In this document: positions 1 to 64,000 of the stretch, one piece after another
How positions within the stretch are numbered: position 1 is the first letter of the stretch
Layout of the letters: each line of letters begins with the position of its first letter
Assembly (NCBI GenBank): GCA_020725195.1
Contig: DYFL01000004.1
Location: forward strand, 1-64,000
Source: Hydrogenophilus sp.
GTDB lineage: Bacteria; Pseudomonadota; Gammaproteobacteria; Burkholderiales; Thiobacillaceae
Length of the DNA: 64,000 nt
Reading direction: 5' to 3'
Program-made: the position numbers and the translations under genes
The notes under the pieces: model-generated
Database searches by the model: none
Seen by the model: the letters and a program-made list of their open reading frames with translations, nothing else
What the model was told of the DNA's origin: nothing

Positions 1-19
1 TTCACTCGGATCAACCCGC

Positions 20-3000
20 ATGCCGCTTAACCCACTCGAAATTCAACAGAGCCTCTATTCCTCGGTGAGCTACACCCTGACGGCCAACGTCGAGAACCTG
101 ACACTGACCGGCACCGGCAACATCAACGGCACCGGAAACACCCTCAACAACATCATCCTCGGCACTACCGGCAACAACCGCCTGGACGGCAGCACCGGCG
201 CCGACCAGATGGCGGGCGGCCTGGGCAACGACACCTACGCGGTGGAAAACGCCGGCGACATCGTGACCGAGAACCTGGACGAAGGCATCGACACGGTCGA
301 GTCCAGCATCGGCTACACCCTGACCAGCAACGTCGAAAACCTCACCCTCACCGGCACGGCCAGCATCAACGGCACCGGCAATGAACTGGCCAACGTCATC
401 GTCGGCAACGGCGGCAGCAACGTGCTCTCGGGCCTGGCCGGCAACGACACGCTGACCGGCAACGCCGGCAACGACACCCTGGATGGCGGTATTGGTGCCG
501 ACGCGATGGCGGGCGGTGCCGGCAACGACATCTATGTGGTGGACGACAACGGCGACCTGGTGACCGAGAACCTGAACGAGGGCACCGACCTGGTCCAGTC
601 CAGCATCACCTACACCCTGACCGGCAACGTCGAGAACCTCACCTTGACCGGCACGGCCAATATCGACGGCACCGGCAACACCCTCAACAACATCATCACC
701 GGCAACACGGCAGCCAACGTCATCGATGCCCTCGCCGGAGACGATACGGTCTATGCGGGATCGGGCAACGACAGCATCACCGGCGGCGACGGCAACGACA
801 CGCTCAACGGCGAAGCCGGCAGCGACATGATCTATGGCAATGCCGGCAACGACACCCTCAATGGCGGCCTCGACATCGACACCATGGCGGGTGGTACCGG
901 AAACGACACCTATGTTGTCGATAACACCGCCGATGTGGTCATCGAGAACCTGAACGAAGGTACCGACCTGGTCCAGTCTTCGGCCACCTATACCCTGTCG
1001 GACAACGTCGAGAACCTCACACTCACCGGTACGGCCAACATCAACGGCACCGGCAACGTGTTGGACAACGTGATCACCGGCAACACCGGGGCCAACGCCC
1101 TCTATGGCCTGGAAGGCAACGACACCCTGAATGGTGGTGCCGGAGCCGATACCATGACCGGCGGCGCCGGCAACGACACCCTGGATGGCGGCACCGGTGC
1201 CGACACCATGGCGGGCAATGCCGGCAACGACACCTATGTCGTCGACGACGCTGGCGACGTGGTGACCGAGGCCGCGAACGAGGGGACCGACCTGGTCCAG
1301 TCCTCGATCAGCTACACCCTGGGGGCCAACGTCGAGAACCTCACCCTCGCCGGCACGGCCGACCTCAACGGCACCGGCAACACCCTCAACAACACCATCA
1401 CCGGCAACAGCGGCAACAACGTCATCGATGGCGGCGCGGGCGTCGACACCCTGATCGGCGGCGCCGGCAACGATACCTATATGGTCGACAATACCTCCGA
1501 TGTCATCACCGAGGTGGCCGGAGGCGGCACCGACAGCGTATACGCCAGCGCCAGCTATACGCTCTCGGCCAACGTCGAGAACCTCACCTTGACCGGCACG
1601 GCAAACCTCAACGGCACCGGCAACACCCTGGACAACGTCCTGCTCGGCAACAGCGGCAACAACACCCTCAATGGCGATGCCGGCAACGACACCCTGGATG
1701 GCGGCAGCGGCGCCGATGTCATGATCGGCGGTGCCGGCAACGACAGCTATGTGGTCGACGAGATGGGCGACGTGGTGACCGAACTGGCCGGCGAGGGCAC
1801 CGACACCGTCCAGTCCGCCATCGGCTACACCCTGGTCGATACCCTGGAGAATCTCACCCTGACCGGCAGCGAGTCGCTCACCGGCACCGGCAATGCCGGC
1901 GCCAACGTGCTGACCGGCAATGCCGGCGACAACGCGCTCTACGGCCTGGCCGGCGACGACACCCTGCTCGGCAACGCCGGCAACGACCTGCTCGATGGCG
2001 GCACGGGTGCCGATGCCATGAGCGGCGGTACCGGTGACGATACCTATGTGGTGGATGACCTGGGCGACACCGTGACCGAGGCCGCCGATGCCGGCATCGA
2101 CCGGGTCCAGTCGAGCATCAGCTACACCCTCGGCAGCAATGTCGAAAACCTCAATCTGCTCGGCAGCACCGACATCCTTGGCACCGGCAATGCGCTGGAC
2201 AACATCATCGTCGGCAACGCCGGCAACAACCAGCTCGATGGCGGCGCCGGCAGCGACACCCTCGACGGCGGCGCCGGCAACGACACCCTGCTGGGCGGCG
2301 CCGGCGACGACAGTTATGTCTTCCAGCTGGGCAGCGGCAACGACCGCATCGTCGATGCCCAGGGCAGCGACACCCTGCTGGTCGGCAGCGGCCTGACCGA
2401 GTTCAACCTCGAAGCCGAGCGGGTGGGCGACGGCCTGACCATCCGCATCCTGGGCAGCGAGGACTTCGTCACCCTCGACAACTGGTACGCCCAGGCCGAA
2501 GGCATCGACCGCATCGTCTTCGGCGACGGCTCCACCCTGGACCGCGCCGGCATCGACGGTCTGCGCAACCGGCCGCCGGTGGCCAACGCCGACAGCATCA
2601 CGGTCTATGAGGATGGCGGCGCGTATACCTTCGCCGCGGCCGACCTTCTGGCCAACGACACCGACCCCAACCCCAACGATGCCCTCTCGGTCATCGCGGT
2701 CGGCACCTCCCAGGTCGGTGCCGACATCACCCTGGTCAACGGCCAGATCAGCTACGACATCGGCAGTGCCTTCCAGAGCCTGGCCCAAGGCGAAGTGCTG
2801 CAGGACAGCTTCAGCTACACCATCGCCGATAGCAAGGGCGCCCAGGCCGCCTCACTGGTCAACGTCGATATCGTCGGCGTGAACGACGCCCCGGTCACTC
2901 AGGGTGATGTGGCCGCCACGGTGGAGGATGAGATGCTGCCGATCGCCGGCAACGTGCTGGCCAACGACAGCGATGTCGATGCCGGCACGATGCTGCAAGT

Positions 3001-4084
3001 GGCCGCCCCTGGCGATTATGTCGGCAACTATGGCAGCCTCAGCCTCAATGCCGACGGCAGCTATCTCTATAGCCTCAACAACGACAGCGCTGCGGTTCAG
3101 GCCTTCGGCCGCGACAAGGTGGCGGCCGAGCACTTCGGCTACAGTGCCACCGACGGCATGGCTGTCGTCGGCTCCAGCCTGGAAGTGACGGTCAACGGCA
3201 GCAACGACGCCCCCATCCTGGTGACGCCGCTGGCCGACCAGCAGATCAACTTCCACAAGCCGTTCTGCTGGACGTTGCCCCAGGGCAGCTTCATCGACAT
3301 CGACGAGGGCGACACCCTCGACTACACCGCCACCCTGGCCGACGGCTCGCCCCTGCCGGACTGGCTGCGTTTCGACGCCGCAACCCAGGAGTTCTCGGGT
3401 TGGGCGCCGAAGGAAGTCTGTACCCTCGACATCCGGGTGACGGCAACCGACCGTGTGGCGGCCACCGGCAGCACCGAGGGCAGCCTGTCCGCCTCGGACG
3501 TCTTCCGCGTCGCCATCAGCCACGGCAACGAGGGTGTGGGCAACGGCGAGGATGCCCCGCCGCCCGGCCATGATGGCAATTTCAACGACGGTCCGGGCAC
3601 TTCCCCCGGCAACCCCGGGGCGCGTGGCGGCAGCACGCCGACGCTGTCGGCCAAGGCGGAACCCGCCGATCTGGACGCTGCCACATCCAATGCCAGCCCG
3701 GCGGTTTCTCCCGATGCGAGCGAACAGGACAGTGGCGCAGACGGGCAGTCGACGCAGCGGAAACCGGCCTACCTGAACGCCGCCCAATGGAGCGAATATG
3801 GCCAGCCCGCGCCGGCCGGCGGCGGCCAGGGCGACGCCGGCCAGATCTTCGCCCGCTGGCTGAACATGGACCTGGAGGTCTCCAGGGCCCTGGCCGATAA
3901 GAAGTCGCTGTCCTGGCTGGACGAGCGCCTGGGGGCCGACACCACCGCCCTCGGCAAGGCCGGTGCCGGCTATCTGGGTTCCACCCTGGCCTTCGGCAAG
4001 GATGGCCTCTCGCTGACGGCGGGCACCGCCCAGGAGATGAAGTCCTTCCGCGGCCTGGGCGAGGGCCTGCACAGGCTGGGTTGA
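20..4084 (+). CDS. RTX / cadherin-like secreted repeat protein (possibly 5'-incomplete)
   Basis: Large secreted calcium-binding protein, 1354 residues from the first ATG. Residues 1-760 hold eight units of about 90 residues. Each unit combines RTX nonapeptides of the GGxGxDTLDGG type, a NDTYVVD segment and a [14 protein letters not shown] segment. A calcium-binding-related domain follows at about 765-845, then two VCBS/tandem-95 cadherin-like domains opening with RPPVANAD (about 850) and NDAPVTQ (about 955), and an Ig/CADG-like domain at about 1062-1150. A Pro/Gly/Ser-rich linker and a 90-residue tail finish the protein. Family knowledge: such proteins leave by type I secretion and act in adhesion or biofilm; the HlyD-type gene 62 bases downstream fits this. 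The reading frame is open to the left edge and no ribosome site precedes the ATG, so the true start may lie outside. The exact ligand is unknown. Confidence 0.85.
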
Positions 4085-4146
4085 AGTGGTCTCAATAGCT
4101 GCCAGGGCTGCCTGTGGCCCTGGCCCTTTGCAAGGAAACTCGACGC

Positions 4147-5520
4147 ATGGGCTGGTTGGAGAAGTGCTTTCCCAAGGCGGATGCGGGCCCCATCGACTTC
4201 GCGCCGCCGCTGCTGCGCCTGCAGGACTCGCCGCCCAACCCCATGGGCCACAAGGTCCTGTGGGCCCTGTTGCTCCTGCTCGGCTGCCTGCTGCTCTGGG
4301 CGGTCTTCGGCAGGCTCGACATCGTAGCCGTGGCCGAGGGCAAGCTGGTGCCGCAGAGCTACGTGAAAATCGTCCAGCCCTCCGAGGCCGGCATCGTCAA
4401 GGAGATCCTGGTCAAGGAAGGCCAAACCGTGGCGGCGGGCCAGGTGCTCATGCGCATGGACACCCTGCTGACCGAGGCCGATGCCAAGTCGCTGGAGGCC
4501 GAACACGACCGCAAGCGCCTGGCGCTGCGCCGCATCGATGCAGAACTGTCGGGGAGCGCCTTCCGCGCCGAGCCCACCGATCCGCCTGCCCTGGCGCGGG
4601 AAACCGAGGCCCAGCATCGGGCAAACCGGGCCGCCCTGGAGGCCGCCCTGGCCGAGGAGCGCGCCCGCCTGACCAAGGCGCGGCAGGACATGTCCGCGGC
4701 CGAACGGATCCGCGACAAGCTGGCCGACGTCCTGCCGCATTACCGCGAGCAGGAAAAGGCCTACGACAAGCTGGCGAAGGAAGGCTTCGCCGGCCCCTTG
4801 ATGCTCAGCGACAAGCGCCGCGAGCGCATCGAGAAGGAGCAGGAACTCAAGACCCAGGAACACATCAACGAGTCGGCCCGGGCGGGCATCCTGCAGTCCG
4901 AGAAAAAGCTCGCGCAGATCGACTCGGACTATCGCCGGCAGCTCCACGCCGAGCGCAACGAAGTGGCCAATGCCCTGGACAAGCTGGAGCAGGAGATCGC
5001 CAAGCAGACCCACCGCCAGGACCTGCTGGAGCTCAAGGCGCCACAGGCCGCCATCATCAAGGATTTGGCCACCCATACCTCCGGCACCGTGGTGCAGCCC
5101 GGCACCGTCCTGCTGACCCTGGTGCCCAAGGACGAAGCCTTGCGCGCCGAGGTATGGGTCTCCAACGAAGACATCGGCTTCGTGCGCCCGGGGCAGCGCG
5201 TCAAGCTCAAGTTCGCGGCCTTCCCCTTCCAGAAATACGGTATGGCCGAAGGCACGGTGGAACACGTCAGCGCCGACGCGGCGGACAACGCGCCCAGCAA
5301 CGGCGCTTCGCCCGACGACGTGGCCGGCAGGCCCTTGCCGCTGGTCTACAAGGCCCTGGTCACGCTGAAGACCATGGCGCTGGAAATGGACGGCGAGCGC
5401 TTCCCCTTGAGCGCCGGCATGCAGACGAATGCCGAGATCCTGCTCGGCACCCGCACCGTGGCCGAATACCTCCTCTCGCCGGTGCGCAAGGCCTGGCATG
5501 AGGCGGGGCGGGAGCGGTAG
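4147..5520 (+). CDS. HlyD-family periplasmic adaptor of a type I secretion system
   Basis: Membrane-fusion protein expected to link an inner-membrane ABC exporter to a TolC-like channel and to export the upstream RTX protein. It has 457 residues: a short cytoplasmic N-terminus, one membrane segment at about 36-55, a biotinyl-lipoyl-like half-motif at about 60-105, a long Glu/Arg/Lys/Ala-rich coiled coil at about 110-270, the second lipoyl half (LELKAPQAAIIKDLATHTSG), and a C-terminal beta-barrel domain. The start at 4147 is chosen because AAGGAAA lies at optimal distance; a longer frame from 4114 has no such site. The cognate ABC protein and TolC partner are not in the window and may lie to the left. 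Confidence 0.9.
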   Translation: MGWLEKCFPKADAGPIDFAPPLLRLQDSPPNPMGHKVLWALLLLLGCLLLWAVFGRLDIVAVAEGKLVPQSYVKIVQPSEAGIVKEILVKEGQTVAAGQVLMRMDTLLTEADAKSLEAEHDRKRLALRRIDAELSGSAFRAEPTDPPALARETEAQHRANRAALEAALAEERARLTKARQDMSAAERIRDKLADVLPHYREQEKAYDKLAKEGFAGPLMLSDKRRERIEKEQELKTQEHINESARAGILQSEKKLAQIDSDYRRQLHAERNEVANALDKLEQEIAKQTHRQDLLELKAPQAAIIKDLATHTSGTVVQPGTVLLTLVPKDEALRAEVWVSNEDIGFVRPGQRVKLKFAAFPFQKYGMAEGTVEHVSADAADNAPSNGASPDDVAGRPLPLVYKALVTLKTMALEMDGERFPLSAGMQTNAEILLGTRTVAEYLLSPVRKAWHEAGRER

Positions 5521-5751
5521 ACCGAGGAGCGAGCCGGGGCGGGGGCCTGCAGGGCCCCGTCCCCCCGGCCAAGCCCCGGGACCGGTCATGCCCGCCCGCC
5601 TCCCGGCGGCGGCAGGACCCGGCCGGCTGCCCAAAAATTCTTGTTGCGAAGAATTTAATAATATTAGATAATTCTAATAACGCTGATGCCAACGCCGTTC
5701 CCTGTGCGTTATCAGTGTTGTCTCCTCCATCCTCCTCCTTTGGTGGATTTC
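5521..5751. other. Intergenic region with AT-rich patch
   Basis: No gene was recognised. A GC-rich imperfect hairpin follows the HlyD-type gene. At about 5634-5700 the composition changes abruptly to AT-rich, with two perfect small inverted repeats: AAATTCTT/AAGAATTT and ATTAGA/TCTAAT. These contrast with the roughly 68% GC surroundings and may be a promoter or remnant of foreign DNA. Confidence 0.4.
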
Positions 5752-5781
5752 AAGCCCGGTCGATAGGCCGGGCTTTTTTTT
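5752..5781 (+). terminator. Rho-independent terminator
   Basis: The stem AAGCCCGG / CCGGGCTT with an 8-base loop is followed by an uninterrupted run of eight T. It lies about 230 bases after the HlyD-type gene and probably ends that operon. It is also the apparent insertion target of the group II intron fragment that begins two bases after the T-run. Confidence 0.85.
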
Positions 5782-5782
5782 G

Positions 5783-6120
5783 GTGCGCCCGGCAGGGCGC
5801 ACTCACTTGGAGGTGAAAGTCCTCTACTTGCCCGGCAAGGGGAAGGGTTAGCCGAACGGCAAGGGTGTCCGCCGCAAGGCGGAATCTGAAGGAAGCCGCA
5901 GGCAAAGTGCTGGCCTGACGAACATAACCATCGACTTAGCGCATGTTATCGCGCTTAGTCGAATGGCCAGTAGTTCCATCAGGAAGCGGATAGAGGCGGC
6001 GTGGCGGGGTGAGCAGGCCGAGATCTGTAAAGCCCGATACTTGCACGGAACGCTACGACGTAAATCCGACAGGCATAAGCACGAAGGTCACGCGCATCAC
6101 CCTGGGAGGCCCGTCAGAAA
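5783..6120 (+). mobile_element. Truncated group II intron (5' end and domain I; no reverse transcriptase)
   Basis: The segment begins with the group II 5' consensus GTGCG. It continues with the conserved domain I sequences CACTTGGAGGTGAAAGTCCT, AACGGCAAGGGTGTC, ATCTGAAGGAAGCCGCAGGC and GGAACGCTACGACGTAAATC, which I recognise from bacterial group II introns. No maturase frame or domain V follows: the similarity stops where a REP-like pair begins near 6123. The position directly after a rho-independent terminator matches the insertion habit described for group IIC introns, but I cannot assign the class. It is a dead fragment. Confidence 0.8.
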
Positions 6121-6122
6121 GC

Positions 6123-6210
6123 AGCCCGGATGAAGCGAAGCGCAATCCGGGGAGGGCATGGTCGAGCCCTCAATCCCGGATTACGGCCTGTCGGCCTGCA
6201 TCCGGGCTAC
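6123..6210. repeat. REP-like inverted pair
   Basis: Two head-to-head copies of a short palindromic unit. The left arm runs AGCCCGGATG ... GCAATCCGG and the right arm CCCGGATT ... CATCCGGGCT, so the outer ends are perfect inverted repeats. This AGCCCGGATG/CAATCCGGG unit is a common dispersed intergenic repeat of proteobacteria. It abuts the broken end of the group II intron. Confidence 0.7.
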
Positions 6211-6269
6211 GAGGCTGACCTGTCTCACACACCCCTTCCCGCCGAGGCCGAAGGGGAGGGCGCGCCCGG

Positions 6270-6740
6270 CTACAAGAAGCGGTCCAGCAGCTTCCGGCTG
6301 TCCCGGTCCAGCGCCGTGAGGTCGCGCACCCGGAAGGCGATGCCGTGGCTGTCGCTGATGAGCAGCGCGCCGCCGCCCAGGCGGCGGATGTCCTCCTCGC
6401 TCTTGAGCACGAAGGCGGTCTCGCCCCGGTCGGTCTCCACCTCCCAGGTGCTGGGGGTGGCGAAGCTGGAGACGCGGCGCAGGCGCAGGATCTCGGACAC
6501 GAAGTCCCGGCTCGCGAGTTCCTCCTCCACCAGGGTCCGGGCCTCAGGCGCCAGGTCCGCGAGGCGCTCGATCCATGCGTGCTCGTGGCCGTCGGCGCCG
6601 ACCAGGGCGATGCCCTCCGCGGGCGCGGCGATGGGAAAGGCGCGCACGGGCAGCACGCCCTCGTGCGCGGTGCCGTCGGGGAGGGCGAGGACGAGGCGCC
6701 CGAAGGCGTCGCGGGTCAGTCGGATTGCGGCTGTCGTCAT
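6270..6740 (-). CDS. DUF1854 protein associated with cyanophycin metabolism
   Basis: A 156-residue acidic protein with no signal peptide or membrane segment. Family knowledge: DUF1854 proteins recur beside cyanophycin synthetases and the neighbouring ABC exporter in betaproteobacteria; their biochemical role is not established. Here its ATG overlaps the TGA of the ABC transporter gene by the ATGA arrangement, so the two are translationally coupled. The central segment [20 protein letters not shown] is the recognisable family core, and the C-terminus ends [11 protein letters not shown]. It may be a regulatory or accessory subunit of the transporter; this is inferred from context only. Confidence 0.8.
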
Positions 6741-9043
6741 GGCTTGGCGGTGACGGCCTTGGCCTCGGCGGCGGGCTCGGCGAGGTCGTCGAGGTCGGTG
6801 TCGACGTTGCGCGCCTGGGCCTGGTAGAGGCGGAAGTACGCCCCCTCGCGGGCCATGAGGGCGTCGTGGTTGCCGATCTCGACGATGCGGCCGCGGTCCA
6901 TGACCACCAGCCGGTCGGCGCGGCGCAGGGTCGAGAGCCGGTGGGCGATGGCGAGGGTGGTGCGGCCGCGCACCAGGTTGTCCAGGGCCTTCTGGATCTC
7001 CTTTTCGGTCTCGGTGTCGACCGAGGAGGTGGCCTCGTCCAGGATGAGGATCTTGGGGTCGATGAGCAGGGCCCGGGCGATGGAGATGCGCTGGCGCTCG
7101 CCGCCGGAGAGGCCGTGGCCGCGCTCGCCGACCAGCGAGTCGTAGCCCTGGGGCAGGCGCAGGACGAACTCGTGGGCGTGGGCCGCGCGCGCCGCGGCGA
7201 TGATCTCCTCGCGGGTGGCGTCGGGCTTGCCGTAGGCGATGTTCTCGGCGATGGTGCCGAAGAAGAGGAAGGGCTCCTGCAGCACCAGGCCGATGTGGCG
7301 CCGGTACTCGGCCACCGGCAGCGAGCGGATGTCGACGCCGTCGACGCGGATCGCACCCTCGGCGACGTCGTAGAAGCGGCAGATCAGGTTCACCAGCGTG
7401 CTCTTGCCCGAGCCGCTGTGGCCGACCAGGCCGATCATCTCGCCCGGCGCGATGTCGAGCGACACGCCCCGGATCACCGTCCGGCTGCCGTAGCGGAAGC
7501 CCACGTCGCGCACCTCGATACCGCCCTTGACTTGGGGCAGGTGCACGGGGCGGGCGGGCTCGGGCACGCTGGAGACGTGGTCGAGGATGTCGAAGATGCG
7601 CTTGGCGCCGGCGGCGGCCTTCTGGGTCACCGAGACGATGCGGCTCATGGAGTCGAGGCGCGTGTAGAAGCGGCTGATGTAGGCGAGAAAGGCGGTGAGC
7701 ACGCCGACGGTGATCTCCCCGCGCGAGACCTGCCAGATGCCGAAGGCCCAGACGACCAGGAGGCCGATCTCGGTCAGCAGGGTCACGGTGGGCGAGAACA
7801 GCGACCAGGTCTTGTTGAGCCGGTCGTTCACCGCGAGGTTGCGGCGGTTGGCCTCGCGGAAGCGCTCGGCCTCGCGGCCCTCCTGGGCGAAGGCCTTGAC
7901 CACGCGGATGCCGGGGATGGTGTCGGCCAGCACGCTGGTGACCTCCGACCAGACGCGGTCGATCTTCTCGAAACCGGTGCGCAGCCGGTCGCGCACGATG
8001 TGGATCATCCAGGCGATGAAGGGCAGGGGCAGCAGGGTCACCAGCGCGAGCCAGGGGTTGATGGTGAAGAGGATCGCCGCGGTCATGGCGATCATGAGCA
8101 CGTCGGTGGCGAAGTCCAGCAGGTGCAGCGAGAGGAAGACGCAGATGCGGTCGGTCTCGCTGCCGATGCGGGCCATCAGGTCGCCGGTGCGCTTGCCGCC
8201 GAAATATTCCAGGGAAAGTTGCAGCAGATGCTCGTAGGTCGTGGTGCGCAGGTCGGCCCCGATGCGCTCCGAGACCAGCGCCAGGATGTAGGTGCGCGCC
8301 CAGCCCAGGCCCCAGGCCGCGAGGGCGGAGCCGAGCAGGCCGCCCAGCAGCAGGGCGACCAGGCCGGTGTCGATGGGCTGGCCGCTCTGGTAGGGGATCA
8401 GCACGTCGTCCATCAGCGGCATGGTGAGGTAGGGCGGCACCAGGGTGGCGGCGGTGGAGGCGAGGGTGAGCAGGAAGCCGGCGAGCAGCTGCCGGTTGTA
8501 GGGCCGGGCGAAGCGCCACAGGCGCAGGAGCGTCCAGGTCGAGGGCGCCTCGTGGGCCTCGCGGCTGCAGACGGGGCATTCTTCCTCGCCCGGCTCCAGG
8601 GGCGCCTGGCAGCGGGGGCAGACCGCCTCCGCCCCCTCGGCCGCGGGCCTCCCGGACAGGAGGGCCTGCCCTTGCCGCTCGAAGGCGCGGATCAGACGCA
8701 GGGCCGCCACGTTGCGGCCCAGGGTATAGCGCCAGCGGCCCAGTCGCGCCCGCGCGTCGTGCAGCTCCAGCGTACCCACGCCGGCATGGTCCTGGTGTAG
8801 CAGGACCATGCCCTCCCGATAGGGCCACTCGAGCCAGCCCGTCTCGCCGGGCGCCCTGGCCAGCAGCCGCCGGTCGGTGACGACCACCCAGCCCTGCGCG
8901 AAGCGCAGCTGCGCGTCGAGGTCGAGATCCAGCCAGGCCAGCACGGCCTCGCCTGCGGCCAGGAGCGGCTCGATCTCGGCGCGCCAGGCCTCGGCCTGCG
9001 CGGCGGGCAGCGGCTTCGGTTCGGGGGGCGGGGTGGCGGTCAT
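6737..9043 (-). CDS. ABC exporter of the cyanophycin locus, with N-terminal domain and zinc ribbon
   Basis: Half-transporter of 768 residues with fused membrane and ATPase domains. Residues 1-135 form a soluble domain that looks like a bacterial PH-like module ([15 protein letters not shown]). Next comes a zinc ribbon with Cys142, Cys145, Cys156 and Cys159. An ABC type-1 membrane domain spans about 180-470 and the nucleotide-binding domain follows, with Walker [10 protein letters not shown] (about 544), signature LSGGERQR, Walker [11 protein letters not shown] and H-loop AIAHRLST. All ATPase motifs are intact, so it should work as a homodimer. It diverges from the two cyanophycin synthetases across 181 bases. 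Its substrate is unknown; export of cyanophycin, a dipeptide or a signal is only inference. Confidence 0.88.
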
Positions 9044-9224
9044 GGTGCGCAGGGGTCGGCTTGCGGCGGGGCGGGCGGGACGGGGGATGCGCCCCCCAAG
9101 GCGGTCCTTTAGGGTATGCTTGCTCGGCCTCGGTCCGGCCCTGGCCGCAGGCGAGCAAGTATATCCCAGGGCGCCGCGGAAAACGGCGGCCCGGCGAACG
9201 GAACCGCAGCCTCAAGACCCGAAC

Positions 9225-11426
9225 ATGAAGAAAGACATCGAGTTTCTCCGCGTCACCTATCTGCGCGGGCCGAACATCTGGACCTACCGGCCGGTCATCG
9301 AGGCCTGGGTCGACATCGGCGAGCTGGAGGACGCGCCCTCCAACACCCTGCCCGGCTTCAACGAGCGCCTGACGGCCTGGCTGCCCGGCCTCGTCGAGCA
9401 CCGCTGCGGGGTGGGCGAGCGGGGCGGCTTCCTGCTGCGGCTCAAGGAAGGCACCTGGCCGGCCCACATCCTGGAGCACGTCAGCATCGAGCTGCACAAC
9501 CTGGCCGGCATGAAGGTCGGCTTCGGCAAGGCCCGCCAGACCGATCATCGCGGCATCTACAAGCTCGCCGTGCGCACCCGCCACGAGCAGGTCGGGCGCG
9601 CCTGCCTCGCGGCGGCGCGGGACCTGGTCATGGCGGCGATCGAGGACCGGCCTTACGACGTGGCCGCCACGGTCGCGCGCCTGCGCGAGCTGGTCGACCG
9701 GCTGGCCCTCGGCCCCAGCACCGCGGCCATCGTCGACGCGGCCACCGAGCGGCACATCCCCTCGATCCGAATCACCGACGGCAACCTGGTGCAGCTGGGT
9801 TACGGCATCCATCAGCGGCGCATCTGGACGGCCGAAACGGACCGCACCAGCGCCATCGCCGAGGGCATCGCCGGCAACAAGGACCTGACCAAGGGCCTGC
9901 TCAAGGCCTGCGGCGTCCCCGTCCCCGAGGGGCGCGTGGTCGGGAGCCCGGAGGACGCCTGGGAGGCCGCCGAGGAGATCGGCGTGCCCGTGGTGGTCAA
10001 GCCCACCGATGCCAACCATGCCCGCGGGGTGTCTCTGGAGCTCTACCTGCGCGAGGACATCGAGGCCGCCTTCCCGGTCGCCGACGCCGAGGGCAGCGAG
10101 GTGATCGTCGAGCGCTACATCCCGGGCACCGAGCACCGCCTGCTGGTGGTGGGCGGCAAGGTGGTGGCGGCCGCCCGCGGCGAGCAGCTCTGGATCGAGG
10201 GCGACGGCCAGTCCAGCATCGAGGCGCTGATCGACAGCCAGCTCAACAGCGACCCGCGCCGCGGCGAGGCCGAGGAGTTCCCGCTGGAGACCATCCATCT
10301 GGATCGCGAACCGGTGATCCGCCTGCTGCTGGAGCGCCAGGGCATGACGGGGGAGTCCATCCCGGCCGCGGGCCAGCGGGTGATGATGCAGCGCAGCGGC
10401 AACGTGGCCATCGACTGCACCGACCAGGTCCACCCCGAGGTGGCGGCCACCGTCGCCCTGGCGGCGCGGGTCGTGGGCCTGGACATCGCCGGCATCGATC
10501 TGGTGGCCGAGGACATCTCGCGTCCGCTGGAGGCGCAGCGCGGCGCCATCGTCGAGGTGAATGCCGGGCCCGGGCTGCTCATGCATCTGAAGCCCGCCGA
10601 GGGCACGCCGCGTCCCATCGGCCAGGCCATCGTCGAGCACCTCTTCCCCCGGGGCGGGGACGGCCGCATCCCCATCGTCGGCATCAGCGGGTCCCACGGC
10701 ATGAGCGCCGTCGCCCAGCTGGTGGCGCACCTGATCCAGCTCACGGGCCGATACGTCGGGCTGGCCTGTTCGGACGGGCTGTACATGAACGGCCGGCGCG
10801 TCGCCAACGGCAACCGCGCCACCTGGAAGGCGGGCCAGCGGCTGCTGATGAATTGCGCGGTCGGGGCGGCGGTCTTCGAGCACGGGGCCGAGGCCATCCT
10901 CACCGAGGGCCTGGCCTACGACCGCTGCCAGGTGGGGGTGGTGACCAACCTGGCCGACGCCGACCGGCTGGCCGCTTATTACATCCGCGAGCCGGAGCAG
11001 CTCTACGACGTGCTGCGCACCCAGGTGGACGTGGTGCTGCGCGAGGGGGCGGCCGTGCTCAACGCCGACGACCCGATGGTGGTACGCATGGCCCCCCTGT
11101 GCGACGGCGCGGTGATCTTCTACAGCCTCGATCCGGCATCGCCCGTCGTCGCCGGGCACCGCGCGCGGGGCGGGCTGGCGCTCTGCCTCCGGGACGGCAG
11201 GGCGATCCTGGCCAGGGGCCCCGAGGAGTTTCCGCTCGTCGAGGTCGCGGCGATCCTCCCGGCCGTCCAGGGGCAGGCGGGGCATGTGCTCGCGGCCCTG
11301 GGCGCGGCGCTGGCCCTGGGCATCTCCGAGGACCTGATCCGTGCCGGGATCGAGACCTTTGCGGCAGGCCCGATGGGCGTCGCGGCGCCGGCGCTGCACG
11401 GGCAGCACCTCACACCGGCCCCCTGA
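9225..11426 (+). CDS. Cyanophycin synthetase paralogue with degenerate nucleotide-binding loops
   Basis: A 733-residue relative of cyanophycin synthetase, which joins Asp and Arg into cyanophycin with ATP. The start at 9225 is set by alignment with the next gene: IEFLRVTYLRGPN matches VSRIRALRGPN. The order is N-terminal domain, ATP-grasp domain and Mur-ligase-like domain, but key loops are altered. The ATP-grasp glycine loop reads KPTDANHARGV instead of KPRDGNQGKGV. The Mur P-loop reads GISGSHGMSAV instead of GTNGKTTT and lacks the lysine. The Mur part also ends early, making the protein about 120 residues shorter than its partner. This resembles the second copy (cphA') known beside cphA in Cupriavidus. 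It may be a structural partner rather than a full enzyme. Confidence 0.85.
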   Translation: MKKDIEFLRVTYLRGPNIWTYRPVIEAWVDIGELEDAPSNTLPGFNERLTAWLPGLVEHRCGVGERGGFLLRLKEGTWPAHILEHVSIELHNLAGMKVGFGKARQTDHRGIYKLAVRTRHEQVGRACLAAARDLVMAAIEDRPYDVAATVARLRELVDRLALGPSTAAIVDAATERHIPSIRITDGNLVQLGYGIHQRRIWTAETDRTSAIAEGIAGNKDLTKGLLKACGVPVPEGRVVGSPEDAWEAAEEIGVPVVVKPTDANHARGVSLELYLREDIEAAFPVADAEGSEVIVERYIPGTEHRLLVVGGKVVAAARGEQLWIEGDGQSSIEALIDSQLNSDPRRGEAEEFPLETIHLDREPVIRLLLERQGMTGESIPAAGQRVMMQRSGNVAIDCTDQVHPEVAATVALAARVVGLDIAGIDLVAEDISRPLEAQRGAIVEVNAGPGLLMHLKPAEGTPRPIGQAIVEHLFPRGGDGRIPIVGISGSHGMSAVAQLVAHLIQLTGRYVGLACSDGLYMNGRRVANGNRATWKAGQRLLMNCAVGAAVFEHGAEAILTEGLAYDRCQVGVVTNLADADRLAAYYIREPEQLYDVLRTQVDVVLREGAAVLNADDPMVVRMAPLCDGAVIFYSLDPASPVVAGHRARGGLALCLRDGRAILARGPEEFPLVEVAAILPAVQGQAGHVLAALGAALALGISEDLIRAGIETFAAGPMGVAAPALHGQHLTPAP

Positions 11427-11468
11427 CCGGGCGGCCCTGACTACAGGCGTTTCAAGGAACACCGCTCC

Positions 11469-14039
11469 ATGGAAGTCTCCCGAATCCGAGCCCTGCGCGG
11501 CCCCAACCTCTGGAGCCGGCACACCGCCATCCAGGCCATCGGGAAGTGCGCGCCCGAGGAGTGCGCACTCGGCCGGATGCCCGGCTTCGAGGACAGGCTG
11601 CGTGCCCGTTTCCCGGAGATCGGCCCCATGCGTCCCATCGGCTTCGAAGGCGACATCTCGATGGCCCATGCCCTCTGCTTCGCAGCACTGGGCCTGCAGA
11701 TGCAGGCGGGCTGCCCGGTGACCTTCTGCCACACGGCCATGACGCTGGAAGCGGGCGTCTATCAGGCCGTGGTCGAATACACGGAGGAGGCCGTCGGCCG
11801 CCTGGCCTTCGAGCTCGCAGAAAGCCTCTGCCGTGCGGCGGTCGGCGATGCGCCCTTCGACCTGGCCGAGGCCCTGGCCCGTCTGCGCGAGCTCGACGAG
11901 GATATCCGGCTCGGTCCCTCGACCGCCGCCATCGTCCATGCGGCGGAGGCGCGCGGCATCCCCTGCCGGCGCCTGACCGGGGGCAGCCTGGTGCAACTGG
12001 GCTGGGGCAGCCGCCAGCGCCGCATCCAGGCCGCGGAGACCGACCGCACCAGCGCCATCGGCGAGGCCATCGCCCAGGACAAGGAGCTGACCAAGAGGCT
12101 GCTCGATGCCGGCGGCATCCCCGTGCCCACGGGCCGCGTGGTCACGGACCCCGAAGCGGGCTGGGCGGCGGCCTGCGAGATCGGGTTGCCGGTGGTGGTC
12201 AAGCCGCGGGACGGCAACCAGGGCAAGGGGGTCACGGTCAACATCCTCACCCGCGAGCACTTCATGGCGGTCTATGGGGCGGCGGCGGAGGTCAGTTCCG
12301 AGGTCATCGTCGAGCGTTTCATCCCGGGAAACGACCACCGCTTCCTGGTGGTCGGCGACAACGTCATCGCCGCGGCCCGCCGGGAACCGCCGCACGTCGT
12401 CGGCGACGGCGTGCACACGGTGCGCGAGCTGGTCGAGCAGATCAACAGCGACCCCCGCCGCAGCGAGGGGCATGCGACCTCGCTGACCCGGATCCATTTC
12501 GACGACATCGCCATCGCCCGGCTGGCCGTCCAGGGCCTGACGGCCGGCTCGGTGCCGGCGCAGGGCGCGCGCATCGTGCTGCGCAACAATGCCAACCTGT
12601 CCACCGGCGGCACCGCCACCGACGTGACCGACGACGTCCACCCCGAGCTGGCCGCGCGCGCGGTGGAGGCCGCGCAGATGATCGGCCTGGACATCTGCGG
12701 TGTCGACGTGGTCTGCGAGACGGTGCTCAAGTCCTTGGAGGAGCAGGGCGGCGGCATCGTCGAGGTCAACGCGGCCCCCGGCCTGCGCATGCACCTCACG
12801 CCCTCCTTCGGCAAGGGCCGGGCGGTGGGCGAGGCGATCATCTCTTCGATGTTCGGGCCGGGCGAGGACGGCCGCATCCCGCTGGTGGCCGTGACCGGGA
12901 CCAACGGCAAGACCACCACCGTGCGCCTGATCGCCCACCTGCTGGAACTCGGCGGCAAGCGCGTGGGCATGACCACCACGGACGGGGTCTACGTCCAGGG
13001 CCGCCGCATCGACACCGGCGACTGCAGCGGCCCCAAGAGCGCCCGCAGCGTGCTCGCGCATCCCGATGTCGACGCGGCGGTGCTGGAGACCGCGCGCGGC
13101 GGCCTGCTGCGCGAGGGCCTGGCCTTCGACCGCTGCCAAGTCGGCGTGGTCACCAACCTCGGCCTGGGCGACCACCTGGGCCTCAACTACATCACCACGC
13201 TCGACGACCTGGCCGTGCTCAAGCGGGTCGTCGTCCAGAACGTGGCCCCCGGCGGCGTGGCCGTGCTCAACGCCTGCGACCCCAAGGTGGTCGAGATGGC
13301 CATCCACTGCCCGGGCTCGGTCATCTTCTTCGCCAGCGAGCGCCATCACCCCGTGATCGCCGCCCACCGTGCGCAGGGGCACCCCGCGGTGTTCCTCGAC
13401 GGCGACGCGATCGTGGCCTGCAATGGCGGCGCCGAGCAGCGCATCGCGCTGGCGGAGGTGCCGATGACCCGGGGCGGCAGCATCGGCTTCCAGGTCGACA
13501 ATGCCATGGCCGCCCTCGCCGCCGCCTGGGCCCTGGGACTCGACTGGGAGCTCATCCGCGCGGGGCTCGGGAGCTTCGATGCCGGCGCGGCCAGCGCGCC
13601 GGGCCGCTTCAACGTCTTCGACTATCGCGGCGCGACCCTCATCGCCGACTACGGCCACAACCCCGACGCCGTCCTCGCCCTGGTGCGCGCCATCGAGACC
13701 ATGCCGGCCCAGCGCCGCTCGGTGGTGATCAGCGCCGCGGGCGACCGCCGCGACGAGGACATCCGCCGGCAGACCGAGATCCTCGGCGACGCCTTCGACG
13801 CGGTCATCCTCTACCAGGACCAGTGCCAGCGCGGCCGTGCCGACGGCGAGGTGCTGTGCCTGCTGCGCGCGGGCCTCGCCCGCGGCAAGCGCACCACGGC
13901 GGTCGAGGAGATCCGCGGCGAGTTCCTCGCCATCGATACCGCGCTGGCGAGGCTCGCGCCCGGCGACCTGTGCCTGATCCTCATCGACCAGGTCGAGGAG
14001 GCCCTGGCGCACATCGCCCGGCGCATCGCCGAGGCCTGA
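11469..14039 (+). CDS. cphA: Cyanophycin synthetase
   Basis: An 856-residue enzyme that polymerises L-aspartate and L-arginine into cyanophycin, an insoluble nitrogen and carbon reserve. The N-terminal domain (residues 1-160) begins MEVSRIRALRGPN. The ATP-grasp domain carries VVVKPRDGNQGKGV and ends near EVNAAPGLRMHL. The Mur-ligase-like domain starts at about 470 with an intact P-loop VAVTGTNGKTTT. It lies 42 bases after the degenerate paralogue on the same strand, so the two are probably co-transcribed. No cyanophycinase gene is visible in the window. A perfect inverted repeat follows the gene. Confidence 0.95.
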   Translation: MEVSRIRALRGPNLWSRHTAIQAIGKCAPEECALGRMPGFEDRLRARFPEIGPMRPIGFEGDISMAHALCFAALGLQMQAGCPVTFCHTAMTLEAGVYQAVVEYTEEAVGRLAFELAESLCRAAVGDAPFDLAEALARLRELDEDIRLGPSTAAIVHAAEARGIPCRRLTGGSLVQLGWGSRQRRIQAAETDRTSAIGEAIAQDKELTKRLLDAGGIPVPTGRVVTDPEAGWAAACEIGLPVVVKPRDGNQGKGVTVNILTREHFMAVYGAAAEVSSEVIVERFIPGNDHRFLVVGDNVIAAARREPPHVVGDGVHTVRELVEQINSDPRRSEGHATSLTRIHFDDIAIARLAVQGLTAGSVPAQGARIVLRNNANLSTGGTATDVTDDVHPELAARAVEAAQMIGLDICGVDVVCETVLKSLEEQGGGIVEVNAAPGLRMHLTPSFGKGRAVGEAIISSMFGPGEDGRIPLVAVTGTNGKTTTVRLIAHLLELGGKRVGMTTTDGVYVQGRRIDTGDCSGPKSARSVLAHPDVDAAVLETARGGLLREGLAFDRCQVGVVTNLGLGDHLGLNYITTLDDLAVLKRVVVQNVAPGGVAVLNACDPKVVEMAIHCPGSVIFFASERHHPVIAAHRAQGHPAVFLDGDAIVACNGGAEQRIALAEVPMTRGGSIGFQVDNAMAALAAAWALGLDWELIRAGLGSFDAGAASAPGRFNVFDYRGATLIADYGHNPDAVLALVRAIETMPAQRRSVVISAAGDRRDEDIRRQTEILGDAFDAVILYQDQCQRGRADGEVLCLLRAGLARGKRTTAVEEIRGEFLAIDTALARLAPGDLCLILIDQVEEALAHIARRIAEA

Positions 14040-14055
14040 TCCGCGCAGGGCGATC

Positions 14056-14087
14056 GCGCCGGCGGGGCAGGGCTGCCCCGCCGGCGC
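14056..14087 (+). terminator. Long GC hairpin after cphA (no T-run)
   Basis: A perfect 15-base inverted repeat, GCGCCGGCGGGGCAG / CTGCCCCGCCGGCGC, lies 16 bases after the cphA stop. No T-run follows, so it may be a transcript-stabilising hairpin or a weak terminator. Confidence 0.5.
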
Positions 14088-14553
14088 CCGCCTTAACAGG
14101 CTCCTCGCGCTCGACGCGCGCCTCGGGAAGGACCCCGCGGCGGCGGCCTGTCTCCACGAGCCGGACGTCGCGCCGCTTCTCGGGGCAGACCCGCGGCGCG
14201 AGGGCATCGTGCCGGGGAACGGGCCGCCTCCTCCGGGCGGACAGCGCACAGGCCCGGCTCCCCCGTCCCGCCGTGCGCCGAAACCCGGGTGCCGGATCCG
14301 GGGCACGGACCCCGGCCTCCCCCCGTGAGGGGCCGGGTCCACGGCCTGGTCGGTATATCCATAGGCTTAGGACGAATGTTATAAGCCATTGAATATCAAT
14401 TAAATTGACAATTGCGTCGGCGAGCTTTCCTCTATATTGAGGGTCACGCGGGCGGACGAGCACGAACGACAAGCCCCGCATACCAATAGAACGCCCGAGT
14501 CCGGCCCGCGATGGCACGGCAGGACATCGGGCGTCGGCACCGGAGGTCTGCAA
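14088..14553. other. Intergenic region upstream of the sigma-54 regulator
   Basis: No gene was recognised. The left part is very GC-rich with imperfect inverted repeats around 14309-14341. At 14370-14440 it becomes AT-rich and contains TTGACA (14405-14410) and TATATT (14433-14438), but the 22-base spacing is too long for a standard sigma-70 promoter. The regulator promoter probably lies here without being clearly definable. Confidence 0.4.
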
Positions 14554-15882
<1,329 letters not shown>

Positions 15883-16166
15883 GCGCGCCCGCCCCCGGCC
15901 GGACGCTGGCTGGAGGCCCTGGGCCGACCCCCTGGATCACCGATGTAGATCAATGGCCTGAACCGCATCCGGCCCGCAGGGCCGGACGCCTGTCTCAGGA
16001 CCGATACACCTTTCACAAGCCTTTGTTTCTACAGGAATCGATGGGGGATTTCCGCACCGCGGGCCTCCGCCCGGCGACACGCTTGTTACACCCCGACGCC
16101 CGTCCTGCCCGGCCATCGCCCCGGGAAAATCCATAAATCAGAATAAAAACAGCAAGATAGATGTCA
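15883..16166. other. Upstream region of the Fap promoter
   Basis: No gene was recognised. A GC-rich imperfect inverted repeat, GCATCCGGCCC / GGGCCGGACGC at about 15964-15990, may be a terminator for the regulator gene or an activator binding site. The stretch 16090-16166 is comparatively AT-rich, as expected upstream of a sigma-54 promoter. Confidence 0.4.
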
Positions 16167-16182
16167 TGGCACGGCAGTTGCT
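16167..16182 (+). promoter_or_regulatory. Sigma-54 (-24/-12) promoter of the Fap operon
   Basis: TGGCACGGCAGTTGCT matches the consensus TGGCAC-N5-TTGC(A/T), with the invariant GG and GC dinucleotides exactly ten bases apart. Transcription would start near 16193, between the promoter and the ATG at 16220. That argues against the earlier in-frame ATG at 16184. An activator gene with an intact GAFTGA loop lies immediately upstream. Confidence 0.88.
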
Positions 16183-16219
16183 TATGGCTGATACGCAAGG
16201 ATTTCGGGTGAGAGATGCC

Positions 16220-16582
16220 ATGAGAACGCATACCGAGTTTGTCCGGCCGGCCGGCCCGGGGAAGGGGGATCCCGGACGGCTTTCCTGGGTGGCCTGGCTG
16301 ACCCTGCTGCTGATCGCGTCGCCGGCGGTGGCCGATCCCGGTGCGGACGCCGCCTTTCAGCCGCAGGTGTTCAGGGCGGCGGCCATGTCCGCCGTGGCTG
16401 AGGCGAGCGATGGCGAGCTGCAGGGTGTGCAGGCCAAGGGCATAGAACAACAAACGCTCCGAGCCAGCGAGAACGTGGCGGTGATCCTCTGGGACGAGCC
16501 CGATACGGGCCGCCGGACCGGACTGCCCAAGAACGACGGCAACACCCTGGTCACGATCCGCTACACCGGGCCTGCCAGGTGA
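16220..16582 (+). CDS. Small exported protein, first gene of the Fap operon
   Basis: A 120-residue protein that I do not recognise. Residues 21-38 form a hydrophobic signal segment ending in SPAVA-D, after a rather long basic/polar N-terminus, so export to the periplasm is likely. The mature part contains ASDGELQGVQAKG at 62-74, a motif resembling ones in other proteins of this locus, and ends in the beta-prone segment NTLVTIRYTG. The start at 16220 follows GGGTGAG by seven bases and lies downstream of the predicted sigma-54 transcription start. It has no counterpart in the canonical fapABCDEF order. It could be an additional Fap assembly factor; this is inferred only from position. Confidence 0.7.
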   Translation: MRTHTEFVRPAGPGKGDPGRLSWVAWLTLLLIASPAVADPGADAAFQPQVFRAAAMSAVAEASDGELQGVQAKGIEQQTLRASENVAVILWDEPDTGRRTGLPKNDGNTLVTIRYTGPAR

Positions 16583-16598
16583 CAAGGAGACGACAGCC

Positions 16599-17078
16599 AT
16601 GAAGACCCTCCTCGGCCTCGCCGCCGCATCGCTCCTCGCCAGCCCCGGCCCCGCCGCGGCGGGGGAGGGCGAGATCGTCCTCCTGCGCGAGGTCCCGCCC
16701 CGCATCGCCTACCGCGAGGCGCCCCCCGGCCCGGTGATCAGCAAGGCGAACGCCTCGCCCAGGGACCAGGTCCTCGGCTCGCTGGGCGAGGCCGGGATCG
16801 GCCGCGAACTCACCGACGAGGAGTTCGCCCAGGTCGGGGTGGGCAAGCCGGTGGCGGGCGGCAACGGCCCGGTTGGTGCCGTGCCGGCCACCCTGGGATC
16901 GGCCGGGATCGGGGGCGGCGGCGCAGGCCAGGCGCCGGGGGGGGTGACCGGTGTGCTCGGCGGCATGAACACCCTGATCGGCGGCGCCGGCGGGGGCGCG
17001 GTCGGCCGCGCCACCCAGGACCTCGGCAAGAACATCGGCGGCATGCTCGGCAGCCTGCCCGCGGGAGCGACGAAATGA
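16599..17078 (+). CDS. fapA: FapA-position secreted protein of the amyloid operon
   Basis: A 159-residue protein with a clear signal peptide (residues 1-21, ending PAAA-G). The mature chain is Gly/Ala-rich and low in complexity after about residue 83. It has a RELTDEEFAQVGVG segment at 69-82 and a repeated GS(L/A)G(E/S)AGIG motif (60-68 and again near 100). It sits where FapA, a periplasmic regulator of amyloid composition, lies in Pseudomonas, immediately before the FapB-like gene, which it overlaps by ATGA. Sequence similarity to FapA itself was not verifiable by eye; the name rests on synteny, length and export. Confidence 0.55.
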   Translation: MKTLLGLAAASLLASPGPAAAGEGEIVLLREVPPRIAYREAPPGPVISKANASPRDQVLGSLGEAGIGRELTDEEFAQVGVGKPVAGGNGPVGAVPATLGSAGIGGGGAGQAPGGVTGVLGGMNTLIGGAGGGAVGRATQDLGKNIGGMLGSLPAGATK

Positions 17079-17683
17079 ACGCCATGACCCTCTGCACGCC
17101 CGGCCTGGCCCTCGCCCTGCTGCTTGCGGCCCTGGCCGCCCAGGCCGACGGCATCGGCTACGTCACCGTCAGCGAGATCGACGGCAACGTGGCGAGCCAG
17201 GCAACGGGGCGCATCGCCGTCAACCAGGCGGCGGGAGACGCCAACCTGCAGGCCAACGCCGCGGCCGTCGCCGTCTCGTCCCAGGCCGCCTCGGCCTCGG
17301 TCGGGATCGAGCAGAAGATCCACGGATTCAGCGGGACCGCGCCCGGCGTGGCCGTCGCCCGCATCGGCCAGAACGCCTTCGCCGGCGCGTCGGGCCTCAT
17401 CGCCGTCAACCAGGCGAGCGGTGCGGCCAACGCCCAGTCGAACAGCGTGGCGGTCGCAATGGGCATCAAGGGGGAGGTGGGGGACGAGGCCCTGTCCGCC
17501 GCCACCCCCGATGCGGTAGGACTGGTTCGCGCTGGCGCATCGCCCGGCCTGAGGATCGTGGGTGTCGACGACACCGCGTTCCGCGGCGCCCGGGGGGTGG
17601 TCCAGCTCAACCAGACGGCGGGGGCGGGCAACAGCTCCTCCAACAGCTTCGCGCTGCGCGTCAGCGTGCAGCCGGACTTGTAA
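17075..17683 (+). CDS. fapB: FapB-like minor amyloid subunit
   Basis: A 202-residue secreted protein with a signal peptide at 1-24. The mature chain is three imperfect amyloid-type repeats separated by linkers, each built around IAVNQAAGxxNxQxN: GRIAVNQAAGDANLQAN, GLIAVNQASGAANAQSN and GVVQLNQTAGAGNSSSN. The three-repeat layout and its position before the larger repeat protein match FapB, the proposed nucleator of Fap fibrils. The repeats are more divergent from one another than those of the next gene, as is usual for FapB relative to FapC. It overlaps the upstream gene by 4 bases, so translation is coupled. It has no cysteine. Confidence 0.75.
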   Translation: MNAMTLCTPGLALALLLAALAAQADGIGYVTVSEIDGNVASQATGRIAVNQAAGDANLQANAAAVAVSSQAASASVGIEQKIHGFSGTAPGVAVARIGQNAFAGASGLIAVNQASGAANAQSNSVAVAMGIKGEVGDEALSAATPDAVGLVRAGASPGLRIVGVDDTAFRGARGVVQLNQTAGAGNSSSNSFALRVSVQPDL

Positions 17684-17713
17684 AACACTCAACCCAAGGT
17701 AAGGAGAACAGCC

Positions 17714-19021
17714 ATGAAAACCATGTATCAAACTCCCATCGCGCTGGCCGTGGCGGCCCTGTTCGTAACGCCGCTGGCCTTCGCAAACGATCGCGGCCAT
17801 GACCGCGACAAAGAAGGGGCGACCCTGGTCAAGAAGGTCAAGGTCGAGAAGGATGTCAAGTTCAAAGGCACCGTGGATATCGACGGCTACATCTGGGTCG
17901 ATTCCAGCGCCATGTCGGTGGTCGACGACGAGCAGGTGACCATGGGCAACACCAACTTCTTCGTCGAAGATACCGAGAACGGCCCCGTGCTGCACCTGAG
18001 CAAGCTGCACACCAACTCGGCGAGCGCGGCGGACGACGCCCTGCAGGGCGCCAACGGCAACATCGGCCTGAACATCGTCGCCGGCGACAACAACCAGCAG
18101 GCCAACGTCGCGGCCCTGTCCGCGGCCGACGCCGGCTTCGTGTTCGGCTCCGCGGATGCCGAGGTCTTCGCCAAGCAGCTGGCCATGGCCAACACCATCA
18201 TCAACCACGGCGGGACCAACACCGCCTCCCTCGGCGGCAACGTCCTGCAGGGCGCCAGCGGCAACATCGGGGTGAACATCGCCGCCGGCAACAGCAACCA
18301 GCAGAAGAACGACCTCGCCGCGTCCGTCGCCGTGTCGAGGCTGGCCGAGGCCAGCGTGGCGGTCAAGCAGATGAACGGCGGCAACGTCACCGTGAACGCG
18401 CCGGCCCTGAAGCCGACCGAGATCACGGAAACCGGCGTGGCCCAGATCGCGCTGAGCGGCACCTACTGGGGCGGGGGTTCGGGTGGCTATAGCGGCACGC
18501 AGGGCGGCAGCTATTCGGGGACGCACAGCGGCACGAGCTCGGGCAACTCCTACCAGATGACCAACCTGTATTCCGACCTCTGGTCCAACGACCCGGGCGA
18601 CAGCCCCGTCCATCCCACCAACAACCCCGGTCCGATCGGCCATGCCGACTTCGACACCGCCACGCAAGGCGCGGTGCAGAACCCGAGCCGTCCCGGCGTG
18701 GGTGGTTTCGGCTTCGACAACACCGGCAGCTACAGCGGCACCCAGGGCGGCAGCTACAGCGGCACCCATAGCGGTGGCTTGGGCTTCGTCGAGGTGGGCA
18801 GCATGGTGCTTGGCGGCACCGCGACCTACACTTTCACCCGCTGGGTGGACATGCCGGTCATGACCGCCAACACCGCCAGCCTGAGCGGCAGCGCGCTGCA
18901 GGGCGCCAGCGGCAACATCGGCGTCAACATCGCCGCCGGCACCAACAACCAGCAGTACAACGGCCTGGCGATGGCCGTGTCGCAAGCCCCGCGCAACGGC
19001 GGCGGCACTCCTGGCGAATAA
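17714..19021 (+). CDS. fapC: FapC-like major functional amyloid subunit
   Basis: A 435-residue secreted protein with a signal peptide at 1-24 and a Lys/Asp-rich N-terminal region. Three highly similar amyloid repeats lie at about 100-136, 168-204 and 385-421, each with LQGASGNIGVNIAAG and NNQQ. The linker between repeats 2 and 3 is long (about 180 residues) and contains two near-identical Tyr/Ser/Gly blocks (SYSGTQGGSYSGTHSG at about 257-273 and 338-354). Family knowledge: FapC is the main fibril subunit of Pseudomonas biofilm amyloid. The start has AAGGAG at ideal spacing. Unlike Pseudomonas FapC, no C-terminal CxxC is present; the chain ends PRNGGGTPGE. Confidence 0.82.
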   Translation: MKTMYQTPIALAVAALFVTPLAFANDRGHDRDKEGATLVKKVKVEKDVKFKGTVDIDGYIWVDSSAMSVVDDEQVTMGNTNFFVEDTENGPVLHLSKLHTNSASAADDALQGANGNIGLNIVAGDNNQQANVAALSAADAGFVFGSADAEVFAKQLAMANTIINHGGTNTASLGGNVLQGASGNIGVNIAAGNSNQQKNDLAASVAVSRLAEASVAVKQMNGGNVTVNAPALKPTEITETGVAQIALSGTYWGGGSGGYSGTQGGSYSGTHSGTSSGNSYQMTNLYSDLWSNDPGDSPVHPTNNPGPIGHADFDTATQGAVQNPSRPGVGGFGFDNTGSYSGTQGGSYSGTHSGGLGFVEVGSMVLGGTATYTFTRWVDMPVMTANTASLSGSALQGASGNIGVNIAAGTNNQQYNGLAMAVSQAPRNGGGTPGE

Positions 19022-19058
19022 GCCGGGCTGAGCCGAGGGCGGCCTGTTGCAGCCGCCG

Positions 19059-19092
19059 ACCGGTCCCCGGCCACAAGCCGGGGACCGGTTTT
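19059..19092 (+). terminator. Hairpin terminator/attenuator after fapC
   Basis: A perfect 13-base stem, ACCGGTCCCCGGC / GCCGGGGACCGGT, with a 5-base loop is followed by TTTT. It lies between the major subunit gene and the secretion genes, so partial termination would keep subunit mRNA in excess over the export machinery. Confidence 0.75.
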
Positions 19093-19120
19093 ACCACTTG
19101 TATGCTGGGGGGAAGCGGAC

Positions 19121-19840
19121 ATGACACTACGCCTACGCAAGACGCTGGCAGCCCTGGCGGGGTTCCTCGCCCTGTCTTCCGCGGCCTGGCTGCCTCTGCC
19201 CACTGACGCGGCGGACGTCCGGTTCGCCAACGTGCTGCCGGGCGGCGGCACGATCAGCAAGAACGTGGTCAGCATGCGCGAGCGGCGCTATGTCAACATG
19301 GTCCCGCAGCATACCGACTTCAGCTGCGGCGCGGCGGCCGTCGCCACCATCCTCAAGTACGGCTATGGCCGGGACGTCACCGAACACGAGGTGATCGAGG
19401 GCCTGCTCGAGGTGTCCGACCCGGAGGTGGTGCGGGTCAAGGGCTTCTCGCTGCTGGACATCAAGAACTACGTACAGACCCTGGGCATGCGCGCCCGGGG
19501 CTACAAGATCGCGCCCGAGATGCTGGAGAGCGTCAAGGTGCCCACCATCGCCCTCGTGGACATGAAGGGCTACAAGCATTTCGTCGTGGTCAACAAGACC
19601 GTCGGCGACAAGGTCTACATCGCCGATCCGGCCCTCGGCAACCGGATCGTGCCCAAGGAACAGTTCGTCAAGGAATGGAACGGCCTGGTGTTCGCGGTGA
19701 TCGGCCAAGGCTTCGATCGCGACACCGTGCTGCTGACTCCGCCGCGGCCGCTGACGGCGCGCGGGCTGGTGGACACCTTCCGGCCCCTGACGGACACGGA
19801 ACTGCTGGACTTCGGCTTCACCCATGCGGACCTGTTCTGA
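19121..19840 (+). CDS. fapD: C39-family periplasmic peptidase, FapD-like
   Basis: A 239-residue protein with an N-terminal signal sequence (about 1-30) and a papain-like C39 peptidase domain. The catalytic residues are visible: Cys in DFSCGAAAVATIL, His in GYKHFVVV and Asp in YIADPALG. Family knowledge: FapD is required for Fap amyloid secretion, and C39 enzymes usually cleave after double-glycine leaders. There is no ABC transporter domain, so this is a stand-alone peptidase. The C-terminal tail LTDTELLDFGF contains the same Thr-Asp-x-Glu-Leu pattern seen in other proteins of this locus. It lies 99 bases after fapC, beyond a hairpin. Confidence 0.88.
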   Translation: MTLRLRKTLAALAGFLALSSAAWLPLPTDAADVRFANVLPGGGTISKNVVSMRERRYVNMVPQHTDFSCGAAAVATILKYGYGRDVTEHEVIEGLLEVSDPEVVRVKGFSLLDIKNYVQTLGMRARGYKIAPEMLESVKVPTIALVDMKGYKHFVVVNKTVGDKVYIADPALGNRIVPKEQFVKEWNGLVFAVIGQGFDRDTVLLTPPRPLTARGLVDTFRPLTDTELLDFGFTHADLF

Positions 19841-19914
19841 CGCCGCCGGATGCCCGAAGCCAATCACAGGGCCCGGCCGCAAGCAGGCGGGGCCCCGAAA
19901 TGGAGGTATGGATC

Positions 19915-20709
19915 ATGAACGGAAACATCGCGGTACTGAAGGCGGCCGTGAAGAAGCTGGCCCTGGCCTTGGGCGGCACCCTGCTCGCGCTGCCGCAGGC
20001 GGCGCTCCCGGCCCTCTTCGTCGAGGCCACGGATGCGGAGCTAGGCGCCATGCGCGGCCGCTACGCGCCCGGCAACAGCCAGGTCGTCTATTTCGGCGTG
20101 GAGATGGTCACGAGCTGGGAAAACCCGAACGGCAAGGTCGTCGACGCCGGCCTGAAGCTGGGCGTCGACCACAAGCTGCAGCCCACCGTCACCGTCGTCA
20201 ACCGGGCGCACCCGCCCCAGGGCGGCCCCGATGCGGGGCAGGCCGCCAGCGGCAACACGGTGTTGATCAGCAGCGGCGGCATCACGCAGGTAGAGGGCGT
20301 CGCCCAGAGCATCCAGATCGGGGGCGACGGCAACGCGGTGCAGAACGACATCGCCATGGACCTCACGCTCGTGCAGGGCGATGCGCCGGTGCCGGCTGGC
20401 GGCGGCGTGCAGGTCACCGGCGCCGGTAGCCAGGCCTTCAACAACGCCAACGGCTCCGTCACCACGGTGAGCGTGGACGACAAGGGCCTGGGCCTCTCGG
20501 TGTACGTCCCCGGTCAGGGGCAGGTGGTCCAGCAGCTGCGCAGCGGTGCCGGCCTGTTCCAGGGCGCCATGGTCGGCGGCGACATGAACCGGATCCACAA
20601 CACGATCCACATCCAGGCCACCCTGCGCCAGGCCGCCGGCCTGAACCAGGCCAGCGTGCGCGCCGCGCTCGACAGCCTGAGGGGGGTGCGTCAGGCGGGG
20701 CAGTTCTAG
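19915..20709 (+). CDS. fapE: FapE-position extracellular/periplasmic protein
   Basis: A 264-residue protein with a signal peptide (to about residue 33, ALPALF). The start at 19915 is chosen because GGAGG lies eight bases upstream. Right after the signal comes ATDAELGAMRGRYAPG, then a mostly beta-rich, Gly/Gln/Asn-containing chain with short repeats such as NDIAMDLTL and NTIHIQATL, and AFNNANGSVTTVSV. No enzymatic motif was recognised. Its position between the C39 peptidase and the outer-membrane barrel corresponds to FapE, a minor fibril-associated component in Pseudomonas. The assignment rests mainly on gene order. Confidence 0.62.
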   Translation: MNGNIAVLKAAVKKLALALGGTLLALPQAALPALFVEATDAELGAMRGRYAPGNSQVVYFGVEMVTSWENPNGKVVDAGLKLGVDHKLQPTVTVVNRAHPPQGGPDAGQAASGNTVLISSGGITQVEGVAQSIQIGGDGNAVQNDIAMDLTLVQGDAPVPAGGGVQVTGAGSQAFNNANGSVTTVSVDDKGLGLSVYVPGQGQVVQQLRSGAGLFQGAMVGGDMNRIHNTIHIQATLRQAAGLNQASVRAALDSLRGVRQAGQF

Positions 20710-20858
20710 GTTTTTCTTCAAATCCGGAAGGCCCGGGGTGCTTCACACGCCCCCGCCGGCTGTGTTCCAATCGAGGCAAATCAAAAAATCACAACCAGGC
20801 GGGGGGGCGACCTCCTGCCGCGCATTCCTTGGAAACCCGAACGAAAGGACATCGCGTC

Positions 20859-22133
20859 ATGCGGAGGCTCATCCCCCATCTTTTGGTCTTGCCCGTCGTC
20901 GCCCTGCCCCTGGCCGTCCAGGCCGCGGAGCCCACGGTCGAGGAACTGAACCGGCGGCTCGCCGAACTGCAGCAGCGCTACGAGGCCCAGAACGGCGCGC
21001 TGCAGGTCATGGAGGCGCGCCTGCGGCAGCTGGAGGCGTCCCTGCAGGCCTCGGGCACGGCGCAGCCGGCCCGGCTCCTTAAGGCGTCCTATCCGACCCA
21101 GCTGGCGGCCGCCGACCAGCCGGTCGGCGCCGCTGCCTCAGCGGCTCCGGAAGAGAAGGTGGTCCGAGAGGCACCCGCCTCGCGCAGCGCCGAGGCGGTG
21201 TACCAGGAGCAGCACGCCCTGTTCGACCGCAAATTCACCCTGGAGGCGGGGCTCACCTACAGCCGCTCCGACCGTCGCCAGCTCACCCTCAACGGCTTCC
21301 TGGCCCTGGACGCGATCTTCCTGGGCAATATCAGCGTCGACGAGGTCAAGGCCGACATCCTGACCCTGGACCTCACCGGCCGCTACACCCTGTCCGACCG
21401 CATGCAGATGGACCTGAACCTGCCCTTCCTGTACCGCTCCACGACCTACCAGTCGGGCGGGGCGGGCGGCGCCAGCACCGATCTGATCGAGCACGACGTC
21501 ACCCTGGGTCCCGAGCTCGGCGACGTCAGCGCCGGGGTCTACTACCAGCTCTTCAAGGAGGCCGCCAGCCGCCCGGACGTGGTCTGGAACGTGCGGGTGA
21601 AGGCGCCCACCGGCAGCGATCCCTATGGCGTGGAGATCATCGAGGTGCCGGGCTCCAGCGGCAATCTCAGGGTGCCGAGGAAGCTGCCCAGCGGCAACGG
21701 CGTCTGGGCCCTGTCCACGGGGCTTTCCTTCGTCAAGACCCTGGACCCCGCGATCCTGTTCGCCAACGTCGGCTATTTCTACAACTTCGAGGGTGATTTC
21801 GGCGACATCGACTCGCGTCCGGACACGGTGACACCCGGAAGCGTCAAGCTGGGCGACTCCTTCCAGTACGGCCTGGGCACGGCCTTCGCCCTGAACGAGC
21901 GCATGAGCCTGAGCCTGTCCTACAGCCAGCGCTTCACCGCCAAGTCCAAGACCAAGCGGGCCGGCGAAGGCTGGCAGAGCATCGTCGGCAGCGACGCCAA
22001 CGCCGCCAGCCTGAACTTCGGCGTGACCTACGCCCTGGCCGAGCGGGATGCCCTGGTGTTCAACGTGGGATCGGGGCTCACCCCGGATGCGCCGGATGTC
22101 ACTGTGGGTGCGAAGTACGTGACCACCTTCTGA
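20859..22133 (+). CDS. fapF: FapF-like outer-membrane barrel for amyloid export
   Basis: A 424-residue outer-membrane protein. It has a signal peptide (1-22), a coiled coil at about 24-65 (VEELNRRLAELQQRYEAQNG), a Pro/Ala-rich linker, and a beta-barrel from about 120 ending in an aromatic C-terminal residue (KYVTTF), the usual BAM signal. This order matches Pseudomonas FapF, a trimeric barrel plugged by an N-terminal coiled coil that exports FapB and FapC. The start at 20859 has AAAGGA at good spacing. It is the last gene of the operon and is followed by a strong terminator. Confidence 0.8.
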   Translation: MRRLIPHLLVLPVVALPLAVQAAEPTVEELNRRLAELQQRYEAQNGALQVMEARLRQLEASLQASGTAQPARLLKASYPTQLAAADQPVGAAASAAPEEKVVREAPASRSAEAVYQEQHALFDRKFTLEAGLTYSRSDRRQLTLNGFLALDAIFLGNISVDEVKADILTLDLTGRYTLSDRMQMDLNLPFLYRSTTYQSGGAGGASTDLIEHDVTLGPELGDVSAGVYYQLFKEAASRPDVVWNVRVKAPTGSDPYGVEIIEVPGSSGNLRVPRKLPSGNGVWALSTGLSFVKTLDPAILFANVGYFYNFEGDFGDIDSRPDTVTPGSVKLGDSFQYGLGTAFALNERMSLSLSYSQRFTAKSKTKRAGEGWQSIVGSDANAASLNFGVTYALAERDALVFNVGSGLTPDAPDVTVGAKYVTTF

Positions 22134-22147
22134 CTTCGGCCATCACG

Positions 22148-22180
22148 GGGGCGGCCGATAGGCAATCGGCCGCCCTTTTC
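22148..22180 (+). terminator. Rho-independent terminator of the Fap operon
   Basis: The stem GGGCGGCCGAT / ATCGGCCGCCC is followed by TTTTCTTTT, 15 bases after the fapF stop. Confidence 0.88.
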
Positions 22181-22311
22181 TTTTCCGCGGGCGCCATACG
22201 CCAGACTTCGTTGGGGAATGCCGTCTCGTTTCGCTTTTTCCGTGCACATCCCTTTCCGGGGCGGATGCCGTCTGCGGATCGACCGGGGTGGCATGCGTGA
22301 CGATAAACAAG

Positions 22312-22340
22312 TTGAATTGCCTGCGAATATGAAATAAATT
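22312..22340 (+). promoter_or_regulatory. Probable sigma-70 promoter of the H-NS-like gene
   Basis: TTGAAT and TAAATT are separated by 17 bases within an AT-rich stretch in otherwise GC-rich DNA, about 55 bases before the start codon. Confidence 0.5.
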
Positions 22341-22395
22341 GATTGCGCGTTTCCCGATTTATCCAATCTGAATTGTTTTCGACAAGGAGGGCATG

Positions 22396-22710
22396 ATGGC
22401 GAGTTACCGGGACTTGATGGGCCAAATCGAAGGCCTGAAGAAACAGGCCGAGGAGCAGAGAAAAAAAGAGATCGCTGCGGAGGTGGCCGACATCAAGAAG
22501 AAAATGGCGGAGTTCGGCATTACGGCGGCCGATCTCGGTTTCAGCGAGAAAAAGCGGCCCGGCAGAAAGCCGGCGCGCAAGGGGGTTTCAAAGCCCAAGT
22601 ACAAGAATCCGGCCACGGGCGAGACCTGGACGGGGGTGGGGCGCAAGCCGAAGTGGGTGGCCGAGGCCCTGAAGCACGGCAAGAAACTGGAGCAGTTCCT
22701 CGCCCACTGA
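22396..22710 (+). CDS. H-NS family nucleoid-associated protein
   Basis: A 104-residue DNA-binding protein. The N-terminal half is a charged coiled coil for oligomerisation (about 5-45, rich in Glu, Lys and Gln). The C-terminal domain contains YKNPATGETWTGVGRKPKW, the H-NS/StpA DNA-binding signature, preceded by a basic RPGRKPARKG linker. Family knowledge: it silences AT-rich and foreign genes. The second ATG (22396) is preferred over 22393 because GGAGG at 22386-22390 is then five bases away. AT-rich DNA upstream fits autoregulation. It converges with efp across a bidirectional terminator. Confidence 0.92.
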   Translation: MASYRDLMGQIEGLKKQAEEQRKKEIAAEVADIKKKMAEFGITAADLGFSEKKRPGRKPARKGVSKPKYKNPATGETWTGVGRKPKWVAEALKHGKKLEQFLAH

Positions 22711-22744
22711 GGCGGCGAATCGGCGGTAGCCGACTGGCCTCAAA

Positions 22745-22777
22745 CAGGAAGGGCGGCCAATATGGCCGCCCTTCCTG
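22745..22777. terminator. Bidirectional terminator between hns-like gene and efp
   Basis: A perfect palindrome, CAGGAAGGGCGGCCA / TGGCCGCCCTTCCTG, with a 3-base loop. TTTTC follows on the plus side and a short T-run on the minus side, so it serves both converging genes. Confidence 0.8.
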
Positions 22778-22794
22778 TTTTCTGCTGCCGTGAA

Positions 22795-23358
22795 TCAGGC
22801 CTTGACCCGGTTGCGGTATTCGCCGGTGGCGGTGTCGATTTCGATCTTGTCGCCGATTTCCACGAATGCGGGCACGGAGATCTCCATGCCGGTGGGCTTG
22901 ATGCGGGCCGGCTTCATGACCTTGCCGGAGGTGTCGCCCTTGACGGCGGGCTCGGTGTACTCCACCTCGCGCACCACCGAGGAGGGCAGCGCCACGGAGA
23001 TGGCCTTGCCGTTGTAGAACACCACCTCGACGGGCAGGCCGTCCTCGAGGTATTTCAGGGCGTCCTCCATGTTCTCGGCCTCGACCTCGTACTGGTTGTA
23101 TTCCGAGTCCATGAACACGTACATGGGGTCGGCGAAGTAGGAATAGGTGCATTCCTTGCGCTCGAGCACCACGACCTCGAACTTCTCGTCGGCCTTGTAG
23201 ACGGTCTCGCTGCCGGAACCGGTCAGGAGGTTCTTCATCTTCATCTTGACCACGGAGGCGTTGCGGCCGGATTTGCTGAACTCGGCCTTCTGCACGACCA
23301 TGGGGTCCTTGCCCACCATGATCACGTTGCCCGCGCGGATTTCCTGTGCTGTCTTCAT
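22795..23358 (-). CDS. efp: Elongation factor P
   Basis: A 187-residue translation factor that rescues ribosomes stalled at polyproline. It has three beta-barrel (KOW, OB, S1-like) domains and the usual family length. The modification loop reads SKSGRNASV with Arg at position 32, the form rhamnosylated by EarP rather than the lysine form modified by EpmA. earP lies immediately upstream on the same strand. AGGA precedes the ATG at suitable distance, and a TATAAT-like box in the 37-base gap may give efp its own promoter. Confidence 0.97.
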
Positions 23359-23395
23359 GCTGCTGTCCTGCTGCCTTGGGGTAAAAAGCTGATTA

Positions 23396-24565
23396 TTATA
23401 ACTTTTCCCTGCAAAAAAGCATCAGCTTCGTGGCCAGGTCGACTTGTTTCGCGAGCCCCTCGGCCCAGGCGCGGGCATGGTGCCCGAGCGCGTCGAGGCG
23501 GGACGCCAGCGGCGGCCACGCCGCGGCAAGGCCGTCTCCCCGGTTCCAGGCGCGGGTGAAACCGCGGTAGGCGGCCGCCGTCCCGGCGTCCAGGCCGGCG
23601 CCGTAGAGGTCCAGGAAGGCCTCCAGTTTGGCCCAGTGGGCGCCGTCCTCCTGGACGTAGATCTGCCAGACGAGAGGCCGCGCCGCCCATTGGGCGCGGA
23701 CGAAGGAGTCCTCGCCACGCACGAGATTGAGGTCGCAGGCCCAGAGCAGGCGGTCATAGACGTCCTGGTCGAGGAAGGGGACGACATGCACCTCCAGGCC
23801 GCCGCGGCCGAGGCTGGCCCCCGGCGCCAGGTCGGTGCGGCCGAAAAACCCGGCTACGCGCCTGACCGGCAGGCCCTCGGGCACGATGCAGACGGTCCTG
23901 CCGGGCCCCGCGGCCCAGGCATCGAGCAGCTGCGGGATGCCGGGGTTGTCGTAGGCGAAGAGCGAGACCCGCCGCTCGCCGGGCCGGGGCAGCGGCAGGC
24001 CCAGGGAGCGCCAGAGGCGCCCCACGGCCTCCGGCGAGGCCTGGAAGGCCGCGCGCTGCGCGAGCAGGCCGGCCTCGCGCAGCAGGCCGCCGGTGCCTGC
24101 GCCGAAGCCGGGGAAGAAGAAGTGCGCGGTGAGCGGCAGGCGCGGGTGCGGCGAGGGCAGGGCGTGGCAGCCTTGGACCCAGGCCTCGGCGCTGAGGTGG
24201 TCGAGGTTGATCCACAGCGGCCCGGGCGCCCGGGCGGCCATGGCCGCGAGGTAGTTCTCGGGCAGGTCGCAGGCGAAGGTCTCGATGACGATCTCGGCGG
24301 GCTCGGCCTCGGGGAAGGGCTTGCCCCAGTGCCTGACCTCCACGCCCTGGACGGTCTGGATCCCGAGCCGCGCATCGGCCTCGGGGCGCAGCCTGCGGAA
24401 GCTGGCCAGGTCGTCGACCCACAGCCGCACGCGCAGGCCCTGCTCGCGCGCCAGTTGCCGCGCGAGCCGCCAGGCGACGCCGATGTCGCCGTAGTTGTCG
24501 ACGATGTTGCAGAACACGTCGCAGCGGCGGCCTCGCAGCGGGGGCAAGGCGGCGGTTCCGGGCAT
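23396..24565 (-). CDS. earP: EF-P arginine rhamnosyltransferase
   Basis: A 389-residue inverting glycosyltransferase (GT-B fold) that transfers rhamnose from dTDP-rhamnose to Arg32 of EF-P. Recognisable features are the N-terminal [20 protein letters not shown] containing the catalytic Asp, and [12 protein letters not shown] in the C-terminal nucleotide-sugar domain. It lies directly upstream of efp, which encodes the Arg32 substrate form. A 24-base gap separates it from the histidine kinase gene before it on the same strand. Confidence 0.95.
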
Positions 24566-24589
24566 GCGTCGGCCTCGGCCGGGGCGGCC

Positions 24590-26779
24590 CTAACGGGCCA
24601 GGCCGGGGACGGTCCCGGCCAGGAGGGCCGACTCGATGGCCTCGAACAGCCGGGCCATGTGGATGGGCTTGGTGACGTAGCCGTCGAAGCCGGCCTCGCG
24701 CCCTTTTTCGATATCGCCCGCCATGGCGTTGGCGGTGACGGCTACCACGGGGATGCGGCGGGTGTGCGCGTCGGCGCGCAGCCTTTCCAGCACCTGGTAG
24801 CCGTCCAGCCCCGGCAGGTTGATGTCCAGCAGGACGAGGTCCGGCAGGTGGGAGCGGGCCAGCTCCAGCCCGAGCCGGGGTTCCTCGGCGGTGAGGAGCC
24901 GGTAGTGCGGGCGCCTCGCCAGCATGTGGCCGACCAGGCGCAGGTTGATCGGGTTGTCCTCGATGTAGAGCAGGGTGCAGGCTGCCTCGGGCCGCGGCTC
25001 CGCTCCGGCATCCGCGGCCGCCCGAGCCGGTTCGGCCGCGGCCGGCGCGGCCTCCTGCGCCAGGGGGATTTCTATCCAGAAGGTGCTGCCCTGGCCATGG
25101 GTGCTGGAGTAGCCGATCGCGCCGTCCATCATCTCGATCAGGCGCTTGGTGACCACCAGCCCGATGCCGGTGCCCTCGATCCGACCGTTCTCGCCGCACA
25201 CCCTCGTGAAGGGCGAGAACAGCGCCCCCTGGTGCTCTGCAGGGATGCCGATGCCGGTGTCGGCGACGCTCAGCACGAGCCTGCGGTCCGGCCGCGATTC
25301 GGCGCGCAGCGAGACGGAGCCCCCGGGGCGGTTGTATTTCACCGCGTTGGACAGGAGGTTGAGCAGGACCTGCCTGAAGCGGGTCCGGTCGGCATGGATG
25401 GCCGTGTGCGCGCAGGCGCTGTCGTCCAGGCGCAGGGTGATGCCGCGATGCTCCGCCATGGGGGCGATCAGGTTGCGGCACTCCGCGACGACAGGGCCGA
25501 GCGCCATGTCTTCCAGGCAGAGGGCCATGTGGCCCGCCTCGATCTTGGCGAGATCGAGGACCTCGTTGACGAGTTCGAGCAGATGGCCGCCGGCCTTGTG
25601 GATCTCCCCGGCGTTTTGCCTCAGGGGTGCGGGCAGGCCGTCTTCCATCATGAACAGCTCGGAAAAGCCGATGATGGCGTTCAGCGGCGTGCGCAGCTCG
25701 TGGCTCATGCTGGAGAGGAATTCGGACTTGGCCTGGTTGGCCCGTTCCGCCGCCTCCTTGGCCCGGCGCAGGTCCTCCTCGGCTCGCCAGCGCTCGGTCA
25801 CGTCGCGCACGGCGGCGCAAAAGCGTATGCCGTCCGGGAAGGGGATGCTGCTCAGCGCCACGTCCACGGGGAATTCGCTGCCGTCCTTGCGGCGGGCGAA
25901 GAGGTTGCGCCTGTAGTCCACGGCCGTGCCCGCGCTGTCCTGGGCGTGCAGTTCCTGGCAGCGCAGGGGAACCAGCCTCTCCACGGGCGCATCGGGCAGC
26001 TCCTCGGCCGCGTAGCCGAAGAGCAGGCTGGTGCGGCCGTTGGCGAACTCGATGCGCCCCGCCGGGTTCACGATGACCATGGCGTCGGGCGCGGCCTGCA
26101 GCAGGCTGCGGAAGCGCGCCTCCGACTCCCGGGCGGCATGTTCCTTGCGGTCGGCCTGCTCCCGCAGGCGCAGGTTGTTCACATGGGTTTCGTAGATGCG
26201 GCGGGCGCTCACCAGGAGGCCGGCCAAAAAAAGGGCGGCCATGACGGCCACGGCGGCGGCGATGCCTTCTCCGACCGAAAGGAAGCGGACGATGACCGGC
26301 ACCAGCACGATCACCAGAAAGACGGCGATGGCCTGCCAGTGGTAGGACAGCGTGCTGATCGCGCCGGCGCAGGTACCCGCGAGGACGAAGGCCAGCAGGA
26401 CCTGATGCAGCAGGCTCTCGGCGGGGAACAGCAGGATCATGCTGGCGGCCCAGCCGAGCGCGGCGGCCAGCACACCCGCGAGAAACCGCCGCTCCCAGCG
26501 CGGGTCCGCGGGCGGATAGGGCCGGGCCTGCCGGTAGCGATGGACCTCCAGGTAGCGCAGCAGGAGGATCGCGGCCATGGCGATCCCCCATCCCCCCACC
26601 AGGGCGGCATCCACGACGTCCCACAGGATGTAGCCGATCAGGGAGACATTGACCAGGGAGGCCAGGGCCGCGATGGGATAGGCCTCGTGCAGCAGCCTGA
26701 GCTGCTCGGCGCGGACGGAATCGGGCCGGGCATCCTTCAAGCGGTTGCCCTGATGGGGAGGGTCGTTCTCTATGTCCAT
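24590..26779 (-). CDS. Membrane hybrid sensor histidine kinase
   Basis: A 729-residue kinase. The N-terminal third (about 35-200) carries six or so membrane segments resembling a MASE-type sensor. Next come a PAS domain (about 222-335, FRSLLQAAPDAMVIV), a dimerisation/phosphoacceptor helix with the H-box SMSHELRTPLN (about 358), an ATPase domain (NLLSNAVKYN, DTGIGIP, GTGIGLVV) and a C-terminal receiver with the phospho-acceptor Asp in VLLDINLPG and the Lys in YVTKPIH. The start at 26779 gives MDIEND; no strong ribosome site is visible, and the longer frame is an artefact of the opposite radA gene. No dedicated regulator is adjacent, so the phosphorelay partner is unknown. Confidence 0.9.
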   Translation of the reverse strand: MDIENDPPHQGNRLKDARPDSVRAEQLRLLHEAYPIAALASLVNVSLIGYILWDVVDAALVGGWGIAMAAILLLRYLEVHRYRQARPYPPADPRWERRFLAGVLAAALGWAASMILLFPAESLLHQVLLAFVLAGTCAGAISTLSYHWQAIAVFLVIVLVPVIVRFLSVGEGIAAAVAVMAALFLAGLLVSARRIYETHVNNLRLREQADRKEHAARESEARFRSLLQAAPDAMVIVNPAGRIEFANGRTSLLFGYAAEELPDAPVERLVPLRCQELHAQDSAGTAVDYRRNLFARRKDGSEFPVDVALSSIPFPDGIRFCAAVRDVTERWRAEEDLRRAKEAAERANQAKSEFLSSMSHELRTPLNAIIGFSELFMMEDGLPAPLRQNAGEIHKAGGHLLELVNEVLDLAKIEAGHMALCLEDMALGPVVAECRNLIAPMAEHRGITLRLDDSACAHTAIHADRTRFRQVLLNLLSNAVKYNRPGGSVSLRAESRPDRRLVLSVADTGIGIPAEHQGALFSPFTRVCGENGRIEGTGIGLVVTKRLIEMMDGAIGYSSTHGQGSTFWIEIPLAQEAAPAAAEPARAAADAGAEPRPEAACTLLYIEDNPINLRLVGHMLARRPHYRLLTAEEPRLGLELARSHLPDLVLLDINLPGLDGYQVLERLRADAHTRRIPVVAVTANAMAGDIEKGREAGFDGYVTKPIHMARLFEAIESALLAGTVPGLAR

Positions 26780-26860
26780 CGATCGGGGGAGCCTGCCCGC
26801 CTGCCGTTGCTGGCCGGTCCCGGGCAAGGTATAAGGCTGCAGACATATTAGACGCAAGCC

Positions 26861-28219
26861 ATGGCCAAGACCAACACCCTCTACGTGTGCAGCGAATGCG
26901 GCGGGCAGTCCAGCAAGTGGCAGGGGCAGTGCCCGCAGTGCCTCGCCTGGAACACCCTCGGCGAGACCGTCGCCGAGGCCAAGGCCCGCCGCTTCCAGTC
27001 CCTGGCGGCGGCCGAGGGGGTGGTCAGGCTCTCGGAGGTGCAGACGCGGGAGACGCCGCGGCTGTCCACCGCGGTGTCGGAATTCGACCGGGTCCTGGGC
27101 GGGGGGTTGGTGGCCGGGGGGGTGGTCCTGATCGGCGGCGACCCCGGCATCGGCAAGTCGACGCTGCTGCTCCAGGCCCTGGCGGCGCTGTCGGCCGGGC
27201 ACAAGACCCTCTACGTCAGCGGCGAGGAGTCCGCCGCCCAGATCGCCCTGCGCGCCAACCGCCTGGGGCTGGAGACGGTGGACTTCCCGCTGCTCACCGA
27301 GATCCGCCTGGAGGCGATCCTCGGCACCCTCAGGGCCGAGCGGCCGCAGGTGGCGGTGGTCGACTCCATCCAGACCGTCTATACGGAGACGCTCCAGTCC
27401 GCCCCCGGCAGTGTCGCCCAGGTGCGCGAATGCGCCCAGGAGCTCACCCGCCACGCCAAGACCAGCGGCACCACCGTGATCATGGTGGGCCACGTGACCA
27501 AGGAGGGCACGCTCGCGGGCCCCCGGGTGCTGGAGCACATCGTCGACACGGTGCTCTACTTCGAGGGCGACACGGGCTCGAGCTTCCGCCTCGTCCGCGC
27601 CTTCAAGAACCGCTTCGGGGCGGTGAACGAGCTGGGGGTCTTCGCCATGACCGAGAAGGGCCTGAAGGGGGTGAACAACCCCTCGGCGCTCTTCCTCAAC
27701 CGCAGCGAGCGGGAGGCGCCCGGTTCCTGCGTGGTGGTGACCCAGGAGGGCACGCGCCCCCTGCTCGTGGAGATCCAGGCCCTGGTCGACACCGCCCACA
27801 CCCCGACGCCGAGGCGCCTCACCGTGGGTCTCGACCCCAACCGGCTCGCCATGCTCCTCGCCGTGCTGCACCGCCACGGCGGCCTGAGCGTCGCGGACCA
27901 GGACGTCTTCGTCAACGCCGTGGGCGGGGTGCGGATCAACGAGCCGGCGGCCGACCTCGCCGTGCTCATGGCGGTGCTGTCCTCCCTGCGCAACAGGCCG
28001 TTGCCGCACAAGCTGGCGGTCTTCGGCGAGGTGGGCCTCGCCGGCGAGATCCGCCCGGTGCAGCGCGGCCAGGAGCGCATCCGCGAGGCGGCCAAGCTGG
28101 GCTTCGACACCCTGCTCGTGCCGCGCGCCAACCTGCCCAAGCAGAAGGGCGGCGAGGCCCGCATCGTCGGCCTGGAGACCCTGGCCGAGGCCGTGGACTA
28201 CCTGCGCCAGCTGGATTAG
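26861..28219 (+). CDS. radA: DNA repair protein RadA
   Basis: A 452-residue RecA-related branch-migration ATPase in homologous recombination. It has an N-terminal zinc finger (Cys10, Cys13, Cys24, Cys27), a RecA-like core with Walker A GDPGIGKST, the RadA-specific KNRFG motif, and a Lon-protease-like C-terminal domain. Length and all motifs match the family. It diverges from the histidine kinase gene over an 81-base gap. A REP-like pair follows its stop. Confidence 0.97.
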   Translation: MAKTNTLYVCSECGGQSSKWQGQCPQCLAWNTLGETVAEAKARRFQSLAAAEGVVRLSEVQTRETPRLSTAVSEFDRVLGGGLVAGGVVLIGGDPGIGKSTLLLQALAALSAGHKTLYVSGEESAAQIALRANRLGLETVDFPLLTEIRLEAILGTLRAERPQVAVVDSIQTVYTETLQSAPGSVAQVRECAQELTRHAKTSGTTVIMVGHVTKEGTLAGPRVLEHIVDTVLYFEGDTGSSFRLVRAFKNRFGAVNELGVFAMTEKGLKGVNNPSALFLNRSEREAPGSCVVVTQEGTRPLLVEIQALVDTAHTPTPRRLTVGLDPNRLAMLLAVLHRHGGLSVADQDVFVNAVGGVRINEPAADLAVLMAVLSSLRNRPLPHKLAVFGEVGLAGEIRPVQRGQERIREAAKLGFDTLLVPRANLPKQKGGEARIVGLETLAEAVDYLRQLD

Positions 28220-28230
28220 GGACCCGCCGT

Positions 28231-28307
28231 GTAGGGCGCATTCGCGAGGCATTGCGCCGGGAGGGAAATGACGCCATTCGGCGGCTGGCTTCGCGAAGCC
28301 GCCCTAC
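28231..28307. repeat. REP-like inverted pair
   Basis: The ends GTAGGGCG and CGCCCTAC are perfect inverted repeats 77 bases apart. Inside are the sub-motifs GCGAGGCATTGCGCC and GGCTTCGCGAAGCC. This is a second, unrelated type of dispersed palindromic repeat, different from the one at 6123. Confidence 0.6.
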
Positions 28308-28321
28308 GGGCTAGAAAAAGC

Positions 28322-28470
28322 GGTTATCCACAGGTGCACGCGGATTTGCATGGATTTTTCAAGGACATGCATGCATCAGCCGCGCCACCTCGAGGGTACA
28401 TCGATGTCGCACGGCAACGAGCTGATTCTGAAGGGTTTCATCTGCGTTCATCTGTGTCATCTGCGGATTT
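28322..28470. repeat. ~150-bp inverted-repeat element, copy A
   Basis: The left arm begins GGTTATCCACAGGTGCACG; the right arm, read on the minus strand, begins AAATCCGCAGATGACACAGA. A related element with the same outer sequences and nearly the same length (150 bp) lies at 48528-48677. The cores do not match. The right arm reaches into the 3' end of the short-chain dehydrogenase gene and supplies its last codons. Confidence 0.55.
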
Positions 28471-29202
28471 GAGGATGATCTGGCCGTGGCTGCCGCGGCC
28501 GTCCGGCCCCAGGAGGTAGAGGAACCAGGGCGCCAGGTCCTCGGCCTGGGGCAGGTCGGCCTTCACCTCGCCCGGGTGGCTGCGGGCCCGCTGCGGCGTG
28601 TGCACCGGACCGGGGATGACGAGGTTGGCGCGCAGGTTGGGTTGGCCCGCCCATTCGTCGGCGAGGACCTTGAGATAGGCCTCCAGTGCCGCCTTGGACA
28701 CGGCGAAGCCGCCCCAGAAGGCGGCGGGGGCATGGCCGTGGGTCTCGCCCACGAGGACGACGGAGGCGTCCGGCGACTGCCTGAGCAGCGGCTCGCAGGC
28801 GCGGGTCAGCGCGAAGGGCGCCAGGGCGTTGACCTTGAAGAGGTCCAGCCACTGTTCGCTGGTCTGCAGGGCGAGCGGCGAGGAGTTGTAGAAGAAGGCG
28901 GCGCAGTGGACGATGCCGTCCAGACGCTTGAGCTGCCAGGCGATGGCCTGGGCCAGGGATTCGTAGTCCTTGTCCCCGGCGCTGGCGAGGTCCAGGGCGA
29001 AGATGGCGGGCTGGGGGTGGCCGGCGGCGACGATCTCGTCGTAGACCGCTTCGAGCTTGCCCACCTGGCGCCCGAGCAGGATCACCGTCGCGCCATGCGC
29101 GGCGCAGGCCAGGCTCACGGCCCGCCCCAGGCCCTGGCCGGCGCCGGTCACGAGGATGACGCGGTCTTTGAGCAGGTCGGGGGCGGCTTGGTAGTCTTTC
29201 AT
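28438..29202 (-). CDS. Short-chain dehydrogenase/reductase (YciK-like)
   Basis: A 254-residue NAD(P)-dependent oxidoreductase of unknown substrate. The Rossmann glycine motif is TGAGQGLGRA and the NAG-type motif appears as HCAAFF. The usual Tyr-x-x-x-Lys catalytic pair is not present in standard form: the region reads GGFAVSKAALE, with Phe where Tyr is expected, as in some YciK-like proteins. The start overlaps the stop of hpnE by ATGA, so it is the last gene of the hpnC-hpnD-hpnE transcript. The last ten residues, SADDTDERR and stop, come from a dispersed repeat, so the native C-terminus was probably different. Confidence 0.82.
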   Translation of the reverse strand: MKDYQAAPDLLKDRVILVTGAGQGLGRAVSLACAAHGATVILLGRQVGKLEAVYDEIVAAGHPQPAIFALDLASAGDKDYESLAQAIAWQLKRLDGIVHCAAFFYNSSPLALQTSEQWLDLFKVNALAPFALTRACEPLLRQSPDASVVLVGETHGHAPAAFWGGFAVSKAALEAYLKVLADEWAGQPNLRANLVIPGPVHTPQRARSHPGEVKADLPQAEDLAPWFLYLLGPDGRGSHGQIILKSADDTDERR

Positions 29203-30476
29203 GGCGTCTCCAGGATCAGTCGGGCGCATTGTACGCCGCTCCTCACCGCGCCTTCGAGCGTGGCCGGGTGGTCGCCCGCGGTGTAGTCGCCGGCGAGGAA
29301 GAGCCCCGGCACGCCCGTGCGGTTCTCGGGGCGGACGAGCCCCGGGCTCGCGGCGAAGGTGGCCCGCCGCTCGGTGATCAGCAGGCTGTCGGCAAGGGCG
29401 GGCAGGGGGCCGAGGGCCCGCCGCAGCTGACCCTGGACGGCCTCGACCAGGGCCGCCTGGGTCAGCTCCAGGTGCGGCCCTTCGGCGCTGATGACCACCC
29501 CGGCGAGGCCGGCCGCCAGGTCGCGGCGCTCGAAGGCCCATTGCCCGGGTCCCTGTGTGAGCCCCAGCATGGGGGCGGGGAAACCCGGGGGCGCGGCGAA
29601 GTGCAGCCAGAGGGTCTGGATGGGTTGATAGCGCAGGTGTGATGCCTGCGCCCGGGCCGTCTCGGCGCCCGGCAGGCCGCCGAGCAGGCCCGTGAGCTGG
29701 GCCGGGTGCACGGCGCAGACGACCGCGGCGTAGGTCGCGGTCCCGGCGTCCAGGCGCAGACCGTCCGCAGCGGCGTCGATGCGCGCCACCCTGGCCTGGA
29801 TGCGCACCTCGCCGCCACGGCTGCGCAGGTAGGCCGCCGCCGCCTCGGGGAAGAGGCGGCCGAGGTCGCCCCGCGGCAGCAGCATCTCGCTGGCGGCCCG
29901 GGGCCCGCCCAGGCTGTCGCGCAGGACGTTGCAGAAGACCTGGGCGGAGGCCTGGGCAAGCGGGGTGTTGAGGGCGGCCAGGCAGATCGGCTCCCAGAGC
30001 AGGCGGGTGAGGCGACCGGCCTGCCCGTGCCGCTGCAGCAGCTCGGCCAGAGGGAGGTCGCAGGTCAGGCGGTAGCCCTCCCGTTTCAGCGCCGTCATGA
30101 AGCGGGCGGCGGCCCACTTGTCGCGCCAGGAGAGGCCGTGCGCGGCCGCCAGGCCGGCGGCGAGGTGCAGGGGGGCCGGCAACCTGGGCAGGCGCAGGCG
30201 GAATCCGGGCGGCTGGCTCAGGTCCAGGGGGCGCCGCTCGAGCAGGGCCTCGGTGCCGACCAGGCGCAGCAGGCGCAGGGTCTCGGTGTAGGCGCCGATG
30301 AGCAGGTGCTGGCCGTTGTCCACGGTCAGGCCGTGCCAGTCCACGCCGCGGGCGCGCCCGCCCAATCGGCGCGCGGCCTCGAAGACGGTGACCGGCACCC
30401 CGGCCGCGGCCAGCTCCACTGCCGCTGCTAGCCCCGCCCAGCCACCGCCGACGACGGCGACCCCCTTACCCTTCAC
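29199..30476 (-). CDS. hpnE: Hydroxysqualene dehydroxylase
   Basis: A 425-residue FAD-dependent amine-oxidase-type enzyme that reduces hydroxysqualene to squalene, the last step of the HpnCDE route to hopanoids. The dinucleotide-binding motif VAVVGGGWAGLAAAVELA is at the N-terminus, and the C-terminal FAD motif includes GLFLAGDYTAGDHPAT. The start is a GTG at 30476 lying inside a heptanucleotide array (GTGAAGA on this strand), so the ribosome site is formed by the repeat itself. It follows hpnD by 36 bases. Confidence 0.93.
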   Translation of the reverse strand: MKGKGVAVVGGGWAGLAAAVELAAAGVPVTVFEAARRLGGRARGVDWHGLTVDNGQHLLIGAYTETLRLLRLVGTEALLERRPLDLSQPPGFRLRLPRLPAPLHLAAGLAAAHGLSWRDKWAAARFMTALKREGYRLTCDLPLAELLQRHGQAGRLTRLLWEPICLAALNTPLAQASAQVFCNVLRDSLGGPRAASEMLLPRGDLGRLFPEAAAAYLRSRGGEVRIQARVARIDAAADGLRLDAGTATYAAVVCAVHPAQLTGLLGGLPGAETARAQASHLRYQPIQTLWLHFAAPPGFPAPMLGLTQGPGQWAFERRDLAAGLAGVVISAEGPHLELTQAALVEAVQGQLRRALGPLPALADSLLITERRATFAASPGLVRPENRTGVPGLFLAGDYTAGDHPATLEGAVRSGVQCARLILETP

Positions 30477-30512
30477 TCTTCACTCTTCACTTTACCTTCC
30501 CCCTTGCACGCC

Positions 30513-31346
30513 TCACCCGGCTACCCAGGTGCGCCAGGCGATCCAGAGCTTGCGCAAGGGGGTGAGCGAGACCCGGCAGCGCAGTACGGGAAAGCCAGCG
30601 CGGCGGATCTCGTCCAGGAGCGTGCGGTAGACGGCCGCCATGACGAGGCCGGGCCGCTGCGCCCGGCGGTCGGCGCGGGGCAGCAGGGCCAGGGCCTGGC
30701 GGTAGAGCTCCTCGGCGCGCCGGTACTGGAACTCCATCAACTGCCTGAAGGCCTCGGTCTCACGCGCCTGCAGGATGTCGGCCTCGGCCACGCCGAAGCG
30801 GGCGAGTTCGTCCTGGGGCAGGTAGATGCGGCCGCGGCGGGCGTCCTCGCCCACATCCCGGATGATGTTGGTGAGCTGGAAGGCGAGGCCCAGGGTCGCG
30901 GCGTATTTCAGGGTGGCGCGGTCGCTGTAGCCGAAGATCTGGGCCGAGACCTCGCCCACCACCCCGGCGACCCGGTGGCAGTAAAGGCGCAGAGCCTTGA
31001 AGTCGGGATAGCGGGTCTGGGCGAAGTCCATGGCCATGCCGTCGAGGATCTCCTCGAACTGCTCGCGGGGCAGGTCGTAGGCGGCGACGGCCTCGCGCAG
31101 GGCCCGGGTGACCGGATGCTGGGGCTGGCCGGCGTAGAGGCGGTCCAGCTCCTCGCGCCACCAGCCGAGCTTGGCCTGGGCGAGCGCGGGCTCGTGGCAC
31201 TCGTCGGCGATGTCGTCCACCTCGCGGCAGAAGGCGTAGAAGGCGGTGATCGCCCGGCGCTTCTCGGGCGGCAGGAAGCGGAAAGCGTAATAGAAGCTGG
31301 AGCCGCTGGCGGCGGCCTTGTCCTGACAATATCGATGAGGGTCCAT
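30513..31346 (-). CDS. hpnD: Presqualene diphosphate synthase
   Basis: A 277-residue trans-isoprenyl diphosphate synthase-type enzyme that condenses two farnesyl diphosphates into presqualene diphosphate. Both Asp-rich motifs are present: CREVDDIADE near residue 45 and NIIRDVGEDARRGRIYLP near 168. ATG 31346 is preferred to an upstream TTG (31352). It lies 22 bases after hpnC and 36 before hpnE, forming the three-gene squalene operon. Confidence 0.93.
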   Translation of the reverse strand: MDPHRYCQDKAAASGSSFYYAFRFLPPEKRRAITAFYAFCREVDDIADECHEPALAQAKLGWWREELDRLYAGQPQHPVTRALREAVAAYDLPREQFEEILDGMAMDFAQTRYPDFKALRLYCHRVAGVVGEVSAQIFGYSDRATLKYAATLGLAFQLTNIIRDVGEDARRGRIYLPQDELARFGVAEADILQARETEAFRQLMEFQYRRAEELYRQALALLPRADRRAQRPGLVMAAVYRTLLDEIRRAGFPVLRCRVSLTPLRKLWIAWRTWVAG

Positions 31347-31368
31347 GCCCAACTCTTTGATTGAAATA

Positions 31369-32214
31369 TTATTTCTTGCGCAACGCCCGCCAGAGCATAT
31401 AGGCCCAGTCGGCCGGCCCCAGGGTCGGGCGCCGGCCGAACACGTCGCCGTGGCTGCGATGCAGTTGATAGAGGATGCGCTCCCCGCCCAGGATGATGAG
31501 CCGCATCTCGAAGCCGATGCGCCCCTCGAGCGCCAGGCCCAGCGGGGCGCCGGCGGCCAGCAGCTTGCGGGCGCGCTCGATCTGCCCCTTCATGAACGGC
31601 TGCCAGAGCCCCTCCGCCCTGCCCTCGGCGATCTGGCGCTCGCTGATGCCGTATCTCGCCATCTCGTCCTGGGGCAGGTAGATGCGACCCTTCTGCCAGT
31701 CCACCGTCACGTCCTGGAGGAAGTTGATGACCTGCAGCGCCGAGCAGATGCCGTCGGACCAGGCCTGGTGCTTGGGGTCCTCGTCGCCGTAGAGCCTGAG
31801 CAGCAGGCGCCCGATGGGGTTGGCCGACTTGCGGCAGTAGGCCATGACCTCGCCGAAGTCGGCATAGCGCGACTTCACGACATCCTGGCTGAAGGCGTCC
31901 AGGAGGTCGTGGAAGAGCGGGTAGGGGAGGTCGTGTTCGCGGACCACGGCCCCCAGTTCGGCGAAGAGGGGGTCCTCGACCGCCTCGCCGCGCTCCAGGG
32001 CCCGGAGCCGTGCCCGGAAGGACTCCAGGGCCGCCAGCCGCGCCTCGGGGCGGGCGTCTCCCTCGTCGGCGAGGTCGTCGGCGGCGCGGGCGAAGGCATA
32101 GATCGCCCGCACGGGCCGGCGCAGCCGCCGGGGCAGGAAGACCGAGGCGACGGGGAAGTTTTCGTAATGGCCGGCGTTGACCAGGGTGGGGCGGGGGTTC
32201 TGGGTGATTTGCAT
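31369..32214 (-). CDS. hpnC: Hydroxysqualene synthase
   Basis: A 281-residue squalene/phytoene synthase-family protein that converts presqualene diphosphate to hydroxysqualene. Motifs: FARAADDLADE near residue 45 and NFLQDVTVDWQKGRIYLP near 170, with the family's second Asp motif in slightly altered form as in other HpnC proteins. It is first in the operon and diverges from tRNA-Leu, so its promoter lies in 32215-32295. No squalene-hopene cyclase gene is in the window. Confidence 0.92.
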   Translation of the reverse strand: MQITQNPRPTLVNAGHYENFPVASVFLPRRLRRPVRAIYAFARAADDLADEGDARPEARLAALESFRARLRALERGEAVEDPLFAELGAVVREHDLPYPLFHDLLDAFSQDVVKSRYADFGEVMAYCRKSANPIGRLLLRLYGDEDPKHQAWSDGICSALQVINFLQDVTVDWQKGRIYLPQDEMARYGISERQIAEGRAEGLWQPFMKGQIERARKLLAAGAPLGLALEGRIGFEMRLIILGGERILYQLHRSHGDVFGRRPTLGPADWAYMLWRALRKK

Positions 32215-32295
32215 TGCGGAATCAATGGATTTGGGCTCTGCGCGACTGACCGCCGCCTGACACGGGGCGGCGCCTATATTACACTTGGCGGTTTC

Positions 32296-32380
32296 GCGAA
32301 AGTGGCGGAATTGGTAGACGCACTGGATTTAGGTTCCAGCGGGTAACCCCGTGGGGGTTCGAGTCCCCCCTTTCGCACCA
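32296..32380 (+). tRNA. tRNA-Leu (anticodon UAG)
   Basis: An 85-base tRNA including encoded CCA. The acceptor stem GCGAAAG pairs with CTTTCGC; the anticodon stem-loop CTGGA-TTTAGGT-TCCAG has TAG at 32330-32332; there is a long class II variable arm, and the T-loop is GGTTCGAGTCC-like. A TATATT box sits 16 bases upstream. Confidence 0.97.
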
Positions 32381-32410
32381 GCCCTACGCTACACAACCAA
32401 GGAAAACTCA

Positions 32411-33714
32411 ATGGAAACCACCCTGGAAACCCTGGAAGGCCTGGAGCGCCGCCTGACCCTCACCGTGCCCGTTGCCGGGATCGAGGCCGAGGTCGCCAAG
32501 CGGCTGCAGCGCCTGTCGCGCTCGGTGAAGATGGACGGCTTCCGCCCCGGCAAGGCCCCGATGAAGATGATCCAGAGCCGCTACGGGGCCGAGGTGCGCG
32601 GCGAGGTGCTGGGCGAGGCGCTGCAGAGGCGCTTCTTCGAGAGCGTCCAGCAGCAGGACCTCAAGGTGGCGGGCTACCCCCGCTTCGAGCCCGCCGAGGC
32701 CGCCGAGGGCGCCGCCGAGATCGCCTTCCGGGCGACCTTCGAGGTGTTCCCGGAGGTCCGCATCGGCGACGTGGGCCAGATCAAGCTCAGCCGGCCGGTG
32801 GTGGAGGTGGCCGACGCCGACGTGGATCGGACGCTCGACATCCTGCGCAAGCAGCGCCTGCACTACCACAGCGTCGACCGGGCGGCCCGGGAGGGCGACC
32901 GGGTGCACATCGACTATGCGGGCACGGTCGACGGCCAGCCCTTCCAGGGCGGCGAGGCCAAGGACTTCCCGCTGATCCTGGGCGAGGGCCGCACCCTCAA
33001 GGACTTCGAGGGGCCGCTGAGCGACATGAAGGCGGGCGAGACCAAGACCATCGAGGTGAACTTCCCCGAGGACTACTTCGCCAAGGAGATGGCCGGCAAG
33101 AAGGCCGTCTTCGAGGTGACGCTGAAGTCCGTCCACGAGCCCCACCTGCCCGAGGTGGACGAGGCCTTCGCCCAGAGCATGGGCATCCATGAAGGGGGCG
33201 TGGCCAAGCTGCGCGAGGAGATCGCCGAGAACCTGCGGCGCGAGGCCAAGCGCCGCATCCAGACCCGGCTCAAGGAGCAGGTCATGGACGGCCTGATCGG
33301 GGTGACGCCCTTCGAGGTGCCCAAGGGGCTGGTGGCCATCGAGGCCCAGGCGCTCATGGAGCGCGCCATGGAGGACCTCAAGCAGCGCGGCATGCGCGCC
33401 GAGGACATCCGGCTGGGCGAGTCCGTGTTCGAACCCCAGGCCAGGCGCCGGGTCCAGCTTCGGCTCCTGCTCAACGAGCTGGCCCGCACCCAGCAGATCA
33501 CCGCCGGGGACGAGCAGGTCAGGGCCCTGGTGGAGGAGTTCGCCCAGAGCTACGAGAACCCCGCCGAGGTGGTCGCGTGGTACTATGGAAATCCGGAGCG
33601 CCTGCGCGAGGCCCAAACCCTGGTGCTGGAGGACAACATCGTCGGCTGGGTGCTGGACAAGGCGCAGGTGACCGATGAAGCGATCAGCATGGAAACCTTG
33701 ATGGGGAAAGCGCA

Positions 33715-33718
<4 letters not shown>
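32411..33718 (+). CDS. tig: Trigger factor
   Basis: A 435-residue ribosome-bound chaperone and peptidyl-prolyl isomerase. The N-terminal ribosome-binding domain has the signature [12 protein letters not shown], followed by the FKBP-type domain ([14 protein letters not shown]) and the C-terminal chaperone arms. The start at 32411 has AAGGAAAA upstream and gives the family N-terminus. It begins 30 bases after tRNA-Leu and overlaps clpP by ATGA. Confidence 0.96.
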
Positions 33719-34338
<620 letters not shown>

Positions 34339-34371
34339 ACTTGAGTTAAATGTTCGGGTATTCGAGACAAG

Positions 34372-35643
34372 ATGGCTGAGAACCAAGACAACGACAAGCT
34401 CCTGTACTGCTCCTTCTGCGGCAAGAGCCAGCACGAGGTGAGGAAGCTCATCGCGGGGCCCTCCGTGTTCATCTGCGACGAGTGCGTGGAGCTGTGCAAC
34501 GACATCATCCGCGAGGAGGTGCAGGGCGCGAAGGAGGGCAAGGGTTCGGAAGACCACCTGCCCACGCCCAGGGAGATCTGCCAGGTTCTCGACCAGTACG
34601 TGATCGGCCAGGACCTGGCCAAGCGGGCCCTGTCCGTCGCCGTCTACAACCACTACAAGCGCCTGCGCCAGCCCGGGGCGAAGGCCGACGAGGTGGAGCT
34701 CGCCAAGAGCAACATCCTGCTCATCGGCCCCACCGGCTCGGGCAAGACCCTGCTCGCGCAGACGCTCGCCCGGCTGCTCAACGTGCCCTTCGTCATCGCC
34801 GACGCCACCACGCTCACGGAGGCGGGCTATGTCGGCGAGGACGTCGAGAACATCATCCAGAAGCTGCTGCAGAAGTGCGACTACGACGTGGACAAGGCCA
34901 AGAACGGCATCGTCTACATCGACGAGATCGACAAGATCTCGCGCAAGTCCGACAACCCCTCCATCACCCGCGACGTCTCCGGCGAGGGCGTGCAGCAGGC
35001 CCTGCTCAAGCTCATCGAGGGCACCACCGCCTCGGTGCCGCCCCAGGGCGGCCGCAAGCACCCGAACCAGGAATACATCCAGGTGGACACGACCAACATC
35101 CTGTTCATCTGCGGCGGCGCCTTCAGCGGCCTGGACCGGGTCATCCGCAACCGCACCGAGAAGTCGGGCATCGGCTTCGGCGCCGAGGTCAAGAGCAAGG
35201 ACAGCCGCAAGGACGTCACCGAGACCCTGCGCCGGGTCGAGCCGGAGGACCTGGTCAAGTTCGGCCTGATCCCCGAGTTTGTGGGCCGGCTGCCGGTGCT
35301 GGCCACCCTGGAGGAACTCGACGAGCAGGCCCTGGTCCAGATCCTCACGGAGCCCAAGAACGCGCTGACCCGGCAGTTCCAGAAACTGTTCCAGATGGAA
35401 GGCGTGGAGCTGGAGTTCCGCGAGGAGGCGCTGCTGGCCATCGCCAGGCGTGCGCTGGAGCGCAAGACCGGCGCCCGGGGACTGCGCTCCATCATCGAAC
35501 ACGCGCTGCTCGACATCATGTTCGAGCTGCCCAGCCTCAAGGACGTGGTGAAGGCCGTGGTGGACGAAAAGGTCATCACGGGCGAAGGCAAGCCCCTGCT
35601 CATCTACGCCGAGCCCTCCAAGGAGTCCAGGGTCGCCTCCTGA
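34372..35643 (+). CDS. clpX: Clp protease ATP-binding subunit ClpX
   Basis: A 423-residue AAA+ unfoldase partner of ClpP. It has an N-terminal C4 zinc-binding domain (CSFCGKS...CDECVELC), Walker A GPTGSGKT, Walker B VYIDEIDK, and the ClpP-docking loop SGIGFGAEV. It follows clpP by 33 bases. Confidence 0.97.
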
Positions 35644-35752
35644 AGGGGCTGCCGGGGCTTACTCCCTTTCGCGGGCCGGGCGCGCTTGAAATGCGCGCCT
35701 GCGCCTCCAGGTTCTTTACATCGTCATGCGGCATCGCCGCCGGGGATCACCC

Positions 35753-38164
<2,412 letters not shown>

Positions 38165-38187
38165 CGCGGATTTTTTCCCGAATTCGC

Positions 38188-38217
38188 TTGACACCGTTTT
38201 TTGCGGCTTGTTATAAA
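38188..38217 (+). promoter_or_regulatory. Sigma-70 promoter of hupB
   Basis: TTGACA (38188-38193) and TATAAA (38212-38217), with an 18-base spacer, lie immediately after the lon stop codon. Transcription would start near 38225, giving hupB a leader of about 115 bases. Confidence 0.8.
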
Positions 38218-38244
38218 GCTCACGCAGCCTCGCTGCACGCCAAA

Positions 38245-38307
38245 TTGGCCCTGGGCGCCGGCTCTACCGGCATCGGCACACGATGCCAGGTCGACGCCCA
38301 GGGCCAA
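38245..38307 (+). promoter_or_regulatory. Structured leader of hupB
   Basis: A perfect 13-base inverted repeat, TTGGCCCTGGGCG (38245-38257) with CGCCCAGGGCCAA (38295-38307), encloses two smaller, partly overlapping hairpins: GCCGG-ctcta-CCGGC and GGCATCG-gcaca-CGATGCC. The structure begins about 20 bases after the predicted transcription start and ends 31 bases before the GTG start, so it could act as a stability or regulatory element. The function is inferred. Confidence 0.55.
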
Positions 38308-38338
38308 TACTTCGTCTTCAAAGGAAAGGGGGATTTCC

Positions 38339-38611
38339 GTGAACAAATCCGAACTGATCGACGCCATCGCTTCTTCCGCCGACATCTCCAAAGCCGCCGC
38401 CGGTCGCGCCCTGGACGCCACCATGGATGCGGTGAAAAAGGCGCTGAAGAAGGGCGACATGGTGACCCTGGTGGGCTTCGGCACCTTCTACGTGGGCAAG
38501 CGCGCTGCCCGCAGCGGCCGCAACCCCCGCACCGGCGCCACCATCAAGATCAAGTCCGCCAAGGTGCCGAAGTTCCGCGCTGGCAAAGCCCTGAAGGATT
38601 CCGTACAATAA
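38339..38611 (+). CDS. hupB: DNA-binding protein HU
   Basis: A 90-residue histone-like dimeric nucleoid protein. The DNA-binding arm signature is [12 protein letters not shown]. The start is GTG at 38339 (protein [10 protein letters not shown]), with GGAAAGGGGG upstream. Position after lon is the usual location of the HU-beta gene in proteobacteria, and it has its own strong promoter. Confidence 0.96.
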
Positions 38612-38622
38612 CCGGCTTTCCA

Positions 38623-38698
38623 GGGTGCTTAGCTCAGCCGGTAGAGCGTCGCCCTTACAAGGCGAATGTCGGCGGTTCGATCCCGTCAGCACCCACCA
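38623..38698 (+). tRNA. tRNA-Val (anticodon UAC)
   Basis: A 76-base tRNA with encoded CCA. The acceptor stem GGGTGCT pairs with AGCACCC; the anticodon arm TCGCC-CTTACAA-GGCGA has TAC; the T-loop is GGTTCGATCCC. It starts 11 bases after hupB. Confidence 0.97.
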
Positions 38699-38713
38699 GT
38701 GGTAGACAATTCA

Positions 38714-38790
38714 GGAGTGGTAGTTCAGTCGGTTAGAATACCGGCCTGTCACGCCGGGGGTCGCGGGTTCGAGTCCCGTCCACTCCGCCA
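38714..38790 (+). tRNA. tRNA-Asp (anticodon GUC)
   Basis: A 77-base tRNA with encoded CCA. The acceptor stem GGAGTGG pairs with CCACTCC; the anticodon arm CCGGC-CTGTCAC-GCCGG has GTC. It is probably processed from one transcript with tRNA-Val, 15 bases upstream. Confidence 0.97.
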
Positions 38791-38800
38791 GTAATCCGAA

Positions 38801-38827
38801 GGCGAACCCAGGGTTCGCCTTTTTTTC
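38801..38827 (+). terminator. Terminator after the tRNA pair
   Basis: The stem GGCGAACC / GGTTCGCC with a 3-base loop is followed by eight T bases. It ends the hupB-tRNA transcript 24 bases before ppiD. Confidence 0.9.
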
Positions 38828-38851
38828 TTACCCATACCGAACACACACGCC

Positions 38852-40735
38852 ATGCTTGAAGCCATCCGTGAACGCGCGCAGGGCTGGATCGCACGCATCA
38901 TCCTGGGACTGATCATCCTGAGCTTCGCCATCTGGGGCGTCGACTGGTACTTCCAGGGCGGCGGCAGGGAGGCCGCCGTCGCCACCGTGGGCGGCACCGA
39001 GATCAGCCAGCGGGATTTCTACGACGCGCTCAAGCAGCAGCGCGAGGCCCTGGGCATCAAGCCCGATCAGGCCGGCGAGATCGACAAGACCCTGCGCAAG
39101 CAGGTCCTGGACCAGATGATCAACGTGAGCCTGCTCACCGATGCCGCGCTCAGCAACGGATTCGCCATGAGCGAGGCCCAGATCAAGGCCTTCCTGGCCG
39201 GCATCGAGATCTTCCAGGACAAGGGGCAGTTCTCCCGCGAGCGCCTGGAGGCCTTCCTGCGCAACCGGGGCCTGAGCGAGGCGCGATTCATGGACATGGT
39301 CCGCCAGGACATGCTCCTGCGCCAGCTCCAGTTCGCCTACGGCGAAGGGACGCTGGTGCCGGCCTCCGGCGCCGAGCGCTTCACCCGGCTCCTCGCCCAG
39401 CAGCGCGAGGTGAGCGAGATCGGCTACGACCGGCGGCTGTTCCTCGACCTCGTCCGCATCGACGACGAGGCCGTCGAGGCCGAATACAACGCCCGCAGGC
39501 AGGACTACGCGCTGCCTCCCCAGTTGCGCCTGCAATACCTGGTGTTGTCCATGGACGCCATCAAGTCCCGGATCGAGGTGACCGAGGCGACCGCGCGCCA
39601 GCACTACGAGGCCAACCTGGCCCGCTACCAGGAGCCCGAAAGCCGCCGCGCGAGCCACATCCTGATCAAGACGGACAAGGCGATGGACGATGCGGCCCGC
39701 CAGGCCGCCCGCGCCCAGGCGGAGAGGCTGCTCCAGGAGCTGCGCAAGACCCCCGCCCGCTTTGCCGAGCTGGCCGGGCAGCACTCGGCCGACCCCGGCT
39801 CCGCCGCCCGCGGCGGCGACCTGGGGGCGTTCACCCGGGAGATGATGGTCAAGCCCTTCGCCGACGCGGTCTTCGAGATGAAGACTGGCGAGATCCGGGG
39901 GCCGGTGGAGACCGATTTCGGCTACCACATCATCCGGCTGGACGGCATCAGCCCCGGCCGCCAGATCGCCTTCGGGGCGGTGCGCGACGAGATCGTCGAC
40001 GAGCTGAAATCCCAGGAAGCCGCCCGCAAGTTCGCCGAGGCCGCCGAGCGGTTCAGCAACCTGGTCTATGAGCAGCCCGAGACTCTGGAGCCCGCCGCCA
40101 AGGAGTTCGGGCTCAAGCTGGAGGAAAGCGGCTGGATCGCCCGCGGCCAGGCGCAGCCCGCCTTCCTGGGGCATCCCCGGCTGATGGACGCCGCCTTCGC
40201 CGACGAGGCCCTGAACAAGCGGCAGAACACCGAGGCCATCGAGGTGGCGCCCAACCTGCTCGTGGCGGCCCGTGTCCTCGAACACCGTCCGGCCGGCATC
40301 CGGCCGCTGGCGGAGGTGGCCGGCGAGATCCGCCTCAGGCTCACCGTCCGGGAAGCCACGAAGAAGGCCGTGGAGGCCGGCAAGCAGGCCCTCGAGGCCG
40401 CCCGCAACGGCACCGTGCCGAGCGGGCTGTCCGCACCCATGCGCATCAGCCGCCTGCGGCCGCTCAACCTGCCGCCCGCGGCGGTCAAGGCCATCTTCCA
40501 CGCGGATGCGGCCAGGCTGCCGGCCTGGGTGGGCGTGGAGACCGAGGAGGGCTACCGGCTCTACCGCGTCACCGGCGTCAGCGAGGAGACGCTGCCGCCC
40601 GAGCAGGCCGAACTCGTCCGCCGCGACCTGCAGCGCCTGACCGCCCAGGAAGAGTTGCGCGCCTACCTGGAAAGCCTCAAGGGCCGCGCCAAGGTCAAGA
40701 TCCACCAGGAGGCCCTGGAGCAAAAAGCCGAGTAA
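38852..40735 (+). CDS. ppiD: Membrane-anchored periplasmic chaperone/PPIase PpiD
   Basis: A 627-residue periplasmic folding factor at the SecYEG exit. It has one N-terminal membrane anchor (about 12-35, IARIILGLIILSFAIWGVDW), a SurA/PpiD N-terminal chaperone domain, and a central parvulin domain at about 265-370 (RRASHILIKTD ... GDLGAFTREMMVKPF ... DFGYHIIRLD), then a C-terminal helical lobe. The position after lon-hupB is conserved. No clear Shine-Dalgarno is visible before the ATG. Confidence 0.93.
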   Translation: MLEAIRERAQGWIARIILGLIILSFAIWGVDWYFQGGGREAAVATVGGTEISQRDFYDALKQQREALGIKPDQAGEIDKTLRKQVLDQMINVSLLTDAALSNGFAMSEAQIKAFLAGIEIFQDKGQFSRERLEAFLRNRGLSEARFMDMVRQDMLLRQLQFAYGEGTLVPASGAERFTRLLAQQREVSEIGYDRRLFLDLVRIDDEAVEAEYNARRQDYALPPQLRLQYLVLSMDAIKSRIEVTEATARQHYEANLARYQEPESRRASHILIKTDKAMDDAARQAARAQAERLLQELRKTPARFAELAGQHSADPGSAARGGDLGAFTREMMVKPFADAVFEMKTGEIRGPVETDFGYHIIRLDGISPGRQIAFGAVRDEIVDELKSQEAARKFAEAAERFSNLVYEQPETLEPAAKEFGLKLEESGWIARGQAQPAFLGHPRLMDAAFADEALNKRQNTEAIEVAPNLLVAARVLEHRPAGIRPLAEVAGEIRLRLTVREATKKAVEAGKQALEAARNGTVPSGLSAPMRISRLRPLNLPPAAVKAIFHADAARLPAWVGVETEEGYRLYRVTGVSEETLPPEQAELVRRDLQRLTAQEELRAYLESLKGRAKVKIHQEALEQKAE

Positions 40736-40864
40736 GCCGGCCGCCTCACCTTTCATGGCGCCCGCGCCGACCCTGCCAGATGGCACGACGGCTACGGTCC
40801 TGCTGCGCGGTTTACAGGGGAGCGCACCCGCGAGGGCGCGCTCCGCGCGGCGCCCCGGGACGGG

Positions 40865-41524
40865 TCAGCCGTCCCTGAAGCCCGCCTGCCAGTGCGAGCC
40901 GTCGCAGAAGGGCTTGTTCCTGGAGGCCCCGCAGCGGCACAGGCAGTAGTGCTCGCGCGAGGCCCCCGCGCCGAAGGCCACGCCGACGAGTTCGATGCCG
41001 CCGGTCACCTCGTAAGGGCCGTCCTTGGTCACCGTGACCAGGGGCGGGCGCGCCTGGTCCCGGTGCTCGACGCCCGCGACGGAGTAGCTCAGGGCGCCCG
41101 AGGGGCAGCGGCGGATGGTCTCGATGATCGCCTCGGCGCTGGCCGCATCCGCCCTGATCCAGGGCTCCTCCCGCAACCGGAACACCGCCTTGAGCCCCTC
41201 CGTGCAGTGTCCGGCATGGGCGCAGAGGCTGCGGTTGTCGTGGATGACGATGCCCCGGCCCCGATAGTCCTGCCGCCGATCCAGGGCGGGGTTGCCGAGA
41301 TTGCGGTCGCTGAAGCCGAGGCTCCCGTGGCTGCCGTCGCAGAAGGGCTTGTTCCTGGAGGCCCCGCAGCGGCACAGGGCCACGCCAGAAACGGTCCGGC
41401 AGGGCTCGCCGCCTGGGCGCCGAAGGAAGGGCACCTCCCTGGGCGCCAGGTCGGTGAGGAGGTAATACGGCCCGTTGGGCAGACAGACGATCCGGGGCTT
41501 GGGGGCAGGGGAGGCATCGCTCAT
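40865..41524 (-). CDS. Double-CDGSH iron-sulfur protein with central Fer4-like domain
   Basis: A 219-residue cytosolic protein with two copies of a CDGSH-type 2Fe-2S site: CRCGASRNKPFCDGSHG near residue 50 and an almost identical block near the C-terminus (CRCGASRNKPFCDGSHW). Between them is a divergent single-cluster domain of the DUF1271/Fer4_19 type (SLCAHAGHC ... RRCPSGALSY). The three-part architecture is a known family of electron-transfer or cluster-handling proteins, but the partner is unknown. It diverges from tadA. Confidence 0.88.
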   Translation of the reverse strand: MSDASPAPKPRIVCLPNGPYYLLTDLAPREVPFLRRPGGEPCRTVSGVALCRCGASRNKPFCDGSHGSLGFSDRNLGNPALDRRQDYRGRGIVIHDNRSLCAHAGHCTEGLKAVFRLREEPWIRADAASAEAIIETIRRCPSGALSYSVAGVEHRDQARPPLVTVTKDGPYEVTGGIELVGVAFGAGASREHYCLCRCGASRNKPFCDGSHWQAGFRDG

Positions 41525-41562
41525 GGCCGGCTCCTGGAAGGGCGTGTGAGACTTTAGAATAG

Positions 41563-42563
<1,001 letters not shown>

Positions 42564-42568
42564 GAGCC

Positions 42569-43132
42569 TCAGCGCCCCTTGAGCAGGGCGACGACGGCGC
42601 CGCCGCCGCCGTCCGCGGGACGGGCCTGGACATAGGCCAGCACCTCCTGGCGCCGGGCCAGCCAGTGGCGCAGGTGCAGCTTGAGCACGGGTTCGCGGTT
42701 GGGCGAACGCAAGCCCTTGCCGTGCACGATGCGCACGCAGCGGATACCCTGGCGCTGGCACTCCAGGAGGAAGTCCGCCAGCTCGTGCTTGGCCAGCGCC
42801 ACGGTCAGCCCGTGCAGGTCGAGCTCCGCCTGCACGATCCACTCGCCGCGGCGCAACCGGCGCAGGACCTGGCGGGACAGGCCGGGGCGCACGTAGGAGA
42901 GCTCCTCGCCGGTCTCGGCCCCCTCGTCCCAGCGGATGGGCTCGGTGAGCGACTCGAGGATGGCCTCGCGCGCATCGCGCAGGCTGCTCAGGGGGATGGG
43001 GGGCAGGCGCCCGCCGGGATGGAGGAAGCGCCCGTGCGGGCCGAGCGGGGCGACATCCGCCACCTCCGCCCGGAAGAGGCTGTGCGTCTCTTCCTCGCGG
43101 GCGGGATTCGAGGGTTTCCCGCCGTTTTTCAT
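42569..43132 (-). CDS. Smr-domain protein
   Basis: A 187-residue protein with a C-terminal Smr (MutS2-related) domain: LDLHGLTVALAKHELADFL and RIVHGKGLRS are the two conserved motifs. Family knowledge: Smr domains bind or nick nucleic acid, and the Escherichia coli homologue SmrA is an endonuclease. The N-terminal third is Pro-rich and not conserved. It lies 10 bases after trxB on the same strand. Confidence 0.88.
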   Translation of the reverse strand: MKNGGKPSNPAREEETHSLFRAEVADVAPLGPHGRFLHPGGRLPPIPLSSLRDAREAILESLTEPIRWDEGAETGEELSYVRPGLSRQVLRRLRRGEWIVQAELDLHGLTVALAKHELADFLLECQRQGIRCVRIVHGKGLRSPNREPVLKLHLRHWLARRQEVLAYVQARPADGGGGAVVALLKGR

Positions 43133-43142
43133 GGACTTACGC

Positions 43143-44487
<1,345 letters not shown>

Positions 44488-44853
44488 TCAGGCGTCCAGC
44501 CGCGGTTTCCGGGAAAAGGGCAACACCTTGGCGGCCGCGGGCGGCGAGGGTTCCGGGCCTTCACGAATCAGGGCGGCCAAGGAGTCGGCCAGGCCGTTCC
44601 GGCCGTATACCGCATCGAGCATCATGCGCGAGAGGTGCACGCATGAGCCCATGGGGTTGCTGTGCCGGCGCCTTTCCGCATCGATTCGCCATTGCAGCCG
44701 CTGCAGACGCTGCCGATGCCGCGGGGGCGCACCCTGGATGAAGCTTTCGACCAGCTCCCGCCGACAGTGCTCGAAGGCCTCGGGATCGCTGCGCGCAAGC
44801 GAGGACCACTGGTCGAAATCGAGATCGAGGGGGCATTTCGCCGCCGTAGGCAT
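44488..44853 (-). CDS. DUF3135-family protein
   Basis: A 121-residue cytosolic protein of unknown function with the DUF3135 pattern: FDQWSSLARSDPEAFEHCRR near the start, a helical middle, then RLQWRIDAERRRHSNPMGSC. The start at 44853 is chosen because AGGGAAA precedes it; a longer frame to 44955 has no ribosome site and an unconserved N-terminus. The basic, helical composition would suit an RNA- or ribosome-associated protein, but there is no direct evidence. Confidence 0.75.
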   Translation of the reverse strand: MPTAAKCPLDLDFDQWSSLARSDPEAFEHCRRELVESFIQGAPPRHRQRLQRLQWRIDAERRRHSNPMGSCVHLSRMMLDAVYGRNGLADSLAALIREGPEPSPPAAAKVLPFSRKPRLDA

Positions 44854-44972
44854 GCGGGTTTCCCTGATAGGCATACACAGAACTATAGACGGGGCGGGGC
44901 TGGAAAAGGTTGCCCCGACGCCCGCACTATTTAACATAATACACATTGTAGGCATTAGGTATTCCCGCCCGG

Positions 44973-46073
44973 TCAGCCCCGGACCGTGAAACGCGGCTCC
45001 AGGGCCCGCAGCTTCTCCATGATGCCGGTGTATTCCAGCTCGGACATGGGCAGCATGGCGGCGCCGAAGAAGCCCTGGCGGCGCATGTCGATCGCCTTTT
45101 TGGAGACGCTGCCGCGCACCGTGTCCCAGAACGGGTGGGCAAAGGCATCGACCGCCTCGGTCAGCCTGCCCCCGTGCACGGCGAAGGCGGCGCAGCTGAC
45201 GACGGGCGGCCCGTCGAAGTAGCTGATGCCCGAGTTGAGCGGCACGGGCATGAGCGGCATCTGGTGGGAGCCGCGCATGCAGCCGGCGACGTAGGGCCCC
45301 AGGGCGTAAGGCGCCAGGACCTCGCCGGTGGCCGGGAAGTCCTTCTGCACCCGCACCAGCATCACCGGATCGTCCTTGCCGGTGTACTTGCCCGCGATGT
45401 TGTGCAGCCTGGAGGTGGACACCGAGACCGCCTGCTCGCCGGTGCTCCTGGACCAGACCGATTCCACGACATAGCGCTCGGTATCCCGCAGCAGTGCCGC
45501 GATCGCGTAGAGGTCTTCCGGGGCATCGAGCTCGATGACGCGGTCGCCCTCGGTGTGGCTGACATCCATGATGACGAAGCGGAAGCCCTCCGCCATGCTC
45601 GGCGACAGCATGAGCCCGGGGGTGTTCATGGGGTCGGCGAAGGCCAGATAGAGCGGCAGGCTGTAGGCCCCGGGGTCGGTCTTGTCGGCGGCGAAGAACA
45701 GGAAGGGCTCGTTCGGGCGCTCCTCGAACTCCAGCTCCGCGACGGCAGGCCCCATGCCCCGCACATTGCCGGAGAAGGCCTCCTTGAGCAGGTCCTGCCC
45801 CGCCCCGTACAGCCCCTGTCCCTTGGCCACCTCGGTCCCCGCCATGAAGGCACCCCAGCAGAGCTTGTGGATCTGCTCGTCGCCGGGGCCGCGCTCATGG
45901 GTGCAGACGATGGCGATGTCGTCGCCCGTGTGGCTGACATAGCTGTCCAGGAGCAGCTTCTCGCCATGCTCGGCCACGTGGCTGCGCACCGAATCCAACA
46001 GCCTCCTGGACGGACAGATGTGGCCGCCGATGGAGCCGATGTCCGCCTTGATGACGCTCAGGGTGAGTTTCAT
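44973..46073 (-). CDS. fbp: Archaeal-type fructose-1,6-bisphosphate aldolase/phosphatase
   Basis: A 366-residue bifunctional type V FBP aldolase/phosphatase that makes fructose 6-phosphate from triose phosphates in gluconeogenesis or carbon fixation. The Schiff-base lysine (Lys233) and Tyr230 lie in YTGKDDP, matching the archaeal family positions to within one residue. The Mg-binding Asp-rich segments include HTGDDIAI and FFAADKTDPGAY. The start at 46073 has GGGAGG seven bases upstream; the ATG at 46079 is too close to it. The family is mainly archaeal and thermophilic-bacterial, so its presence here is uncommon. It diverges from ftsK. Confidence 0.9.
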   Translation of the reverse strand: MKLTLSVIKADIGSIGGHICPSRRLLDSVRSHVAEHGEKLLLDSYVSHTGDDIAIVCTHERGPGDEQIHKLCWGAFMAGTEVAKGQGLYGAGQDLLKEAFSGNVRGMGPAVAELEFEERPNEPFLFFAADKTDPGAYSLPLYLAFADPMNTPGLMLSPSMAEGFRFVIMDVSHTEGDRVIELDAPEDLYAIAALLRDTERYVVESVWSRSTGEQAVSVSTSRLHNIAGKYTGKDDPVMLVRVQKDFPATGEVLAPYALGPYVAGCMRGSHQMPLMPVPLNSGISYFDGPPVVSCAAFAVHGGRLTEAVDAFAHPFWDTVRGSVSKKAIDMRRQGFFGAAMLPMSELEYTGIMEKLRALEPRFTVRG

Positions 46074-46222
46074 GGTCATGCCTCCCGGCCTTGCGAATCG
46101 CCCTTTATTTCTAGACCAGCACCGCGAGCCATGGCGGGTGCGCCAAGCCGGCTCGGGCCGGGGTGCGGCGCGTTAGAATTGAGGCTGCTTAACTGAGCGC
46201 CTTCCCGGTATAGTTCCGCCCC

Positions 46223-48523
46223 ATGCTCGGAAACCCTCGCCGCTGCGCCGTCGCCAAGCCCGCACGCAAGCCGCCCCGCAAGCCTCTGGCCCCCCGGGTG
46301 GCCCGTGTGCTGCGCGAGGCCTGGTGGCTGGGCGCGGTCGCCCTGGCGCTCTACCTGGCCATGGTGCTGGTGAGCTACAGCCCGCTGGACCCGGGCTGGT
46401 CGCGCGCCACCGAGCACGAGGCCATCCGCAATGCCGGCGGCCATTTCGGCGCCTGGCTGGCGGACCTGCTGCTCTACCTCTTCGGCCTGTCCGCCTACTG
46501 GTGGATCGCGCTCGCGCTCTTCCTGGTCTGGTGGGGCTACCGCCGCATCGGCGAGCCCGAGCCGGATCACCACCACGGCCTCTGGGTGGTCTTCGGCGGC
46601 TTCATTCTGGTGATCCTCTCCAGCGGGGCGATCGAGTCCCTGCGCCTGCACGGCCTCATGCCCGCCCTGCCCCTCGCGGCCGGCGGCGCGCTGGGCGACG
46701 GCATCGCGCGCCTGGTCGCCGGGACCTTCGGCTTCGAGGGCGGCACGGTCCTGCTGCTCATCCTCTGGGGCATAGGCATGAGCCTCTTCACGGGGCTGTC
46801 CTGGATCGGCCTGGCCGAGGGCCTGGGCGGCCTGCTGGAGCGGGCCTGGCTCGGCGGCCTCGACTCCTGGCAGGCGCGGCGCGACCGCCGGGCGGGGCTC
46901 ACCGCCATGACGGAAAGGGCGGAAACGGTGAGGAAGGAGCGCACGCGCATCGCCGCCGAACCGCCCATCCACATCGTGCCGCCGGCCCCGGAGATCCCCA
47001 AATCCGACCGGGCCGACCAGGAGCGCCAGGAGTTCCTCTTCAAGGACATCCCCGACGCCCAGCTGCCGCCCCTGCGGCTCCTGGACGAGCCGGCCAAGGC
47101 GCTCGCCCAGGCCGACGAGGCCGGGCTGGAGGCCACCTCCCGCTTGATCGAGCGCAAGCTGCGCGAGTTCGGGGTGGAGACGAAGGTGCTGGCCGCCTAC
47201 CCCGGCCCCGTGATCACCCGCTACGAGATCGAGCCCGCCTCGGGCGTGAAGGGCGCCCAGATCGTGAACCTGGCCAAGGACCTGGCGCGCTCGCTCTCGG
47301 TGGTCAGCATCCGCGTGGTGGAGACCATCCCCGGCAAGAGCTGCATGGGCCTGGAGCTGCCCAACGGCCAGCGCCAGGTGGTGCGGCTTTCCGAGATCCT
47401 CGGCGCCAAGGTCTACGCCGACATGCATTCGCCGCTGACCATGGCCCTGGGCAAGGACATCAGCGGCAACCCCGTGGTCGCGGATCTCGCCAAGATGCCG
47501 CACCTGCTCGTCGCCGGCACCACGGGCTCGGGCAAGTCGGTGGGCATCAACGCCATGATCCTGTCGCTCGTCTACAAGTCCACGCCCCAGGACGTGCGCC
47601 TCATCCTGGTCGACCCCAAGATGCTGGAGATGTCCGCCTACGAGGGCATCCCCCACCTCCTCGCCCCCGTGGTCACCGACATGAAGCTCGCCGCGGTGGC
47701 GCTCAACTGGTGCGTGGGCGAGATGGACAAGCGCTACAAGCTCATGTCCACCCTGGGGGTGCGCAACATCGCGGGCTTCAACCAGAAGGTGCGCGAGGCG
47801 GAGAAGGCGGGCCAGCCCCTGACCAACCCCTACTCCCTCACCCCGGAGAGCCCGGAGCGGCTCGGCACCCTGCCCTACATCGTGGTGGTCATCGACGAGC
47901 TCGCGGACCTCATGATGGTGGCCGGCAAGAAGGTGGAGGAGCTCATCGCGCGGCTCGCCCAGAAGGCGCGCGCCGCCGGCATGCACCTCATCCTGGCCAC
48001 CCAGCGGCCCTCGGTGGACGTGATCACGGGGCTCATCAAGGCCAACATCCCCACCCGCATCGCCTTCCAGGTCTCCAGCCGCATCGACTCGCGCACCATC
48101 CTCGACCAGCAGGGCGCCGAGTCCCTGCTCGGCCAGGGCGACATGCTCTACCTGCCGCCGGGCACGGGCCACCCGGCGCGGGTGCACGGCGCCTTCGTCT
48201 CCGACGACGAGGTGCACCGGGTGACCGCCTGGCTGCGCGAGATCGGCCCGCCCCAGTACGACGAGACCGTGCTCGAGGAGCCGGAGTCCGAGGAGGGCGA
48301 AGGCGGCGAGGGAACCGATGCCGAGGCCGACCCTCTATACGACGAGGCCGTCGCCATCGTGCTCAAGACGCGGCGCCCCTCCATATCCGCCGTCCAACGC
48401 CACCTGCGCATCGGCTACAACCGGGCCGCCCGCCTCATCGAGGCCATGGAGCGCGCCGGCCTGGTCTCCCCCATGGGCAGCAACGGCAACCGAGAGGTCA
48501 TCGCCCCCCGCCATGAATCGTGA
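46223..48523 (+). CDS. ftsK: DNA translocase FtsK
   Basis: A 766-residue septal DNA pump for chromosome segregation. It has four N-terminal membrane segments (about 30-185), a short linker, the alpha/beta motor with Walker [11 protein letters not shown] and the Walker B region [13 protein letters not shown], and a C-terminal winged-helix gamma domain ([20 protein letters not shown]) for KOPS recognition. The linker is short, as in SpoIIIE-sized FtsK. No good Shine-Dalgarno is visible before the ATG. Confidence 0.95.
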
Positions 48524-48527
48524 ACCC

Positions 48528-48677
48528 GGTATCCACAGATGACGCAGATGTGCACAGATAAAACCCCGCGGAATCGGAATGTTGCCGAGCATTTCTGGCA
48601 CACCAATGTGGCAAGACACTTGGCAAGCGCAAGTCTTAGAAACATCTGGGTAAATCTGTGTCCATCTGTGGATAACC
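48528..48677. repeat. ~150-bp inverted-repeat element, copy B
   Basis: The left arm starts GGTATCCACAGATGACGCAG; the right arm, on the minus strand, starts GGTTATCCACAGATGGACAC. The 32-base arms are about 75% identical. It fills the ftsK-lolA gap, ends 12 bases before the lolA start, and is the same size as the element at 28322-28470. Confidence 0.65.
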
Positions 48678-48689
48678 GAGGTTTTCAGG

Positions 48690-49316
48690 ATGAATAGAAG
48701 ACTAAGCATCGCCCTCCTCCTCACCCTGGCCCTCGCCTGGCGGCCGGCCTTCGCCGACGCCGTCGACCGGCTCAAGGAATTCGTCGCCCAGACCCAGAGC
48801 CTGCGCGGCCAGTTCACCCAGACGGTGCACGACCGCGCCGGGCGCAAGACCCAGGAATCCCAGGGCACCTTCTCCCTGCAGCGTCCGGGCAAGTTCCGCT
48901 GGGCCTACGAGAAGCCCTATGCCCAGCTCATCGTCGGCGACGGGCGCAAGGTCTGGATCTACGACGCCGACCTCGCGCAGGTGACCGTCCGCAAGGCCGA
49001 CCGCGCCATGGGCGAGAGCCCGGCGGCGCTCTTGGCCGGCAGCAACGAGATCGACCGGTTCTTCCACCTGAAGGACGCCGGCGTCGAGGGCGGCCTGGAG
49101 TGGCTGGAGGCCACGCCCAGGACCGGCGAGGGCAGCTTCGAGCGCGTGCGCCTGGGCTTCAGGGGTTCGGAACTCGCCGCCATGGAGCTGAAGGACAACT
49201 TCGGCCAGACCACCTGGCTGCGCTTCAGCGGCCTGCAGCGCAACCCCAGGCTCCCCCCCGAGGTCTTCCGCTTCACCCCGCCCAAGGGCGCCGACGTCAT
49301 TGGCGAAAACGAGTAA
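48690..49316 (+). CDS. lolA: Outer-membrane lipoprotein carrier protein
   Basis: A 208-residue periplasmic chaperone that moves lipoproteins from LolCDE to LolB. It has a signal peptide (1-22, ending AFA-D), then the LolA fold with [10 protein letters not shown] and [11 protein letters not shown]. Position between ftsK and rarA is conserved in proteobacteria. Its 3' end overlaps the TTG start of rarA by 17 bases. Confidence 0.95.
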
Positions 49317-50661
49317 CTCCGGCGACCTCTTCGCCGCCGGGCCCGAGCCGCCGACAGCGAGCGAATCGACGCCCCTGGCCGAGCGTCTGCGCCCCCGCAC
49401 CCTCGACGAGGTCATCGGCCAGGCCCATCTGCTGGGCCCCGGCAAGCCCTTGCGGCTCGCCTTCGAGGCGGGGCGGCTGCACTCCATGATCCTCTGGGGC
49501 CCGCCCGGCGTGGGCAAGACCACGCTCGCCCGGCTCACCGCCCAGCACTTCAACGCCGACTTCATCCAGATCTCCGCCGTGCTCGCCGGGGTGAAGGAGA
49601 TCCGCGAGGCGGTGGAACGCGCCCGGGTCAACCGGCTGGCCGGGCGCCAGACCATCCTCTTCGTGGACGAGGTCCACCGCTTCAACAAGGCCCAGCAGGA
49701 CGCCTTCCTGCCCCACGTGGAATCGGGGCTCGTCACCTTCATCGGCGCCACCACGGAGAACCCCTCCTTCGAGGTGGTGGGGGCGCTGCTGTCCCGTGCC
49801 CAGGTCTACGTGCTGCGGGCCCTGGAGGAAGCCGAGCTCGATGCCCTGCTCTCCCGCGCCCTGGAACAAGGCGGGCTGAACCTCGGCCTCGACGCCGAGG
49901 CGAGGAAGCTCCTGATCGGCTTTGCCGACGGCGACGGCCGCCGGCTCGTGAACCTGGTGGAGCAGCTCGCCACCGCGGCGGGCACCGCCGGGCGCACCGA
50001 GGTGGACGCCGAGTTCGCGGCCGGCGCGCTGTCCCCTTCGCTGCGCCGCTTCGACAAGGGCGGCGAGGCCTTCTACGACCAGATCTCCGCCCTGCACAAG
50101 AGCGTGCGCGGCTCCGACCCGGACGCCTCGCTCTACTGGTTCACCCGCATGCTGGACGGCGGCGCCGATCCCCGCTATCTGGCCCGGCGCATCCTCCGCA
50201 TGGCCTGGGAGGACATCGGCCTCGCGGACCCGCGCGGGGCGGAGATCGCGCTCGACGCCGCCGAGACCTACGAGCGCCTGGGCTCGCCCGAGGGCGAGCT
50301 GGCCCTGGCCCACGCCCTGATCTACCTCGCCTGCGCGCCCAAGTCGAACGCCGGTTATCTCGCCTACAACGCCGCCCGCGCCTTCGTGCAGGAGGACGGC
50401 TCGCGCGAGGTGCCCATCCACCTGCGCAACGCCCCGACCCGGCTGATGAAGGAGCTGGGCTACGGCCGGGCCTACCGCTACGCCCACGACGAGCCGGAGG
50501 CCTATGCCGCCGGCGAGACCTACTTTCCGGACGGCATGGCCGAGCCCCGCTTCTACACCCCCACCCCGCGCGGCCTGGAAGGCAGGATCGGCGAGCGCCT
50601 GGCGCATCTGCGCGAGCTCGACGCCGAGGCCGGCAAGCCGAAGAAGCGGCGCCAACCCTGA
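49300..50661 (+). CDS. rarA: Replication-associated recombination protein A
   Basis: A 453-residue AAA+ ATPase (MgsA/RarA) acting at stalled replication forks. It has Walker [10 protein letters not shown], Walker [11 protein letters not shown], sensor 1 [10 protein letters not shown] and the C-terminal tetramerisation domain. The start is TTG at 49300, inside the lolA 3' end, which gives [11 protein letters not shown]; no other suitable start precedes the conserved [14 protein letters not shown]. Confidence 0.94.
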
Positions 50662-50842
50662 AAACCCGGCAGTTTCAATAACCGAGTGCACCTGGTTATT
50701 GAAACCGTCCTCTCAGAACTTCCCCAATCATGCACATCCAGCGATGCAATGCGCGCGCCGCCATGCCGCGGCACGCGGCCATCCGCATGAGCTAATCTTA
50801 CGGCAGGATCGCCCATCGGCGGTCCGGTATCGAGGGAGCGCC

Positions 50843-51451
50843 GTGACCCAGCCGTCTTCACCACGGGATCCGCAGGACGCCGCGCTGGCGGAGGACATTC
50901 TCATGACCGCGCTCGACCTGGGCGAGGCGCGCGGCTGGGACGCCGTGCATCTGCACGACATCGCGCAGGAGATGGGCATCGCCCTGGCCGTCATCCGCCG
51001 CCATTACGACCAGAAGGACGCCATCGCCGAGGCCTGGTTCGGGCGCGCCGACGCGGCCCTGCTCGCCGTGGCCGAGACCCCGGGCTGGCAGGAACTGGAC
51101 GCACGCCTGCGCCTGGCGCGCGCGATCTTCGCCTGGCTCGACGCGCTGGCGCCGCACCGCCGCCTCACCGCCGCCATGCTGCGCTACAAACTGCAACCGG
51201 ATCACCTGCACCTGCAGGCGGCGGGTCTGCTGCGCGTCAGCCGTACCGTGCAGTGGATCCGCGAGGCCGCGTGCCTGCCGTCCACGGGCTGGCGCCGCGA
51301 GCTGGAGGAAGTCGCGCTGACCGGGATCTATCTCAGCACGTTCGCCTGCTGGCTCAACGACGGCAGCGCCGACAGCGCGCGCACGCGCGCGTGGCTGGAC
51401 CGGCTGCTGGCGCTGGCGGAAGGCGCGGCGCTGCGGCTCGCGCCGCGCTAG
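50843..51451 (+). CDS. TetR/AcrR-family regulator
   Basis: A 202-residue repressor-type protein. The N-terminal helix-turn-helix (about 18-65) reads LDLGEARGWDAVHLHDIAQEM followed by a second helix before RRHYDQKDAIAEA. The C-terminal ligand or dimer domain is Ala/Leu-rich and unrecognised, with some COQ9-like character. The start is GTG at 50843 with GAGGGAG upstream. It is 8 bases before a membrane hydrolase gene, which it may regulate. Codon use, with many GCG/CGC codons, looks somewhat different from the neighbouring housekeeping genes. Confidence 0.8.
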   Translation: MTQPSSPRDPQDAALAEDILMTALDLGEARGWDAVHLHDIAQEMGIALAVIRRHYDQKDAIAEAWFGRADAALLAVAETPGWQELDARLRLARAIFAWLDALAPHRRLTAAMLRYKLQPDHLHLQAAGLLRVSRTVQWIREAACLPSTGWRRELEEVALTGIYLSTFACWLNDGSADSARTRAWLDRLLALAEGAALRLAPR

Positions 51452-51459
51452 TCGGCCTC

Positions 51460-52521
51460 ATGGACCTCGTCACGCATGCCCTGCTGGGCGCAGGCGTGGC
51501 CCACGCGACGCGGCCGCGCCGGCCGTCGCTGTCGCTGCGCGAGCGGCTGTCGCTCGGCGGCCTCGCGGCGATGTTCCCGGACATCGACTTCCTGGGCTTC
51601 CTGATCGATCCGCTGCGGTTCATCGCCGACTGGCATCAGGGGCCGACGCATTCCCTGGTGTTGCTGCCGCTGTGGGCGCTGCTGCTCGGCGGGCTGTTCG
51701 TCGTCGCCACCGGCCGTCGCGGAACGTTCGCGGAGGCGGCGCTGGTCAGCGGCCTCGGCCTGGCCACGCACATCGCCGCCGACGTCGTCACCGCCTACGG
51801 CACCGCCTTGCTGTATCCCCTGTCCGCACGGCGATTCAGCCTCGCCACCACCTACGTCATCGATCCGCTCTTCACCGTCATCGTGCTCGCCGGCCTCGCG
51901 GCCGGGCTGCGGACGGGGCGGCGCGGCGCCAGCCTGGCCGGGCTCGCCGTGCTGTGCCTGTACGTCGCGGGCCAGGCCTGGCTGCAGCAGCGCGCCATCG
52001 AGACCGGCCAGGCCGCGGCGCGCGCCCGGTCGATCGAGTTCACGCGGCTCGCCGCGCTGCCGCAGCCGTTGTCGCCGTTCCACTGGAAACTCGTCGGCAG
52101 CGTCGACGAGCGCTACTTCGAGACGTATCTCGCGCTGGCCGAAGTGCGCATCCCGCTGCCGGACGTGCCGGGCCTGCGCCGCTGGAGCGAGCTCGCCACG
52201 GCCTACCGCCCGCCTGCCGGTCTGGAGTGGGCATCGCGCCACCGTCTCGGCGAACGCACTGAGCTGCGCGAACAGATCGCCGCGTTGTGGGCGGACCCGC
52301 GCTTCGCGCCCTATCGGCGCTTCGCCACGTATCCCGCGGTATCGAGCGTCGACAGCGAGGGGAGCGAGACCTGCATCTGGTTCACCGACCTGCGCTACGA
52401 CCTGCCCACACTGCCGGACACGTTCCGCTACGGCTTCTGCCGCAGCGCCGGCGGCGGCGACTGGCGGCTGTACCGCCTGCGCTATTTTTCGGAACGCGAG
52501 CGCCAGCGGCTGACGCCCTGA
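51460..52521 (+). CDS. Membrane metal-dependent hydrolase (YdjM/DUF457 family)
   Basis: A 353-residue inner-membrane protein. The N-terminal half contains the family motifs DLVTHALLGAGVAHA, MFPDIDFLG, WHQGPTHSLVLLP and GLATHIAADVVTAYGT, which supply His/Asp metal ligands between four or five membrane segments. The C-terminal half is a soluble, Arg/Tyr-rich domain. Family knowledge: homologues are LexA-regulated or poorly characterised. It follows the TetR gene by 8 bases and is probably co-transcribed. Confidence 0.85.
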   Translation: MDLVTHALLGAGVAHATRPRRPSLSLRERLSLGGLAAMFPDIDFLGFLIDPLRFIADWHQGPTHSLVLLPLWALLLGGLFVVATGRRGTFAEAALVSGLGLATHIAADVVTAYGTALLYPLSARRFSLATTYVIDPLFTVIVLAGLAAGLRTGRRGASLAGLAVLCLYVAGQAWLQQRAIETGQAAARARSIEFTRLAALPQPLSPFHWKLVGSVDERYFETYLALAEVRIPLPDVPGLRRWSELATAYRPPAGLEWASRHRLGERTELREQIAALWADPRFAPYRRFATYPAVSSVDSEGSETCIWFTDLRYDLPTLPDTFRYGFCRSAGGGDWRLYRLRYFSERERQRLTP

Positions 52522-52532
52522 CGCGAATTCCG

Positions 52533-52745
52533 TCAGTCGGCCGGATTCTTGATCGGTATCGCGTCCACCGGCGACTCGAAGGCGATGAACAGCACGCAGG
52601 GATCGCCTTTCGCACAATAACCGTCGTGCGGCAGCCGGGCCGGGCCGTGGGCGTAATGACGACCTCGCTCTGGCCTTCATGGTTGACGTGCGGCCGCCCG
52701 GAGACCGGCACCATGCGCTCCGCGGAGGTGCGCCAGTGGGAACGG
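52533..52745 (-). pseudogene. Degraded cupin-domain gene (C-terminal remnant)
   Basis: On the minus strand one frame gives HWRTSAERMVPVSGRPHVNH and EGQSEVVITP; a second frame then continues with YAHGPARLPHDGYCAKGDP and FIAFESPVDAIPIKNPAD before a stop. Together these read as the C-terminal half of a cupin protein interrupted by a frameshifting deletion near 52655. No N-terminal half or start codon is present, so it is a remnant. Confidence 0.6.
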
Positions 52746-52789
52746 CTGCCCCCCGCCTTGGCCTGCCGGGGCCTGGCCGTTCTCCCGCC
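52746..52789. other. Short gap before the rpsB promoter
   Basis: GC-rich, with no feature recognised. It lies between the cupin remnant and the rpsB -35 box. Confidence 0.35.
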
Positions 52790-52819
52790 TTGATCGCGCA
52801 CCCCGGCCGCCGCTATAAT
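52790..52819 (+). promoter_or_regulatory. Sigma-70 promoter of rpsB-tsf
   Basis: TTGATC (52790-52795) and a perfect TATAAT (52814-52819) with an 18-base spacer. Transcription would start near 52826, giving a leader of about 115 bases. Confidence 0.75.
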
Positions 52820-52827
52820 CGCGGGCT

Positions 52828-52935
52828 GCCCCGGCATGGTGCCGGGGCCAATTCGCACACCCGCCACGTTAAGGTGTCCGCGCGGAAGGTTCCGGCGGAT
52901 ATGGGGCGGGTGGAGGCCCAACCTTAACCAAGGAG
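52828..52935 (+). promoter_or_regulatory. rpsB leader with hairpin and pseudoknot (S2 autoregulation candidate)
   Basis: A first hairpin GCCCCGGCA-tgg-TGCCGGGGC at 52828-52848 is followed by two interleaved pairings: ACCCGCC (52859-52865) with GGCGGGT (52905-52911), and GTTAAGGT (52868-52875) with ACCTTAAC (52921-52928). The order a-b-a'-b' is an H-type pseudoknot. Its last strand ends just before the Shine-Dalgarno AAGGAG at 52930-52935. Family knowledge: S2 controls rpsB-tsf through a structured leader in gammaproteobacteria. This one has the same logic. Confidence 0.65.
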
Positions 52936-52942
52936 TTTTTTC

Positions 52943-53686
52943 ATGTCCGTGACCATGCGTCAGATGCTGGAGGCCGGTGTGCATTTCGGCCACCAGACCC
53001 GCTACTGGAACCCCAAGATGGCCCCCTACATCTTCGGCCATCGCAACAAGATCCACATCATCAACCTGGAAAAGACCCTGCCCCTGTTCGAGGAGGCCGC
53101 CAAGTTCGTGCGCCGGATGGCCGCCAACAAGGGCACCATCCTCTTCGTCGGCACCAAGCGCCAGGCCCGCGAGATCATGGGCGAAGAGGCCGCCCGCTGC
53201 GGCATGCCCTACATCTCCCACCGCTGGCTGGGCGGCATGCTCACCAACTTCAAGACCGTCAAGCAGTCGGTCAAGCGCCTGAAGGACCTGGAAGCCCTGC
53301 TCGGCGAGGGCAGCACCCTGTCCAAGAAAGAGACCCTGACCCTGCAGCGCGAGTACGACAAGCTCAACCAGAGCCTGGGCGGCATCAAGGACATGGGCGG
53401 CCTGCCCGACGCCCTCTTCGTCGTGGACGTGGGCTACCAGAAGATCGCCATCACCGAGGCGGGCAAGCTCGGCATCCCCGTGATCGGCGTGGTGGACTCC
53501 AACCACACCCCCGACGGCGTCGACTACGTCATCCCCGGCAACGACGACTCCAGCCGCGCCATCCGCCTCTACGCCCGCGGCATCGCCGATGCCGTCCTGG
53601 AAGGCAAGTCCCAGGTGATCGAGGAGATCGTCGCCGCCACCCAGGACGAGTACGTCGAGGTCGAGGACAGCGCCGCGGCCGAGTAA
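52943..53686 (+). CDS. rpsB: 30S ribosomal protein S2
   Basis: A 247-residue small-subunit protein. Signatures: [20 protein letters not shown] near the N-terminus and [19 protein letters not shown] in the middle. AAGGAG lies seven bases before the ATG. It is the first gene of the rpsB-tsf unit, preceded by a structured leader and followed by a double hairpin. Confidence 0.98.
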
Positions 53687-53690
53687 TGCC

Positions 53691-53753
53691 ACGGGGGCGC
53701 GAGCCCCCGTCCGGCCTCAGGAATTCAGCGACGCCCCGGCCCCGGGGCGTTTC
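53691..53753 (+). terminator. Double hairpin between rpsB and tsf (attenuator)
   Basis: Two perfect hairpins: ACGGGGGC-gcga-GCCCCCGT (53691-53710) and ACGCCCCGG-cc-CCGGGGCGT (53731-53750), the latter followed by TTTC. The weak T-run suggests partial termination, which would lower tsf relative to rpsB, as known in Escherichia coli. Confidence 0.6.
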
Positions 53754-53789
53754 TGCTAGTCAATCGGAACACGAGCAGGAGAACCCCAA

Positions 53790-54671
<882 letters not shown>

Positions 54672-54672
54672 C

Positions 54673-55392
54673 ATGGCCGCCGCGCCCGCCTACAAGCGCA
54701 TCCTGCTCAAGCTCTCGGGCGAGGCCCTCATGGGCGACGGGAGCTATGGCATCGACCCCGCCACCCTCGAGGGTGTCTGCAGCCAGGTCAAGGAGGTCGC
54801 GGGCCTGGGCGTGCAGGTGGGCATCGTGGTCGGCGGCGGCAACATCTTCCGCGGCATGGCCGGGGCCGCCTCCGGCATGGACCGGGCCACGGCCGACTAC
54901 ATGGGCATGCTCGCCACGGTGATGAACTCCATGGCCCTGCAGGACACCTTCCGGCGCCTGGGGGTGCCCGCCCGCGTGCAGTCGGCCCTGAACCTGGAGC
55001 ATGTCGCCGAACCCTACCGCCGCGCCCAGTCCCTGAGCTATCTGGAAGACGGCAAGGTGGTGATCTTCGCCGCCGGCACCGGCAACCCCTTCTTCACCAC
55101 CGACACCGCCGCCGCCCTGCGCGGGGTGGAGATCGGCGCCGATGCGATGTTCAAGGCGACCAAGGTCGACGGGGTCTACGACGCCGACCCCAAGAAGCAT
55201 CCGGGCGCCCGCCGCTACGACGAGATCCGCTTCGACGAGGCGATTTCGAAGAACCTGGGCGTGCTGGACGCCACCGCCTTCGCCCTGTGCCGCGAGCAGA
55301 AGCTGCCGCTCGTGGTATTCAGCATCTTCAAGCCGGGGGCGCTCAGGCGGGTCGTCATGGGCGAGGCCGAAGGCACCCGGGTGGTCCTCTGA
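54673..55392 (+). CDS. pyrH: UMP kinase
   Basis: A 239-residue hexameric kinase that phosphorylates UMP. The nucleotide-binding region [11 protein letters not shown] and the GGGNIFRG motif are present, with [12 protein letters not shown] in the acceptor region. It begins one base after tsf, so translation is likely coupled. Confidence 0.97.
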
Positions 55393-55493
55393 CCAAGAGC
55401 GAGTGACGAGCTACGAGGACTGAGCAAGAAGCAGGGAGTGCCTCATATACTCAGCACTCAGCCCTCGGAACTCATATTTTTCGGGAGACAGCC
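55393..55493. repeat. Degenerate dispersed-repeat spacer
   Basis: The pyrH-frr gap is filled with short repeated fragments of the GAGTGACGAGCTACGAGG / ACTCAGCACTCAGCC type, partly complementary to one another (CGAGGACTGAG with CTCAGCCCTCG). It has the look of a dispersed intergenic repeat and no coding potential. Confidence 0.45.
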
Positions 55494-56051
55494 GTGATCA
55501 GCGACATCAAGAAGACCGCCGACGACAAGATGAAGAAGTCCGTCGAGGCCCTGAAGACGGATTTCGCCAAGGTGCGCACCGGCCGCGCCCACACGGGCAT
55601 GCTGGACCACATCAAGGTGGACTATTACGGCAACCCCACGCCCATCGGCCAGGTCGCCAACCTCACCATCGTGGATGCCCACACCGTCGGCGTCACCCCT
55701 TGGGAGAAGAAGATGGCCGCCGTGATCGAGAAGGCCATCCGCGACTCCGACCTGGGCCTCAACCCCTCCAGCATGGGGGATATCGTCCGCGTGCCCATGC
55801 CTCCGCTGACCGAGGAGCGCCGCCGTGAATTGGTCAAGGTGGTGCGTGGCGAGGCGGAAAACAGCAAGGTGGCCGTGCGCAACATCCGCCGTGACGCCAT
55901 CGCGCACCTCAAGGACCTGCTCAAGAATCACGAGATCGGCGAGGACGACGAGCGTCGCGCCCAGGACGACATCCAGAAACTCACCGACAAGCACATCGCA
56001 GAGATCGACAAGGTCCTGGCTGACAAAGAAAAGGACCTCATGGCGGTATAA
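55494..56051 (+). CDS. frr: Ribosome-recycling factor
   Basis: A 185-residue factor that, with EF-G, splits post-termination ribosomes. Signatures: [21 protein letters not shown] and the C-terminal helical domain ([14 protein letters not shown]-like). The start is GTG at 55494, with GGGAGA upstream. Confidence 0.97.
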
Positions 56052-56147
56052 ACGAGTGGTCAGTCGTCAGTCAGCAGTTTGCAGCAACCCAATGTTTTAC
56101 AAAGGCATGCTGCCATCTGACTTCTGACGACTGCCGACTTTAAAGCC
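56052..56147. repeat. Inverted dispersed-repeat spacer
   Basis: CAGTCGTCAG near the left end is a perfect inverted match to CTGACGACTG near the right end, and the whole frr-uppS gap is built of GTCAGT-like fragments. It can form a hairpin of about 70 bases but has no T-run. Confidence 0.5.
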
Positions 56148-56900
56148 ATGATCCGAAAATTCTTCAGCTCCACCGCGAGCGTCCCCGAGGCGGCCGCCAT
56201 CCCCCGCCATGTCGCCATCATCATGGACGGCAACGGGCGCTGGGCCAAGAAGCGCCTGCTGCCCCGCGTGGCCGGCCACCAGCAGGGCGTGGAACGGGTC
56301 CGCGACGTGGTCCAGGCCTGCATCGAGCGTGGCGTCGCCTACCTGACCCTCTTCGCCTTCAGCTCAGAGAACTGGCGCCGGCCCAAGGAGGAGGTCTCCA
56401 AGCTCATGGAGCTCTTCGTCTACGCCCTGGAGCGCGAGGTGGGCAAGCTGCACAAGAACGGCATCTGCCTCAAGGTCGTGGGCGACCTCGGCCAGTTCAA
56501 TCCGCGCTTGCAGGAACTCATCCGTGAAGGCGAGACCCTGACCGCCGGCAACAGCCGGCTCACCCTCACCGTGGCGGCCAACTACGGCGGCCGCTGGGAC
56601 ATCCTCAATGCCGTGAACGCCTGGCTCAAGGCGCACCCGGAGGGCGGCGAGATCGACGAGGCGGGCCTGGCCGCACACCTCGCCACGGCCTATGCCCCGG
56701 AGCCGGACCTCTTCATCCGCACCGGCGGCGAGCAGCGCGTCAGCAACTTCCTGCTCTGGCAGCTCGCCTATGCCGAGCTCTACTTCACCGACACCCTCTG
56801 GCCCGACTTCGACGGCCAGTCCCTGGACCAGGCCATCGCCTGGTACCAGCGGCGCGAACGCCGCTTCGGACGCACCAGTGAGCAGCTTGTCCGGCACTAG
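56148..56900 (+). CDS. uppS: Undecaprenyl diphosphate synthase
   Basis: A 250-residue cis-prenyltransferase making the C55 lipid carrier for peptidoglycan and O-antigen. The catalytic Asp27 is in [13 protein letters not shown]; other motifs are [11 protein letters not shown] and [20 protein letters not shown]. It overlaps cdsA by 23 bases. Confidence 0.97.
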
Positions 56901-57690
56901 CCTGCGCGTCGCCACCGGCGCCGGCCTCCTCGCCGCCGTCCTCCTGGCCCTCTATGCCGCGCCGCCGCCGCTGTGGACCGCCCTGGTGCTGCTCTTCCTG
57001 GCCGCGGCCGCCTGGGAATGGGCCCGACTGCTCGCCTTCGGGCCGCTGCTGCGCCATCTCTACGCCGGGGCGACGGCCCTGGTGGGCGTCCTGCTCGCCA
57101 CCGGCCCGGCGCCCGCCCTGCCCCATGCCTATGTCGCCGCGGCGGCCTTCTGGGCCGTTCTCGCCCCGCTCTGGCTGGCCCGCCTCGGGGCCCTGCCGGG
57201 GCCCGGGCTCGGCTGGCTGGCGGGCTGGGTGGTGCTGCTGCCGGCGGGGCTCGCCCTCGTCTACCTGCGCGGCGAGAGTCCCCACCTCCTGCTCGCCTTC
57301 ATCGCGCTGACGGCCATCGCCGACAGCGCGGCCTACTTCGCCGGCCGCGCCTTCGGCCGCCGCAAGCTCGCCCCGCGCATCAGCCCCGGCAAGACCCGGG
57401 AAGGGGCGCTGGGCGCGGCCGCCGCCGTCGCCGCCTACGGCCTGCTCCTGGCCCTGTTCGGGCCCTGGGCCTGCGACCTCGGCTGTATCGTGCAGGTGGT
57501 GGCCGGCTGTCTGATCCTGTTCGTCCTGAGCGTCGAAGGCGACCTCCTCGAATCCTGGATCAAGCGCCGCGCCGGCGTGAAGGACAGCGGCGCGATCCTG
57601 CCCGGCCACGGCGGCGTGCTCGACCGCGTGGACAGCCACCTCGCCGTGCTCCCGGTGGCGGCGCTGCTGTGGATGTGGCTGAGATCATGA
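56878..57690 (+). CDS. cdsA: Phosphatidate cytidylyltransferase
   Basis: A 270-residue, multi-spanning inner-membrane enzyme that makes CDP-diacylglycerol. The CdsA signature is complete: [20 protein letters not shown] followed by GVLDRVDS. The start is GTG at 56878 inside uppS, as no later start precedes the first membrane segment. Its TGA overlaps the dxr ATG. Confidence 0.95.
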
Positions 57691-58940
57691 CCCTACGCAA
57701 CCTGACCATCCTCGGCGCCACCGGCACCATCGGCGTCAACACCCTGGACGTCGTGGCCAGGCACCCGGAGCGCTTCCGGGTGGTCGCGCTCTCCGGCTTC
57801 AACCAGATCGAAAGGCTGGCCGGGCAGTGCCGGCAGTTCCGCCCGCGCTATGCCGTGGTGCCCGACGCCGCCCGGGCCCGGGCCTTGGCGGCGCTGGTCG
57901 CGGATCTCCCCGTCGAGGTGCTGCACGGCGAGGCCGCCCTGGAGGAGATCTCGGCCCTGCCCGAGGTGGACACGGTGATGGCCGCCATCGTCGGGGCCGC
58001 CGGCCTGCGGCCCGCCCTGGCCGCGGCGCGGGCGGGCAAGCGCATCCTGCTCGCGAACAAGGAGACCCTGGTGATGGCGGGCCGCTTCTTCATGGAGGCG
58101 GTGCGCGAGGGCGGCGCCACGATCCTGCCCATCGACAGCGAGCACAATGCGATCTTCCAGTGCATGCCTGCGGAATTCGGCGCAGAGTGCCGGGCGCAGA
58201 GCAGCGAGCATCCCGCCCCCCGCCCCGCGCCCCGCGCCCCTCGCCTGCCTGCAGGCGTGCGCCGCATCCTGCTCACCGCCTCGGGCGGGCCCTTCCGCAC
58301 CCGTGCCCTCGAGACCCTGGCCGCGGTCACCCCCGAGGAGGCGGTGGCCCATCCCAACTGGGTCATGGGCCGCAAGATCTCGGTCGACTCGGCCACCATG
58401 ATGAACAAGGGGCTGGAGGTGATCGAGGCGCATTGGCTCTTCAGCGCCCGCCCCGAAGAGATCGAGGTGGTCATCCACCCCCAGAGCATCGTCCATTCCA
58501 TGGTGGAGTACCGGGACGGCTCGGTCATCGCCCAGCTCTCCCACCCCGACATGCGCACCCCCATCGCCCACGCCCTCGCCTACCCGGAGCGGGTGGAGGC
58601 CGGCGTGCCCTGGCTCGACCTCGCCCGCATCGGCAGCCTCAGCTTCGAGGCGCCGGACACGCGGCGCTTCCCCTGCCTCAAGCTCGCCTACGAGGCCCTG
58701 CAGGCGGGGGGCGCCGCCCCCACCGTGCTCAACGCGGCCAACGAGGAGGCCGTGGCGGCCTTCCTCGCCCACGCCATCCCCTACCTGGCCATCGCCGAGG
58801 CCCTCGCCGAGACCCTCGGGCAGCTCGGCACCGCCCCCGTGGGGAGCCTGGATGACCTGGTCGCCGTCGACGCCGAGGCCCGCGCCGCGGCCCGCGCCCT
58901 GATGGCCCGGCACGCCGCCGGGGCGAGGCGCGGGGCCTGA
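57687..58940 (+). CDS. dxr: 1-deoxy-D-xylulose 5-phosphate reductoisomerase
   Basis: A 417-residue NADPH enzyme of the MEP isoprenoid pathway. The N-terminal nucleotide motif is [13 protein letters not shown]; the metal/substrate motifs are [11 protein letters not shown] and LTASGGPFR. Between these, at about residues 165-195, there is an Ala/Pro/Arg-rich insertion ([17 protein letters not shown]), encoded partly by four heptanucleotide units at 58216-58243, which makes the protein about 20 residues longer than the Escherichia coli enzyme. The insert lies in a loop before the catalytic region, so activity is probably kept. Confidence 0.95.
58216..58243 (+). repeat. Heptanucleotide repeat inside dxr
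   Basis: Four tandem 7-base units: CCCCCCG, CCCCGCG, CCCCGCG, CCCCTCG. They encode Pro/Ala/Arg residues in the dxr insertion. Because 7 is not a multiple of 3, gain or loss of one unit would shift the frame of an essential gene. Confidence 0.75.
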
Positions 58941-59006
58941 TGGCCGGGAAGCTCCCGGGCCGCGACCGGGCGCCGGCCTGCTATATTATTCGCGGCCCAA
59001 CCCGCC

Positions 59007-59062
59007 CCCCTGACCCCCGACCCCTGACCCCCGACCCCTGACCCCTGACCCCTGACCCCTGA
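59007..59062 (+). repeat. Heptanucleotide repeat array before rseP
   Basis: Eight tandem units of CCCC(T/C)GA fill the leader of rseP exactly up to one base before its ATG. The T/C position reads T,C,T,C,T,T,T,T. No Shine-Dalgarno exists within the array. A TATATT box lies upstream at about 58982. Confidence 0.9.
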
Positions 59063-59063
59063 A

Positions 59064-60416
59064 ATGATCACCCTCCTCGCCTTCCTGCTCACCGTGGCCA
59101 TCCTCATCGTGGTGCACGAGCTGGGCCATTACGCGGTGGCGCGCCTCGCCGGGGTGAAGGTGCTGCGCTTCTCGGTGGGCTTCGGCCCGATCCTCGCCCG
59201 GCGCCGGGACCGGCACGGCACCGAATGGGCGGTGTCCGCCATCCCCATGGGCGGCTATGTGAAGATGCTCGACGAGCGCGAAGGCGAGGTGGCGCCGCAG
59301 GACCTGCCCTACGCCTTCAACCGGCAGAACGTGTGGCGGCGCAGCGCCATCGTGTTGGCCGGGCCGGTGGCCAACTTCCTGCTCGCCATCCTGCTTTTCT
59401 GGGCCCTGTTCATCTACGGCATACCGGCCCTCAAGCCCATCCTGGGCGAGCCGCCGGCGGGCACGGCGGCACAGCTGGCCGGCATCCGGGCGGGCGAGTC
59501 CGTGCTCAGGGTCAACGACGAGGCGGTGGCCAGCTGGCAGGACCTGCACTGGTCCATGCTCCGCCACGGCTTCGGCAAGGACCGGGTCGTCCTCGAAACC
59601 CGGGACGAGGCCGGACGGCTCTTCCAGCGCCGGCTCGACCTGAGCGGCCTGGAGCGGGAGGCACGCGAGGCCAATCTGCCCAAGGCGGCCGGGCTGGTGC
59701 GCTACATGCCGCCCATCGCCCCGGTGTTCGACGCCGTGCTGCCCGGCAGCCCGGCGGCCCGGGCCGGCCTGCAGGCCGGCGACCGGGTCCTGGCCATCGA
59801 CGGCATCCCGGTGGCGCAGTGGGACGACATGGTCGCCCGGGTCCGCGACGCGCCCGGGCGCGCCATGGACCTCGAGATCGAGCGCGACGGCCAGCGCCTG
59901 GCCAGGCAGGTCACCCCCGAGCGCGCCGAGGAGGCCGGCAAGGCCGTCGGCCGCATCGGGGCCGCGCCCCGCATCGAGGCCGAGGTGCTGGAGCGGCTGC
60001 ACACCCAGGTCAGCTACGGGCCCGTGCAGGCCGTCAGCCGCGCCCTCTCCAAGACCTGGGAGCTCTCCGCCTTCAGCCTGGAGATGCTGGGGCGCATGGT
60101 GCTGGGCCAGTCCTCGCTGAAGAACATCGCCGGCCCCGTCACCATCGCCGACTACGCGGGGCAGTCGGTCAAGAGCGGAGTGGCCAGCTTCGTCGGCTTC
60201 CTGGCCCTGATCAGCATCAGCCTCGGCGTGCTCAACCTGCTGCCCATCCCGTTACTGGATGGCGGGCATTTACTGTATTATCTGGCGGAAATTTTGACCG
60301 GCCGGCCGGTACCCGAACGCGTGCAGGCGATCGGACAGAGGATCGGCCTGGCCTTGTTGGGCGTGCTGATGTTCCTCGCCCTGTTCAACGACTTGCAGCG
60401 ACTGCTCACACAATGA
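59064..60416 (+). CDS. rseP: Site-2 protease RseP
   Basis: A 450-residue membrane metalloprotease that cleaves RseA in the sigma-E envelope stress pathway. The zinc motif is His18-Glu-Leu-Gly-His22 in the first membrane segment, with the third ligand in the PIPLLDGGHLLYY segment. Two PDZ domains lie between (about 115-200 and 205-300). Its ATG directly follows a heptanucleotide array and no ribosome site is visible. Its TGA overlaps the bamA ATG. Confidence 0.95.
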   Translation: MITLLAFLLTVAILIVVHELGHYAVARLAGVKVLRFSVGFGPILARRRDRHGTEWAVSAIPMGGYVKMLDEREGEVAPQDLPYAFNRQNVWRRSAIVLAGPVANFLLAILLFWALFIYGIPALKPILGEPPAGTAAQLAGIRAGESVLRVNDEAVASWQDLHWSMLRHGFGKDRVVLETRDEAGRLFQRRLDLSGLEREAREANLPKAAGLVRYMPPIAPVFDAVLPGSPAARAGLQAGDRVLAIDGIPVAQWDDMVARVRDAPGRAMDLEIERDGQRLARQVTPERAEEAGKAVGRIGAAPRIEAEVLERLHTQVSYGPVQAVSRALSKTWELSAFSLEMLGRMVLGQSSLKNIAGPVTIADYAGQSVKSGVASFVGFLALISISLGVLNLLPIPLLDGGHLLYYLAEILTGRPVPERVQAIGQRIGLALLGVLMFLALFNDLQRLLTQ

Positions 60417-62767
60417 AAACCAAACTGCGCCCGAGTGCAGGCTTCGCCTCCCCCCGCCTCACGAGCATCGCCCTGGCCGCAGCGCTCTTCGCCGCCCAAG
60501 CCCACGCCTTCGAGCCCTTCCAGGTCCGGGACATCCGGGTCGAGGGCATCCAGCGCACGGAGGCCGGCACGGTCTTCAGCTACCTGCCGGTGAAGGTCGG
60601 CGAAACCCTCACGCCCGACAAGGCCTCCGCCGCCATCAAGGCGCTGTACGCGACCGGCTTCTTCAAGGACGTGCGCCTCGAGGTGCAGGACGGGGTGCTC
60701 ATCGTGCAGGTCGACGAGCGGCCCGCCATCGCCCAGATCGAATTCCACGGCATGAAGGAGTTCGGCAAGGACGACATCAGGGCGGGCCTCAAGCAGCTCG
60801 GCATGGCCGAGGGGCGCATCCTCGACAAGGCCCTGCTCGACCGCGCCGAGCAGGAGCTCAAGCGCCAGTACTACAACCGCGGCATGTACGCCGTGGAGGT
60901 CGCCGCCCGCACCTCGCCGCTCGAGCGCAACCGCGTGGCGGTCACCTTCGAGGTCTCCGAGGGCGAGGTGGCCAAGATCCGCGCCATCAACATCGTGGGG
61001 GCCAAGGCCTTCAAGGAGAAGGAGCTGCTCGACCTCTTCGTCCTGCGCACCCCGGGCTGGCTGACCTGGTTCACCAAGCACGACCAGTATTCCAAGCAGA
61101 AGCTCACCGCCGACCTGGAGGCGCTGCGCTCGCACTACCTCAACCGCGGCTACCTGGAGTTCAGCATCGACGCGCCTCAGGTGTCGATCACCCCGGACAA
61201 GAAGGACATCTACATCACCATCAACATCACGGAAGGCGAGAAGTACACCGTCTCCGACTACCGCATCGCGGGCGAGATGGTGGTGCCCGAGGACGAGCTC
61301 AGGGCCCTGGTCACGCTGAAGCCCGGCGAGGCCTTCTCCCGGGAGCGGCTCAACGAGTCGGTCAAGAAGATGGGCGACCGCCTGGGCAACGACGGCTACG
61401 CCTTCGCCAACATCAACGCCGCGCCCGAGATCGACAAGGAAAAGCGCGAGGTCGCCTTCACCTTCCTCGTGGACCCGGGCCGCCGGGTCTACGTGCGCCG
61501 CATCAACGTCGCCGGCAACAACAAGACCCGCGACGAGGTCATCCGCCGCGAGATGCGCCAGATGGAGGGCGGCTGGTACGCCGCCGACAAGATCAACCGC
61601 TCCCGCGAGCGGGTCGACCGGCTGGGCTACTTCACCGAGGTCAACGTGGAGACGCCGCCGGTGGCCGGCACCACCGACCAGGTGGACATGAACCTCTCCG
61701 TCACCGAGAAGCCCACCGGCAACCTCCTGCTGGGTGCGGGCTTCTCCAGCTCGGAAGGCCTGGTGCTCTCCGGCTCGGTCTCGCAGAACAACCTCTTCGG
61801 CACCGGCAACCGCCTGTCGCTGCAGATGAACAGCGGCCGCGTCAACACGCTCTACGCCCTGTCCTTCACCAACCCCTATTTCACCAAGGACGGGGTGAGC
61901 CTGGGCTACGACATCTACCGCCGCGACCGGGACACCGCCGACCTGGATGGGGTATCGGAATACAGCACCTCCACCCTGGGCGCGGGCCTGCGCCTGGGCG
62001 TGCCCATCACCGAGAAGGACACCATCCACCTCGGGGCGGCGGTGGAGAAGTATTCGCTGGACCTGAACCCCGCCGTCAGCGCGGACTATCTGGAGCGCTT
62101 TGCCGTAAGCATGGGGGGCACCATCTACGGGGTGGACACCAACTCCCTGCGCCTGGACGCCGGCTGGTCCAGGGACCACCGCGACAGCCTGCTCTATCCC
62201 ACCAAGGGCAGCTTCCAGCGCCTGTACGGCGAGCTGGGCACCCCCGTGGGCGACCTGAACTACTACAAGCTGTCCTACGAATACCAGTGGTTCCGCCCGC
62301 TCGCCAGGGACTTCGTGCTCATGCTCAACGGCGAGATCGGCTGGGGCGGCGGCTACGGCGGCGACGCCATGCCCTTCTTCCGCAACTTCTACGCCGGCGG
62401 AATCGGCTCGGTGCGGGGCTACAAGTCCGGCACCATCGGCCCCAGGGACACGCCGACCGGCGCCGCACTGGGCGGCGACAAGCGCCTGGTCGGCAACGCC
62501 GAGCTGCTCTTCCCCTTCCCCGGCCTGGGCAAGGACCGCTCGGTGCGCCTCTCGGTCTTCGCCGACGCCGGCGCCGTCTGGGGCCCCGGTGACACCGAGG
62601 GGGACTACAAGGACTTCGCCTTCGGCGACCTGCGCTACTCCGCCGGTGTGGCCGTGACCTGGTACTCGCCCTTCGGGCCGCTCAAGTTCTCCTTCGCCCA
62701 GCCCCTGAACGCCGAGACCGGCGATCAGGAAGAGGCCTTCCAGTTCCAGCTGGGCACGGTGTTCTGA
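60413..62767 (+). CDS. bamA: Outer-membrane protein assembly factor BamA
   Basis: A 784-residue Omp85 protein, the core of the BAM complex. It has a signal peptide (1-32, ending AHA-F), five POTRA domains to about residue 430, and a 16-strand barrel with the lid-lock motif GSVRGYKSG in loop 6 and an aromatic C-terminal residue (QFQLGTVF). It overlaps rseP by ATGA and is followed by skp, the usual order. Confidence 0.97.
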   Translation: MKTKLRPSAGFASPRLTSIALAAALFAAQAHAFEPFQVRDIRVEGIQRTEAGTVFSYLPVKVGETLTPDKASAAIKALYATGFFKDVRLEVQDGVLIVQVDERPAIAQIEFHGMKEFGKDDIRAGLKQLGMAEGRILDKALLDRAEQELKRQYYNRGMYAVEVAARTSPLERNRVAVTFEVSEGEVAKIRAINIVGAKAFKEKELLDLFVLRTPGWLTWFTKHDQYSKQKLTADLEALRSHYLNRGYLEFSIDAPQVSITPDKKDIYITINITEGEKYTVSDYRIAGEMVVPEDELRALVTLKPGEAFSRERLNESVKKMGDRLGNDGYAFANINAAPEIDKEKREVAFTFLVDPGRRVYVRRINVAGNNKTRDEVIRREMRQMEGGWYAADKINRSRERVDRLGYFTEVNVETPPVAGTTDQVDMNLSVTEKPTGNLLLGAGFSSSEGLVLSGSVSQNNLFGTGNRLSLQMNSGRVNTLYALSFTNPYFTKDGVSLGYDIYRRDRDTADLDGVSEYSTSTLGAGLRLGVPITEKDTIHLGAAVEKYSLDLNPAVSADYLERFAVSMGGTIYGVDTNSLRLDAGWSRDHRDSLLYPTKGSFQRLYGELGTPVGDLNYYKLSYEYQWFRPLARDFVLMLNGEIGWGGGYGGDAMPFFRNFYAGGIGSVRGYKSGTIGPRDTPTGAALGGDKRLVGNAELLFPFPGLGKDRSVRLSVFADAGAVWGPGDTEGDYKDFAFGDLRYSAGVAVTWYSPFGPLKFSFAQPLNAETGDQEEAFQFQLGTVF

Positions 62768-62829
62768 AGACTGGCCACCGGCGAAGCCGAGCCGCACGGC
62801 GGCCGAAACCCCTATAGATGGAGACCCCC

Positions 62830-63321
62830 ATGATGAAGAAGACCCTCATCGCCTTCCTGATGCTGGCCGCTTGCACGCCTGCCCTCGCCGCCGAGTCCAA
62901 GATCGGCTACGTCAACACCGAGCGCATCTTCCGCGATTCGCAGCTCGCCCAGAGGGCCCAGAAGAAGCTGGAGAAGGAGTTCGCCGCGCGGGAGCAGGAC
63001 ATCCAGAAGCAGATCAGGCAGGCGCGGGACCTGCAGGCCAGTCTGGAAAAGGACTCCCTGACCATGGCCGAGGCCGAGCGCACCAAGCGGGAGCGCGACC
63101 TGGCCAACCTGAACCGGGACATCCAGCGGGCCCAGCGCGAATTCCGCGAGGACCTCAACCAGCGCAAGAACGAGGAATTCGCCGGCATCCACGAGCGCGC
63201 GCGCAAGACCATCATGGACATCGCCAAGCGCGAGGACTTCGACCTCATCGTGGAAAACGCCGTGTACGCCAGCCCCCGCGTGGACATCACTGACAAGGTC
63301 CTCAAGGCGATCGAGCGCTGA
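62830..63321 (+). CDS. skp: Periplasmic chaperone Skp/OmpH
   Basis: A 163-residue chaperone for outer-membrane proteins, a trimer with long coiled-coil tentacles. The mature part begins [20 protein letters not shown], with a Lys/Glu/Arg-rich helix at about 40-115. The signal sequence [20 protein letters not shown] contains both a signal peptidase I site (ALA-A) and a lipobox-like LAAC. ATG 62830 (or 62833) is supported by GGAGA at 62820. Confidence 0.93.
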
Positions 63322-63326
63322 TTTCC

Positions 63327-64000
63327 ATGCCGTCCGGATACACCCTGAGCGAGCTTCAGGCCAGGCTGGGCGGTGAGGCGATCGACGACACGGGCCAGCG
63401 CTACACGAACGTGGCCTCGCTGGGCCAGGCCAGCGACACCGAGATCAGCTTTGTAGCAAGCGAGAAGTATCTTGAAGTCGCGCGCGCCAGCCGGGCCGGC
63501 GCCCTGCTCATCCCCCCGTCCCTGGCCGACAGGCTCTCGATGCCCCGTCTCGCCGTCGCCAACCCCCATGCGGCCTTCGCCCGGGCCGCGGCGCTGTTCC
63601 ACCCCGAGCCTCCGGCCGAGGCGGGCATCCACCCCAGCGCCGTGATCGGCGAGGGCGCCGTGATCGCCCCCGAGGCCAGCATCGGCCCCAACGTCGTCAT
63701 CGGGGCCGGCAGCCGGATCGGCGCCCACACCCGCATCGCCGCCGGTGCGGCCGTCGGCGCGGGTGTCGCCATCGGCGCCGACTGCCGCCTCTACCCCAAC
63801 GTCTGCGTCTATGACGCCTGCGTCATCGGCGACCGGGTCATCCTGCACGCGGGCTGCGTCATCGGCTCCGACGGCTTCGGTCTCGCCCGGGAGGGGGAGC
63901 GCTGGCTCAAGGTGCCCCAGGTCGGCCGCGTCGTCGTCGGCGACGACGTCGAGATCGGCGCCAACACCACCGTCGACCGGGGCGCGCTGGAGGACACGCT
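63327..64000 (+). CDS. lpxD: UDP-3-O-acylglucosamine N-acyltransferase LpxD (3'-incomplete)
   Basis: The first 224 residues of the lipid A enzyme that adds the N-linked acyl chain. The N-terminal uridine-binding domain ([12 protein letters not shown] ... SFVASEKYL) is followed by left-handed hexapeptide repeats ([20 protein letters not shown] and on). The reading frame is open to the right edge of the window. It starts five bases after skp. Confidence 0.95.

Follow-up and report, generated by a model that had tools for sequence, protein, structure and literature searches.

Background

In Pseudomonas, the fapABCDEF operon includes FapD, an exported C39 peptidase that was shown to be located in the periplasm and whose active-site Cys is required for the secretion of FapC (PMC5557850). 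The target of FapD and its recognition sequence were still not known in 2017 (PMC5557850), and a 2025 review goes no further than to name FapE and FapF as presumed substrates of FapD (PMC12822426). FapE is the only Fap protein with complete N-terminal processing, and the published data contain no peptides across its first ~70 residues; FapA, FapB, FapC and FapD looked unprocessed, and mass spectrometry saw no processing of FapA (PMC5557850). The published surveys describe fapABCDEF or fapBCDEF gene sets only (PMC12822426). In ABC exporters, the C39 domain recognises the leader in a surface groove, through L(-12)xxxE(-8)L(-7) and a hydrophobic residue at -4, and its cleavage site lies behind GG, GA or GS (PMC6959990, PMC6363468). 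Here we report sequence comparisons that partly support a periplasmic role, following Sec export, for a leader of this double-glycine type: the case is strong for FapE, good for the family of an additional gene of the locus (gene 1), and restricted to recognition for FapA.

The fap operon and its surroundings

The DNA analysed is a stretch of 64,000 nucleotides from Hydrogenophilus sp. (contig DYFL01000004.1), hereafter called the window. Its fap operon lies on the + strand and is matched by the NCBIfam models A to F in order, with E-values of 1.2e-11 for FapA (NF058617), 3.9e-29 for FapB, 1.2e-57 for FapC, 1.7e-89 for FapD, 4e-35 for FapE and 1.4e-149 for FapF. The genes that define a Fap system (fapB, fapC, fapD, fapE and fapF in this order, fapA being optional) are all present, but FapA, FapB, FapD, FapE and FapF score under the curated NCBIfam cut-offs and are therefore divergent members. 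The sigma-54 activator gene upstream of the operon is, from its position, a possible regulator of it (Table 1). Just beyond the operon, what we take to be an EF-P-like gene (22795-23358, minus strand) adjoins a presumed EarP-like gene (23396-24565, minus strand).

Table 1. Genes and motifs of the fap locus in the window
Feature	Position	Strand	Remarks
Sigma-54 activator, VpsR-type N-terminus	14437..15882	+	Upstream of operon
Gene 1 (P0001), small Sec-type protein, 120 aa, unnamed family	16220..16582	+	Leader-type motif, VILWDE signature
Gene 1 motif, residues 62-74, ASDGELQGVQAKG	16403..16441	+	A-12, E-8, L-7, V-4, A-2, K-1
fapA, chaperone-type	16599..17078	+	NF058617
FapA motif, residues 70-82, ELTDEEFAQVGVG	16806..16844	+	L-12, E-8, F-7, V-4, G-1; without Gly at -2
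fapB, nucleator-type subunit	17075..17683	+	NCBIfam; without motif
fapC, major amyloid subunit	17714..19021	+	NCBIfam; without motif
fapD, hydrophobic N-terminus and C39 peptidase	19121..19840	+	NCBIfam, PF03412
FapD C-terminal tail, residues 223-233, LTDTELLDFGF	19787..19819	+	Resembles recognition half; without Gly at -2/-1
fapE, best candidate FapD substrate	19915..20709	+	NCBIfam
FapE leader-type motif, residues 38-49, ATDAELGAMRGR	20026..20061	+	Positions -12 to -1
fapF, outer-membrane secretion pore	20859..22133	+	NCBIfam; without conserved motif

A leader-type motif in FapE

The original prediction held that a short motif shared by gene 1, FapA, FapE and FapD may be a recognition or processing site for FapD, and each of the four copies was found at its predicted residues (Table 1). 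In a pattern search of the seven locus proteins, [ST]D.E[LF] occurred once each in gene 1, FapA, FapD and FapE and was absent from FapB, FapC and FapF; the long reading frames elsewhere in the window (50,983 residues, shadow frames included) had no site. When the seven proteins were shuffled, the mean number of sites was 0.06, and four sites were reached in none of 20,000 trials. No description of the motif in Fap proteins was found in the literature searched, which left most subscription journals outside.

Fap loci for the orthologue comparison were collected by whole-genome searches across the class and the phylum; a scan of genome contigs yielded two relatives only. The comparison revealed a longer pattern of the C39 leader type, L(-12)xxxE(-8)L(-7)xx[hydrophobic](-4)xG(-2), of which the predicted motif forms the front half. 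Among 35 FapE proteins, Pseudomonas-type ones included, position -12 is L, V or I in 34, D(-10) is found in 29, E(-8) in 26, M, L or I(-4) in 30 and R(-3) in 33, whereas L or M at -7, G at -2 and R or K at -1 are present in all 35 and are always followed by Y or F. The recognition positions of a double-glycine leader (hydrophobic -12, Glu -8, Leu -7) are thus found in FapE, with L or M counted at -7, and at family-level rank 1 in gene 1 and FapA. The other hallmark, Gly at -2 with Gly, Ala or Ser at -1, is missing from FapE owing to its invariably basic -1 residue, but is present as RGG in the non-Fap relatives described below. The bacteriocin-type leader models of NCBIfam matched neither FapE nor gene 1 nor the RGG fragments, and FapE fragments matched the FapE model only. 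The FapE leader would therefore be one that works like a classical double-glycine leader but is not filed as one. In the window, the predicted scissile bond of FapE follows R49, the next residue being Y50. Published tryptic data are unable to reveal such an N-terminus after RG[RK], because trypsin also cuts after R and K.

C39-porin loci outside Fap

Exported FapD-like C39 peptidases with FapF-like porins were also found outside Fap loci. Directly downstream of these peptidases lies a gene for a small Sec-type protein with ..EL..[ML]RGG[FL] (24 sites); directly upstream there is often a gene for another such protein, with RGG, RGR or SGR (16 sites). Nine divergent downstream proteins have as invariant columns the start Met, RGG and the Q, N and L of a repeat, RGG being the main invariant stretch. 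A model of the downstream family gave 13 strong matches in 369 genomes, all 13 beside a FapD-like C39 peptidase, and six of its eight weak matches were the gene on the other side of the peptidase. The order of peptidase, motif protein and porin in these loci is that of fapD, fapE and fapF, and the downstream family aligned with FapE over 145 columns (profile alignment, probability 95%). The two families may have a common origin, in which case their matches are not independent.

Loci of this kind (L067, L068, L071, L072, L077-L080 and L146-L158) contain the C39 peptidase, a FapF-like porin and two small RGG-motif proteins, which bear C-terminal VIQNtGnNVlIQN-type repeats reminiscent of the Fap amyloid repeats. 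They possibly represent an unnamed secretion or amyloid system. In L160, L161 and L163, DUF6160/FilA-like proteins with a LDDSALADVTGQ-type motif are encoded upstream of another exported C39 and porin pair.

As a FapF-like porin is almost always present in the same loci, linkage does not tell peptidase and pore apart, and the motif might serve in assembly or sorting and be read by FapF or a different envelope factor instead of FapD. We consider this very unlikely in view of the position-by-position fit of the motif to the measured C39 leader consensus (-12, -8, -7, -4, -2), which was seen in the orthologue alignments of both the FapE and the gene 1 families.

A position matrix was trained solely on 40 non-Fap sites and applied to the Fap families, which it had not seen. 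The training sites had been picked for a hydrophobic -7, Gly at -2 and restricted -4 and -1 residues, so that those columns are partly set by construction. The motif was the best alignment window of the FapE family (17.9, next -5.4), of the gene 1 family (8.1 against -10.4) and of the FapA family (0.06 against -8.4), and no family-level leader-type site was found with this matrix in FapB, FapC or FapF. In single-sequence shuffle tests, 32 of 35 FapE proteins fell below 0.01 and 10 of 11 gene 1 proteins were at or below 0.05. Scores of at least 10 were reached by 27 of 29 FapE proteins; among 520 unlinked frames whose N-terminus is hydrophobic, three reached them, and one of these three is a gene 1 homologue itself. 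The motif is short and made of common residues, as a chance similarity of acidic segments would be, but the shuffled proteins, the conservation in divergent orthologues and the rarity of high-scoring background frames make this explanation extremely improbable, and for FapE and gene 1 it is refuted by the orthologue data.

Gene 1, FapA and the FapD tail

In many loci that lack fapA, homologues of gene 1 are encoded upstream of fapB; in the window and in L120 the family member stands next to fapA. Gene 1 of the window takes the place that is held in other loci by fapA or by a member of its own family. None of the homologues matched a Pfam or NCBIfam family. They have in common a leader-type motif (such as ISGRG, MRGTG or RGGAL), conserved across 11 proteins and with G at -2 in most orthologues, and a VILWDE-type signature. 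The copy in the window is degenerate and is the exception in the shuffle test (p 0.45). Members were found in the window and in L002, L050, L051, L053, L054, L056, L060, L112, L114 and L120, and also in L066, L067 and L152. Gene 1 therefore appears to be an overlooked Fap-locus family, absent from the published surveys.

Some loci have unusual arrangements. L112 contains two tandem fap sets (gene 1-B-C-D-E twice) with one common fapF. In genome G263 the Fap genes are scattered: a truncated fapD N-terminus lies beside an apparent transposase gene (L073), a truncated fapD C-terminus is followed by fapE-fapF (L052), and another B-C-D-E set is present in L053.

FapA orthologues keep E-L/M-S/T-D-x-D/E-F/Y/I-A-x-M/V, in which the columns of Glu, Asp and Phe rank with the best conserved of the family; Gly is mostly present at -1 but rarely at -2. 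The tail of FapD keeps FGF and the terminal Phe in the orthologues, D-x-E-L being found in only about half of them. With the non-Fap matrix it comes 8th of 234 windows when all positions are scored and 4th when the recognition positions are, and with a FapE matrix 2nd of 238, under the control maxima in FapB and FapF. As it also has no cleavable Gly pair, the tail is unproven as a fourth processing site. The original prediction thus stands well for FapE and fairly well for gene 1; for FapA only the recognition half is retained, and the FapD tail drops out as a processing site.

These differences between the four proteins might mean that true leaders exist in FapE and gene 1 only, the copies in FapA and FapD being look-alikes that belong to a chaperone segment and a fold-closing segment, respectively. 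The behaviour of the FapD tail is in line with this, as are the facts that single FapA proteins mostly fail to reach significance in the shuffle test and that the FapA and FapE profiles gave no convincing alignment. However, both the non-Fap-trained and the FapE matrices place the FapA motif first among the windows of its family, and its Glu, Asp and Phe columns are well conserved, so that we find this restriction somewhat doubtful; it would in any case narrow the explanation given below and not replace it.

The peptidase and a proposed mechanism

FapD of the window has a C39 domain (PF03412, 2.9e-25; PDB matches 6mpz, 3k8u and 4ry2), no transporter domain and a hydrophobic N-terminus, as a periplasmic protein might have. 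The catalytic residues Q63, C69, H153 and D169 do not vary among 34 Fap and 39 non-Fap relatives, as expected of a C39 peptidase. Near the catalytic Cys, Fap-type and RGG-type peptidases differ at T65/Y, A71/S and A81/H, and also at R126/D (window 19313-19504). It is a guess, from one clade contrast, that these differences explain the R or K at -1. The PCAT1 groove residues A55 and I59 were placed near L111 and K115 of FapD through printed alignments; the register was uncertain and nothing was drawn from it.

From the motif, its conservation, its linkage and the catalytic residues, we infer a docking step, a cleavage at a defined bond and a role in FapC export. We think it rather likely that FapD binds FapE, probably gene 1 and perhaps FapA through a periplasmic double-glycine-type leader, and cuts FapE after RG[RK]. 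FapE and probably gene 1 would be exported by Sec, and removal of the signal peptide would leave a short pro-segment, the length of which can be given only roughly since the cut sites of our crude signal-peptide site finder look too early. The new N-terminal segment would expose L/V/I(-12)..E(-8)L(-7)..M/L/I(-4)-R-G-R/K, of which a short helix might dock with residues -12, -7 and -4 in a hydrophobic groove of FapD, by analogy with cytosolic C39 domains. Cys69 of FapD would then cut after -1, the mature FapE beginning with Tyr or Phe, and this cleavage may license the export of FapC. FapA, in which the recognition half is present but G at -2 is mostly missing, might dock on FapD and perhaps remain uncut.

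The invariant catalytic residues, the essential Cys and the missing N-terminus of FapE fit this mechanism. Other observations speak against it. The ~70 peptide-free residues of FapE reach further than the motif explains and FapA, FapB, FapC and FapD looked unprocessed (PMC5557850 data), the gene 1 copy of the window is degenerate, the FapE and non-Fap matches may not be independent, and no C39 precedent was found for R or K at -1, a residue not expected in the narrow cleft that accounts for the Gly pair of characterised C39 substrates. The basic -1 residue, together with the lack of a Gly pair in FapA, would be easier to understand if FapD docked without cutting, holding FapE, gene 1 and FapA as a chaperone through the motif, much as certain type 1 exporters tether unprocessed substrates by C39-like domains that are inactive. 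The protease target would then lie elsewhere, e.g. in the FapF linker, where GG/GA had been proposed earlier (PMC5557850). Yet no conserved leader-type site was found in FapF, isolated matches occurring in the linker in L051, L117 and L118 only; all relatives keep the catalytic Gln, Cys, His and Asp without variation, the Cys is essential (PMC5557850), and the full RGG is kept at -2/-1 in related loci. Docking without cleavage is therefore an unlikely explanation, and cleavage of FapE by FapD is the one that we prefer.

Comparison with known systems

For the question of the target of FapD, the motif supplies a candidate bond, positions for mutagenesis and a test peptide, and it links a functional-amyloid system to bacteriocin-type processing. 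Two further outcomes of the analysis are a gene family of Fap loci that has no name as yet and a broader group of C39-porin secretion loci. The chances seem to us evenly balanced that a general second-leader pathway exists in the periplasm of Proteobacteria, in which a soluble C39 peptidase, its gene next to that of a FapF-type porin, would read a double-glycine-type leader in Sec-exported proteins. Fap would be one branch of it, whose peptidase has moved to cutting after a basic residue, and secretion loci with VIQNtGnNVlIQN-repeat cargo would be other branches.

The peptidase-containing ABC transporters (PCAT1/CtA, LahT, ComA) have a peptidase of the same family and the same leader positions, L-12, E-8, L-7, a hydrophobic -4 and G-2. 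In contrast to these, the Fap peptidase is separate, exported and without a transporter, the Fap leader comes after a Sec signal, and the -1 residue of FapE is R or K. FilA/FilB/FilC-type loci, with a DUF6160 protein, also combine an exported C39 peptidase, a porin neighbour and a Sec protein with a LDDSALADVTGQ-type motif, but their cargo family differs and matches are weak only (FilA 3.3e-10, under the cut-off). The Pseudomonas fapABCDEF operon has the same gene set and order as the locus described here, and Pseudomonas-type FapE and FapA orthologues bear the same motif (IELKDAEMAELRGRY and ELSDSDFAGVTSG, respectively); the window differs from it by an extra first gene, the family of which replaces FapA in many loci.
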